This document shows, piece by piece, positions 1 to 48,689 of a DNA stretch of 48,689 nucleotides. The notes beneath the pieces are model-generated. The model was not told the DNA's origin, searched no databases, and saw nothing but the letters and a program-made list of their open reading frames with translations. The stretch is from assembly GCA_944325675.1 (NCBI GenBank), contig CALVAZ010000097.1, forward strand, positions 1-48,689. The letters run 5' to 3'. Source of the DNA: Candidatus Gastranaerophilales bacterium (GTDB lineage: Bacteria > Cyanobacteriota > Vampirovibrionia > Gastranaerophilales > Gastranaerophilaceae). Positions within the stretch are counted from its first letter, which is position 1. Every line of letters starts with the position of its first letter. Made by a program: the position numbers and the translations under genes.

Positions 1-251
1 CCAGGATATTTTTGTTTTATTTTATTGTTAAACTCTTGCAAACGCTTCTCCTTAGAAGTTTCATTCATAATTTGAATTGCCGCCTGACCTGTATCAAGCG
101 TAGGCGTTGAAACTTTAACCAACAAATCACTCGCTAATATAGGTAAAAAAAGCGATTGAGTAGTTACAAAAGCCCCAACAATCAAAAAGCTAACAGTTAC
201 CCCTAAAACATTGATTAAACGCCTGTCATTGCATAACAACATAGTATCCAT
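1..251 (-). CDS. Membrane-anchored hypothetical protein, 3' end outside window
   Basis: An open frame runs from an ATG at 251 off the left edge, giving 83 residues. The start is preceded by GAGGTAAGG at Shine-Dalgarno distance. The N-terminus has about 14 polar residues, then one hydrophobic stretch (about residues 14-43, including VLGVTVSFLIVGAFV), then a charged region rich in Lys and Glu. This suggests a single-pass membrane protein or one with an uncleaved signal anchor. I recognise no family from the part present. It lies downstream of pilin-like gene 1 on the same strand, separated by 176 bases that contain a weak hairpin, so it may have its own promoter. Confidence 0.6.
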   Translation of the reverse strand, partial: MDTMLLCNDRRLINVLGVTVSFLIVGAFVTTQSLFLPILASDLLVKVSTPTLDTGQAAIQIMNETSKEKRLQEFNNKIKQKYP

Positions 252-338
252 AGCCTTACCTCATAAATTAAAGTAACCGGATACCTTTTTGTTTATAGAG
301 TGGGGTGGGGAATAACACTCTCTGGTAATATTATTATT

Positions 339-374
339 CCCTGAAAACCCGCTTATATAACAGTTTTAACAGGG
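339..374 (-). terminator. Possible stem-loop after pilin-like gene 1
   Basis: CCCTG (339-343) plus AAAAC pairs with GTTTT plus CAGGG (370-374), with a two-base bulge and a 14-base loop. On the minus strand it lies about 50 bases past the stop of the pilin-like gene. No U-run follows, so intrinsic termination is doubtful. The rest of 252-427 shows nothing I can name. Confidence 0.3.
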
Positions 375-427
375 ATTAAGCCTATTTTTTACAAAAATAA
401 ATAATGGAAAAAATACACTTAATAATT

Positions 428-1106
428 TTATAGTTTAGGGTAATTATCAGGAATCTTCCAATTATTAAGCTGTATAATTTTAGCCCACGCTCCAACATTA
501 TACAAATTCTCAAATGTTCCATCCCAGTTGTATGGAACATATGGTTCAATCCCTTTATCTTTAAAAAGATCATTACGCAATCCATACGCACCTCTCGGAT
601 AAAAACCGAAAAGAAAACACCCACGTCCATGCACATTAGACTTATATGCTTCATAATTAATGCAATAATTATAGTCTGAACCTGCATAACCAACAGCAAC
701 AACAGAACCATCACTCATATATACAAGAAGCATAGATTCCTCATTATCGTATAGGAGTTTGTTATATTTTAAATAATTTTTGAAATATTTATTAAAAAAG
801 GTTGTTAAACAAGCTTCACTATAAGCATTTGTTTTGCAATCAGCCAAATTATTATGAGTTTGACCAATATCCCATGTACTTTTATCTCCATAGTCAATTT
901 CTGCAAGCTGTATTGCCTGATTCATATAAGAATAAAACCTTTTCAACCTTGTTTCAATTTCTAATTTTTTATAATTACTTATCAAAGTTGGTATTGTCAT
1001 AGCAGCAACTATACCAATTATACCCAATGTAATCAACACCTCAGCCAAGGTAAAACCATTACTAAATCTACTTAGAGAAGATGCCCCCCCCCGTCGCTTT
1101 TCTCAT
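428..1106 (-). CDS. Type IV pilin-like protein 1, leader out of frame at a G9 tract
   Basis: The body is a type IV pilin/pseudopilin: a prepilin site GFTLAEVLITL followed by a hydrophobic helix (GIIGIVAAMTIPTLI) and an IETRLK amphipathic segment, about 210 residues, ending in NNWKIPDNYPKL. FT-LAE has the conserved Glu at position 5 of the mature form. The frame has no ATG: upstream codons read ASSLSRFSNG and then enter a run of nine G (1084-1092). The ATG at 1106 (MRKATG) joins the pilin frame only with eight G, and the ATG at 1113, well placed after AGGAGG (1121-1127), only with ten. With nine G both enter frames that stop within a few codons of the tract. The only in-frame start otherwise is a TTG inside the signal (1048), which would remove the leader. 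The gene is therefore OFF as written, phase variable, or affected by a homopolymer error. It follows the helicase on the same strand after a terminator. Confidence 0.75.
1029..1094 (-). repeat. 66-bp perfect repeat, copy 1 (pilin leader with G9)
   Basis: This segment is identical over 66 bases to 4589-4654. It encodes the G tract, the prepilin leader ASSLSRFSNG and the first mature residues up to LIT. Identity stops abruptly on both sides, although the two proteins are divergent immediately downstream. Conservation at synonymous positions points to recent recombination or gene conversion rather than protein-level selection. Confidence 0.9.
1084..1092 (-). repeat. G9 homopolymer in pilin leader 1
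   Basis: Nine consecutive C on the plus strand (G on the coding strand) lie between the ATG codons at 1106/1113 and the prepilin signal. Both non-pilin frames hit TAA or TAG within 12 bases after the tract, so any length change is a clean switch. Confidence 0.9.
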
Positions 1107-1120
1107 AAAACATGAAGTGT

Positions 1121-1127
1121 TCCTCCT
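1121..1127 (-). promoter_or_regulatory. Strong Shine-Dalgarno of pilin-like gene 1
   Basis: AGGAGGA on the coding strand is ideally spaced (about 8 nt) to the ATG at 1113 and somewhat far from the ATG at 1106. The choice of start sets which G count (10 or 8) is the ON state. Confidence 0.6.
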
Positions 1128-1138
1128 ATTCTCATATA

Positions 1139-1160
1139 AAAAGATAACCCTGAAGTTATC
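1139..1160 (-). terminator. Intrinsic terminator of the helicase gene
   Basis: On the minus strand GATAAC-TTCAGG-GTTATC (1160-1143) is followed directly by TTTTT. It lies 13 bases after the helicase stop and separates it from pilin-like gene 1. Confidence 0.7.
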
Positions 1161-1172
1161 ATATCATACATT

Positions 1173-3461
1173 TTAATCAACATCAACCGGCTCACGCATA
1201 ATTTTTTCAATAGCTTCACGAGCCGTAAATACAAGTTCTTCAGGAACGTTATCAATAGTTGTAAACTGTCGCAAAACATCGACAGTCCTCTTGAAGGCTC
1301 TAACAATATCACCTTCACCCATATCAATCTGCTCAGTTATTGTTTCCCATTCGGCACCTTCAACCCATAACTCAATTAAAGAGCTAAAATAAGGGTTAAT
1401 ATATAAAGGTGCCTCAACCTGATATCTGTTTTGAACTTTTTCAATTTTACGTCGAACATTTCTGATTAAATTCAGGGGCTTTCTGACAGTAGGAGAAATA
1501 GGCAAATATGGTATATCTATTCTCAAATCTTCCGTTGTCACTGCACAAATAACTGCAGCCAATTGTGATGGAGTCAAGCCCTCTAAAACGTTAGAAAAGA
1601 TAATCTCTGCTATAAATAACTCATTTTCAGAACGGATTTGAGATGTTGTAACACCGTATGGCGTCGGGAAATCATTTTTTATGTACCCAAAATCAATTAA
1701 CACACTTCTGTGCGCCAAAAATTTATTCCAATAAATATCTTTCTGGCGTTCCATTTCTTTTTCGAGTCTTGCTTGCCGAACATCAATACGCCCAAGAACC
1801 TCAATATTTTTAGCATGTTTTCTGTAACGGTTACAATTATCACAAGGATATTCATGCAATTTGTCTAATAAAGCCTTGTTACTCTTTTTAAAATCCAAAA
1901 CTTCTTGCGACAATTGACGTTTTTTAGCCTGCTCTTGCTTACAGATTTTTTTATAGGTAGTCCTATTTTGGACATACAAGTGACGAAGTTTATCGTATTT
2001 TATGAAATCATCATCAGAAAGCTTATATGGACAAACAAATAATCTTTCAGCGCGTTCCTTTTCATTAATTTCAAACTGTTTTAACAATGGCTGCATTCTT
2101 GAACCGGCGGAATAATAACCAAAACTCTTTAAAATAAGCTCCTTCGATTCATCCAAACTAAATCTTTGAAGCAAATTCAAAACCATGGAATAACTTGGAG
2201 AAAATCTGCTTTCCAAAGGATTTGCATCACTCAAAACAAGTTCTGCTACCTCCTCAGGCGATTGAAAAGGAGTCCCGACAATAGTCACATAACCAATCTC
2301 ATCCATACCGCGGCGTCCTGCACGACCAGACATTTGCAAAAATTCACTTGCCGTAAGCATTCTATGCCCGGTATCGGTTCTTTTGCTTATAGAGCTTATG
2401 ACAGTTGATCTGGCAGGCATGTTTATTCCGGCAGCAAGAGTCTCAGTTGCAAAAACCACCTTGATAAGGCCCTGTTGAAATAATTTTTCAACTAAATTCT
2501 TCCACGCAGGCAAAAGCCCTGCATGGTGAGATGCAACGCCTTGTAATAAATATTCAATATGCTTATTTCCATAAAGATGAGGATTTTCTGCAATATATTC
2601 ATCAACAAATTGTCTGATTTGTGCTTGTTCACCTGCTGTAACCAAACCGATAGAGGCGCATTTTTCCATTTGTTCATCGCACTTTTTTCGAGAAAAAGTA
2701 AAATAAATTGCAGGCAGCATATCCTGATTCGCCAAATTCCTGATAACGTCCTTCACCGGAGATTTTTGCTTATTTTTACCATGCTTACCCCACTGATGCT
2801 TTTCAGGGTTGATTTTTTTATTTAATTGGCCGCTTGGTGTAAGCAGAGGCAGAAGTTTATTCGGCTGAGAGCTGTCAAAATAATAGAACCTTAATGGAAC
2901 AGGCCTAAAATCAGTATTTACAAGCTCTGTTTTTGAATGCACCGTATTAATCCAATTTGTTAATTCATCAGCATTAGCAACTGTTGCAGAAAGTGCAATA
3001 ATTTGAACATTTGTCGGACAATATATGATACTTTCTTCCCAAACTGTACCTCGCTGTTCGTCATTCATATAATGAACTTCATCCAAAACAACGTATTTAA
3101 CATCCTTCAAATTATCAGCAACAGCACCAAAATTTGTACCATACAGCATATTACGAAAAACTTCAGTTGTCATAACAACAATTTGACCGTTACGGTTAAT
3201 TGAAGTATCACCGGTTAATAAACCGACCTTATCTTGGCCATACTTTTCACCAAAATCATAATATTTTTGATTGGACAAAGCCTTCAAAGGAGTTGTATAG
3301 AAAATTCTTTTACCTTCTTCTAATGCTCGATGAATTGCATGTTGTGCGATAACCGTTTTACCAGCACCTGTTGGCGCGCAAACCACAACACTTTTGCCTT
3401 CATTTATAAAATTACAGGCCTCATTCTGAAAATCATCCAATTCAAATGGAAACTCGTACAT
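1173..3461 (-). CDS. Ski2/Mtr4-like superfamily II RNA helicase
   Basis: A 762-aa DExH helicase. Visible motifs are Walker A APTGAGKT (residues 29-36), the DEVH box in VVLDEVHYMND (about 125), SATVANADE (motif III), and QMSGRAGRRGMDE (motif VI). After the two RecA domains there is a Lys/Arg-rich coiled region with a four-Cys cluster (CPYKL, CDNCNRY). A C-terminal helical region resembles the DSHCT domain of Ski2/Mtr4/Dob10 helicases. The family unwinds structured RNA, and bacterial members occur in cyanobacteria and actinobacteria. The exact RNA target is unknown. The start ATG follows GAGGGTAGTT. It appears monocistronic, with its own terminator. Confidence 0.88.
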   Translation of the reverse strand: MYEFPFELDDFQNEACNFINEGKSVVVCAPTGAGKTVIAQHAIHRALEEGKRIFYTTPLKALSNQKYYDFGEKYGQDKVGLLTGDTSINRNGQIVVMTTEVFRNMLYGTNFGAVADNLKDVKYVVLDEVHYMNDEQRGTVWEESIIYCPTNVQIIALSATVANADELTNWINTVHSKTELVNTDFRPVPLRFYYFDSSQPNKLLPLLTPSGQLNKKINPEKHQWGKHGKNKQKSPVKDVIRNLANQDMLPAIYFTFSRKKCDEQMEKCASIGLVTAGEQAQIRQFVDEYIAENPHLYGNKHIEYLLQGVASHHAGLLPAWKNLVEKLFQQGLIKVVFATETLAAGINMPARSTVISSISKRTDTGHRMLTASEFLQMSGRAGRRGMDEIGYVTIVGTPFQSPEEVAELVLSDANPLESRFSPSYSMVLNLLQRFSLDESKELILKSFGYYSAGSRMQPLLKQFEINEKERAERLFVCPYKLSDDDFIKYDKLRHLYVQNRTTYKKICKQEQAKKRQLSQEVLDFKKSNKALLDKLHEYPCDNCNRYRKHAKNIEVLGRIDVRQARLEKEMERQKDIYWNKFLAHRSVLIDFGYIKNDFPTPYGVTTSQIRSENELFIAEIIFSNVLEGLTPSQLAAVICAVTTEDLRIDIPYLPISPTVRKPLNLIRNVRRKIEKVQNRYQVEAPLYINPYFSSLIELWVEGAEWETITEQIDMGEGDIVRAFKRTVDVLRQFTTIDNVPEELVFTAREAIEKIMREPVDVD

Positions 3462-3489
3462 AACTACCCTCTTAAAGCATTCCTGATAT

Positions 3490-3495
3490 ATTATA
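3490..3495 (-). promoter_or_regulatory. Probable -10 box of the helicase gene
   Basis: A perfect TATAAT on the minus strand lies 28 bases upstream of the helicase ATG. A weak TTATCA is a possible -35 at 19-base spacing. Confidence 0.4.
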
Positions 3496-3603
3496 ACACA
3501 TTATGCGTACATTGTGATAAATTTTAAAATCAATAGCAAAAAATCATATCCTCATATTTTATTTATACGTACAATACAATTTTTTTAATTAGAAGGCATG
3601 TTT

Positions 3604-3876
3604 ATGTATATTAGCCAAATAAAACCTGTTAATTTCACAGGTGGTCAAAGAATAAAAATTAAAATAACAAATAATACCGAAGATTACCAAAAAGGCTTCA
3701 AAATGGGGAAAACATTCCCAAAAGAAAGACTTGAAATTGAACTTAGGAAATATTCCTCTAATCCAAAATTCACAAGCATAGTACAAGGTATACTAGATGG
3801 AATAGAAAGTCTTACAAATCCTAACAAAGAAATCCAAAAGCTTGAAAAAGGTAATTACAAGGGTAAAATAAAGTAA
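3604..3876 (+). CDS. Small hypothetical protein, VNFTG motif
   Basis: A 90-aa open frame beginning MYISQIKPVNFTGGQ, followed by a basic region and ending in a Lys-rich tail. The ATG at 3604 is preferred over the in-frame ATG at 3598 because AGAAGG sits 7 bases upstream of 3604 and only one base from 3598. I recognise no domain and see no signal peptide. It stands alone on the plus strand between the helicase and pilin-like gene 2. It could be a lineage-specific gene; absence of homologues would make it doubtful. Confidence 0.5.
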   Translation: MYISQIKPVNFTGGQRIKIKITNNTEDYQKGFKMGKTFPKERLEIELRKYSSNPKFTSIVQGILDGIESLTNPNKEIQKLEKGNYKGKIK

Positions 3877-3894
3877 ATTGAGATATATAAAATT

Positions 3895-4696
3895 TTAATC
3901 GAATTTTATTGGATAATCTTTGGGAATTTTCCAATTATTACATTCAATTAAAGCAGTACAAAATATACCTTTTGTGTAACCATGAGTATCAGAAATAGAA
4001 TCATTACAGTAAGAAAGTTTATGCTCTCTCGAAATCTGATTACCACAAAAATTTACGGTCGCTGCACTATAATCTTTTGTGGAAGTAATACTTGAGACAT
4101 TATCCAAAACTATTAAATTCAAGCTGAAAGCATTTTCACCCATTATCATTTTACTTCCGTGGGACAAATCTATCACAAATCTGCCGCGCCTAGGTGATAA
4201 TAAAGCTGTATTACCTGAAAGATAAATAATACCGATACCATTACTTAAAATATATTTTTTAGTACCACCCGAGACTATTGATGTTTTATCTTGACTATAT
4301 ACACTTGTTTGACAAATACCTTTTCCTGAATTATTATCTTCAACAACTTCTGAGTTTTCACAAATTCTTGGATTTTTCAAATAAGTAATTAAAAATTTAT
4401 CAAATAAATCATCTGAGTCATTAACTAATCCCCAAGTTTGCGGTTCGCCGTAATCAACAACCGCTAGCTTTAAAATATTTTGTAAAATACTATAAGAATA
4501 CTTCAACTCCGTTTCAATTTTTAATTTCCTATATGTATGAAACAAAGTTGGTAAAAACACAGCTGATATAACACCTATGATAGCAAGCGTAATCAACACC
4601 TCAGCCAAGGTAAAACCATTACTAAATCTACTTAGAGAAGATGCCCCCCCCCGTTCCCTCAGCGACTAACCATAATAACTTCCTCCTAAGAATCAT
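3895..4696 (-). CDS. Type IV pilin-like protein 2, leader out of frame at a G9 tract
   Basis: A pilin-like protein of about 237 residues from the signal onward: GFTLAEVLITL, hydrophobic helix (AIIGVISAVFLPTLF), then IETELKYSYS, ending CNNWKIPKDYPIKFD. It shares the DYGEPQTWG region with pilin-like protein 1. The frame upstream of the signal passes through nine G (4644-4652) to a TAG with no ATG. With eight G the frame opens to an ATG at 4696 (MILRRK), one base after the serS stop, which suggests coupling to serS. The ATG at 4673 has a good AGGAGG but reads MVSR and stops whatever the tract length. So the gene looks OFF as written and ON at G8, as for gene 1. A silent donor cassette is the alternative. 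Confidence 0.7.
4589..4654 (-). repeat. 66-bp perfect repeat, copy 2 (pilin leader with G9)
   Basis: Identical to 1029-1094 in direct orientation, about 3.56 kb away. It covers the G tract and the prepilin signal. Upstream flanks (GAGGGAAC versus AAAGCGAC) and downstream flanks differ. Confidence 0.9.
4644..4652 (-). repeat. G9 homopolymer in pilin leader 2
   Basis: Nine G on the coding strand, the same length as in copy 1. Only a length of 8 (or 11) connects the pilin frame to an upstream ATG (4696). Confidence 0.9.
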
Positions 4697-4697
4697 G

Positions 4698-5984
<1,287 letters not shown>

Positions 5985-6057
5985 TTATGCAATTATTCTA
6001 GTTTAAATAAAAGTTATAATCAAGAGAAAAATATCTCAAACTCAATCTTAAGATTGA

Positions 6058-6085
6058 TTGCATTTTACAGAAAAACATGGATAAT
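6058..6085 (+). promoter_or_regulatory. Promoter of the 107-aa protein gene
   Basis: TTGCAT, 16 bases, then GATAAT (6080-6085). The predicted transcription start near 6092 falls after the first in-frame ATG (6091), which supports ATG 6106 as the real start. Confidence 0.45.
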
Positions 6086-6105
6086 ATAGAATGAAGGGAT
6101 ATGGT

Positions 6106-6429
6106 ATGTTCAAAAAACTTGCACAACAATTGAAAGATTATGATAGAAAGACGAACGCGATGCCTGTGTCCGTTCCTTTTGCAAAGGACTTTTTAAAACC
6201 AAAAAATGAATTTCTGAATAACCTCTCAAAAAAAGCAGTTGAGCTATACGAAAGACAACAAGACATCAACCATTTTTCTAAATTAGTGCTTTCTGCCCCT
6301 GAAAATAACTCTCACGACAAAATGGTGAATAAACTTTTTGAAGAAGGCGTTGCCGATCCCTTTGTTGACGAAAAGCTTGCTGATCTTGCAAATAACCAAA
6401 AATTCCTGCGTGATTTGGGTTTATTATAA
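6106..6429 (+). CDS. Hypothetical cytosolic protein, 107 aa
   Basis: Starts MFKKLAQQLKDYDR, with AAGGGA six bases upstream. The upstream in-frame ATG at 6091 is rejected because it overlaps the likely transcription start. The protein is helical and charged, has no signal peptide or membrane segment, and ends FLRDLGLL. I recognise no family. It converges with the isocitrate dehydrogenase gene and overlaps its 3' end by 6 bases. Confidence 0.6.
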   Translation: MFKKLAQQLKDYDRKTNAMPVSVPFAKDFLKPKNEFLNNLSKKAVELYERQQDINHFSKLVLSAPENNSHDKMVNKLFEEGVADPFVDEKLADLANNQKFLRDLGLL

Positions 6430-7416
6430 GTTTTTTATAATTCTTTCCGTAAATTCAACGGTAGAAGCATTACCACCTAAATCAACTGTTTTGATGTTTC
6501 CACTTAATGTCTTAAACAAAGCATTTTCTATTTTTTGTGCATAATGTTTTTCTCCAATATAATTCAGCATTTCAACAGCAGATAATAAAAGTGCAGTTGG
6601 GTTAGCTTTATTTTGACCTTTAATATCAGGTGCGGAACCATGAACAGGTTCAAATACTGCGCATTTTTCTCCTATATTTGCTCCTTGCGCAACTCCCAAG
6701 CCACCAATCAATCCTGCAGTTAGATCAGATACAATATCACCGTATAAATTTGGTAATACTAAAACATCAAATCTTGTAGGATCTTGTACCAACTGCATAC
6801 ATAAATTATCAACAAGAATTTCACGTTTATTTATCTGCGGATAATCCTCTGCAACCTTTCTATACGAGTCTAAAAATAATCCGTCTGACAACTTCATAAT
6901 ATTTGCTTTTGTAACTACGCAAACCTCTTTGCGATTGTTTTTTACAGCAAAATCAAAAGCAAATTTACAAATTCTTTCAGAGGCTTCTCTTGTAATTAAT
7001 TTTATACTTTCAGCGGTATTTTCATCAACTTGTCTTTCAATTCCGGCGTATAAATCTTCTGTATTTTCTCTGACAACCACGATGTCCACATTTTCAAATC
7101 TTGTTTTTACATTCGGAAGATTTTTACATGGACGCAAATTGGCATACAAATCTAATTCTTTTCTTAATTGAACATTGACCGATCTAAAGCCTTTGCCAAT
7201 AGGTGTTGTAACAGGAGCCTTTAAAGCAACACCGTTCTTTAATACAGAATCTAGAACCCTTCCGGGTAAAGGAGTTCCTTCACTTTCTATGACATCAGCC
7301 CCTGCCGTTTGTATATCCCAATTAATTTTCAATCCGCTTGCATCTATTATTTTTACAACTGCATCAGATATTTCGGGCCCGATTCCATCACCGTTAATTA
7401 AAGTTATAGTTCTCAT
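6424..7416 (-). CDS. NAD-dependent isocitrate dehydrogenase family protein
   Basis: A 330-aa beta-decarboxylating dehydrogenase (isocitrate/isopropylmalate family) making 2-oxoglutarate or a related 2-oxoacid. It starts MRTITLINGDGIGPEI. The substrate Arg cluster is visible in LRKELDLYANLRPCKNLP, the site ENTEDLYAG follows, and metal-binding Asp residues lie in NLYGDIVSDL. HGSAPDIKGQNKANP carries Asp-Ile where NADP enzymes have Lys-Tyr, so NAD is the likely cofactor. ENTEDLYAG fits isocitrate rather than isopropylmalate, but homoisocitrate or tartrate dehydrogenase cannot be excluded. The start at 7416 is preferred because GGAGG precedes it and lies inside the longer frame beginning at 7434. 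No other TCA gene is adjacent. Confidence 0.88.
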   Translation of the reverse strand: MRTITLINGDGIGPEISDAVVKIIDASGLKINWDIQTAGADVIESEGTPLPGRVLDSVLKNGVALKAPVTTPIGKGFRSVNVQLRKELDLYANLRPCKNLPNVKTRFENVDIVVVRENTEDLYAGIERQVDENTAESIKLITREASERICKFAFDFAVKNNRKEVCVVTKANIMKLSDGLFLDSYRKVAEDYPQINKREILVDNLCMQLVQDPTRFDVLVLPNLYGDIVSDLTAGLIGGLGVAQGANIGEKCAVFEPVHGSAPDIKGQNKANPTALLLSAVEMLNYIGEKHYAQKIENALFKTLSGNIKTVDLGGNASTVEFTERIIKNL

Positions 7417-7579
7417 AAATCCTCCAGTAATCAAATTCTAACACAAAGAAAATTTACACATTGCAAAACATTTTTGAGAAAATATTAAGAAATATTAACC
7501 TTTAAATTTCTAAAAAAGCAATTTAATCGGCTTATTCTTTTTTATAAAAGTAAGGTTAGTAAGAAAAGGTAGGTTGGTT

Positions 7580-8338
7580 ATGAGTATTACAAGTGTAGCC
7601 AAAACAGGCTTGAATTATGCCGGAAGATTACTTTTTGACGATAGATTTGCATCAAAAGTAACAAGTTCACTCAAAAGTTATGGCAGATTTAACAAAATAA
7701 ATGGGAAAGGACGATTTAACCAATTTCACAAACAAATTGGCACAGCATTCCAAAAGGCTGATAAGGCAACCGGTAACAAGAAGGTATTTGAAAGTCTTGT
7801 AGAATCCTTAAAAGGATATAAAGCTGATGTTTCAAAATTATGGAAAAGTGATAAAGGCTTTTGGAGTAAAATTGGCGGAACTCTAAAAGGGCTTGGCAAA
7901 CGTGCTCCATTAATCGGTACTGCATTAATGATAGCATTTGAACTACCAAACATCTTTAAAGCTACAAAAGATGGTGGGCTTGTGAATGGGGCAATTGAGG
8001 CAGGCAAAAGCGGCGTAAGAATAGCCGCAGGTGTAGCTTGCGGTGCGATAGGCACAGCCGTACTTGGTCCTGTTGGAAGTATCCTAGGTTTCATAGTTGG
8101 AGATATGTTAGGGAAATTAGTAGTAGGTAAGAGTTATTCCGAAAAACAAACTGAAGATAATGAAAAATTAGCAGCTAATGTAAATACACAGAAAAATCAG
8201 TCAATATACAATATACCGGGATTAAGTCCAACAATGACTGCAGAGGAACTATTGGCACTTCAGCAACTCTTATATAATGGAAATAATTTCCCTTATCAAG
8301 CACTGCAAAATCAAAATAAATTAAATGTAACAGTATAA
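7580..8338 (+). CDS. Glycine-zipper membrane protein A
   Basis: 252 aa, starting MSITSVAKTGLNYAG after AAGGTAGG. A longer frame using TTG at 7574 is less likely. Residues 1-110 are basic and amphipathic. There follows LIGTALMIAFELPNIFKATK and a Gly/Ala-rich hydrophobic stretch (AAGVACGAIGTAVLGPVGSI, then LGFIVGDMLGKL) of glycine-zipper type, which usually packs in or permeabilises membranes. The C-terminal tail is polar and rich in Asn and Gln. No family name is recognised. The next gene downstream has the same module order, so the two look like paralogues. It is monocistronic with a good terminator. Confidence 0.7.
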   Translation: MSITSVAKTGLNYAGRLLFDDRFASKVTSSLKSYGRFNKINGKGRFNQFHKQIGTAFQKADKATGNKKVFESLVESLKGYKADVSKLWKSDKGFWSKIGGTLKGLGKRAPLIGTALMIAFELPNIFKATKDGGLVNGAIEAGKSGVRIAAGVACGAIGTAVLGPVGSILGFIVGDMLGKLVVGKSYSEKQTEDNEKLAANVNTQKNQSIYNIPGLSPTMTAEELLALQQLLYNGNNFPYQALQNQNKLNVTV

Positions 8339-8339
8339 A

Positions 8340-8372
8340 TTAAGCTCGGTAAAACCGAGCTTAATATTTATT
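8340..8372 (+). terminator. Intrinsic terminator after glycine-zipper gene A
   Basis: Stem TTAAGCTCGGT / ACCGAGCTTAA with an AAA loop (8340-8364), then ATATTTATTTA. Confidence 0.85.
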
Positions 8373-8407
8373 TACAAAAAAAGCAATTTTAAATCAAATA
8401 AAAACTT

Positions 8408-8413
8408 TATAAT
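8408..8413 (+). promoter_or_regulatory. -10 box of glycine-zipper gene B
   Basis: A perfect TATAAT lies 28 bases upstream of the ATG at 8442. No convincing -35 is visible. Confidence 0.5.
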
Positions 8414-8441
8414 AGTACGGGGAAATATATACGGGGATAAG

Positions 8442-10037
8442 ATGAATACAAGTATTAATGGAATTACAAGCAGGGATATTTATGTGCTTAGCGCTGCCGC
8501 GACGGGTGCAGCAATAAATCGTGCAGACGATATTTCAGAAATAAAAAGCTATTTACTATTCGGAGGCAGCGCCATGGCGCTACCCACAGTACTCAAAGGC
8601 GCCAAGGCACTGGCGTATGATTTTCCAATTTGGACATATAATAACTACGGGAATTATAAAACAGCCTTACTAAATAAATATAACAGTACAATAGGTAAAA
8701 CAAATATTTATAAAATTAACAGAAATGCTTTAAAAGGTAATTTTATAAATACAGTTAATGATAAATATCTACAAGGACAACTCAAAGCTGCAAGTTTGCG
8801 AGGCTATGACATAAATGCACTTGAAGCTGAAAAAAGAAATTTAGAGCGTCTAAGCAAACTCTTTGAAAAAAAGGAAAGTGATAAAATAATTAGTAAAGCA
8901 GGAAGATCATTGAAACGTAATGCGAATAAACGAGCACTGATAACAAATGCTAATAATTTTCAGAAAGCAGAAATATATAAAGAAACAAATCGATTACTAG
9001 CAGAAGCAAATGGGCTTAAGGGTAAAGAATTAGCCGCAAAATTAAAAGAAATAAAAATTGCAGAAACCAAAGCAAAGATAGCAGTACAACAAGCAAAAGC
9101 AGCAGGTACAATAAAAAGTACAACAAAAGTTGGCAGAGCCGCCTCTTGGATAAAGACAAAAACAGGAGCACGTGCATTACAGACCAAAGTACTAGAAGGA
9201 ACCTTAAGCAGTAATACTGCAGTAAGAACTGTCGCCAAAGGTGTTAAAGCCGGTGGTGGAATGTTCTTAATTTCAGCAGCAATGGAAGCCCCAAATGTCG
9301 TAAAAACTTATAAGGAGTTAGGAGGCAAAAAAGGTACTAAACAACTTGCCAAGTCCACGGCAAAAGTGGCAGCCGAAACTGCGGGCTTTATAGTAGGTAC
9401 AAAAGTTGCAGGTATTGCAGGTGCAAAAATTGGGGCAACAATTGGAACAGCAATTGGAGGACCGGTAGGAACAGCTATTGGCGCCGTTGTAGGAGGCGCA
9501 ATTGGAGTAATAGGCGGTCTTTTAGGCAGCTGGCTATTTGGTAAAGCGACAAAAGCAGTTGTTGGCGAAGATGAATTAGTAAAGGCTAAAAAAGAGCAAG
9601 CTGAAGCTTTAGCCGCAGAAATCAAAAAAAATCCAGAACTACAAACTGAAGTAGCCCTGACAGCAAAAGAACAACTAGAAAGCGGTAATATAACATCCGA
9701 AAAAGATGCAAATGATGTAATAGCAAGCTTTAACAATGTAGCGGAATATGAATTGCGAAAACAAAAACAGGAACAGCCCGCTTTAGAAAATGATTATCAA
9801 AACAATCTAACAGGCAAAGCCTCAAATCAACGAGTAACTACCGATTCAGGGTTAAATGCACTACTTACACTTGCTAGTGGTAATTTTTCGAACAACTATA
9901 ATACAATGAATTTAACAAACTATACACCTTATAAAAATGTAATTTCAAATTCATTTATGAATCCATTTATGCCAAATTTCATGTCAAAAATAAACTATTT
10001 TAATCAATTTATGCGATATAACAACCCCGCAGCATAA
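8442..10037 (+). CDS. Glycine-zipper membrane protein B, 531 aa
   Basis: Starts MNTSINGITSRDIYVLS after GGGGATAAG. The N-terminus has a hydrophobic region near 35-60, then a long Lys/Ala/Glu-rich helical or coiled-coil region (about 90-240). Next comes FLISAAMEAPNVVKTYKELG, resembling FELPNIFKATK of the preceding gene. A long glycine zipper follows (about 310-375; ATIGTAIGGPVGTAIGAVVG, GAIGVIGGLLGSWLFG). The tail is Asn/Gln/Met-rich and ends FMRYNNPAA. The domain order matches the upstream gene, so I infer paralogues. Known glycine-zipper proteins include membrane-spanning effectors, colicin-like and envelope proteins; no catalytic motif is seen and no function can be assigned. Confidence 0.72.
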   Translation: MNTSINGITSRDIYVLSAAATGAAINRADDISEIKSYLLFGGSAMALPTVLKGAKALAYDFPIWTYNNYGNYKTALLNKYNSTIGKTNIYKINRNALKGNFINTVNDKYLQGQLKAASLRGYDINALEAEKRNLERLSKLFEKKESDKIISKAGRSLKRNANKRALITNANNFQKAEIYKETNRLLAEANGLKGKELAAKLKEIKIAETKAKIAVQQAKAAGTIKSTTKVGRAASWIKTKTGARALQTKVLEGTLSSNTAVRTVAKGVKAGGGMFLISAAMEAPNVVKTYKELGGKKGTKQLAKSTAKVAAETAGFIVGTKVAGIAGAKIGATIGTAIGGPVGTAIGAVVGGAIGVIGGLLGSWLFGKATKAVVGEDELVKAKKEQAEALAAEIKKNPELQTEVALTAKEQLESGNITSEKDANDVIASFNNVAEYELRKQKQEQPALENDYQNNLTGKASNQRVTTDSGLNALLTLASGNFSNNYNTMNLTNYTPYKNVISNSFMNPFMPNFMSKINYFNQFMRYNNPAA

Positions 10038-10041
10038 GCAA

Positions 10042-10069
10042 AATACCGGCTCTAAGGCCGGTATTTTTT
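10042..10069 (+). terminator. Intrinsic terminator after glycine-zipper gene B
   Basis: Stem AATACCGGC / GCCGGTATT with loop TCTAAG, then TTTTTT. A textbook GC-rich hairpin with a U-run. Confidence 0.9.
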
Positions 10070-10076
10070 CAAGCTT

Positions 10077-10250
10077 TTAAAGTGATGTTACATTAAAATC
10101 GCGTTCGGAAACTGATGACGTTGTATCAAAAATCTTTGTGAAAAATCGTTCCAACGCAGCTTCCATACCTTTAATTTCTTTTGTTAAAGAATTAAACCCA
10201 TCTCTTTTTGCATCAGTAATAGCATTTGAGAAAATTTCTTCTTGATACAT
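10077..10250 (-). CDS. Small hypothetical protein, 57 aa
   Basis: An open frame from ATG 10250 to TAA 10077. It starts MYQEEIFSNAITDAKRDGFN and contains KEIKGMEAALERFF; an amphipathic helix is likely. TAGGAG lies nine bases upstream of the ATG. There is no signal peptide or membrane segment. It is convergent with glycine-zipper gene B and divergent from the uridine-kinase-like gene, and occupies most of the 365-base gap there; 10257-10402 otherwise shows only AT-rich sequence with a likely promoter. The product is unknown. Confidence 0.5.
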   Translation of the reverse strand: MYQEEIFSNAITDAKRDGFNSLTKEIKGMEAALERFFTKIFDTTSSVSERDFNVTSL

Positions 10251-10402
10251 TTTAATATACTCCTATCTATCTTCACAAGAATATATACGAATATTTATTC
10301 CAAAAACTTTAATTTTTTAAACAATATTGTTACAAAATTTATTATTACGGGAAAATTTAAAAACTTTAAAGTAAAATGAATATTATACGAGGGGAAGTTC
10401 AG

Positions 10403-11236
10403 ATGAAAGATTTTCAATTAACCAGTTATGACTACTATTCAAGCCGACGTGATATGGAAGTTATTTCCAAAATTGTTGAAGCACTTAAAAAAATATTAGA
10501 AGAAGACAAGCACGCGGTTCAACCGTTATTTTTGAAAACATCTGAAAACCTTATTTTAAATATTGCAAGGAAGGTTGTACAGGAAAAAAAGAAAACTTTT
10601 CTTATTGGCATTACAGGTGAAAGTGCATCAGGAAAGACCGTTTTCGTTGACAACACAATCAAAGCATGTGTTAAAGACAAAAAAGAAGGCATATATACAG
10701 TAATTCGCTGTGATGACTACTATAAAGATACATCTAAAGAACTACAAGAAGCCGGAAGCTATGAAGAATTATTTAAAACAGGCTTCAGCTTTGATACACC
10801 CAATGCAATTGATTTAGATTTAATGAAAGACCATTTAATTGAGTTAAAGGCAGGGAGAAGTGTTACATCACCTAAATATGATTTTGTAACTTGTATATCA
10901 GATCCAAACGGCGATTTCAAAAAACCAGCAAAAGTTGTTTTAACTGAAGGGTTATACGTATTAAATAACGGCTTAGCCGATATAATGGATGTAAAAGTTT
11001 ATGTATTCACTCCACTTGAAGTCATCAAGGATCGTTGGTACAAGAGAGCTGCTCTAAGAGGTAAAACCGGAACCGCCGCCGATATGCAATTCCAAGACGT
11101 AAATAAGACAGCGCAAGAATACATAAGACCAAATTATCAAATAGCAGATGCTGTAATAAACGGACTTGTCAGCCAAGAATACATTCAACAAATTACAGAT
11201 AAAATATTTAATGCACTTAAAAATATTGATTATTAA
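10403..11236 (+). CDS. Uridine kinase-like P-loop kinase
   Basis: 277 aa from ATG 10403, which has GAGGGGAAG just upstream. The longer frame from 10376 runs over this ribosome-binding site. P-loop GESASGKT is at residues 72-79, followed by a DDYYKD acceptor-binding motif typical of uridine/phosphoribulokinase-type kinases and by FDTPNAIDLDLM. The family phosphorylates uridine or cytidine (or ribulose-5-phosphate). The N-terminal 65 residues before the P-loop are an extension relative to standard uridine kinase, so a uridine-kinase-like paralogue with another substrate is possible. It ends in a shared bidirectional terminator. Confidence 0.78.
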   Translation: MKDFQLTSYDYYSSRRDMEVISKIVEALKKILEEDKHAVQPLFLKTSENLILNIARKVVQEKKKTFLIGITGESASGKTVFVDNTIKACVKDKKEGIYTVIRCDDYYKDTSKELQEAGSYEELFKTGFSFDTPNAIDLDLMKDHLIELKAGRSVTSPKYDFVTCISDPNGDFKKPAKVVLTEGLYVLNNGLADIMDVKVYVFTPLEVIKDRWYKRAALRGKTGTAADMQFQDVNKTAQEYIRPNYQIADAVINGLVSQEYIQQITDKIFNALKNIDY

Positions 11237-11269
11237 AAAATATGGTGTAGAAAATCTACACCATATTTT
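11237..11269. terminator. Bidirectional terminator between convergent genes
   Basis: Perfect 15-bp stem AAAATATGGTGTAGA / TCTACACCATATTTT with an AAA loop. A-runs and T-runs on both sides let it serve the plus-strand kinase and the minus-strand Cys-rich gene. Confidence 0.88.
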
Positions 11270-11548
11270 CTAGTATCCCATTTTTTGACAAGGACAATCT
11301 GCTTCTTGGTTGAATGCTTTTGTACACTTTTCACATTTAGGGGCAATTTTAACTTTAGCGCATGCGTTACATTTTTCCTTCTTCGGCTTTTGACACTTCT
11401 GTTTTTTAACCTTCTCACACTTATTACAGTTTCTAAAACCTGTAAAAGGATTTAGACTGTTTATACCATCATAAGTCCAAGCGAAAGCTCCTTGAGCCGG
11501 AAGTAAGAAAAAGGCAAATAAAGCTAAGGCTGCAATAGTTTTTTTCAT
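11270..11548 (-). CDS. Small secreted Cys-rich protein
   Basis: 92 aa. A Sec signal peptide MKKTIAALALFAFFLLPAQG ending near AFA-W (cleavage about residue 23) is followed by a mature part of about 69 residues. That part has eleven Cys, mostly as C-x2-C or C-x-C pairs (CNKC, CNAC, CEKC, CPC), with many Lys. This pattern suggests metal binding or disulfide-rich structure in the periplasm or outside the cell. I recognise no family. Upstream, 11549-11747 contains no further gene. The high Lys/Cys content makes chance coding unlikely. Confidence 0.7.
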   Translation of the reverse strand: MKKTIAALALFAFFLLPAQGAFAWTYDGINSLNPFTGFRNCNKCEKVKKQKCQKPKKEKCNACAKVKIAPKCEKCTKAFNQEADCPCQKMGY

Positions 11549-11684
11549 AATCTACTCCTTATAAAATTAGCCGATACAACGTAGCTACACATAAACATTT
11601 TAAATTTCTAAGAGTTAAAAACAACAGCAAAATAGGTAATACTTATTACACAAAAGTATTGATAAAAAAGTTCTACAAAACACT

Positions 11685-11718
11685 CAAAAAACAGGGAAGG
11701 TTTAAAACCATCCCTGTT
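11685..11718 (-). terminator. Intrinsic terminator of the SLH-protein gene
   Basis: Stem AACAGGGA-A-GGTTT / AAACC-A-TCCCTGTT (11690-11718), followed on the minus strand by TTTT. It lies 29 bases beyond the stop at 11748. Confidence 0.85.
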
Positions 11719-11747
11719 AAATAAAGTATATTATAGAATAAGCAACA

Positions 11748-13034
11748 TTATTTACTTATACTTGCGTCATCACAAAGTATAACATATATTTGCTCACCAG
11801 CTTTAGCATGGTACTTAAGACCCGGAGTTACAAGGCCTGTAACCAAACCAACACCTGCACCGATAGGAGTACCTATTGCAATACCTTTACCGATTTCAGC
11901 AGGATTTGGTATAAATGCAAACCCAACACCAGCACCGGTACCAACGGCACCAAGACCAATCGTGTATAATGCAACTTTGCCCGCGGTCATCCAAGGTCCT
12001 TCTTTCAATGCATAATCTTTGTAGAAAGGTTTTGCATTTAAGTCAACCTTTTTACCATCCGGCATACATACTTCAGTCAACTGAATATATACACGTGCAT
12101 TTTTGTTAAACCATTTTTGTGGAACAACATTTAAAACTGTACCTGTAAATACAGAATTTGCAGGTATTAACAATGTACCTTCTTCAGTACAGATATCTTG
12201 CGGATTAACAAATTTAACTACTTGTCCTGCAGAAGCCTGTTCAGACTTAAATCTGTCAGAAAAAGCGACTTCCAAAACGTTACCGCTCATTACAATATTT
12301 CTTGTGTTTGTAATTTTTACGGAGTTGTTAGGAGCGTTCTTTTTGATATTTAAATGTTCAATAGCGAGAACCTTTTCCAAGTCAGGCCCGACATATTCTT
12401 CTTGCACCAAACCGATTTTATCACGTAATCTTGCTAAAAGAACAGCCGCTTCAGCTCTGGTTAAATCATCGTTAGGACGTAATTCTTTAGCGTTCGGATA
12501 ATTTACATATATACCATAAGCCAAAGACTTAGCATAAGGTTTTACAGCCCACGCAGGAACAGCATCCGCATCATCGAAATAACTAAGTACAGAAGTATCA
12601 ACAGCAGTTTCTTTCGTAATATGGCTGATTACAGATTGAACTTCCGCACGAGTCATTACCCTGGTTGGTTTAAAAGTTCTGTCCGGATAACCATAAACAA
12701 GTCCCAACTGTTGAGAACGCAACACATCAGAATAATAAGCATCTGAAGATGAAACATCAGTAAAAATATTTGAAATATTTACATTCAAATTGTCGTTTGA
12801 TAAAAGCTTCAATAAAGCTCTGACAAAATCAACTCTTTGAACGGTATCTTCAGGATAAAAATTGCCTGAAGAATCCAAAGACATAATGTCGTTAGAAACA
12901 ACATCTACGATTTCAGTTCTTGCCCAATAATTTTTGCTAACATCAGCAATTTTAGAAGCATCAGCCGCCAAAACAGGAAGAACATTCCAAGCCATCAAAC
13001 TGACAGCTAACAACCCAGCGAATAATTTTTTCAT
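11748..13034 (-). CDS. SLH-domain envelope protein with C-terminal beta/glycine-zipper part
   Basis: 428 aa. The signal peptide MKKLFAGLLAVSLMAWNVLP ends near VLAA-D. Three S-layer homology repeats follow: about 28-80 (ending PEDTVQRVDFVRALL), 86-143 (YGYPDRTFKPTRVMTRAEV) and 147-210 (LRPNDDLTRAEAAVLL). SLH domains bind pyruvylated or peptidoglycan-linked cell wall polymers. The C-terminal half has GTLLIPANSVFTGTVLNV, then a Gly-rich hydrophobic stretch (AIGTPIGAGVGLVTGLV) and AGEQIYVIL. This order loosely recalls the beta-domain of VirB10/TrbI proteins (inference). It is probably an envelope tether. It is transcribed divergently from pyk from a closely spaced promoter pair. Confidence 0.85.
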   Translation of the reverse strand: MKKLFAGLLAVSLMAWNVLPVLAADASKIADVSKNYWARTEIVDVVSNDIMSLDSSGNFYPEDTVQRVDFVRALLKLLSNDNLNVNISNIFTDVSSSDAYYSDVLRSQQLGLVYGYPDRTFKPTRVMTRAEVQSVISHITKETAVDTSVLSYFDDADAVPAWAVKPYAKSLAYGIYVNYPNAKELRPNDDLTRAEAAVLLARLRDKIGLVQEEYVGPDLEKVLAIEHLNIKKNAPNNSVKITNTRNIVMSGNVLEVAFSDRFKSEQASAGQVVKFVNPQDICTEEGTLLIPANSVFTGTVLNVVPQKWFNKNARVYIQLTEVCMPDGKKVDLNAKPFYKDYALKEGPWMTAGKVALYTIGLGAVGTGAGVGFAFIPNPAEIGKGIAIGTPIGAGVGLVTGLVTPGLKYHAKAGEQIYVILCDDASISK

Positions 13035-13078
13035 TTCACACTACCTTCTCTTACCACTAGTAAACAATTTTTGTTTAT

Positions 13079-13107
13079 AGTATAACTTACACATCAAATT
13101 TTGTAAA
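13079..13107 (-). promoter_or_regulatory. Promoter of the SLH-protein gene
   Basis: On the minus strand TTTACA (13107-13102), 17 bases, TATACT (13084-13079). Good spacing, and a match to consensus in five of six bases at each box. Confidence 0.65.
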
Positions 13108-13130
13108 GTCATTTATACTTTGAATATACA
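13101..13130 (+). promoter_or_regulatory. Promoter of pyk, overlapping the divergent -35
   Basis: TTGTAA (13101-13106), 18 bases, TATACA (13125-13130), 22 bases before the pyk ATG. Its -35 overlaps the -35 of the SLH gene on the other strand, so the two promoters probably compete. Confidence 0.5.
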
Positions 13131-13151
13131 TTAAGTAACAGGGAGAATATA

Positions 13152-14591
13152 ATGGATAATTTCACAATGACAAAGATTGTTGCGACACTGGGACCTGCAA
13201 GTAATACAAAAGACATGATACGTGAGCTTTATAAATCAGGTGTTACAATGTTTAGAATAAACTCATCGCATGAAACTCCAGAGGTTCACCAAAAAACGCT
13301 TGATTTAATCCGGACAATCGAAAAAGAAGAAAAAACATTAATACCGATTCTATTAGATTTACAAGGACCCAAAATAAGAATAGGAAACCTTGAAAATTCA
13401 ATTGAGATAAAAAAAGATGACATCATAAAATTTAAACATCAGGAAAAATTAACGGATGATATAATACCGGTAGACTATGAAGGTATTTCAAAAGACGTCA
13501 AAACAGGAGAAAAAATTCTCATTGATGACGGAAAAATTCAATTTGTTGTTGAAAAAGTTGACGGGGATATAATTTTTGCAAAAGCCCTAACAGACGGCCT
13601 TTTAAAACAACGAAAAGGCATAAACATTCCGGGTTCAACAGGCAGCATAGATGTTCTAACCGAACGGGACAGAATATTTATAGACTTTGCTGTAAAAAAC
13701 AAAATTGATTATCTCGGATTGTCATTTGTCAGAACAGCGAACGATGTTATGCAACTTAGGGAAATACTTAAGTCAAAAAATAGTAATATACGAATTATCT
13801 CAAAAATAGAAAAACCGCAAGCAGTAGATAATATTGACGAAATAATCGATTTATCTGACGGAATTATGGTTGCAAGAGGTGATTTAGGTATAGAAATTTC
13901 ATCGGAAAAAGTTCCTATAGTTCAAAAAACAATAATCAAGAAAGCTAATTTCAAATCAAAAGTAGTTATCGTTGCAACACAAATGCTTGAGAGCATGATA
14001 GACAACCCGATACCTACACGCGCTGAAGCCTCTGACGTAGCAAACGCAATATTAGACGGAACAGATGCAATAATGCTTTCAGGTGAAACCGCTGCAGGTA
14101 AGTATCCAGTTGAAGCTGTAAAAATGATGCAATTGATTTCAGAAAATGTTGAAAACAGTCCGTTTTTAAGACATGACACCTTCCCAAAAAAGATGATAGA
14201 TCAGAATAATACACAAGCCATGGCAATAGGAATGGCACTTTCAGATATGATAAGAAAAGTTCCGGGCATAAAAGCTATAGTAGCACTTACAGGAAGCGGC
14301 TTTACACCGGTATTTTTGTCAGAAAGCAAACCATCCGTTCCAATTCTTGCTTGCTGTCCGGACATTAACATTTGCCGTGCAATATGCTTATATCGCGCAG
14401 TATTCCCGATAAACTTTAAATTTGAACGAAAAATTGACCGTTCTACACTTGACAAAATGGACAGTTTTCTTATAAACAAGTTAAACCTTAACCCGGAGGA
14501 TACCGTGATAATAACCGGTTCTGTCCCAAACGTACTGGTTGGCGGCACAAATTTTATAAAAATACATAAAATAATGAAACAAGAAAGATAA
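13152..14591 (+). CDS. pyk: Pyruvate kinase
   Basis: 479 aa, the usual bacterial length. It converts phosphoenolpyruvate and ADP to pyruvate and ATP, the last step of glycolysis. It starts MDNFTMTKIVATLGPAS after GGGAGAATATA. Substrate and metal sites are visible in LLDLQGPKIRIGN, ISKIEKPQAVDNIDEI and MVARGDLGIEI, with ATQMLESMIDNPIPTRAEAS and AIMLSGETAAGKYPVEA following. The C-terminal domain ends DTVIITGSVPNVLVGGTN. It is monocistronic with its own terminator. Confidence 0.97.
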   Translation: MDNFTMTKIVATLGPASNTKDMIRELYKSGVTMFRINSSHETPEVHQKTLDLIRTIEKEEKTLIPILLDLQGPKIRIGNLENSIEIKKDDIIKFKHQEKLTDDIIPVDYEGISKDVKTGEKILIDDGKIQFVVEKVDGDIIFAKALTDGLLKQRKGINIPGSTGSIDVLTERDRIFIDFAVKNKIDYLGLSFVRTANDVMQLREILKSKNSNIRIISKIEKPQAVDNIDEIIDLSDGIMVARGDLGIEISSEKVPIVQKTIIKKANFKSKVVIVATQMLESMIDNPIPTRAEASDVANAILDGTDAIMLSGETAAGKYPVEAVKMMQLISENVENSPFLRHDTFPKKMIDQNNTQAMAIGMALSDMIRKVPGIKAIVALTGSGFTPVFLSESKPSVPILACCPDINICRAICLYRAVFPINFKFERKIDRSTLDKMDSFLINKLNLNPEDTVIITGSVPNVLVGGTNFIKIHKIMKQER

Positions 14592-14596
14592 ATAAA

Positions 14597-14625
14597 AAGC
14601 CCCTAAAAGGGGCTTAAATTTTTTC
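14597..14625 (+). terminator. Intrinsic terminator of pyk
   Basis: AAGCCCCT-AAA-AGGGGCTT followed by AAATTTTTT. Confidence 0.9.
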
Positions 14626-14786
14626 TAGGAAATAGGAATAGGAAGTGTCTCTCTTTACTTAAACGGGAATAATCTCTCTCTTAACATCTCTCGTATTTGA
14701 TTAATGTTCTCTCATATATATAAAGTATATAAAAAATATGTAATTTCAAAATTGTATAAATTGTTTACAAAAATTAATAAAAAAAA

Positions 14787-14815
14787 TTGCCAAACTTTAG
14801 TGTTTATAGTACAAT
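14787..14815 (+). promoter_or_regulatory. Promoter of the 74-aa protein gene
   Basis: TTGCCA (14787-14792), exactly 17 bases, TACAAT (14810-14815), 27 bases before the ATG at 14843. The rest of 14626-14786 is AT-rich, with CTCTC-type stretches but no gene I can support. Confidence 0.6.
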
Positions 14816-14842
14816 TGATGAGTAGTAATTTGGGGTTAAGAG

Positions 14843-15067
14843 ATGTTAGTATCTGCAATAAGCAAATTAGATTCTTCAAAGGCACTCAAGAACACGAGTT
14901 ATTCCTTAAAGAACAATTTTAACGGTGACAAGAATACAAATACTATTGAAAAATGTAAACCGCATTACAAAAATAGTTCGTCAATTGCTACCAGACATTT
15001 TGCAGAAAGTGATAGTAAAAACACTTCTGTAGAAGAAAATGGAAACTCCTTGTCTGTACTAGCTTAA
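14843..15067 (+). CDS. Small hypothetical protein, 74 aa
   Basis: Starts MLVSAISKLDSSKALKNTSY after GGGGTTAAGAG. Ser, Asn, Lys and Thr rich, with no signal peptide or membrane segment, so probably a disordered cytosolic or exported peptide. It has a well-formed promoter, which supports expression. Its stop overlaps the stop of the convergent MFS gene. No family recognised. Confidence 0.55.
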   Translation: MLVSAISKLDSSKALKNTSYSLKNNFNGDKNTNTIEKCKPHYKNSSSIATRHFAESDSKNTSVEENGNSLSVLA

Positions 15068-16227
15068 TTTTTATTCGCATCAAAAAGATATTTAACAAAT
15101 ACAGAGAAAACTGCAGGAATAAATGCGACACCAAGCAGCACATTTGTAATGCCGAAGGCTTGTGCTACAAAACCATTAAGTGACATAATTATCGCAACAA
15201 TACCCCATGCAAAACCATTTATAAAGCCGCCGATTATGCTTTTGTACTCAGGGACAATGCTCTGTGCCATATTCATCGTTACAGGAACAGCAAGCATGGT
15301 AATAAAGCCCATCATAAAATATACTAAAAACGAAAAATACGGATAAGTTTTATATGTCAAAACAAACAACAACATAAGAGGCAGGGTAGAAATCATAGAC
15401 AGATAAAATACATTTTTAGTTCCGATAATTTTCTCAAACCTGTTGCTCACCATAGAACCTATACCACCGAGAGAAATAAAAATAAAAAGCATGGAACCGA
15501 TAAAAAATGGCGAATAGCCCATGTCCTTCCATAAAAACGGAAGCAGTATAAAACAAGAGGTAGAAATAAGCGATTTAAGCATTGAAATAATATTCAAAAT
15601 ATTCAATTTACGGTTTGATAAAATAGCAACAAATGCCTCTTTGATATTATAATCAGGTTTTGAAGCACTGTCACCAGACATTTTAGGAACAAACTTAAAC
15701 ATAACAAAAGCCCAAAAAAGTCCTATAACAGCAAGCGCGGGCATCTTTTCCAACCCAAAGAATTGAGCAATATAAGCTGATAATAGGGGACCCACTGAAT
15801 AGCCTAAAGTTCCCATTCCCAAAAATATACCCATATATTTGACAGCTTCGGCACCCGAAAACTTATTTGCCAAACCCAAAGCCTGAGGGTGAAACAGACT
15901 TGATCCAAGACTACCTAAAATAATAAAAGCAACCATATGGGATAAAGTTTTAGAAGCAGGTGCAAACGGAATAAAACAAGAAGTTAGCAAAAGCCCCCAA
16001 AAAATAAACGAGCGTTTTAACATATTATCTGCAAAAAAACCGAATATAGGTTGTAAAAGTGATGAAACTATGTGCGACATACTTAAAACAATTGTTGCAA
16101 CAGCCATTGATATTCCGATTTTAGCAGCGATAAAGGGCATAATCGGATTCAAAAAACCTGTGTAAATATCGTTTACGAAATGTCCGCCCGAAAGCCAAAT
16201 TAATGCTGATTTATTCCCTCTTTTCAT
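15064..16227 (-). CDS. MFS transporter, fosmidomycin-resistance (Fsr)-like
   Basis: 387 aa with about 12 hydrophobic segments and no signal peptide. N-terminal GGHFVNDIYTGFLNPIMPF, the cytoplasmic loop FGFFADNMLKRS and LGSLGSSLFHPQALGLA resemble Fsr-type major facilitator transporters (the SLFHPQA motif in helix 4). Fsr exports fosmidomycin in E. coli; in gut bacteria the natural substrate is often unknown. No clear Shine-Dalgarno precedes the ATG. It lies downstream of lgt on the same strand with a 72-base gap, so co-transcription is possible. Confidence 0.82.
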   Translation of the reverse strand: MKRGNKSALIWLSGGHFVNDIYTGFLNPIMPFIAAKIGISMAVATIVLSMSHIVSSLLQPIFGFFADNMLKRSFIFWGLLLTSCFIPFAPASKTLSHMVAFIILGSLGSSLFHPQALGLANKFSGAEAVKYMGIFLGMGTLGYSVGPLLSAYIAQFFGLEKMPALAVIGLFWAFVMFKFVPKMSGDSASKPDYNIKEAFVAILSNRKLNILNIISMLKSLISTSCFILLPFLWKDMGYSPFFIGSMLFIFISLGGIGSMVSNRFEKIIGTKNVFYLSMISTLPLMLLFVLTYKTYPYFSFLVYFMMGFITMLAVPVTMNMAQSIVPEYKSIIGGFINGFAWGIVAIIMSLNGFVAQAFGITNVLLGVAFIPAVFSVFVKYLFDANKN

Positions 16228-16299
16228 GACAAAAACATTATTGTGTAAAAGAGCTCAAAAATCAACCGTAAATATAGAGCATATACACAGTAAGAGAAA

Positions 16300-17076
16300 C
16301 TATTTTTCCTTTAAGATATAAAAAATTCCGGATAAACCAACGAAAATAAATAATGCAGACACAACAACCGCAATGGGCAAACCGAATAAATAAAATACAC
16401 TATCAACGCGAACGAATTCAACCAAAATTCTTGCAAAAGAATATAGTACGAGATAAGCAAAAAAAGTAACTCCCGAATTTTTAGCTTTAGAAAGTATAAA
16501 AATAAGTACAAAAAATATCAAAATATCAGCAAAAGCTTCATACAAAAAAGTAGGATGAAAAAGGCTGTACTGAAGATATTCAACAGGTCTTGAAGCAACT
16601 GGTATAAACAATCCCCAATCAGAATAAGTAGGCAATCCAAAAGCTTCCGAATTAAAAAAATTTCCCCATCTGCCGACAGACTGGGCAAAAACAGTTGCAC
16701 ATGCCAGCACATCCAAGACCTTTAAAAATTCCAAATTATTTTTTTTCACAACATAAAAAACCGTTAATATTCCGGCAATCAGCATACCATGTACAGACAA
16801 ACCACCTTGTCTTATATCAAATATTTCCCAAAAATGCTTGGAATAATAAGAATAATTTAAAGCACAGTAATATAATCTTGCACCAATAATTCCAAGTATA
16901 ATAATCAAAGGAGCAATATCAATGAAAAAGTCTTTTCTGATATTTGTATAACGTTCAGCCAGGATTTCTGCAATACAAACACCAAAAAACACAGCAACCG
17001 CCAAAAAGATACCATACCAATATATCGGGAAATTAATAATATAAAAAGCGACCTCACCGGGAGATTGAATAATCAT
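16300..17076 (-). CDS. lgt: Prolipoprotein diacylglyceryl transferase
   Basis: 258 aa, about seven membrane segments. Lgt moves diacylglycerol from phosphatidylglycerol to the lipobox Cys of prolipoproteins in the inner membrane. Conserved features are FPIYWYGIFLA at the N-terminus, GGLSVHGMLIAG, the signature GRWGNFFNSEAFG and HPTFLYEA. The length is normal. The start ATG lies one base after the stop of the upstream TPR gene, so they form a translationally coupled pair. Confidence 0.95.
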   Translation of the reverse strand: MIIQSPGEVAFYIINFPIYWYGIFLAVAVFFGVCIAEILAERYTNIRKDFFIDIAPLIIILGIIGARLYYCALNYSYYSKHFWEIFDIRQGGLSVHGMLIAGILTVFYVVKKNNLEFLKVLDVLACATVFAQSVGRWGNFFNSEAFGLPTYSDWGLFIPVASRPVEYLQYSLFHPTFLYEAFADILIFFVLIFILSKAKNSGVTFFAYLVLYSFARILVEFVRVDSVFYLFGLPIAVVVSALFIFVGLSGIFYILKEK

Positions 17077-17077
17077 G

Positions 17078-17659
17078 TTAATCTTTCAAAACACTTTCAA
17101 TAGGTGTGCTCAATGCTTCAATTTTTTGTTTAACCTCAGCTGCATCAGAAGCCTCAGGGGCCTTTTCCAGATAAGTCTTATAGTTATTAACGGCATCAGC
17201 GCGGAGTTCATCAATCTTTTTCAAAACACTTTCAGAAGGTTCATAAACCTCCGCCTCCACAGCATCTTCTGAAGGTGTATAAGTATACAAATTTTCCTCA
17301 TCATCAAGTCTTACAACACCACTTTTCAAATCGATTGACAAATTTTCTTCCGCCACCGCGAGTGAATAATAAGAATCCGGAACCGACGCATCTAACTTTA
17401 TTGCATCCTTATAGGCTTCCATAGCCTTCACGTAATCACCTGACTGGGTATATGCAACAGCTAAATTATAATGAGTTTCAAAAATAGTATCATCAAGATC
17501 AATACTTGATTTCAAACGTTCAATAGCACCCGCATAATCTCCCTCTTCCATATAAACTTTGGCCTTAGCATTAAGCTCCTGAACTGCAAAATTATTAATA
17601 CAAGCAGTAGACATGACTGAAACAAAAAGTATACTAGCCAGTAATAGTGCTTTTTTCAT
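17078..17659 (-). CDS. TPR lipoprotein-like protein
   Basis: 193 aa. The signal sequence MKKALLLASILFVSVMSTAC ends in a Cys at residue 20; the lipobox is imperfect (S-T-A-C). Two or more tetratricopeptide repeats follow (about 28-100; DYAGAIERLKSSIDLD, HYNLAVAYTQSGDYVKAMEA), then a second acidic helical region. It probably serves as an envelope scaffold. GAGGGG precedes the ATG. It is the first gene of a pair with lgt, the enzyme that would lipidate it if Cys20 is used. Confidence 0.8.
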   Translation of the reverse strand: MKKALLLASILFVSVMSTACINNFAVQELNAKAKVYMEEGDYAGAIERLKSSIDLDDTIFETHYNLAVAYTQSGDYVKAMEAYKDAIKLDASVPDSYYSLAVAEENLSIDLKSGVVRLDDEENLYTYTPSEDAVEAEVYEPSESVLKKIDELRADAVNNYKTYLEKAPEASDAAEVKQKIEALSTPIESVLKD

Positions 17660-17771
17660 TTCATCCCCTCATAAATACCACAAAACGTGTAAAGTAATTA
17701 TAAGGTAAAAATAAAAATATGGCAAATTTTATTAATTTAAGTTACAATTATAGCAAAAGGAGAATATATGC

Positions 17772-18020
17772 ATGGCTAAAGTCGTAAAGTTAGGGGCAAA
17801 AAATAAACAAGAAAAAGAAAATGATGACAAGGATTTAGTATATTGTAGCTTCTGCCACAGACCGAACACACAGGTACTAAAAATGGTTCAGGGGCCAGGT
17901 GTAAATATCTGTTCGGAATGTGCAATGATAGCAGTTCAATATCTGATACTAAACGACAGAATGCCATCCGCTGAAGCCCAACAGATTCTTGATGCATTTT
18001 GGGGGAAAGCCAAAAGATAA
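17772..18020 (+). CDS. Stand-alone ClpX-type zinc-binding domain protein
   Basis: 82 aa. Residues 25-50 hold two Cys pairs (CSFC and CSEC) around NTQVLKMVQGPGVNI, the pattern of the ClpX N-terminal C4 zinc domain, which dimerises and binds adaptors and substrates such as SspB and lambda-O. No AAA+ ATPase follows: after the zinc domain there are only 32 residues. The start follows AAGGAG. Its stop codon overlaps the ATG of the next gene (TAATG), so the two are translationally coupled. It could modulate ClpXP by competing for adaptors or pairing with ClpX; this is inference. Confidence 0.82.
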   Translation: MAKVVKLGAKNKQEKENDDKDLVYCSFCHRPNTQVLKMVQGPGVNICSECAMIAVQYLILNDRMPSAEAQQILDAFWGKAKR

Positions 18021-19606
18021 TGACAAAAGAAAACATTAAACAGCTCAACCCTTTTGAAATAAAAGCTGAAATTATCCACCTTACTTCAAAATTTACGGAT
18101 GTTAATGATATTGCGAAGTATATTGACACAATTCATCTGCTGGACGAGCAGAATGATAAGAAAACAATTAGCAAAATTCTATATAAAGAGCTTTATAACC
18201 TAAAATCTGATGACGGCACAATTCTGTGTTTTTTGTTAGAAAGATACGCAGACAAGGATGAGTTAATAAAAAAACTCTGGGAGCTTTTAAAAAACCCCAT
18301 GGTTGCAAATAATGTAAAAATAGTTGCAGTGAATTTTTTAAGGGGATTGGATTCCAACTGGGAGCTGGATACGGGCGATGAACTTCTTAATGCAGAGATA
18401 ATGGATGCCGATACCAAAAAACTTCTTGATAATGCTCTAATAAATCCCGAAATACAAATTGACTTTTTGGACTTCCTGACATCACTAAGCAGCAACGATA
18501 AGATAACTTTGATAAATTCCTTAAGTAACGATTACTCTCAAGATGCACTGGCAAATATGCTAATTCCGGTATTTATGTCACAACAGGACAGCGAAACAGG
18601 TGTTGAGGCGCTCAGAATACTTGGTGAATCAAAATCTCAATTAGCTTTCCACGCTCTAAATACAGCACTTGAGTTTGCTGATGAAAAAGTTAAACCTCTA
18701 ATAAAGAAAAGCATTTCAACACTGAAAATTGCCGGCATAAGAGATGATAATTCCGAAGAATTTTACAAAAAAGTTCTTTCGGAATCAACGCCGCATAAGT
18801 TCTGCATAACATACCCCGACGGGCATGGAAATCAGGCAATTATTTTTACACGTAAAACAGATAATAACAAAATAAGATTTGTAGCCATTGTCATAGACGA
18901 CTATCACGGAATAAGAGATTGCTTTGGTTTTAATGAAATTTCCGAATTTGAATGTGACAAAATTATAGAGAGATTTTACAAAAATGAAAGAGAATTATAC
19001 GTTTCGCCCGAAATCATAAAAACTATACTGTATAATGCCGAAAAAACATCAATGAATACCGCTAACAATTGGCTTTTACCGTATGAATATGTATGTTGGA
19101 AAAATCTTCTTTCTGATATTAAAGGTGAATATAAGACAATAAAAGAAATCTTGACAAATAAATTTTCACCGAAATCTCTTACAAAAAAAGATTTTGACAA
19201 GATAATGGATATGGAATTCATTGATAAGTGGTTCTTAGATGCCGATTACAGTGATGAATTTGAAGAATTGGTGAATGCAAAAACTGATAATTTTGACAAC
19301 TTAATTGAGAATAATTTGGATAAAGTTTTTTATGATGAAGAAAAAGCTGTGTGGTCAAACAGGATTTTAACTGCATCGTATCTTGAACTTAGTCAAAACA
19401 GATTGCAAGAAGCAGAATTACTTTTTGATTTATACTTTGATAAACAATTTTTGAGAGAATTTTTCAAAAACATACTACGCAAAAGTATATATGAGTATTT
19501 TGTATCACTGAAATTCAATACCGAACTCAATAACGGCAAATACACACTTAAAGAACTTGACGAAATAATTGAGCAAATTGAGGGCTTGTGGGTATGTACA
19601 AAATAA
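18020..19606 (+). CDS. Hypothetical helical-repeat protein, 528 aa
   Basis: Starts MTKENIKQLNPFEIKAEIIH, with its ATG overlapping the stop of the zinc-domain gene. Residues 1-250 are helical repeats reminiscent of HEAT/ARM (for example LGESKSQLAFHALNTALEFA). A central part (about 265-330) looks like mixed alpha/beta, and the C-terminal part is again helical. No signal or membrane segment. No catalytic motif recognised. It probably acts as a cytosolic scaffold or adaptor. Its 3' end overlaps ruvX by 13 bases, so it is part of the same operon. Confidence 0.7.
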   Translation: MTKENIKQLNPFEIKAEIIHLTSKFTDVNDIAKYIDTIHLLDEQNDKKTISKILYKELYNLKSDDGTILCFLLERYADKDELIKKLWELLKNPMVANNVKIVAVNFLRGLDSNWELDTGDELLNAEIMDADTKKLLDNALINPEIQIDFLDFLTSLSSNDKITLINSLSNDYSQDALANMLIPVFMSQQDSETGVEALRILGESKSQLAFHALNTALEFADEKVKPLIKKSISTLKIAGIRDDNSEEFYKKVLSESTPHKFCITYPDGHGNQAIIFTRKTDNNKIRFVAIVIDDYHGIRDCFGFNEISEFECDKIIERFYKNERELYVSPEIIKTILYNAEKTSMNTANNWLLPYEYVCWKNLLSDIKGEYKTIKEILTNKFSPKSLTKKDFDKIMDMEFIDKWFLDADYSDEFEELVNAKTDNFDNLIENNLDKVFYDEEKAVWSNRILTASYLELSQNRLQEAELLFDLYFDKQFLREFFKNILRKSIYEYFVSLKFNTELNNGKYTLKELDEIIEQIEGLWVCTK

Positions 19607-19995
19607 TGGCACTCGACATAGGTACAAAAAGAATAGGTATCGCATTAAGCGACTATCTTTTGATGACTGCAAACGGACACTCATACATCTCAAGGATGCC
19701 GGAAGAAAAAGCCATTGAAACTATTCAAAAAATAGCCAAAGAAAACAATGTAAAAAAAATTGTAATCGGATTACCGTTAAATATGGACAACACAGAAGGA
19801 TTTCAGGCAGAAAATTGTAAAAATTTTGCAAAGCAAATAAATGATTATGAAATAATCTTTGAAGACGAAAGATTAACCTCAGAGCTTGCTGAAGATAACC
19901 TTCGCGAAAGAAAAATTAATTTCAGAAAAGATAAAGGCCTGGTTGATATTGAGAGTGCTTGTATTATACTGGAACAATATCTGACCAGAAAATAA
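19594..19995 (+). CDS. ruvX: RuvX/YqgF family Holliday junction resolvase-like protein
   Basis: 133 aa with an RNase H-like fold. ALDIGTKRIGIALSD carries the first catalytic Asp, DERLTSELAEDNL the middle acidic residue, and DKGLVDIESACIILEQYL the C-terminal Asp. The family acts in Holliday-junction resolution and/or 16S rRNA maturation. ATG 19594 with GAGGGC upstream is chosen over a TTG at 19588. The gene order ruvX then DUF1292 is also seen in Firmicutes, which supports the call. Confidence 0.93.
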   Translation: MYKIMALDIGTKRIGIALSDYLLMTANGHSYISRMPEEKAIETIQKIAKENNVKKIVIGLPLNMDNTEGFQAENCKNFAKQINDYEIIFEDERLTSELAEDNLRERKINFRKDKGLVDIESACIILEQYLTRK

Positions 19996-20012
19996 AAGAA
20001 AGGAAAATAACG

Positions 20013-20288
20013 ATGGTAGATGAAGAAAAACAATTAATTGAAACAGTCGACGAAAACGGAAATGTTATCAACTTTGAATTATATGATATAGTAGAAGTTG
20101 AGGGACAAGAGTATGCACTTTTAATTCCTGCTGAAAAAGAAGATGACGCTGAAGAAGAAGAAGAATTAGTAATAATGCGATTAACACAAGATGGCGAAGA
20201 TTACATTTTTGAAAGCGTTGATGATGATGAAGAATTTAATAAAGTAGCAGAATATGTAGAAAGTATGGACGTAGAAGAGGAAGAATAA
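20013..20288 (+). CDS. DUF1292 family acidic protein
   Basis: 91 aa, strongly acidic, ending in a Glu run. Starts MVDEEKQLIETVDENGN after AAAGGA. The pattern FELYDIVEVEGQEYALLIP followed by an acidic spacer and LVIMRL is that of DUF1292 (YrzB-like) proteins, whose function is unknown. It lies 17 bases after ruvX and one base before the Clp-N gene, firmly inside the operon. Confidence 0.88.
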   Translation: MVDEEKQLIETVDENGNVINFELYDIVEVEGQEYALLIPAEKEDDAEEEEELVIMRLTQDGEDYIFESVDDDEEFNKVAEYVESMDVEEEE

Positions 20289-20289
20289 T

Positions 20290-21648
20290 TTGTTTGAAAA
20301 ATTTACAGAAAAAGCAATAAATGTTGTAACAGAAGCTCAAAATATAGCAAAAGCACAAAATTCGATATGTGTTATGCCTGAGCATCTTCTTTTAGCATTA
20401 GTACGTGAAGCAAAAGGAATTTCCCTGAAAATTTTTAAATCTTACAATGTAGAATTTGATGATTTAAAGAATAGACTTATGGAAGATGCCAAATTAGAAG
20501 TTACTGAAACTGACCTGCCTGTGTTAGCCTTCAGTGCTGCTCTAAAGGTCATTTTAAGGCAAACACTTGATTATGCTTCAAAATCAGGAAATTCAACCGT
20601 ACTGTATGAACATTTATTTCTGGCAGTTTTATCAGACAAGCATTCAAACAATTACAAAACCCTTGAGAGTATGGGGTTTGATATTCAAAAATCCAAAAAC
20701 CTGCTTGAAAAACTTGTACAAAGGAAAACAAAAAAACTATACCACCCTGAGATTGATGATACAAAAGAACCCGAAATAAATCTTTCCAAAGAAACAGATT
20801 CAATATTTGACAGTAAAGAGTCTTCCGCAGTATTTGAACGTGCGGTATCAAAGCTGTCAGCCTCTAACTACGAAATTTTGGGAACCGAACAAATTATTTC
20901 ATCAATTTTAGAAGATAAGGACTCCGATTTAACAAAAATATTTGCACAATTTGGAATAACCGCCGAAAATTTCGAGGAAAAATTAGCAAATATACAGACA
21001 AGACAATCTGAATACGAAGGCCGACAAATAATATTCACGCCAAACGCTTTCAGGACAATGAGTTTAGCACTGCAAACCGCAAAAGAACTCGGTTCATCGG
21101 TCGTACTACCGGAGCATATAGTTTTAGGATTGCTAAAAACTAAAAAGGGTGTTGCATACGACATACTTAGAGAATTTCACATAAGTGATGATGATTTGGC
21201 ACACAGTATTATAAAACCAATAGAAAAACAAATGCCTGAAACTCTTACAATTTTAAGATTAGCGAAACAAGAAGCCCGAAGACTAGGCCGAAACGTAGTT
21301 GGGACGGAGATGTTTTTGCTTGGGATTATAGGCGAAGCAACCGGTACCGGTGCCATTGTCTTATCTGAATTAGAAATAAATATAAAAGATGCTCGTGATG
21401 TTGTTGAAAAACTCATCGGATTTGGCAATGAATATTTCGACAATGAAATTGTATTCACCAAAAGAGCTAAAAGGGTACTTGAAAAAGCATGGGAATTTGC
21501 CAAAGGTGAACATAAAGAAAAAATCGAATCACAGCACATGCTTTTGGCAATTACTACCGAACCCACTTCACTTGCCATGAAGGCATTGGAGCAATTAGGC
21601 GTTGACGCTGTTGAGATTAAAGAAGGAATTAAAAAACACAAATGCTGA
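20290..21648 (+). CDS. Six-repeat Clp-N domain protein without ATPase
   Basis: 452 aa starting at a TTG (MFEKFTEKAINVVTEAQ), one base after the DUF1292 stop; AGAGG lies upstream. It contains six Clp-N half-repeats marked by PEHLLLAL (30-37), YEHLFLAV (106-113), TEQIISSI (199-206), PEHIVLGL (274-281), TEMFLLGI (339-346) and SQHMLLAI (414-421). These make three Clp-N double domains. ClpA/ClpC/ClpB normally carry one such domain ahead of two AAA+ modules; here there is no Walker motif at all. Clp-N domains bind adaptors (ClpS, MecA) and substrates, and in ClpC also arginine-phosphorylated proteins. I infer an adaptor, decoy or sensor protein. It overlaps tilS by 7 bases. Confidence 0.88.
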   Translation: MFEKFTEKAINVVTEAQNIAKAQNSICVMPEHLLLALVREAKGISLKIFKSYNVEFDDLKNRLMEDAKLEVTETDLPVLAFSAALKVILRQTLDYASKSGNSTVLYEHLFLAVLSDKHSNNYKTLESMGFDIQKSKNLLEKLVQRKTKKLYHPEIDDTKEPEINLSKETDSIFDSKESSAVFERAVSKLSASNYEILGTEQIISSILEDKDSDLTKIFAQFGITAENFEEKLANIQTRQSEYEGRQIIFTPNAFRTMSLALQTAKELGSSVVLPEHIVLGLLKTKKGVAYDILREFHISDDDLAHSIIKPIEKQMPETLTILRLAKQEARRLGRNVVGTEMFLLGIIGEATGTGAIVLSELEINIKDARDVVEKLIGFGNEYFDNEIVFTKRAKRVLEKAWEFAKGEHKEKIESQHMLLAITTEPTSLAMKALEQLGVDAVEIKEGIKKHKC

Positions 21649-22961
21649 TTAGCGAGGTAGAATCCTTTTTAAAAAAATACGACCTGCTGCAACCAAATAC
21701 AAATGTTATCGTAGCATTTTCAGGCGGGTATGATTCTATGTGTCTTCTGCATATAATGAAAAAAATTTCCCAAAATTATAAAATAAATCTGTATGCAATA
21801 CACCTAAATCATAATTGGCGAGGAGAAGAAAGTGACAAGGAAGAACTAAGCTGCAAAGATTTCTGTAAAGACATAAATTTTTACAGCGAAAAATTACCCA
21901 CAACGATTGCCCACACTGAAACAGCAGCACGTGAAGCCAGATATGATTTTTTTAAAAATTGTGCAAAAAAGTTTAATTCAAAAGTCATACTTACTGCGCA
22001 TAATGCCAATGATAATGCTGAAACCGTATTTTATAGAATAATCAAAGGTACCGGTATTACGGGACTTGAAGGAATTCACGAAAGACGGGATATCTTTTAC
22101 AGACCACTTATAAGAACCTATCGCAACGAAATTGAAGAATATTGTAAGAAAAATAAGCTTACTCCTAATATTGATAGCTCTAACTTTAATACCCACTACA
22201 CCAGAAATAAAATCCGATACAAAATTTTCCCATTAATAAAAGAAATTTCAGAAGAATTTGAAAAAAACTTAAATCAGTTGTCACAAACGGCAAGTGATAC
22301 AAATGCCACTATCGAAGCCGAATTAAAAGATCTGGAAAAATACTCCGCTGAAGAATTTCGCAACAGCAGCACCTTTTTTCAAAATGCAATAGTACATAAG
22401 TTTTTAAGGAAACAAAATATTGAATATGACCGAAAAAAAATTGAGGAAATAGTAGAATTTATACTAAAAAACAGAACTGCAAAATCAGGAAAAAAATATT
22501 CCTTAACTAAAAATCTTTGGCTGTTTGTGAATAATAAAAAAATAGCACTTATCAACAACAATAAAAATGAATTTTCTGAAATCGAAATAAAATCGGAAGG
22601 TGAATATGAAATAGGAGGATATAAGTTTTCTTTGACAAAACATACACAAAAACCCAAACATTATCCACCGGATAAAAACATGACAGCTTTTGTCGAACTA
22701 AAAAATATAGATTTTACACTAAGACAGCGCAAAAACGGCGATATAATCCAACCTCTCGGAATGAAGGGGAAACAAAAGTTAAAAAAATACTTAACAGAAA
22801 AAGAAATTCCTAAACACGAAAAAGATAAGTTAATACTATTATGTTCGGGATGTGAAGTATTGTGGGCTCCCGGGTTTGGTATCAGTGATAAAATAAAAGT
22901 TGTAACAACACCGACACACATGTTAAAATTGGAATATAGGAAGGTGAGCGATGAAAATTAA
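21642..22961 (+). CDS. tilS: tRNA(Ile)-lysidine synthetase
   Basis: 439 aa. TilS attaches lysine to C34 of tRNA-Ile(CAU), changing its codon and amino-acid identity. The PP-loop VAFSGGYDSMCLLHIM lies near residues 25-40, with HLNHNWRGEES, THYTRNKIRYKIFPL and the C-terminal FTLRQRKNGDIIQPLGMKG domain. Length and order fit full-length TilS. It overlaps the Clp-N gene by 7 bases and hpt by 11. The tilS-hpt pairing is widely conserved. Confidence 0.95.
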   Translation: MLISEVESFLKKYDLLQPNTNVIVAFSGGYDSMCLLHIMKKISQNYKINLYAIHLNHNWRGEESDKEELSCKDFCKDINFYSEKLPTTIAHTETAAREARYDFFKNCAKKFNSKVILTAHNANDNAETVFYRIIKGTGITGLEGIHERRDIFYRPLIRTYRNEIEEYCKKNKLTPNIDSSNFNTHYTRNKIRYKIFPLIKEISEEFEKNLNQLSQTASDTNATIEAELKDLEKYSAEEFRNSSTFFQNAIVHKFLRKQNIEYDRKKIEEIVEFILKNRTAKSGKKYSLTKNLWLFVNNKKIALINNNKNEFSEIEIKSEGEYEIGGYKFSLTKHTQKPKHYPPDKNMTAFVELKNIDFTLRQRKNGDIIQPLGMKGKQKLKKYLTEKEIPKHEKDKLILLCSGCEVLWAPGFGISDKIKVVTTPTHMLKLEYRKVSDEN

Positions 22962-23481
22962 CGAATTAAAAGTATTATTTACGGAAGAAGAAATACAAAA
23001 TAAAATAAAAGAACTTGCTGAGGCAATGAACAAATATTATAAAAATGAAGAAGTTACTACAATTTGCGTTCTAAAAGGCGCAGTAATGTTTGCGACCGAT
23101 TTAGTCAAAAATCTTGAAATGCCCTTAAAAATGGAATTTATAAGATTGTCAAGCTACGGGACAGGTACCGTATCAACAGGGAAAGTTCACGCTGTTGATA
23201 TTTCATTGCCAGATCTAAACAACAAAAATGTTTTAATAATTGAAGATATCATAGATACCGGTCATACAGCAAAATTTTTAATGGATTTCATAAATAATAA
23301 CTTCAAAACCAAATCAACAAAATTTTGTTCATTACTCGATAAAAAGATTTCAAGAGTAACAGATATAGAACCGGACTACTATGGGTTCGACATTGACGAC
23401 AAATTTGTAGTAGGTTACGGCCTTGATTTCGAAGGATATTTTAGGAATTTAAGATACATAGGATACAAGGAAATTGTATAA
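22951..23481 (+). CDS. hpt: Hypoxanthine phosphoribosyltransferase
   Basis: 176 aa. It salvages hypoxanthine and guanine to IMP and GMP with PRPP. The PRPP-binding loop is clear in VLIIEDIIDTGHTAKFLMDF, and the N-terminal pyrophosphate-binding region is CVLKGAVMFATDLV. It starts MKINELKVLFTEEEI after AAGGTGAGCG, inside the end of tilS. Normal length. Confidence 0.95.
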   Translation: MKINELKVLFTEEEIQNKIKELAEAMNKYYKNEEVTTICVLKGAVMFATDLVKNLEMPLKMEFIRLSSYGTGTVSTGKVHAVDISLPDLNNKNVLIIEDIIDTGHTAKFLMDFINNNFKTKSTKFCSLLDKKISRVTDIEPDYYGFDIDDKFVVGYGLDFEGYFRNLRYIGYKEIV

Positions 23482-24529
23482 AAATGCTCTGGAAAAGATA
23501 AACGCACTTTTTGAGATAGATGTTTCAAACAATCCTGAGCAGCTTTTTGCTGTATTGAAAACAATATTAAATTTTGACACCGGTCACATTATCCTTGCAG
23601 GAGAAAAAATCTATTTTTACGGTGCAACAAATGGCGGTAAAAATTTTTTAACTGAAAAACTAAAAATAAAAGATACTGAATTTGGGGAAATTAAAATAGC
23701 AAGAAATAATAAATTTTCACAAAAAGAAAGAAATATTTTTAAAAATTGTACCCAAATTATTTCAAATATCATAAAAAATTCCGAACTATCCAAAATAATA
23801 AATCTTCAAGTAGAAGCACTTCAGGAAGGTATATATACAAAAAATGAAGCATACAATACAATCAAATTGCAAAACGATTTTTTTGCCAACTTTTCTCACG
23901 AACTAAGAACCCCGTTAAATTCTATTATAACTTCATCTGAACTCTTGTCGGAAAAAATATTTGGAGAATTAAATGAAAAGCAGGAAGAATACTTAAACGA
24001 TGTATACATTGCGGGAACACACTTACTTGGCATGATAAATGATATTCTTGACATGTCAAAACTTGAAGCAAAAGCCCTAAAGCTTAATTATACAAATTTC
24101 AATATAACACAGAACCTCCACGAAGTATGCAACATCCTCAAGCCCCTTTTACTCAAAAAAAATATAACACTAGAAATTAATGTTGCAAACACTCTAACCA
24201 TAAATGCTGATTATAATAAGGTACAGCGAATATTTTTTAATATTATAAGTAATGCGATAAAATATACACCTCTAAATGGAAAAATCAACATAGATATATC
24301 CAAAAATAAAAATAATATAATAATAAAAATAAAAGATAACGGTATAGGAATTGACAAAAAATATCACAAAAAAATATTTGAAAAATTTACACAAATTGGT
24401 AATAATAAAAACTCCAACGGGTTGGGTTTAGCACTTACAAAGGAACTTGTTAAACTACACAAAGGCACAATCAGCGTAGACAGCAGTATCGGCAATGGGG
24501 CTGAATTCACGGTATTATTACCTGTTTAG
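23474..24529 (+). CDS. Soluble sensor histidine kinase
   Basis: 351 aa, no membrane segment. The N-terminal 105 residues resemble a small GAF-like sensor. Then HisKA with the phospho-acceptor in FANFSHELRTPLNS (His142), and a HATPase domain with NIISNAIKYTPLNG (N box), DNGIGIDKKYHKKIFEKF (G1) and GLGLALTKELVKLHKG (G2). The partner response regulator is not in the window, so it is an orphan. The start is uncertain: the TTG at 23474 overlaps hpt and has only a close AAGGA; no in-frame ATG lies near the N-terminus. It is likely the last gene of the operon, before a separate promoter. Confidence 0.88.
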   Translation: MYKNALEKINALFEIDVSNNPEQLFAVLKTILNFDTGHIILAGEKIYFYGATNGGKNFLTEKLKIKDTEFGEIKIARNNKFSQKERNIFKNCTQIISNIIKNSELSKIINLQVEALQEGIYTKNEAYNTIKLQNDFFANFSHELRTPLNSIITSSELLSEKIFGELNEKQEEYLNDVYIAGTHLLGMINDILDMSKLEAKALKLNYTNFNITQNLHEVCNILKPLLLKKNITLEINVANTLTINADYNKVQRIFFNIISNAIKYTPLNGKINIDISKNKNNIIIKIKDNGIGIDKKYHKKIFEKFTQIGNNKNSNGLGLALTKELVKLHKGTISVDSSIGNGAEFTVLLPV

Positions 24530-24532
24530 GAC

Positions 24533-24560
24533 TTGATTTTTTCCCAATATATGTTAAAAT
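24533..24560 (+). promoter_or_regulatory. Promoter of the 233-aa membrane protein gene
   Basis: TTGATT (24533-24538), 16 bases, TAAAAT (24555-24560). TTCCCA / TGGGAA flank the -10 as a short inverted repeat. It lies immediately after the kinase stop. Confidence 0.45.
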
Positions 24561-24591
24561 GGGAATGAGCAATATATTTAGGAGGATAGCT

Positions 24592-25293
24592 ATGGCATCC
24601 ATAAAAGACGCCTTGGAAGAATCTATTACTGACAATTTGGCCTTTGTAAAATACTTTCTCTACGCCATACCGGTATTTATATGCTATAACCTGTTTAGCT
24701 CTGGGAATATGGGATGGTTTTATTTTCTGGGCTTCTTCACATTGTTAATGCTTGTTAGTATTCTCATTCAATGTATTTACAATGTAAGAAACGGACAAAA
24801 CTACGTTTTACCAACGTTTAATATCTTTTCATTTATAGCAACAGCTTTCAAAGCCATATTTGCAGTAGGACCAATACTAGGTATCGGATTATGGGTAGGG
24901 GGAATGCTTGTCGGTATCAAAATTCCTATTCCAATACCAAACATGCAGTTAATTTATGCAATTATTGTTTGGCTGCTGCTAGGCTCTATAATTGTTACAT
25001 CACTCATTTTATATTCCAAAACTCAAAAAATTAAAGATGCATATAATCTCGTTCTAATTTCAAACACTTGTATAGACATCTTAGTTGCGATTATATTTTA
25101 TATCCCGCAACTTGCACTTGTTAACGGCCTGATAGTAGGCATACTTGCTTATTTGTTTGGAGTATTTTTCACACTTGAAAATCCGATTTTTATTTTCCTA
25201 TGCTGCATGGCTCTTGTAATTAATGTTGCAATTACAGGAAACTATTTTGCACAAATAGACTATGAACTTGTCCCCAGAGAAGAAAATAACTAA
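24592..25293 (+). CDS. Polytopic membrane protein, 233 aa
   Basis: Starts [15 protein letters not shown] with an ideal AGGAGG six bases upstream; the longer frame from 24559 covers this ribosome-binding site and the promoter. About six hydrophobic segments (for example [14 protein letters not shown] and [14 protein letters not shown]) and a short charged C-terminus. The layout resembles DUF4013-like proteins, but I do not recognise a specific family. It overlaps the convergent uvrB by 4 bases. Confidence 0.72.
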
Positions 25294-27275
25294 ATCATTT
25301 CTCTAAGTTTTTTAAGCTTGTCACGAATTTCGGCCGCACGTTCAAAATCAAGAATTTTGGCAGCTTTATGCATGTCTTTTTCAAGTTTTTCAATAAGTTT
25401 TGGCAAATCTTTTGTATCTATACCTAAATCCACCATTTCTTCTGCAACAACATCTTCAAAATCTCTATAACTTGCAACAAGTGATAAAAGATTATTTTCA
25501 ATAGGTTTTTTGATAGTTTGGGGGATAATGCCATATTTTTTGTTATACGCAATTTGAATTTCTCTCCTGCGTTCAGTTTCTTTGATAGCTTTGTCCATAG
25601 ATTCAGTTATTTTGTCGGCATACATAATAACTTCACCACAAGCATTACGAGCAGCACGCCCAATTGTTTGGATCAGACTTGTTTCAGAACGCAAAAATCC
25701 TTCTTTGTCTGCATCCATAATTGCAACAAGTGAAACTTCCGGAATATCTAAGCCTTCACGCAAAAGATTAACCCCAATCAAAACATCGAATTCACCCAAT
25801 CTTAAATCACGCAATATCTCAACACGCTCTAGAGATTGAATTTCACTATGCAAATATCTTACTCTTATTCCTTCTTGAATAAAGAAATCCGTCAAATCTT
25901 CAGCCATCCTTTTAGTCAAAGTTGTTACAAGCACACGTTCATTTTTATCTGCACGTTTTTGAATTTCATTTTTCAAGTCGTTGATTTGTGTGTCAATTTG
26001 TCTAACAGATATCTTAGGATCAACAAGCCCCGTTGGTCTGATAATCTGCTCAACAATCTGCTCAGATGTTTCTCTTTCAAATTCTGCAGGTGTAGCCGAA
26101 ATATAAATTTTCTGCCCTACTTTTTCAAAAAATTCTTTAGAAGTGAGTGGTCTATTATCTTTTGCACAAGGTAACCTGAAACCATATTCAATCAAAGTAT
26201 CTTTTCTTGAAGCGTCCCCATGGCTCATACCTTTTAATTGAGGTAACGTAACGTGCGATTCATCAATAATTGTTAAAAAATCACCTTTAAAATAATCCAA
26301 CAGAGTTGCAGGAGGAGAACCCGGCGGTCTGCGCTCAATTATTCTTGAATAATTTTCAATACCGGAACAATAGCCCATTTCTTTAATCATTTCCATGTCA
26401 TATTTAACACGCTGTTCAAGCCTTTGCGCTTCAACCAATTTATTTTGATTATTTAATTCTACAAGCCTATCTTTTAATTCTTTTCGAATTAAATCCATGG
26501 TCTCATCAACATTTTCGTCGTAAGAAAGATAATGCACCGCAGGATATATAACGACGCTTTCGGGAGCCTCCAAAATTTCACCTGAAACATTATCTATTCT
26601 TATGATTTTTTCGATTTCATCACCACAGAAATAAATTCTGGTCACGATTTTCTCATAGGCCGGCATAATTTCAACAATATCACCGCTGGCTCTAAAAGTA
26701 GAACGCTCCAGCACCAAATCATTACGCTTATATTGAACGCTTACAAGGTGTCTTAACAAATCATCTCTTGCGACTTCATCACCCACCTTGAGCTCTACAG
26801 AACCTTTAAAATAGTTTTCCGGTAATCCTAAACCGTAAATGCAACTGACTGATGCAACAATAATTACATCGTTTCGTTCATTTAAGCACCTTGTTGCATT
26901 ATGACGTAATCTATCTATTTCTTCGTTAATAGATGCAGTCTTTTCAATATATGTGTCTGTTCTTGGGATATAAGCCTCGGGTTGATAATAATCATAATAA
27001 CTTATGAAATACTCAACAGCATTTTCAGGGAAAAGCTCTTTAAATTCATTATAAAGCTGTGCTGCCAAAGTTTTGTTATGCGCAATAATCAACGCAGGTT
27101 TTTGGACTTTTTCAATAACGTTAGCAATAGTAAAAGTTTTACCCGAACCTGTGATACCAAGCAAGGTTTGTGCATCATCGCCATTTTTCAAACCGTCCAC
27201 CAAAGCCTCAATCGCTTTTGGCTGATCACCTGAAGGTTTGTATTTTGAATGAATCTTAAACTCTTTGTACTGCAT
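25290..27275 (-). CDS. uvrB: Excinuclease ABC subunit B
   Basis: 661 aa, normal length. UvrB is the damage-verifying helicase-like subunit of UvrABC nucleotide excision repair. Walker [13 protein letters not shown] is near residue 42, the DNA-probing beta-hairpin is [20 protein letters not shown], motif VI includes QTIGRAARN, and the C-terminal UVR domain ([20 protein letters not shown]) binds UvrC. The ATG has no Shine-Dalgarno; an extended -10 ends 8 bases upstream, suggesting a leaderless transcript in addition to read-through from the preceding gene. Confidence 0.97.
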
Positions 27276-27283
27276 AACAAAAG

Positions 27284-27292
27284 TCTATAACA
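27284..27292 (-). promoter_or_regulatory. Extended -10 of uvrB, close to the ATG
   Basis: TG-T-TATAGA on the minus strand (27292-27284) ends 8 bases before the uvrB ATG. The -35 is poor. Confidence 0.35.
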
Positions 27293-27311
27293 AATAAATG
27301 CACATTTCCAC

Positions 27312-27623
27312 TTAAACAGATGCTAAAATCCTCGATACAAAAATATCTTTTTCACTTTCTGTTAATATCAAAGCAGCATTTTCCGGCAACGCAAGCCTTG
27401 CATTAAGATAGGATCTGATAAGTTTCTTTTGTTCATCTTCAGTAAATTCAAACCAAACAGGTGTATAGGCAATTTTATTTAATACCATACATTCAATATC
27501 CTCCAACATTTCTAAATCCGCCTGAACATGGGAAGGATAAGCTGATTTTTTTTCTACTTTTTTGTCAGACTTCTTGTCAGAAGATTTTTTCTTTTCATCT
27601 TTAAATCTGTCGCTTAAACCCAA
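27312..27623 (-). CDS. Small protein resembling a CpaF N-terminal helical domain
   Basis: 103 aa. Residues 1-30 are Lys/Asp/Ser rich and probably disordered. Residues 35-103 form predicted helices: LEMLEDIECMVLNKIAY, then EDEQKKLIRSYLNARLA and LTESEKDIFVSRILASV. This pattern resembles the three-helix region that precedes the GLGPLEPLL segment of CpaF/TadA secretion ATPases, but the ATPase domain is absent (weak similarity, inference). It starts 8 bases after the CpaE-like gene, in one operon with it, which gives some support for a Tad-type link. Confidence 0.62.
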   Translation of the reverse strand: MGLSDRFKDEKKKSSDKKSDKKVEKKSAYPSHVQADLEMLEDIECMVLNKIAYTPVWFEFTEDEQKKLIRSYLNARLALPENAALILTESEKDIFVSRILASV

Positions 27624-27631
27624 AATGCCTC

Positions 27632-28807
27632 CTAATCTAATATACCATTATACTTTTTGACTAAATTTTCACGATAAATACAATCCGTCAAATGCAACGC
27701 CAAGTCTCTATAACTTTTGGCAACATTTGAATCCGGATTTATATCACTTACAGGAATTCCTTTATTTATTGATGACATCATTGTAAAATAATTGTTAGGA
27801 ATTTTCCAGTAAACCTTTTTACCCATAACGCTTTCAATATCGTCAATACTGACCTCGTCATTTTCCATATATCTGTTCAAAATAATTTGTGTCTTATTTT
27901 TATCAAATCCGAGTCTTTCAAACAACTCCAGACATCTTTGAGAATTTCTTAGAGCAGGTAAATTCGCAACCGTTACAAGAAATATCAAATCAGATTCAGT
28001 CAAAGCAGCAATATTTTTTGCATCAAAACTTGACTCGGCATCAACAACTATATACGAAAAAGTTTCCTTCAAAATCGAAAATAACTTTGTTATGTGCTGT
28101 GGTGAAATATCTGCAGCCTGCTTAAAAAACGGAGGATCTGCCAAAACGTACAAACTGGTCTGCTTGTATCTTTCAAGAGTGCTCAGCAAAAAATCCTCAT
28201 TCATTTTATTAAGATTTTCCAACATATATGAAATATTAAAGGACGGTTTTAAGTCCATAAATGTGGTAATATCGCCCAATTGAAAATTCAAATCCAACAA
28301 CGCGACTTTTTCTTTTGTGATTTTGGCCAACTCCAGCGCCAAATTTGATGCAATTGAAGTTTTTCCGATACCGCCTTTGTTGGAAAAAATCGAAATAATT
28401 TTACATTTTGTTCCTTTTTTAGCAACGCAATATAAAGACTCATTAATTCTTTCAAAAGCATCAAAAAGTTCTGTTTTGATTATAGGTAATGCTAAAAACT
28501 CCTTAGCCCCCGCTCTCATAACCCTCACGATTAAATCTACTGAAGGATTGTCTGAAAGCACCAATACCTTGCAATTATGGATATTTTTTGTAACATCTTC
28601 AACAAAATCTAATTTAGCATCCGTTTTGTCGGAAATATCAACAATTAAAACAGATTTATCCAGAGAATTTAAAGTATCAAATATCTCCATATATTCAGGG
28701 AAATTATCAAGCAAATCAAAACCGTGGAATTCCCCGACATACATAGACAAAATACGTCTTGTTTGCTCGTTATCGGTTAAAATTATAGTTGAAACCCTAT
28801 CCTGCAT
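27632..28807 (-). CDS. CpaE/TadZ-like ParA/MinD-family ATPase
   Basis: 391 aa. Residues 1-125 form a receiver-like domain (LIVDISD, VLVLSDNPSVDLIVRVMRAG) lacking a clear full set of phospho-acceptor residues, typical of CpaE/TadZ. Then a deviant Walker A KGGIGKT (144-150), a region with LLDLNFQLGDITTFM, and VVDAESSFD (Walker B-like). CpaE/TadZ proteins localise Flp/Tad pilus machinery at the pole. No other tad gene is in the window. It starts directly after a good promoter whose -10 ends 6 bases before the ATG, with no Shine-Dalgarno, so it is probably leaderless. Confidence 0.85.
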   Translation of the reverse strand: MQDRVSTIILTDNEQTRRILSMYVGEFHGFDLLDNFPEYMEIFDTLNSLDKSVLIVDISDKTDAKLDFVEDVTKNIHNCKVLVLSDNPSVDLIVRVMRAGAKEFLALPIIKTELFDAFERINESLYCVAKKGTKCKIISIFSNKGGIGKTSIASNLALELAKITKEKVALLDLNFQLGDITTFMDLKPSFNISYMLENLNKMNEDFLLSTLERYKQTSLYVLADPPFFKQAADISPQHITKLFSILKETFSYIVVDAESSFDAKNIAALTESDLIFLVTVANLPALRNSQRCLELFERLGFDKNKTQIILNRYMENDEVSIDDIESVMGKKVYWKIPNNYFTMMSSINKGIPVSDINPDSNVAKSYRDLALHLTDCIYRENLVKKYNGILD

Positions 28808-28813
28808 ACAATA

Positions 28814-28842
28814 ATTCTAGCATATTTTTCAAAATGTATCAA
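28814..28842 (-). promoter_or_regulatory. Promoter of the CpaE-like gene (leaderless)
   Basis: TTGATA (28842-28837), 17 bases ending in TGC, TAGAAT (28819-28814). Six bases then separate the -10 from the ATG at 28807, placing the expected +1 on the A of ATG. Confidence 0.7.
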
Positions 28843-28843
28843 T

Positions 28844-29024
28844 AAAAAAATAAAGCCCCAAACGAGCGCGATTTTGTTACCTGCTGGTCTCGCAGGTGGG
28901 TGAGCGCCTCGGCAAATCCGTTTCCCGCTGGCGATTGTTAATCGGCGGGTATACTGCAATGCCTGACAGAGTCAACTCTCCCTTTTAATATAATGTAGGA
29001 ACAAAATTAACACCCGTCCGGAGC
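28844..29024 (-). ncRNA. ssrS: Structured RNA, probable 6S RNA
   Basis: A roughly 180-nt minus-strand transcript, GC-richer than its surroundings, with no reading frame. The promoter predicts a start at 29024, exactly the first base of a 12-bp closing stem pairing 29024-29013 with 28866-28855; several G-U pairs become mismatches on the other strand, so orientation is clear. A second 8-bp helix pairs 29007-29000 with 28878-28871. An asymmetric central bubble follows, with a small hairpin on the 3' side (28896-28880). The terminal arm contains CCCGC/GCGGG (28949-28945 with 28928-28924) capped by CGATT/AATCG (28944-28940 with 28936-28932). The 3' end is GGGGC then UUUAUUUUUUU. Length, rod shape, bubble and 3' hairpin fit 6S RNA, which binds sigma70 RNA polymerase. 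I see no SRP, tmRNA or RNase P signature. Family assignment is inference; existence of the RNA is well supported. Confidence 0.6.
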
Positions 29025-29030
29025 ATATAC

Positions 29031-29059
29031 ATTTTAACACGTATTTTTTTGCTTTTCAA
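29031..29059 (-). promoter_or_regulatory. Promoter of the structured RNA
   Basis: TTGAAA (29059-29054), 17 bases, TAAAAT (29036-29031), with the predicted +1 at 29024. Confidence 0.75.
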
Positions 29060-29072
29060 CAGCCTGACAAAA

Positions 29073-31073
29073 CTACCATCTCATAGCCAAAGTTTCCATA
29101 GCTTTCTTTTCAGCTAAATCAGCTCTTGAAAGTGCCGCAAGCCCGGCAGATTGGTCTTCACCCTTAATTTGAACACCCACAGGTGAGGGAATATATGTTC
29201 TCAGAGGTTCTTGGACTTTATCTTCATCGTTTTTATCACCGTTTACAATAGTTGTATTATTTATATTATTTGTTACAGTTGATGTCGGAGATTGGTATTT
29301 TTGTCCGTTTTGGTACATATTTATCAAGTTTGACTGACTGTTAGGAACTACAGAAGGATTTTGTGCGAAGGGATTATTTTGCGCATTTTGCAATTGATTC
29401 TGGAGTTCATTGATTTGCGCTTCATTAACTTCAGGTTCTTTTTCTTCATCCAAAACAGATTTTGTAGGCCTGCCGAAGACCTTATGCTCAGCTTTTGTAC
29501 ATAACTTTGCAACAACAGGGACAATCAGCGCCATCGGTATAGCTACCCTTAAAGGAATACCCGCAAGATTTTTAAGTGCATTAGGAATTTTCCTCAATAA
29601 ATTCAAATTCAATTTACTTGCAGATTTGTAAGCTGCACGAGTTTCGTTACCAACATTTATAACACGACCTATACCTTTAAATAATCTTGTAATAGGATTT
29701 TTAACATTAGCTTTTAACATATCGGATAAGGCTTTCTTCGCAGCTTTATATTCAGCTTTTGTTGCAAAACCACCCATTGCAGCTTTTTCATTGAATGCCT
29801 TTAATGCAGTTCGATAAGCCTCAACACCATTTTTATCAAGACCAGCGTATTTCATACCACCGACCTTGTGCATTGCCATATAACCAAACGGTAATGCCAT
29901 AAAGTAAGCAAAGTCGTTTACAAACCTTTCAGATAAAGTCTTAAATTTTTCACCCTTAGGTGCAATAAGCGTATTTGCCAACATATCTCCAAAAATGAAT
30001 GCCTGCATAAATACCGCTAATTTACCGCCTGCAAATCTGTTTGTTGTACCTTCTAAGAAATATCCAAGAGCCTTTGGTAAAAATCTGCCTAACTTTGTTT
30101 TGTTGCCTTTACCAAGAGTAGCAGCAAGTTTATTTCTCAACTCAGGAATAGAAACTTTTCTTCCCCAAAGATGAGCCCATACTTTACCAAGGGTTCCATG
30201 TTTCCTATAAACAGTAATACTCATTTTATCATCTGCTTTAAGCAAAGCTTCATAAATTTTGTCAACATTCTTTAATGCATCTTTGGACACATCTTGAAAT
30301 TCAGCTAAATTTCTGAAACCGAGTTTACGGGCTTTTATATGCTCTGCATAGCTATGCAACCCTGCAAAACCTTTTTTCTTAAATATCTTGTCAATGCTTT
30401 CAGGCTTTACTCCCAAAGCCTTTAATTCTTCTTTTGCTAATGCGGCAGTTCTATCTGCACCTTTTAAATTTTTAATGGAATTTGCAAAATTATCAATTTG
30501 AGCTTGTGTGTAACCGAATTGTTCCAGTTTTTGAACACTATTAATAGGTTTCATAAAATACCCGAACAACTGATCGGTATCCATAGCCAAAAAGCCTTTC
30601 AGACCTGCGCCAATACTTTTAGCATGTTTCCACTCAGATTGAGTCGGAGTATTACCAATAGCATAGGCAAGTTTATTTTTACCGGTAACCCAACGCCAAG
30701 CATTACCAATACTATTATAAACCTTTCGTGTGCCTTTACCTATAGCAGTACTTGTAAATTTTTCTTGAACCCTGTCACCCCAATTACCAAACCTGCCTAA
30801 AACGGAATCTTCGTACTTACCGCCACATTTAACTCCATATTTATCCATCGCTTGAGAGAGCAAATACCAAGTACCTAATGATAATCCTAAGGTTGTTGCC
30901 GGGTTCGTCCCCTCAGATGCTTTTACACGATTTGCAAGATAAGAATTATCTACCGTCTGTTTTACAGCCTGAGCATCAAGTGCCTGCATAGATGGATTAA
31001 CTGCACCAAAACTTGATTGGTTTAAAGGCTTATACTGCAAATTATAATTCTGATTTATATTATTACTAACCAT
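29073..31073 (-). CDS. Large hypothetical membrane-associated protein, 666 aa
   Basis: Starts MVSNNINQNYNLQYKPLNQS at 31073; the longer frame from 31136 adds an unlikely Cys/Phe-rich extension and covers the TAGGT upstream of 31073. Hydrophobic stretches lie around LGLSLGTWYLL (about 60), a middle pair (AVFMQAFIFGDMLANTLI and FAYFMALPFGYMAM), and VAIPMALIVPVVAKL (about 535). Between them are Lys-rich helical regions. The C-terminal 130 residues are Asn/Gln rich and disordered. No known domain. It resembles the two glycine-zipper proteins (7.6-10 kb) in general composition, with hydrophobic segments set in basic helices plus an Asn/Gln tail, but I cannot show homology. It lies just upstream of the structured RNA. 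Confidence 0.7.
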   Translation of the reverse strand: MVSNNINQNYNLQYKPLNQSSFGAVNPSMQALDAQAVKQTVDNSYLANRVKASEGTNPATTLGLSLGTWYLLSQAMDKYGVKCGGKYEDSVLGRFGNWGDRVQEKFTSTAIGKGTRKVYNSIGNAWRWVTGKNKLAYAIGNTPTQSEWKHAKSIGAGLKGFLAMDTDQLFGYFMKPINSVQKLEQFGYTQAQIDNFANSIKNLKGADRTAALAKEELKALGVKPESIDKIFKKKGFAGLHSYAEHIKARKLGFRNLAEFQDVSKDALKNVDKIYEALLKADDKMSITVYRKHGTLGKVWAHLWGRKVSIPELRNKLAATLGKGNKTKLGRFLPKALGYFLEGTTNRFAGGKLAVFMQAFIFGDMLANTLIAPKGEKFKTLSERFVNDFAYFMALPFGYMAMHKVGGMKYAGLDKNGVEAYRTALKAFNEKAAMGGFATKAEYKAAKKALSDMLKANVKNPITRLFKGIGRVINVGNETRAAYKSASKLNLNLLRKIPNALKNLAGIPLRVAIPMALIVPVVAKLCTKAEHKVFGRPTKSVLDEEKEPEVNEAQINELQNQLQNAQNNPFAQNPSVVPNSQSNLINMYQNGQKYQSPTSTVTNNINNTTIVNGDKNDEDKVQEPLRTYIPSPVGVQIKGEDQSAGLAALSRADLAEKKAMETLAMRW

Positions 31074-31239
31074 AATACCTACAATTTTCCCTACAATATT
31101 ATAAAAACAAAATCCGCATCTAAATTGCCTTTTCAAAACTTATATTACGAAATGTAACAACTTTTAGCATTTTTGAAATTTAGCCAAGAGTATATACTTT
31201 ATATATATGTAAGAGATGAGATAACAGAGAGGCTTTAAA

Positions 31240-31410
31240 ATGGCAGTAGCTAATTTAAAAAAGATTGATGAAAAACTCAAAAATATCTACAGCGAACAAG
31301 TTACAACAAATCAAACCAATGCACAGCCTTATGTTGACCGCTCAGATTTATTATTTGAACAAATGAATTTTATAGCATTCAATAACAAACAAGCTTTACA
31401 TTTAATCTAA
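31240..31410 (+). CDS. Small hypothetical protein, 56 aa
   Basis: Starts MAVANLKKIDEKLKNIYSEQ after AGAGAGG seven bases upstream, ends NNKQALHLI. Polar and helical, with no signal peptide. It lies between the divergent 666-aa protein gene and the terminator at 31474. The strong ribosome-binding site and own terminator support a real gene; function unknown. Confidence 0.55.
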   Translation: MAVANLKKIDEKLKNIYSEQVTTNQTNAQPYVDRSDLLFEQMNFIAFNNKQALHLI

Positions 31411-31473
31411 TATCCTATATTCCTACTAAAATTTTTTAACTAACTCCAATTAATTTTTCCCCTACAAATTTTC

Positions 31474-31504
31474 ACCTGATTTTCACAAAAGTCAGGTTTT
31501 TTTT
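31474..31504 (+). terminator. Intrinsic terminator after the 56-aa gene
   Basis: ACCTGA / TCAGGT stem with a 12-base loop, then seven or more T. Confidence 0.75.
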
Positions 31505-31525
31505 ATGCATTTTTTAATAAAATCG

Positions 31526-31534
31526 TGCTAAAAT
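31526..31534 (+). promoter_or_regulatory. Extended -10 of nadD (leaderless)
   Basis: TGC-TAAAAT ends at 31534, six bases before the nadD ATG at 31541, so the transcript should begin at or next to the ATG. Confidence 0.55.
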
Positions 31535-31540
31535 AAGGGT

Positions 31541-32131
31541 ATGAAACTGTGCGTATTTCAAGGAACATTTAATCCGATACATCTTGCTCATTTAAAAATG
31601 GCCGATTTTGTGCTGAAAAATTACAACTTTGACAAGATAATTTTTATACCGGCATACAGACCACCTCATAAAAATTATGATATAAAACTTACACCACACA
31701 GAATGGAAATGGTTAAACTAGCAACACATATAAACCCGAGATTTAACGTTTCTGATATAGAATACCAAAATGAGAGAAACTCCTATACATATCTAACGAT
31801 TTTAGAATTGTATAAAAAGTATGATATAGAAGGGAAAATAAACTTTATAATCGGAACAGACGCTTTCAAAAAAATCGATACATGGTACGAAGCTGACAAA
31901 CTGAAAAATTTAGTTGATTTTATAGTTTTTTCAAGAGAAAACGAACCGGACACAGCAAAATACGACGAACTCAAATCAAAAGGTTACAACTTTAATTTTG
32001 CAAAAATGGATTTTGAAGACATATCATCAACAAACATAAGACAAAGTATTAAAGCAGGAAAAGATATAAGTAAATATGTTACAAATAATGTAAAAGGATA
32101 TATAGAAACACATGGTTTATACAAGAATTAG
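31541..32131 (+). CDS. nadD: Nicotinate-nucleotide adenylyltransferase
   Basis: 196 aa. It joins nicotinate mononucleotide and ATP to deamido-NAD, a step common to de novo and salvage NAD synthesis. The nucleotidyltransferase motif QGTFNPIHLAH is at residues 7-17, with IPAYRPPHK and FIIGTDAFKKIDTW following and the C-terminal SSTNIRQSIKAG motif. Length normal. It overlaps yqeK by 20 bases, a conserved pair. No Shine-Dalgarno at useful spacing; likely leaderless. Confidence 0.95.
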   Translation: MKLCVFQGTFNPIHLAHLKMADFVLKNYNFDKIIFIPAYRPPHKNYDIKLTPHRMEMVKLATHINPRFNVSDIEYQNERNSYTYLTILELYKKYDIEGKINFIIGTDAFKKIDTWYEADKLKNLVDFIVFSRENEPDTAKYDELKSKGYNFNFAKMDFEDISSTNIRQSIKAGKDISKYVTNNVKGYIETHGLYKN

Positions 32132-32714
32132 TGAAGAAGAAATTTTGAAATGGTTAAAAGAAAATCTTACAGAAGAAAGATATATACACTGTTTGGGAAC
32201 TGCTGAATGTGCAAGAGAACTGGCACAAAAATACGGACAAGATGAAGTAAAAGCTTACATTGCCGGACTTCTCCACGATTGTGCAAAATGTTTTGACAAA
32301 GAAAAACTTCTTGAGCTAATACACAAAAATATGGAAATTGACGAGAGTGAATTAATGAACTACAAAACGCTTCACGCACCAGTCAGTGCTTACTGTGCAA
32401 ACAAAGATTTTGGAGTCTGCGATGACGAAATTTTATCTGCAATAAGATGGCATACTCTTGGGAAAAAAGATATGACAACCTTTGAAAAAATAATATTCCT
32501 TGCTGATAAAATTGAGCCAAATACACGCGATGAGGAGTACCGAAAACAAATTTATGAAATTTTAGAAGAAGAAAACGGTCTTGATAAAGCACTTTTAAAG
32601 TGCTATAAGGAAACAATTAAAAGCCTGGTAAAAAGAAATCTAAAAATTTGCCCGCTGACTATTGACATATATAACAAACTTTTAGATTTAACAAATGGTA
32701 AAGAATGTAAATAA
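32112..32714 (+). CDS. yqeK: YqeK-type HD hydrolase (diadenosine tetraphosphatase)
   Basis: 200 aa. An HD-domain phosphohydrolase that cleaves Ap4A symmetrically to ADP. Metal ligands are visible in HCLGTAECARELAQ, IAGLLHDCAK (the HD pair), and IRWHTLGKKDM, followed by IIFLADKIEPNTRD. Start MVYTRISEEEILKWL lies inside the nadD 3' end. The nadD-yqeK order is common in Firmicutes and cyanobacteria; RsfS, often next, is absent here. Confidence 0.92.
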   Translation: MVYTRISEEEILKWLKENLTEERYIHCLGTAECARELAQKYGQDEVKAYIAGLLHDCAKCFDKEKLLELIHKNMEIDESELMNYKTLHAPVSAYCANKDFGVCDDEILSAIRWHTLGKKDMTTFEKIIFLADKIEPNTRDEEYRKQIYEILEEENGLDKALLKCYKETIKSLVKRNLKICPLTIDIYNKLLDLTNGKECK

Positions 32715-32738
32715 AAGCAGATAAAAGTCTTATATTCA

Positions 32739-32747
32739 TGCTAAAAT
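32739..32747 (+). promoter_or_regulatory. Extended -10 of the Tudor-tail protein gene
   Basis: TGC-TAAAAT, 24 bases before the ATG at 32772, leaving a short leader with GAGGGAAC as ribosome-binding site. Confidence 0.5.
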
Positions 32748-32771
32748 AAATCCATAAAGAGGGAACTGCCT

Positions 32772-34832
32772 ATGAAATTATTGGAGATTAAGAATAACCT
32801 TGTAAAAATCACTTACAATGAAAATGATAAAATTGCACTTGCAAAATTTATCGCGTTGGTGGACAACCAAAAATCTTATGTAGCACAGATTGTAAACTTA
32901 AAAGCTGATATAAGCGCCAATTATGCGATTGCAAGATTAATCTTTACTTTCAACACTGAAGGAGTTGTAGACAACTACGACGGTTCAATCCCCTCTATGA
33001 AGTCACAATTGTCACAACTAAATGCAGATGACATTTTAAAACTTTTACCTATTGAAAAACCAATAGCACTTGGTGAACTTGCACAACAAGGAGTAATGTT
33101 AAAGGTTGATGAAACGATTTTTGAACGCAACTTAACAATATGCGCAGAAAAATTTGATAATATTGCAACAATAGTAAAAAATTCGACTGCTCAACTTGCA
33201 GAATATAATGAGAAAGTTGTAGTTATTGACGTTGATCATACATTTGGTGAATATGAACCAATTCGATTTAAAAGGGATTTTAAATTACCTTTAAATGCAA
33301 AAATGATTGACTATATTTATGACAACGATCTTGATGGAGTAGATGCAACAAGCAAAGCTGTAATTCAAGATATTTTCTATGAAGTTCAAGAATATACTAA
33401 GACAATTGATGGCAATTTCATTCCGTTTGACACATTTTTAAAAGTAGTCTCACAACAATATGAGCAAACAAATATACCTGAGCTTGCCCTTTTAAAACAT
33501 AAACTGCTAAAATACCGTGAGGAAAATGTATTTGCAGAGACCAAAGAAGAACTTGAAGGGTTAAAAAATGCAGTATCAGCCAATAAAATAAGTTACATTG
33601 ATATAGCAGATGTATCCGACAAATTGCAAAAAGAACTGATTGCTTATATCCATTCATCTTTGGATATTAAAGGTTCTTATATGTATGTTTTTGTTAAAAT
33701 TACGAACAAAAATTCCGATAAAAGATTATTAAGACAACTTCTGGATAGTGAAAATATATTCACAACAATTATCTGCAGCCACAATTACAAGTACTTGCCT
33801 GAATTGAAACAAAAAGCAGAAAACCTGATTTTCTTCGCTCCCCAAACAGTTCAACACGATTTTGCAAGCTATAATTCACTTCTTAATAAGTTAAATTCAA
33901 ATGAATTTATTGTATGTGGTCTATTAACCCAAAATGTTCCGCTAATTGTAGAACTTAATGAATTCAACAACGATATCGAAACATCTGAAGAGTATGATGA
34001 AGACGATGTTGTATCGGAAGAAGCTATTAAAGATGAGACTGTAACTGATGCTTCAGCGGAGATTTCCGTTGAAAACATAGAAAATGAAAACGCAACTGAA
34101 GATTTAAGCAACAATTATTTTGATCTTGACCAAAATGAAACAAATGAAGATATTGCAGATCTAGTAATGCAAGACAATAATGATGAAATATCCATCGAAA
34201 CAGATAGTATTTCTCATGATGAATTAATTGAACAAGTTGCCAAAGATGTAGATGAAGTTTTTTACACAAAACCTGCAGAAATACCTTCAATAGAAGAAAT
34301 TTCATCACCTGACAATCTTACAGAGGACGACTTAGACTTTATTGGTAATTTGAGCGTTGAAGCAGATATTCAAAATGAAGGAATCAACACCGAAAATAAT
34401 GACAAGCCATTTGAACTTGAAACTATTGCGGAAGAACCCGAATCAGGAGAATATATCCAACCACTTGAAGAAATTATGGAGATCAACTCACCCGAAGATG
34501 ATGTTGTTGAAGAAGTTATAACAGAAGAACCTGTGTTGGAGGATGTTCCTACTGAATTTGAAATTGAGAATGAACCGGAAGACACCACTTCTGACGATCT
34601 TATGGATGATCCTCAACCTCCTGTTGTGCCTATATATCCGTCTGATGAGCCTATTCTTGGTGATGATTCACCGGTATTTGAGCAAGGGGACACCGTTTCA
34701 CACCCTAAATACGGGAGAGGCGTAATTGAAAAATTAATCAAATACGGTAACAAAACACTATGTTCAATATCTTTTGAGAATGTCGGAAGAAGACTACTTG
34801 ATCCTGCAATTTCAGAATTACAAAAATTTTAA
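32772..34832 (+). CDS. Acidic protein with C-terminal PcrA/UvrD-like Tudor domain
   Basis: 686 aa. Residues 1-110 are a small alpha/beta domain of unknown type, 110-400 mixed helical. Residues about 415-620 are extremely Glu/Asp rich and probably disordered. Residues 635-686 read GDTVSHPKYGRGVIEKLI, then SISFENVGRRLLDP, the pattern of the Tudor-like domain at the C-terminus of PcrA/UvrD helicases and CarD-like proteins, which contacts RNA polymerase or nucleic acid. No helicase motifs are present. I infer a role in transcription or repair coupling. Convergent with aroH; the two stop codons abut. Confidence 0.75.
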   Translation: MKLLEIKNNLVKITYNENDKIALAKFIALVDNQKSYVAQIVNLKADISANYAIARLIFTFNTEGVVDNYDGSIPSMKSQLSQLNADDILKLLPIEKPIALGELAQQGVMLKVDETIFERNLTICAEKFDNIATIVKNSTAQLAEYNEKVVVIDVDHTFGEYEPIRFKRDFKLPLNAKMIDYIYDNDLDGVDATSKAVIQDIFYEVQEYTKTIDGNFIPFDTFLKVVSQQYEQTNIPELALLKHKLLKYREENVFAETKEELEGLKNAVSANKISYIDIADVSDKLQKELIAYIHSSLDIKGSYMYVFVKITNKNSDKRLLRQLLDSENIFTTIICSHNYKYLPELKQKAENLIFFAPQTVQHDFASYNSLLNKLNSNEFIVCGLLTQNVPLIVELNEFNNDIETSEEYDEDDVVSEEAIKDETVTDASAEISVENIENENATEDLSNNYFDLDQNETNEDIADLVMQDNNDEISIETDSISHDELIEQVAKDVDEVFYTKPAEIPSIEEISSPDNLTEDDLDFIGNLSVEADIQNEGINTENNDKPFELETIAEEPESGEYIQPLEEIMEINSPEDDVVEEVITEEPVLEDVPTEFEIENEPEDTTSDDLMDDPQPPVVPIYPSDEPILGDDSPVFEQGDTVSHPKYGRGVIEKLIKYGNKTLCSISFENVGRRLLDPAISELQKF

Positions 34833-35180
34833 TTACCTTAATACAGAGGCACCTTTTAGATACACGAATTTTGGGATAAAATCTTCCTCACAGTTTGCAA
34901 CAACCATAACTCTCAAACACATCGGTAAAGAATCGGGGACATCAAGCTCATGGTAACACATCATTGCTATGTCGTCCCAGCCAAGATTAATTCTTGCAAA
35001 TTTAGCAGGAAAAGCAGCGTTCAAATCTTTAGTCAGAGTAAATATCACATGCGAGATGTCTTCTTTTTTAAGGTTATTTTGTTCTAAAACAGCATTTAAA
35101 AGCTCTAAAGTAGCATCCTTAATAGAACCTTCAAAATTGTAATCTACAGTAATAGCACCACGAATTCCTTTTGATATCAT
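34833..35180 (-). CDS. aroH: Chorismate mutase, AroH type
   Basis: 115 aa, a trimeric AroH-fold enzyme converting chorismate to prephenate for Phe and Tyr. Conserved features: GIRGAITVDYN near the N-terminus, FTLTKDLNAAFPAKFAR (active-site region), MMCYHELDVPDSLPMCLRVM with the catalytic Glu and Arg, and VYLKGASVLR at the end. Slightly shorter than the B. subtilis enzyme, which has an extra C-terminal tail. It overlaps fmt by 4 bases and is the third gene of def-fmt-aroH. Confidence 0.92.
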   Translation of the reverse strand: MISKGIRGAITVDYNFEGSIKDATLELLNAVLEQNNLKKEDISHVIFTLTKDLNAAFPAKFARINLGWDDIAMMCYHELDVPDSLPMCLRVMVVANCEEDFIPKFVYLKGASVLR

Positions 35181-36088
35181 TTTCTTAACCCGTTATACCA
35201 GTCACGTGCAAACATTTCCCCTTTACCTTCAGGCTTAACCTTAATAAGCAAAAGGCAATCCTTTCCGCAACCAACTTGTATTCCTTCCTTTGTAACCTTT
35301 ATAAACTCACCGCATTTCCCACAATCATCAACTACACGAGATTCTAAAACTTTTATAATCTTACCATCGTGAACAAAGTATGCAGAAGGAAACTTATATA
35401 TTCCTCTTATTAAATTATGTATTTCACATGCCGGCCTTTTCCAATCAATCAGAGTTTCTTCCTTTGTAAGCTTATTCGCCATACAAACACCATCTTCGCA
35501 TTGTGGTATAGGTTTTAAAGTTCCATTATAGAGCTCGACAAGAGTTTTTTCCAACAAAACTGGAGATAGATCGCTTATCCTGTCAAACAATTCCACACAA
35601 TTCATAGTATCCGGGATTTGAATTATTTCACGCAGGCAAACATCCCCGCAATCCAGACCTAATTCAGTAATCATGGTGCAAATACCTGTTTCTTTATCAC
35701 CATTAATAATTGCTCTTTGGATAGGATTTGCCCCGCGATATTTCGGCAAAAGGGAAGCGTGCAAATTAATTGTTTCAAACTTTGGAATATCTAATACCTC
35801 TTGTGACAAAATCTGACCGAATGCAAAGGTCACAAAAAAATCCGGTTCCAGTTTTTTTAATTCTTCTTGAATTTCGGGCTCTTTTCTTATAGATTTTGGC
35901 TGAAATACAGGCAAATTATGTGCAACTGCGAATTCTTTTATTGGCGACATAGTAATCTTATGTCCGCGACCAGCAGGTTTGTCGGGTTGCGTAACGACAG
36001 CCAAAACATCTATTTTGTCGGAATCATAAAGATATTCCAATGATTTTAAAGCTATTTTGGGCGTACCAAAAAATACAACTTTAATCAT
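35177..36088 (-). CDS. fmt: Methionyl-tRNA formyltransferase
   Basis: 303 aa. It formylates initiator Met-tRNA using 10-formyl-THF. Starts MIKVVFFGTPKIALKSL. Conserved sites: QPDKPAGRGHKITMSPIK, the catalytic region INLHASLLPKYRGANPIQRA, and the C-terminal anticodon-type domain (IDWKRPACEIHNLIRG). Its start overlaps the end of def by 8 bases. The def-fmt pair is universally common. Confidence 0.97.
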   Translation of the reverse strand: MIKVVFFGTPKIALKSLEYLYDSDKIDVLAVVTQPDKPAGRGHKITMSPIKEFAVAHNLPVFQPKSIRKEPEIQEELKKLEPDFFVTFAFGQILSQEVLDIPKFETINLHASLLPKYRGANPIQRAIINGDKETGICTMITELGLDCGDVCLREIIQIPDTMNCVELFDRISDLSPVLLEKTLVELYNGTLKPIPQCEDGVCMANKLTKEETLIDWKRPACEIHNLIRGIYKFPSAYFVHDGKIIKVLESRVVDDCGKCGEFIKVTKEGIQVGCGKDCLLLIKVKPEGKGEMFARDWYNGLRK

Positions 36089-36641
36089 TAAGCTCCTTTT
36101 CTAATTCAGGCTCAGATAGCAATTTTTCAGTTTCAATAGGCGGAAGATTAAATTTCTTCAAAACATTTTCTGTTTCAAATCTGTTTATACAATGGTCAAT
36201 AAAAAGAATACCGTCCAAATGATCAAATTCATGTTGAATTGCACGTGCCAAAAGGCAACCATCCTTTGCTTCAAGCGTAAAGTTGCGACCATGTGCATCC
36301 ATAGCTTTTACCATAACATCCTTATATCTTCTTACATCCGTATATGCCTCAGGGAAACTCAAGCAGCCTTCATTACTCACAATAGCACCCGATTTTTTAA
36401 TAATTTTCGGATTTATAAAAACAATAGGATTTAATGGTTCATTACCCGTAGAAACATCAATTACAAATACTCTATAATTTACCCCAATTTGCGGAGCAGC
36501 AAGCCCAACACCGTTTTGAGAATACATAGTATCCAATAAATCATTTACCAAATCGGTAATTTTACGAGATACCTTGTGAACCTCTTTTGAAGGCTCTCTC
36601 AAAGATTTTTCCCCGTACTTTAAAACTTTCTTAATTGCCAT
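36081..36641 (-). CDS. def: Peptide deformylase
   Basis: 186 aa metalloenzyme that removes the N-formyl group from nascent proteins. Motif 1 GVGLAAPQIG (44-53), motif 2 EGCLS (91-95, Cys metal ligand), motif 3 HEFDH (137-141, two His ligands and catalytic Glu). The C-terminal 35 residues are charged. GAGGTATTT precedes the ATG, and a TATAAT lies 20 bases further up. First gene of def-fmt-aroH. Confidence 0.97.
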   Translation of the reverse strand: MAIKKVLKYGEKSLREPSKEVHKVSRKITDLVNDLLDTMYSQNGVGLAAPQIGVNYRVFVIDVSTGNEPLNPIVFINPKIIKKSGAIVSNEGCLSFPEAYTDVRRYKDVMVKAMDAHGRNFTLEAKDGCLLARAIQHEFDHLDGILFIDHCINRFETENVLKKFNLPPIETEKLLSEPELEKELND

Positions 36642-36661
36642 AAATACCTCAACTAACGTAA

Positions 36662-36667
36662 ATTATA
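36662..36667 (-). promoter_or_regulatory. -10 box of the def operon
   Basis: TATAAT on the minus strand (36667-36662), about 20 bases before the ATG, with a short leader containing GAGG. Confidence 0.5.
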
Positions 36668-36695
36668 CAATAAACAGCGCTGTTTGGCAAATAAG

Positions 36696-37379
36696 CTATC
36701 GAACATTTAAAAATTTATGCACCTGAGGTATTAACCTTGTATTGGGATATAAAGACAAAAACTCGTCGAAAACTTCAGCCGCAAAATCTGTATTGACTGC
36801 AAAATTGTTACCTTTCATCTCCGGTTGAAGCACAAGCATAATACTATGTTTTACGGCCAAATCACAACACAGCTTAATTTCTTCCTTTGTAATCTTTTCG
36901 TTAAATACAACTTTTGCAAAACATTCTTTCTTTTTTGATATCTCAAAAAATTTATCGTGGTATTGGTAAGAATTTTTTATACCGGTTGAACTTTCCAACT
37001 TTATATCAGCAGCTATAATATCAACAAAATCTATAATCTCTTGTAATTTATCAGGCAAGGTTGCATTGGTTTCAAGATAAATTTTATACTTACTAACCAA
37101 CGGTAAAAACTCTTTCAAAAAATCAACGGACAAAAGAGGTTCACCACCAGTCAAAGATATAGAGTGTATTTTATTCGCATCAAATTTTTTGATGTAATCT
37201 GCCAATTCATAGGCGGAGAACTCCTCAAAATATTCATTTGGTGAAAATTCTGTATCACAATAATTACATTTTAAATTACAATTACAAAACCTGACAAATA
37301 TCTGCTCTACACCTATATAAGGCCCTTCACCTTGAATAGATTTAAAAATTTCTTTTACTCTCACACGACAATTATTCAT
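36696..37379 (-). CDS. queE: 7-carboxy-7-deazaguanine synthase (radical SAM)
   Basis: 227 aa. QueE rearranges carboxytetrahydropterin to CDG in queuosine synthesis. N-terminal FKSIQGEGPYIGVEQIFVRF is diagnostic, and the radical SAM cluster is C34-x3-C38-x2-C41 in CNCNLKCNYCDTEF. SLTGGEPLL is the SAM-binding GGE motif. Other queuosine genes are not in the window. Its start overlaps the end of the DnaJ-like gene by 8 bases. Confidence 0.93.
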   Translation of the reverse strand: MNNCRVRVKEIFKSIQGEGPYIGVEQIFVRFCNCNLKCNYCDTEFSPNEYFEEFSAYELADYIKKFDANKIHSISLTGGEPLLSVDFLKEFLPLVSKYKIYLETNATLPDKLQEIIDFVDIIAADIKLESSTGIKNSYQYHDKFFEISKKKECFAKVVFNEKITKEEIKLCCDLAVKHSIMLVLQPEMKGNNFAVNTDFAAEVFDEFLSLYPNTRLIPQVHKFLNVR

Positions 37380-38391
37380 TTAGCAAATTCTCTCTGATGT
37401 TGTCCGCTGCCAGTTTTTTCAATTTTTCATACAGCTTAATCTCATCATCCGACAAATGCTTTGAAATTTCAATAGATACAGTGACTATCATATCACCGAC
37501 TTTACCGTTTTTTTTGAGTCCTTGCCCTGCCAACCTGAATTTTTGCCCAGAAGACGTATGAGCCGGCAGTTTTAATTTAACATACCCGTCAAACATAGGT
37601 ACTGATATTTCGCCACCCAACACAGCCTCGTAAGGAGTAATCGGCAGATTATATAAAATATTTAAATTATCATACTTAATTCTTGAATTTCCCTCAATAT
37701 GAATAATCAAATACAAATCGCCATTTTGTCCGCCAAAATGACCTTCTCCGCCCTCATCTTTCAAACGAAGTTTTGCACCGTCTTTTAATTTAGGCGGAAT
37801 TTTAACATTAATTCTTTTATGTATAGAATATTCACCCGAGCCGTTACACACTTTACATTTAGCACCATTAATAAACCTTCTGCCTTTGCAGCGTGGGCAA
37901 AGCTCAGTATGAACAACATTAATCATCCTATCAGAGCCTTTAAAGGCCTCAGATAGGGAAATCGTTATATCTGTTGTTATATCTTCGCCATTTTTGGGTT
38001 GAATTTTTTCACTCTTATTTGAGGATTCACTTGAGTCAAAAAATGAATTAAAAAACTCTGAAAAAATTTTCTCATTCTGTTTATTTTCAGATTTTTTCCC
38101 ATTGTCAAAAGTCTTTTCAGATGCCGTTTTTTTACCAGATGGAGTTTTTTGGGGCTCTTTATTTGAAGAATTTTTATTATAATCTGTTTTGAAAAATCCA
38201 TTTAGAGTGTCATACTGTTTTCTTTTTTTTGCATCAGAAAGAGTATCATAAGCCTTTGAAATCTCCTTAAAGCGTCTTGCACCATCAGAATTAACATCAG
38301 GATGATATTTTCTTGCAAGCTTACGATAAGCAGCTTTAATCTCTGCGAATTCACTATCCGGTGTAACTCCTAAAATTTCATAAAAATTCAT
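37372..38391 (-). CDS. DnaJ-like co-chaperone with reduced zinc region
   Basis: 339 aa. J domain at 1-65 with HPD at 30-32. A Lys/Ser-rich linker (about 70-135) replaces the usual Gly/Phe region. Only two zinc motifs (CPRCKGRR and CKVCNGSG) are present where DnaJ has four, so at most one zinc site. The C-terminal substrate domains are standard (LRLKDEGGEGHFGGQNGDLY, GQGLKKNGKVGD). It stimulates Hsp70 ATPase. It is shorter than DnaJ (about 375 aa) and intermediate between DnaJ and CbpA. Promoter -10 ends six bases before the ATG. Operon with queE. Confidence 0.87.
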   Translation of the reverse strand: MNFYEILGVTPDSEFAEIKAAYRKLARKYHPDVNSDGARRFKEISKAYDTLSDAKKRKQYDTLNGFFKTDYNKNSSNKEPQKTPSGKKTASEKTFDNGKKSENKQNEKIFSEFFNSFFDSSESSNKSEKIQPKNGEDITTDITISLSEAFKGSDRMINVVHTELCPRCKGRRFINGAKCKVCNGSGEYSIHKRINVKIPPKLKDGAKLRLKDEGGEGHFGGQNGDLYLIIHIEGNSRIKYDNLNILYNLPITPYEAVLGGEISVPMFDGYVKLKLPAHTSSGQKFRLAGQGLKKNGKVGDMIVTVSIEISKHLSDDEIKLYEKLKKLAADNIRENLLNE

Positions 38392-38397
38392 ACCACT

Positions 38398-38425
38398 ATA
38401 TTAACGATAAATTTAAAAAATTCAA
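38398..38425 (-). promoter_or_regulatory. Promoter of the DnaJ-like gene (leaderless)
   Basis: TTGAAT (38425-38420), 16 bases, TAATAT (38403-38398), then six bases to the ATG at 38391. Confidence 0.55.
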
Positions 38426-38439
38426 CTTAATAAAGTAAC

Positions 38440-39657
38440 CTAATTACAAATATCTTTTCTGTATTTCATTCCATCGAATAAAACAAGACCCAAATCCTCT
38501 TTTAGCTTTGCTTTAGCTCGTGAAAGCGTTTTTGCACAAGAGGTTAGGACAAAGTTATTACCAACATCTGAGATATATTCAAAATATTTATTACACTTAG
38601 TATTTATAAATGAGATATCCGAATCTGCCAATTCTACATTAGGAATAACTTTATCCGCCAAACGGGACCTTACAAGACATGAAACTGAAAAATTATCATT
38701 AGTCAATATGTCGTCGTACTCGTCAGCAAAAAATCCGTTTGCACATGCTTCAAATACTTCTATTAAATTTTCATCAATATTATTTAAAACAGCCTGAGCA
38801 TCAAAATCTTTTAAAAAAGGTTTAAATTCTAATACTGTATAGGTATCCGGTGAAGTAAGAACAACATCAACACCCAAAATCCCAACATATGGAGTGTCCT
38901 TTTTTTGTTGAACATTCAAAGCCGGGACAATAACCTTATGAAAAACGTCACTCAAAATATTTTCAGGCACTTTATAATCGGGAACATAAGCCCCAACACC
39001 TGAAGTTATTTTACCGCCATCACCATCTTCTGTGAATTTAAAATTAGCAACTGAAGCAAAAGGAACTGCATGGTAACCGTCCGTTACGACATAAAGTGTA
39101 AATTCATGTCCATAAACATACTCCTCGATTACAACTTTTACTTCCCCTTGGGAAAACAATTCTTCAGCAAAAATTCTTGCCTGGTCAAAACTTGTACAGC
39201 ACAACCTGTCGTTAGTTTCATTATCCATGTCACATCTTACAACAAGGGGATAGCTTGCATCTTTCAAATAATCCAAAGACAAAGGCAGTTTTTCAAAAAT
39301 GCCAAATCTCGGGGTTGGAACATGTAATTTGTACAAAAAACGTTTTCCTAAGGATTTACTTATAGCAAAACTTGCACTTTTTTCAGTTGGCGCAAAAATT
39401 AATTTGTCGTTGGCTTGAAAAACAGAAGCAATATCCGATTTTATAGCCTTTTGAGAAGTGGCAATAGTTAAATCAATTTCATTATCCAAAACAAACTTAA
39501 GAAGCCCTGTGGCATCATCTTCTCTGATATCAACACACTCTGCAAAGTCCGACATCAAATCTATACCTGGTGCAACATAAACTTTTTCAGCGATATCTGA
39601 AATTTTTTTTGCCAATGCAAAAGCATTACCTACAATTAAAATCTTCTTGTCCTTCAT
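38440..39657 (-). CDS. PurD-like ATP-grasp protein with altered active site
   Basis: 405 aa. The layout matches phosphoribosylamine-glycine ligase: N-terminal KKILIVGNAFALAKKI, ATP-grasp region with LVVRCDMDNE and VVIEEYVYGHEFTLYVVTDG, then GKITSGVGAYVPDY, YVGILGVDVVL and VLEFKPFLKDFDAQAVL. In PurD the last two regions read GGMGAY and EFNxRFGDPExQ; here the metal-ligand Asn is Lys and the R-x-GDPE stretch is lost. It is therefore a divergent PurD or an ATP-grasp paralogue that may not make GAR. No other pur gene is adjacent. A TATAAT ends 7 bases before the ATG and there is no Shine-Dalgarno. Confidence 0.75.
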   Translation of the reverse strand: MKDKKILIVGNAFALAKKISDIAEKVYVAPGIDLMSDFAECVDIREDDATGLLKFVLDNEIDLTIATSQKAIKSDIASVFQANDKLIFAPTEKSASFAISKSLGKRFLYKLHVPTPRFGIFEKLPLSLDYLKDASYPLVVRCDMDNETNDRLCCTSFDQARIFAEELFSQGEVKVVIEEYVYGHEFTLYVVTDGYHAVPFASVANFKFTEDGDGGKITSGVGAYVPDYKVPENILSDVFHKVIVPALNVQQKKDTPYVGILGVDVVLTSPDTYTVLEFKPFLKDFDAQAVLNNIDENLIEVFEACANGFFADEYDDILTNDNFSVSCLVRSRLADKVIPNVELADSDISFINTKCNKYFEYISDVGNNFVLTSCAKTLSRAKAKLKEDLGLVLFDGMKYRKDICN

Positions 39658-39664
39658 AAAAGAA

Positions 39665-39670
39665 ATTATA
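39665..39670 (-). promoter_or_regulatory. -10 box of the PurD-like gene (leaderless)
   Basis: Perfect TATAAT (39670-39665), then TTCTTTT and the ATG at 39657. No purine-rich sequence lies between. Confidence 0.55.
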
Positions 39671-39723
39671 CTACATAAAAAAGATGATTTTATTAAGATA
39701 TTTTAATTTTTTTTAATCACATG

Positions 39724-39732
39724 TGCTATAAT
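39724..39732 (+). promoter_or_regulatory. Extended -10 of the 75-aa protein gene
   Basis: TGC-TATAAT, a perfect extended -10, about 48 bases before the ATG at 39780. The leader has GAGAGGG near the start. Confidence 0.6.
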
Positions 39733-39779
39733 GATGACAAAAGAATAAACTTCATTAAATATCCGACAGAGAGGGTTAT

Positions 39780-40007
39780 ATGGCAAGTATTGTAAATTTA
39801 TTAACACAAGTATTATCAGGGCAGAATGTATCTTCTACCACTTCAGTAAGAAGTACAACGGCATCACTTTCAGGAAGAAATCCATTTGTGAATTATAATA
39901 ATACAAATACTTATGCTAAGAATACTCCGGTTCGCGGAGGATATTTTGCGGGATATTATAATGGTAAACAAAACATTGTAGGCCAAAGATTATTCATTGA
40001 AGTTTAA
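39780..40007 (+). CDS. Small hypothetical protein, 75 aa
   Basis: Starts MASIVNLLTQVLSGQNVSST, with GAGAGGG upstream. Ser/Thr/Asn rich, with Tyr/Gly patches (RGGYFAGYYNGK), so probably disordered. No signal peptide or membrane segment. A strong extended -10 promoter indicates expression. No family recognised. It precedes the 591-aa anchored protein gene, which has its own promoter. Confidence 0.55.
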   Translation: MASIVNLLTQVLSGQNVSSTTSVRSTTASLSGRNPFVNYNNTNTYAKNTPVRGGYFAGYYNGKQNIVGQRLFIEV

Positions 40008-40023
40008 TATTTTACGCCTCTTA

Positions 40024-40032
40024 TGCTATAAT
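40024..40032 (+). promoter_or_regulatory. Extended -10 of the 591-aa protein gene
   Basis: TGC-TATAAT ending 23 bases before the ATG at 40056; a short leader with AGAGGG. Confidence 0.6.
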
Positions 40033-40055
40033 TAGAATTATAGAAAGAGGGTTGT

Positions 40056-41831
40056 ATGAGAAAACATTTGCTTCTGTGTTTTTTATTTGTTTTACTTGCA
40101 TATTTGGTATTTGACAGATTTGCGCTGCAGATTGTTTGGGTAAATCCAAATGTTAACACAAAAGTTTTCCCCTATATTTCTAAATCATTGAAAGAAATTG
40201 ATAATGCAATAAGATATTCAACACTTGCGATGCAATCAAGTGGTAAAGATGTCAAAATTATATACAAAAATGCATATGGTTCAGGCTTTTTGCAAAATAA
40301 CCCTATTCCAAACGATTTAGATTATTCAATAGGGGTTTACCTTGGAGAATACGAATTTGACGGCAAAAACAGTCGCGAAATAGCAAAAAAAATTGATGAA
40401 AAAATGACACTTTTTCAAACCGAATTTTATAGTTACATCAATACAATAAACCCAGGTAAACTATACTCCGACTACGATATACTAACCTCTTTAAGTGCAC
40501 TATTTAGCAAGCGAGAGGCAAATATTGATTCGATAAGTAAATCTATTCCGGAGCTTTTTAACCATAAAGATTATGTTGTTTATACAAATAAAATTTTAAT
40601 TGACGCTCAAAATAACGAAATAAACATGGTATTCCCCTTCATATTGAAAAAAAATGAAATACTAATAGAAGATTACACACCCATTCAACTTTTTAGCAAC
40701 TTAATTAAATATGATGCTAACACTAGGGATATGCTTCGTGAAATTACAATCGTAGCCGACTTTTATGTAGACCTTAAGCAAGGTAACGATAAAGTTAGTG
40801 CTGAAATAGTAGCCGAGTCATTTACCGGGCAAAGACTGCAACTTACCAGAAGATTCTTTGTTCCTGTAATTTTTATAGGTAATTCTTCTGCTAATTATCT
40901 AAAAAAACTAAACTTGTTGAATAATAATGATGAATATCTTGAGTACCGCCTATTTAATTTCAAAAGACATTTACAAGAATTTTCCAATTTAAAAGAATTG
41001 CAGGAACGTCCAGTCAAACTTTTTAAAAGAGTTTTGCAATGCACTGACTTAATTTTACCGGTTCTGGATAAAAGCACCGCTGATGACATTTTTGACACAA
41101 TTGAAAAAAACCTAAAAAACCCTAAAATACAACTACTCAATGATTATCAAACAGCGTTCGGCAATCTTGTACAAATTGTTTCCATGCCTAATTTATATCT
41201 AAAAATACAATACAATAATAAAATAACCGAACATTTATTGGTAATGCAACAAATTGTGCAAGAAATGAAGAAAACAAAAACTCTGAGCAATGGAGATTTA
41301 GCTATTGTAGAAGAATACACAAATGACCTTGCAAATCGCGCAAAACTCATAAATTCTGAAATTAGACTTAAAGATTACTACAAATATATTATGAAAACAG
41401 CCGATCCTACAGCAAAGATTATTGAAAACGGGATAAAAATGAATACAATTGATAAAGAAAAAATTGTAGGATATATTGACACTTTTAATAAAATAATGAC
41501 AATGGCAGGTTTCCATAAAATAGATATCTGTTGGATTGACAAAAACACAATGGGAGTTGTAAAAGACGGCTTTACCTCAACAATATCGGAAAATGATCTA
41601 AAAAACATGGCTAAAGAAAATAACCTTGCTGATGTTAAATATAAATTCATCAATAAATCAGATCTTTCAGGCCCTAAAGTCCGCTATGCAGTTTGGGTAA
41701 GATACAATCCAACCGAAAAAGAAAACGAAATCTGGGACACAATGAAATCGAAACTTCTTGAGGACAAGAAAAATTTCAAAGTTAAAAGATATGTAATATT
41801 ATCAACCAAGCAACCTTTTAGCGCAGAATAG
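40056..41831 (+). CDS. N-terminally membrane-anchored hypothetical protein, 591 aa
   Basis: Starts MRKHLLLCFLFVLLAYLVFD (signal anchor, about 4-25). The rest is soluble, mostly helical, Lys/Asn/Ile rich, and presumably outside the inner membrane. A mixed region about 60-260 (VYLGEYEFDGKNSREIA, MVFPFILKKNE) is followed by helices (300-450) and a C-terminal alpha/beta part (KIDICWIDKNTMGVVKDG). No recognised domain or catalytic motif. Its 3' end overlaps the convergent flippase gene by 30 bases. Confidence 0.72.
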   Translation: MRKHLLLCFLFVLLAYLVFDRFALQIVWVNPNVNTKVFPYISKSLKEIDNAIRYSTLAMQSSGKDVKIIYKNAYGSGFLQNNPIPNDLDYSIGVYLGEYEFDGKNSREIAKKIDEKMTLFQTEFYSYINTINPGKLYSDYDILTSLSALFSKREANIDSISKSIPELFNHKDYVVYTNKILIDAQNNEINMVFPFILKKNEILIEDYTPIQLFSNLIKYDANTRDMLREITIVADFYVDLKQGNDKVSAEIVAESFTGQRLQLTRRFFVPVIFIGNSSANYLKKLNLLNNNDEYLEYRLFNFKRHLQEFSNLKELQERPVKLFKRVLQCTDLILPVLDKSTADDIFDTIEKNLKNPKIQLLNDYQTAFGNLVQIVSMPNLYLKIQYNNKITEHLLVMQQIVQEMKKTKTLSNGDLAIVEEYTNDLANRAKLINSEIRLKDYYKYIMKTADPTAKIIENGIKMNTIDKEKIVGYIDTFNKIMTMAGFHKIDICWIDKNTMGVVKDGFTSTISENDLKNMAKENNLADVKYKFINKSDLSGPKVRYAVWVRYNPTEKENEIWDTMKSKLLEDKKNFKVKRYVILSTKQPFSAE

Positions 41832-43235
41832 ATTCAAGATATAAGACGCAAATATAAACACAATTATTTTTAAAACAGCAACACAACTCAAATACATAAA
41901 TAATAGATATACAAAACTATAAGCAACAAAACATAAAATGAGGGTTAAAATAATAGTTTTAAGAATTCTTAAATAACTAACGTAATCCATATTTTGAAGC
42001 CTTATGACTAAATTCAAAAATAATAAAAATGACGTTGATACAACCATAGAAATGCCCGCACCTAAAATATGATACTTCGCAATTAGAAAGTAATTTATAT
42101 TTAAGCTTATTAGCCCGACAAACATTGCAACAGTCATTTCTATATAAGTTTTGTTTTGCAAATGATATCGTATATTAAAGAGCTTTATCAGTTCGTGAAT
42201 AAATAAGCTGACAGACATAAACGATAATAAAATAGCAGCCTGAGGGTACTTTCCCGAAAAAGCCAAAGTTGCAATTTCCTTAGAAAAGTAACAGAAAACA
42301 GCAACAATAGGTAAAAATAAAACGCAATAAAGCTGAATAGTATTTGTCGCAAAAGGTTTTATTCTGCTTTTTAACTCATATTTTTTTACAATAGCAGGGA
42401 AAATTGCAAATGAAAAAGTTGAAAGCAAAGGAGTCAAAATACTTGTCACAAACAACCAAGAAATACCCGCCACAGCAGTATCGTCATAATATTTATTGTA
42501 CTGAAAAATGAATTTATTAATATTTAAAATTAGCCAAATACTTGAATTGGTAATAATTTGAGGTAGTGCATATTTTAAACTTTCTAAAAGAATATCTCTA
42601 TTTAATTTGTAACTTAATTTTATCTTAAAATTTATTTGATTAATTATAAAAACATCAATAATAAGCATTGAGCAAGACATAGCTACCAAAACAGCAACAA
42701 CATTATTAAACAAACCAGTAAATACCAAAAATAAAATTAAAAGAGACATTTGATAAATAACAATGCTAAATGAATAAAGCAAAGGCTTATTTAAAACTCT
42801 CAACATCTGATACAAAAATTGACGAAAACCTGTTGGGATAACCAAAAAAAGTGTAATCAGAAAAATCCACCTATTTATAAGGAGTTTTTCTTCGACAATA
42901 TTTGAAAAAATAATAAAACTTAGAGTAATTAATATATAAATAAAGATAGTCAACCAAAAAAGATTAGAAAAAAACTCATCCTTTTTGCCTGCACCATTGT
43001 ATTTATCGTAAAACCTCAAAGCAGACTTAGCAATCCAATCAGTAGAACAAGTACATACAAGATTCAATATACCTATAGACAATTGGAAAATACTAATTTC
43101 ATTTTTTGACATCAAATGTGCAAATATAGGCACAATAATAAGAGAATTCAAAACCACAAGAAACCTGGAAGGCAAATAACTAAGAAACGCCGTCATAATA
43201 GTATTATAATTCTTATTTATGCCAATATTAAACAT
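41802..43235 (-). CDS. Wzx-like oligosaccharide flippase
   Basis: 477 aa with about 12-14 membrane segments, the layout of the polysaccharide transporter (MOP/Wzx) family, which flips lipid-linked glycans across the inner membrane. Typical features: N-terminal MTAFLSYLPSRFLVVLNSLI and the amphipathic loop with NEISIFQLSIGIL, with FSFAIFPAIVKKYELKSR mid-protein. ATG 43235 is chosen; a TTG at 43244 would add three residues. No ribosome-binding site is visible, but the ATG lies only 17 bases after the stop of the last pilin-like gene, so translation may be coupled. No glycosyltransferase is nearby. Confidence 0.82.
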   Translation of the reverse strand: MFNIGINKNYNTIMTAFLSYLPSRFLVVLNSLIIVPIFAHLMSKNEISIFQLSIGILNLVCTCSTDWIAKSALRFYDKYNGAGKKDEFFSNLFWLTIFIYILITLSFIIFSNIVEEKLLINRWIFLITLFLVIPTGFRQFLYQMLRVLNKPLLYSFSIVIYQMSLLILFLVFTGLFNNVVAVLVAMSCSMLIIDVFIINQINFKIKLSYKLNRDILLESLKYALPQIITNSSIWLILNINKFIFQYNKYYDDTAVAGISWLFVTSILTPLLSTFSFAIFPAIVKKYELKSRIKPFATNTIQLYCVLFLPIVAVFCYFSKEIATLAFSGKYPQAAILLSFMSVSLFIHELIKLFNIRYHLQNKTYIEMTVAMFVGLISLNINYFLIAKYHILGAGISMVVSTSFLLFLNLVIRLQNMDYVSYLRILKTIILTLILCFVAYSFVYLLFMYLSCVAVLKIIVFIFASYILNLFCAKRLLG

Positions 43236-43252
43236 TTTAGACAATTTTGTGA

Positions 43253-43888
43253 CTAATAATCCATATTCCAGTCGGCATTGATAATTCTATTGAAACACCC
43301 TGAACCGTAAGAATTTTCACGACAAACCGCAACATCATCTGGATCCGATACTCTATCACCAATATAAGCATCCTTATATATGTAAAACAAGAACAAATCT
43401 CTACCTGCTATATTAGGGCGAGAAGGTCCATTTACATCAACCCAAACACTTGCAGCCTCAGAATCAGTAGGCGGCTTTATACAAATTGAAGAACCAACAG
43501 ATGTTTTAACACAGTAAGCCGAACCGGTAGCTGGCAACGATACCTCTACTCCCTCTAAATTTTTATATGAGGACGCAAAACACACACCCGGCTCATTCTC
43601 ACAATCTACCGTGACAGTAAAATATTTCTTCAAAAAAGCCCCCGCAGTGTTTTCAACAGTATCAGAAGTATCATCAAAAAACAAAGATGATTTTGGAATT
43701 GATTTTACTCTTTCATCAATCATCATAAGCTTTATAGCATTAGTCAACGCTGTATAAGACCTTTGTAAACCTGCCACCTGGGATTTTTTACTAAAATTAG
43801 ATGCAACAATTGGAATCGTAATAATTAAAATAACACCAATTATTGCCATAGCTATCAAAAGTTCATTTAGAGTAAAAGCCTTTTTCAT
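43253..43888 (-). CDS. Type IV pilin-like protein D
   Basis: 211 aa. Short prepilin leader MKKA then FTLNELLIAMAIIGVILI (cleavage before Phe, Glu at +5) and the N-terminal helix. The globular part has Cys residues in VDCENEPGVCFASSYK, the loop DVNGPSRPNIAGRDLFLF (a DxNG...PN..GRD motif shared by genes A-D that resembles pseudopilin calcium loops) and the C-terminus ADWNMDY. GAGGTG precedes the ATG. Last of four tandem pilin-like genes, followed by the flippase. Whether it is a pilus subunit or a minor pseudopilin is unknown. Confidence 0.85.
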   Translation of the reverse strand: MKKAFTLNELLIAMAIIGVILIITIPIVASNFSKKSQVAGLQRSYTALTNAIKLMMIDERVKSIPKSSLFFDDTSDTVENTAGAFLKKYFTVTVDCENEPGVCFASSYKNLEGVEVSLPATGSAYCVKTSVGSSICIKPPTDSEAASVWVDVNGPSRPNIAGRDLFLFYIYKDAYIGDRVSDPDDVAVCRENSYGSGCFNRIINADWNMDY

Positions 43889-43899
43889 AAAACACCTCA

Positions 43900-44532
43900 T
43901 TAATAATCCATCTTCCAATTATTTTGTTGTAAGTAATCAAAGCAAGTAAAGAAATAACCATTAAATGATTTACAATCGGATGCCATATCCGTTAATGAAT
44001 CCATAACATACATATCTTTTGAAGACAATTCACCTCTTTCGGTAATATGTAGTATAAAAAAGTCACGTCCCAAAACATTAGGCGGATCAATATTATTGAC
44101 ATCAACATAAATATATTTCCAAAAATCTTCTGGAATTCCAACTGAAACACCGTTACGCAAAACGACATAATCACCTTTCCAAATCATATCCGTTCTGGCT
44201 CTACCTTCAATATCTTTGTATGCATCTGCAAAACAACCAGTCAAAGAAGAATTACAATACTTTTGAACATCAAAATAGAGCCTAAAGAAAGCATGCTCTT
44301 GTGTTTCATCACTGTATTCTAGAGGTAAATCAAAATCATCCACCGACGTAATTCCTTGAGTAGCCATAGCCTCTCTTAAAGAAGTATCCAACTTATTGTA
44401 AGTTGATTGCAACAATGCGACATAAGATTTAGAATATGCATTACGTGTAACATTCGGAAGAGTAAGGACCGCAATTACCCCCACTATGGTTAAAGCTATT
44501 AACAATTCCGACAAACTGAACGCCTTTTTCAT
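43900..44532 (-). CDS. Type IV pilin-like protein C
   Basis: 210 aa. Leader MKKA, then FSLSELLIALTIVGVIAVL. It shares YKDIEGRAR and the loop DVNNIDPPNVLGRDFFIL with its neighbours, and ends NNWKMDY. TAGGAG overlapping the previous stop is its ribosome-binding site. Third of four in the operon. Sequence between the conserved blocks is highly divergent from A, B and D, so these are distinct subunits, not recent duplicates. Confidence 0.85.
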   Translation of the reverse strand: MKKAFSLSELLIALTIVGVIAVLTLPNVTRNAYSKSYVALLQSTYNKLDTSLREAMATQGITSVDDFDLPLEYSDETQEHAFFRLYFDVQKYCNSSLTGCFADAYKDIEGRARTDMIWKGDYVVLRNGVSVGIPEDFWKYIYVDVNNIDPPNVLGRDFFILHITERGELSSKDMYVMDSLTDMASDCKSFNGYFFTCFDYLQQNNWKMDY

Positions 44533-44540
44533 ACTATCTC

Positions 44541-45203
44541 CTAATAATCCATTTCCCAATTATTACTTTCTAACAATACATAACAGTCCAAACCTGCATT
44601 AGTGACGCTTGAATGACAAGAGTTTCTAAGTGTAGATGCGTCATAAGAAGATGTTGTGTCATATCCGACTGAACCATCCGGAAAAAGTTCAACTGTGTAG
44701 TAATCTCTACCATAAACATTTGGTGCCTCAGGCCCATTAACATCAATATTGAAAAAACCTATGGCATTTGTACTTACAACACCACCAGATGGACAAAATC
44801 TAACAGCAGCACCGGAAGGAAGCAATACCTCAAAACTGTCATCTTCATTTTGAGAGCATTCTAATGGTGTAGATATAGAACCAGAAGCCGAATCAATAGT
44901 CTTAGGTGAAGCGGGTAAACAACTTCTTGAAGTATTAACGCAATCAACTGTAATTGTTAAATACTTATCGAGAAATTCACTTACGTCATAATATAAAGAC
45001 CCATCTTTCAAATCAGTTACACGTTCTTCAACCATCATATTACTGACTGACGCTTCTATATCCTTTATAGTAGTTTGCAGTTTCACAACATACGATTTAT
45101 TAAATATATTTCTTGTTACGTTGGGAACTAGCAAAACCGCTAATACCCCAATAACAACCATAACAATCAGTAACTCAGACAATGTAAAACCTTTAATATT
45201 CAT
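44541..45203 (-). CDS. Type IV pilin-like protein B
   Basis: 220 aa. Leader MNIKG, a classical G-F cleavage site, then FTLSELLIVMVVIGVLAVLL. Cys pair region VDCVNTSRSCLPAS, the loop DVNGPEAPNVYGRDYYTV and C-terminus NNWEMDY. The ATG at 45203 follows TAGGAGG, which overlaps the stop of gene A, so A and B are translationally coupled. Longer in-frame starts upstream lie inside gene A and are rejected. Confidence 0.86.
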   Translation of the reverse strand: MNIKGFTLSELLIVMVVIGVLAVLLVPNVTRNIFNKSYVVKLQTTIKDIEASVSNMMVEERVTDLKDGSLYYDVSEFLDKYLTITVDCVNTSRSCLPASPKTIDSASGSISTPLECSQNEDDSFEVLLPSGAAVRFCPSGGVVSTNAIGFFNIDVNGPEAPNVYGRDYYTVELFPDGSVGYDTTSSYDASTLRNSCHSSVTNAGLDCYVLLESNNWEMDY

Positions 45204-45210
45204 AGTCCTC

Positions 45211-45864
45211 CTAATAATCCATCTTCCAATCTGAAAATTGCAATTCTTGCAAACAAGGTTGACCATATGAATAACCCGACAAACACTGTGATTTTCTAAA
45301 ATCAGTATCCTCAAACGGCTGATAATAAGCAGTTCTAATTTCTCCTGTATATAATACCCTAAATGAAAACAAGTCTCTGCCTATAACATTCGGTGCATCC
45401 TTACCGTTAATATCAAAAAGAAATACCCCGACAGCATTGTAATCATCTGGAGTGAAAAGCAACACCGAAACACCACTTGGCAAAATCACACTGTATGAAT
45501 CAAAACCATCATCCGAAAATATCGCATCCAGTTCATCAGATTCATCACCATTAATTGATTTATAACTTGAAGCAAAACATTTTTCATGCTCTTTAGCGCA
45601 AACCCTACTTAGCTTAAAATAGTCTTCAAAAAATTTAGCTTTATCTAAAAACAGAGTTGAATCAGCCAGATCAGCGACTTGTTCTCTAACTTTGACCTTT
45701 GATACTGAATCCGAAAGGGTTTTCAAAGTTGCTTGGATTTTAACTATGTCTGAACGATTAAATATATTTTTCGTAACATTGGGAACAGTCAAAATGGCTA
45801 TCACGCCGACAACCGCCATTGCTATCAAAAGTTCAGCTAAAGTAAAAGCAAGTAGTCTTTTCAT
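45211..45864 (-). CDS. Type IV pilin-like protein A
   Basis: 217 aa. Leader MKRLLA, then FTLAELLIAMAVVGVIAILT; the residue before the cleavage site is Ala rather than the usual Gly, as in C and D. Loop DINGKDAPNVIGRDLFSF and C-terminus SDWKMDY. GGGGG is the nearest Shine-Dalgarno. First gene of the A-B-C-D-flippase operon. A TATAAT (45956-45951) upstream gives a leader of about 80 nt. Confidence 0.86.
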   Translation of the reverse strand: MKRLLAFTLAELLIAMAVVGVIAILTVPNVTKNIFNRSDIVKIQATLKTLSDSVSKVKVREQVADLADSTLFLDKAKFFEDYFKLSRVCAKEHEKCFASSYKSINGDESDELDAIFSDDGFDSYSVILPSGVSVLLFTPDDYNAVGVFLFDINGKDAPNVIGRDLFSFRVLYTGEIRTAYYQPFEDTDFRKSQCLSGYSYGQPCLQELQFSDWKMDY

Positions 45865-45950
45865 ATCGACCCCCAGATAATCTATCTCTATATCCAATTT
45901 AACACTTTTCTGCACACCTGTCAACAAAAATAAGCATAAGATTTTTATGA

Positions 45951-45956
45951 ATTATA
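45951..45956 (-). promoter_or_regulatory. Probable -10 of the pilin-flippase operon
   Basis: TATAAT on the minus strand (45956-45951), 87 bases before the ATG at 45864. No clear -35. On the plus strand the same gap holds GTTTAC / GTAAAC half-sites at 45981 and 46013 near the promoter region of the next gene. Confidence 0.4.
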
Positions 45957-46051
45957 TTAAAAATTGTAACGCAAATAAATGTTTACAATTGACCTTAAAG
46001 CACCTCTAAGATGTAAACTAAAAAATGAAAAGATCGATAAGGGGATAAAAC

Positions 46052-46591
46052 ATGGCTAAGAAAATTTTAATACTATCAGCAAGTCCAAGGAAACACGGTA
46101 ACTCAGATATTTTATCTGATGAATTTGCAAAAGGCGCAACAGAAGCCGGAAATCAAGTAGAAAAAATATTTATCATGGGTAAAAAGATAAATTACTGCAG
46201 AGGTTGCGAAGTATGCGATAGTACACACCAATGTATACAAGACGATGACATGGACGAAATTCTTGAAAAAATGGTACAAGCAGATGTAATTGTCTTGGCG
46301 AGCCCCGTATATTTCTACACAATTGACGGGCAAATGAAAACCTTAATAGACAGGACAGTCCCGCGGTATATGGAAATTTCAAACAAAGAATTTTACTATA
46401 TAATCACTGCAGCTGATACAAACATTTCAAATATGCAAAAAGCCATAGAATGTTTTAGAGGTTTCACAATGGATTGCCTAAGCGGTTCTGTTGAAAGGGG
46501 GATATTGTTAGGCCTTGGCATTTGGCACAAGGGTGAAGTTGAAAAGACAAGATATATAGAAGAAGCATATACAATGGGTAAAAATGTGTAA
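46052..46591 (+). CDS. Flavodoxin-like NADPH-dependent FMN reductase
   Basis: 179 aa. Starts MAKKILILSASPRKHGNSD: SASPRKHGNS is the FMN phosphate-binding loop. CRGCEVCDSTHQC follows, as in iron-sulfur-flavoprotein-like and multimeric flavodoxin WrbA-like families, and ASPVYFYTIDGQMKTLIDR is the second flavin loop. It probably reduces flavin or quinones using NAD(P)H. AAGGGG lies upstream of the ATG. It precedes the DXS-family gene by 20 bases, in one operon. Confidence 0.87.
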   Translation: MAKKILILSASPRKHGNSDILSDEFAKGATEAGNQVEKIFIMGKKINYCRGCEVCDSTHQCIQDDDMDEILEKMVQADVIVLASPVYFYTIDGQMKTLIDRTVPRYMEISNKEFYYIITAADTNISNMQKAIECFRGFTMDCLSGSVERGILLGLGIWHKGEVEKTRYIEEAYTMGKNV

Positions 46592-46611
46592 AGAAAGGAT
46601 AATGACAAATC

Positions 46612-48381
46612 ATGCGAACACTCAACATGAATATGTTAGATAAAATAAATTCACCGGAAGACATAAAAAAACTTTCCATACCGGAAATGAATGAACTAGC
46701 CGAAGACATAAGAAAAACTATCATACACAAAGTAAACCTCATAGGCGGACACTTAGGTCCTGACCTGGGAATAGTAGAAACAACAATAGCGCTTCATTAC
46801 GTTTTTAATTCCCCGCAAGATAGATTTATCTTCGATGTATCCCACCAATGTTATCCACACAAAATGATAACCGGCAGGAAACAAGGCTTTATTGATCCGA
46901 TAGGTCATCCTGAAATATCAGGTTACTCAAATCCCGCTGAAAGCAAACACGACCATTTTGTAATCGGTCACACATCAACTTCAGTAACTCTTGCAACCGG
47001 AGTAGCAAAAGCTCGTGACATTAAAGGCGAAAAATACAACGTAATAGCATTGATAGGAGATGGCTCTTTAAGTGGAGGAGAAGCATTCGAAGGCTTGAAC
47101 AATGCTGCTACTCTTGACAGCAACATAATAATAATTATAAACGATAACGAAATGTCCATTGCTGAAAACCAAGGCGGATTATATAGAAATTTGAATTTTT
47201 TAAGAGAGACAAACGGAACAGCCGAAAACAACATATTTACAACAATGGGATTTGACTATTATTATGTTGAAGGCGGTAACGACGTTGAAAAAATGATTGA
47301 AGTACTTACCGAAATAAAAGATATCAATCATCCAACAGTTTTACATATTCATACTATCAAAGGCAAAGGCTATAAACCCGCAGAAGATGATAAAGAAACC
47401 TATCACTGGCAGCTTCCGGGATTTTTAGATAAAAAAGAAACTGGCACACCAGTAGAAACATACGATTCTTTAACAACCGACTATATAATTAAAAGGAAAA
47501 ACGAGGGTGAGCCCATAGTTGCAATAACCGCTGCAACCCCTGGTGCAATAGGCTTTAGCAAAGATTTTAGAAAAGAACTCGGCAAGCATTACACAGACGT
47601 AGGAATTGCAGAACAGCATGCCGTAGGATACGCCTCCGGCATAGCACAAAATGGTGGTAAAGCTGTTTTAGGAGTTCTCAGTTCATTCATACAAAGAAGC
47701 TATGACCAACTTTCACAAGACCTTGCGCTTAACAATTCACCGGCAACAATTTTGGTATATTGGGGCGGGATTTCAAATGCGGATATGACACACTTACAGA
47801 CATTTGATATACCATTAATCAGTAACATACCGAACATTGTATACCTTGCACCTACAAACAAGGAAGAATATTTAGCAATGCTTGACTGGTCAGTAAAACA
47901 AAATGAACATCCGGTCGCAATAAGAGTTCCGTTTGCTCCCGTAGTTTCTTCAGGGGTTGAAGATAAAACAGACTACTCTATTTTGAATAAATACAAAATA
48001 GAAGAACAAGGCGAAAAAGTTGCAATTTTGGGTCTGGGTACATTTATGAGTCTTGCAAAAGAAGTTAAAAATGAACTCATTAAAAAAGCAAGCATCAACG
48101 CCACAATAATAAATCCAAGATTTATAACCGGCATTGACGAAGAATTGTTAGATACTCTAAAACAAACACATGACCTTGTAATAACACTTGAAGACGGTGT
48201 CCTTGATGGCGGTTTTGGCGAAAAAATCTCAAGGTACTACGGCAATTCAACAATGAAAGTTCTAAACTATGGCGGTAAAAAAGAATTTACTGACAGAGTA
48301 CCGCTTGAAGAACTATACAAAAGATACCGCCTTACAAAAGAACAAATAACAGAAGACGTTATCAAAACTTTGTCACTATAA
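46612..48381 (+). CDS. DXS-family transketolase-like enzyme
   Basis: 589 aa. Thiamine diphosphate enzyme of the 1-deoxy-D-xylulose-5-phosphate synthase family. TPP motif GDGSLSGGEAFEGLNN (149-164) with INDN at about 176, DVSHQCYPHK (75-84), GHTSTS (119-124), DVGIAEQHAVGYASG with the catalytic Glu, and a transketolase C domain. It is shorter than typical DXS (about 620-640), and DVSHQC and GDGSLSGGEA resemble a DXS-like subgroup of Firmicutes, so it may be a paralogue with another substrate or a transferred gene. The start is uncertain: ATG codons at 46627 and 46633 are also possible, and the ribosome-binding site is distant. Confidence 0.85.
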   Translation: MRTLNMNMLDKINSPEDIKKLSIPEMNELAEDIRKTIIHKVNLIGGHLGPDLGIVETTIALHYVFNSPQDRFIFDVSHQCYPHKMITGRKQGFIDPIGHPEISGYSNPAESKHDHFVIGHTSTSVTLATGVAKARDIKGEKYNVIALIGDGSLSGGEAFEGLNNAATLDSNIIIIINDNEMSIAENQGGLYRNLNFLRETNGTAENNIFTTMGFDYYYVEGGNDVEKMIEVLTEIKDINHPTVLHIHTIKGKGYKPAEDDKETYHWQLPGFLDKKETGTPVETYDSLTTDYIIKRKNEGEPIVAITAATPGAIGFSKDFRKELGKHYTDVGIAEQHAVGYASGIAQNGGKAVLGVLSSFIQRSYDQLSQDLALNNSPATILVYWGGISNADMTHLQTFDIPLISNIPNIVYLAPTNKEEYLAMLDWSVKQNEHPVAIRVPFAPVVSSGVEDKTDYSILNKYKIEEQGEKVAILGLGTFMSLAKEVKNELIKKASINATIINPRFITGIDEELLDTLKQTHDLVITLEDGVLDGGFGEKISRYYGNSTMKVLNYGGKKEFTDRVPLEELYKRYRLTKEQITEDVIKTLSL

Positions 48382-48385
48382 TTCA

Positions 48386-48394
48386 TGCTATAAT
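48386..48394 (+). promoter_or_regulatory. Extended -10 of the TolC-like gene
   Basis: TGC-TATAAT ends 9 bases before the ATG at 48404, giving a leader of about 2-3 nt. Confidence 0.55.
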
Positions 48395-48403
48395 ATAAAG
48401 AGT

Positions 48404-48689
48404 ATGAAGAAGTTACTTGTAATTCTAATATTAATCTTTACATGCCCGAGCTTTGCCTTGGGCATTGAAGATGTAAAAAAGGTATATCTCAACGAAGCAA
48501 TAGATGCGGCACTGGAAAATAACTTAGATCTTCAAGCTGCACAGCTTGAAATAACTATTGCCAAAAACAATATCAAAGTCGCAAACCGACTTCAAAATCC
48601 TTCTGTAGACGCCTTTTATTTCTTAGGAGCAGCCGGTGCAAGTGAACCTAAACAAATAGGGTTAAGTGAAAATATTGAAATTGCAAAAA
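48404..48689 (+). CDS. TolC-like outer membrane efflux protein, 5' part
   Basis: 95 residues before the window ends. Signal peptide MKKLLVILILIFTCPSFALG (cleavage about 18-20), then VYLNEAIDAALENNLDLQAA, the N-terminal pattern of TolC/OprM outer-membrane factors (L-x-EAI-x-A-L-x-NN-L), and QLEITIAKNNIKVANRLQNP. TolC proteins form the trimeric outer-membrane channel of efflux and type I secretion systems. Partner pump genes would be expected downstream, outside the window. Confidence 0.85.
   Translation, partial: MKKLLVILILIFTCPSFALGIEDVKKVYLNEAIDAALENNLDLQAAQLEITIAKNNIKVANRLQNPSVDAFYFLGAAGASEPKQIGLSENIEIAK

Follow-up and report, generated by a model that had tools for sequence, protein, structure and literature searches.

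In Bifidobacterium breve, sortase pilin genes are switched by G tracts inside the coding sequence, and the published account describes tract lengths that differ within a culture and shift in mice (PMC9187656). The parallels with the genes analyzed here are close. B. breve UCC2003 is likewise a gut commensal, its tracts of 9-12 G lie in the first gene of the pilus operon (bbr_0113, bbr_1889), and according to the same report the tract likewise joins or separates two frames and the common length can be OFF (PMC9187656). For Campylobacter jejuni NCTC11168, 29 polyG/polyC loci have been reported; here too there are many G/C tracts of at least seven bases per genome, and length sets the ON or OFF state through the reading frame (PMC4965091). 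A further likeness is with homopolymer recoding sites, at which transcription slips or a programmed frameshift occurs (reviewed in PMC5009743); these also combine a homopolymer, a zero-frame stop soon after it and an open frame one base off. Among the titles and abstracts of open-access papers on phase variation and pilins in the lineage, we found no description of a tract-gated pilin system.

The genes in question lie in a 48,689-nucleotide stretch of DNA from a Candidatus Gastranaerophilales bacterium, all of which was analyzed and which we call the window. Each sortase-dependent pilus operon of B. breve is reported to have a single tract; the genome studied here has about two dozen gated type IV pilin-like paralogues, and unlike the B. 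breve tracts, as these are described, they have a shared, apparently homogenized leader and a near-fixed register in many species. The polyG tracts of C. jejuni sit in many kinds of gene, whereas the present ones belong to one gene family, with one cassette and mostly one register. Unlike homopolymer recoding sites, the family has some relatives in the opposite register. Should the gate prove real across the family, a single gene family of an uncultured gut lineage would include many tract-gated members, and the number of pilins displayed by one cell could be studied there in a natural setting. The family would also bring within reach of experiment the question of whether a conserved out-of-frame register reflects biased slippage in DNA or slippage during expression.

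A family of tract-gated pilin genes

The window holds two gated pilin genes, both on the minus strand. The frame of the serS-linked pilin extends from the last G of its tract to the stop codon (3895..4644), and the first pilin occupies 428..1084. Both match N_methyl (PF07963), with 26.4 and 26.3 bits against a Pfam cut-off of 21.2, and both exceed the Pfam cut-off for DUF6613 (PF20318). A structure model of the serS-linked pilin based on 21 sequences (pLDDT 84.6, pTM 0.82) predicts a 55-residue N-terminal helix (residues 2-56), followed by strands and a beta-rich head. Type IV pilins ranked first in the VIA structure comparison, at a modest Z of 4.2; a Foldseek search of the PDB with the model returned nothing below E 0.001, and phmmer against PDB sequences gave weak N-terminal matches only (best E 0.0067). 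We describe the protein as predicted to be type IV pilin-like. It is like type IV pilins and pseudopilins (PF07963) in its GFTLAEVLITL motif, long N-terminal helix and beta-rich head, but differs from them in that the leader before the cleavage motif can be as long as about 190 residues in relatives and in that the C-terminal part is DUF6613, which by sequence lacks a close relative of known structure. Towards the opposite end of the window there is a separate cluster of N_methyl matches (43817-45858, with matches at 43817, 44461, 45129 and 45790, minus strand).

The gate of the serS-linked pilin is a minus-strand run of exactly nine G (4652-4644, that is 4644..4652), and the first pilin has a G9 tract of its own at 1084..1092 (minus strand). 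Runs of eight G would be expected 0.15 times by chance in the window; four matches were observed, all from the two pilin tracts. The tract of the serS-linked gene belongs to a 66-base block (4589..4654, minus strand) that comprises the end of the leader, the tract, a stop-rich flank (CTCTAAGTAG) and the start of the pilin, and that is identical to 1029-1094 at the first pilin. The two genes have this perfect block in common, yet their proteins are 38% identical over 103 columns. Judged from these sequences, the block looks like a gate cassette that has been homogenized between loci, presumably by recombination.

We searched the 1.47-Mb source genome of the window (G000; 120 contigs, 86% complete) with the tract and flank and inspected 21 stretches, which with the two window genes gave 23 loci. 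All 23 have a common layout, consisting of a Shine-Dalgarno sequence, a start codon, a short variable leader that places 10-21 further bases between start codon and tract, the G tract, a conserved flank such as CAACTCCTTTAAGTAG, and an open frame into the prepilin motif GFTLAEVLITL or a close variant. An earlier, sequence-only reading had assigned the same tract gate to both window pilins, and the 23 alike loci indicate that the gate is real.

The length at which these genes open is also consistent across the genome. At 22 of the 23 loci the distance from the Shine-Dalgarno-supported start to the tract is a multiple of three, and tract lengths with n = 1 mod 3 (G10 or G7) bring this start and the pilin into one register. 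G8 is never the in-register length for these 22, which argues against G8 as the ON state, as had been suggested from the window alone. The single exception has eight G plus an A and is already in frame as it stands; a TGA of its own blocks one of the 22, the serS-linked copy. The tracts present in the assembly are G9 at 18 loci and G8 at two, all out of frame, and G10 and G7 at one locus each, both in frame, so that three loci are in frame and 20 out of frame and both states occur among the copies. As in contingency loci, a homopolymeric tract in the 5' coding region sets the reading frame. The pilin frame has no stop among the 595 codons that separate the tracts from the prepilin motifs, against 64 and 116 in the other two frames, suggesting that the leader is probably translated into pilin at least sometimes. 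G000 has 75 N_methyl matches at E up to 1; with 23 gated loci, about one-third of its pilin-like genes would be gated.

The first pilin illustrates the common register. Its better start is an ATG at 1111..1113 (minus strand), eight bases after AGGAGG, and from this start a tract of G10 or G7 leads into the pilin frame (giving MFYEKSDGGGASSLSRFSNGFTLAEV at G10). The statement that both window genes become complete with one G fewer is literally correct; the first pilin, however, is also complete at G10 or G7 from ATG1113. Among the G9 loci of G000, an ATG in the one-G-fewer frame occurs in the two window copies only, each time without a Shine-Dalgarno sequence, which speaks against a G8 start, and one other G9 locus has a TTG in that frame.

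The serS-linked pilin and its junction

The second window pilin follows serS (4698..5969, minus strand), which encodes a seryl-tRNA synthetase with matches in Candidatus Gastranaerophilales at up to 96% identity. Several details of the sequence-only reading were confirmed at this junction. With nine G, the pilin frame can be followed upstream no further than a TAG and contains no ATG, leaving the open segment SLRERGGASSLSRFSN; at G8 a 266-amino-acid frame opens from ATG4696 (4694..4696, minus strand), which lies one base past the serS TAG and lacks a Shine-Dalgarno sequence. The well-placed ATG4673 reads MVSR-TGA at 7, 8, 9 and 10 G. The latter is the family-type start (4671..4673, minus strand), 21 nt before the tract and eight bases after AGGAGG (4682-4687, minus strand). 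The TGA at 4659..4661 (minus strand) is codon 5 of the leader and the sole leader stop among 204 classified loci, and it blocks the pilin from the family-type start even at G10. Because of this unique in-frame stop the serS-linked copy is most likely locked OFF, and we regard it as probably locked OFF or decaying.

As an explanation of its own, a silent and decaying serS-linked gene in a family whose other members may switch seems unlikely to us. It accounts for the only leader stop in the 204 loci and agrees with the lack of a pilin at the serS junction in two relatives (L030 and L033). On the other hand, the downstream frame is intact, with 240 residues from the motif, and homologues exist at 49-53% identity, so that decay would have to be recent; the TGA itself may be a sequence error, which is possible in a fragmented assembly. 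This explanation concerns the serS-linked copy only, is compatible with phase variation across the family, and the copy itself is of little importance.

The sequence-only reading had gone further and proposed that G8 is the ON state, with the pilin translated from ATG4696 and thereby coupled to serS. A 266-residue frame does open there, and a leaderless start is conceivable because a -10-like sequence in the end of serS would place the transcript start near ATG4696. Comparison of serS-pilin junctions in relatives showed that a start at the upstream stop is not conserved. L032 and L035 both have a tract leader after serS, with its own Shine-Dalgarno-supported ATG 24 or 19 bases past the stop and no stop inside, and both lack ATG4696. 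In L032 the tract is G9, its flank is the usual one, and G10 would be the in-frame length; the contig stops shortly behind the tract, before the pilin itself. In L035 the tract is G10, and G9 would be the in-frame length. Moreover, the G8 frame would translate AGGAGG as Arg-Arg, and no other G9 locus of G000 has such an ATG, bar the incidental one in the first pilin. On the paralogues and the serS junctions we rejected G8 as the ON state together with coupling to serS, and consider this model highly improbable.

Other junctions differ in content. In L034 and L038 a tractless pilin follows serS, and in L030 and L033 a helicase gene follows directly, with no pilin after serS. In L030 there is also no pilin behind the helicase (the corresponding window segments are 428-1173 and 3462-4697), which makes this relative an empty site for both window pilins. 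The 53%-identical homologue of the serS-linked pilin in G008 lies elsewhere in the genome, behind a G9 tract. The position behind serS is best explained as the place where the pilin gene was gained and not as a coupling device. We found no terminator-like site between serS and the pilin, and the two may be co-transcribed.

A promoter of its own is also possible for the serS-linked pilin, because the last serS codons contain TGATATAAT (4705..4713, minus strand), an extended -10-like sequence and candidate promoter, preceded at a spacing of 17 bases by a weak -35, TTGCGT. Because this -35 is weak, the promoter scan did not report the site. The serS genes of L032, L033 and L035 end in the same sequence, which may therefore also be kept by the coding sequence of serS.

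Register, tract length and possible slippage in relatives

The pattern of a Shine-Dalgarno sequence, ATG and G run matched in 26 of 40 genomes (one genome per species), and frames were classified for 204 loci from 21 genomes and two serS stretches. The pilin is one base short at 149 loci, in frame at 33 and two short at 22. In the twelve genomes with short tracts (8-10 bases, 166 loci) the split is 140 one short, 21 in frame and 5 two short, and in six other genomes it is 6, 10 and 16, respectively; these groups were chosen after the tract lengths had been seen, and as the loci are related the counts are not independent trials and serve as description only.

The one-short register recurs in different settings: with G9 in the genus of the window, with G10 and another flank in G005 (two leader kinds), with G10 at offsets 29 and 30 in G021 (again two leader kinds), with G8 in G022 and with G10 in G057. 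Leaders with a C tract show it too: of the C9 loci for which a start was scored, all ten are one base short, and of the C-tract loci overall 12 of 14 are. In G018 and G076 the commonest register deviates by one base in the opposite direction, and G024 shows a mixture. Tract length varies in these three genomes. Five of 11 near-identical leader pairs in G018 are unequal (for example L118 with G9 and L120 with G11, whose 24 upstream bases are the same), tracts in G076 are G9, G10 and G11 with differences within near-identical leader pairs (some involving L387, which is cut by the end of the stretch), and those in G024 are G11, G12 (in frame) and G13. In short-tract species such pairs are rarely unequal (0 of 8 in G002, 0 of 3 in G010, and 3 of 18 in G021).

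We consider slipped-strand phase variation, with the pilins OFF by default and one G away from ON, to be the simplest account and somewhat better than an even bet. A ribosome starting at the supported start codon, about 13-31 bases before the tract, would have to leave the tract in the pilin frame. With the usual nine G of G000 it would meet a stop a few codons past the tract, and G10 or G7, a gain of one G or a loss of two, would join the leader to the prepilin. Slipped-strand mispairing of the DNA in living cells would shift the tract length, so that each pilin would be expressed in a minority of cells and the cell surface would be expected to vary. The scheme is supported by the variable tracts of the long-tract genomes G018, G024 and G076, by the common register of the G000 loci and the stop-free pilin frame of the leaders, by the B. 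breve precedent and by the register that C-tract leaders share; the near-fixed register and rarely unequal pairs of short-tract species count against it, since a freely flipping tract would not be expected to hold its register unless slippage is biased to 9-10 G. With such a bias in short tracts, a locus in the third register would stay OFF permanently and be eliminated, and the 140:21:5 split fits this if tracts are kept at 9-10. By itself, phase variation leaves the constancy of the short-tract register unexplained.

This constancy is what makes recoding at a fixed homopolymer a serious rival, although we think it rather unlikely. Slippage by RNA polymerase, or a -1 frameshift by the ribosome, would supply the missing base in some of the transcripts or ribosome passages, the G9 genes would be expressed at a set low level, and tract length would be under selection and not hypermutable. 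Such recoding would fit the recurrence of the one-short register across different leaders, flanks, offsets and tract lengths and in C9 leaders, the asymmetry of the remaining states (in short-tract species, 21 loci in frame but 5 two bases short), and pilin frames that stay open despite an out-of-frame consensus. It also fits the leaders of G000, where mean identity over the 15 bases before the tract is 36%, yet leader lengths change in steps of three. Slippage with an equilibrium of 9-10 bases would, however, give the same asymmetry, and G018 and G076, mostly one base the other way, and the mixed G024 are at odds with recoding. A tRNA-specific ribosomal shift is disfavored because G-tract and C-tract leaders behave alike, and their common register suggests a mechanism indifferent to strand. 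Ribosomal frameshifting as the sole explanation is weakened by the C-tract register together with the opposite register in G018 and G076.

The two mechanisms may also be divided between species. We tentatively entertain that the run of nine G or C in short-tract genomes is a fixed slippage site of dozens of paralogues, each kept one base out of frame, with a set fraction of its transcripts or translation events productive, and that in long-tract relatives this site has become a phase-variation switch; this we hold to be doubtful on present grounds.

Other tract and leader types were seen in these genomes. L024, L032, L161, L175, L243, L280 and L290 have another leader type (M..KAVQI..), with a sense-strand C9 before the pilin. 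A third tract class, in sequences that begin with CAAATACGCAT, occurs in the opposite orientation in G002, G008 and G010; its tracts, 7 to 12 bases long, seem to vary more than those of the G9 class in these genomes. In L157, L177, L181, L187, L223, L376, L380 and others the leader from tract to motif is about 100 to 190 residues long and open throughout; several of these leaders hold repeat-like segments that recur in other leaders.

Promoter-like sequences near the tracts

Upstream of the first pilin is a promoter-like TTGATG-17-TATGAT with a TG before the -10 (1158..1186, minus strand), a consensus match only. A different arrangement is frequent in the longer leaders of G000. Among leaders of at least 30 bases, 15 of 20 contain TTGACA and TATAAT with a 17-base spacer and at most one mismatch between tract and pilin, nearly always with an ATG close behind. 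Shuffled leaders from all species showed this internal pattern in 4 of 870 cases, and both window pilins are without it. Where the internal sequence is present, a short-leader pilin might be produced from it, bypassing the tract. A near-perfect internal TTGACA-17-TATAAT, followed by an ATG that sits just before the prepilin motif, is present in L003, L005-L008, L010, L012, L015, L016, L020-L023 and L027 and in leaders of G015, G044, G010 and others.
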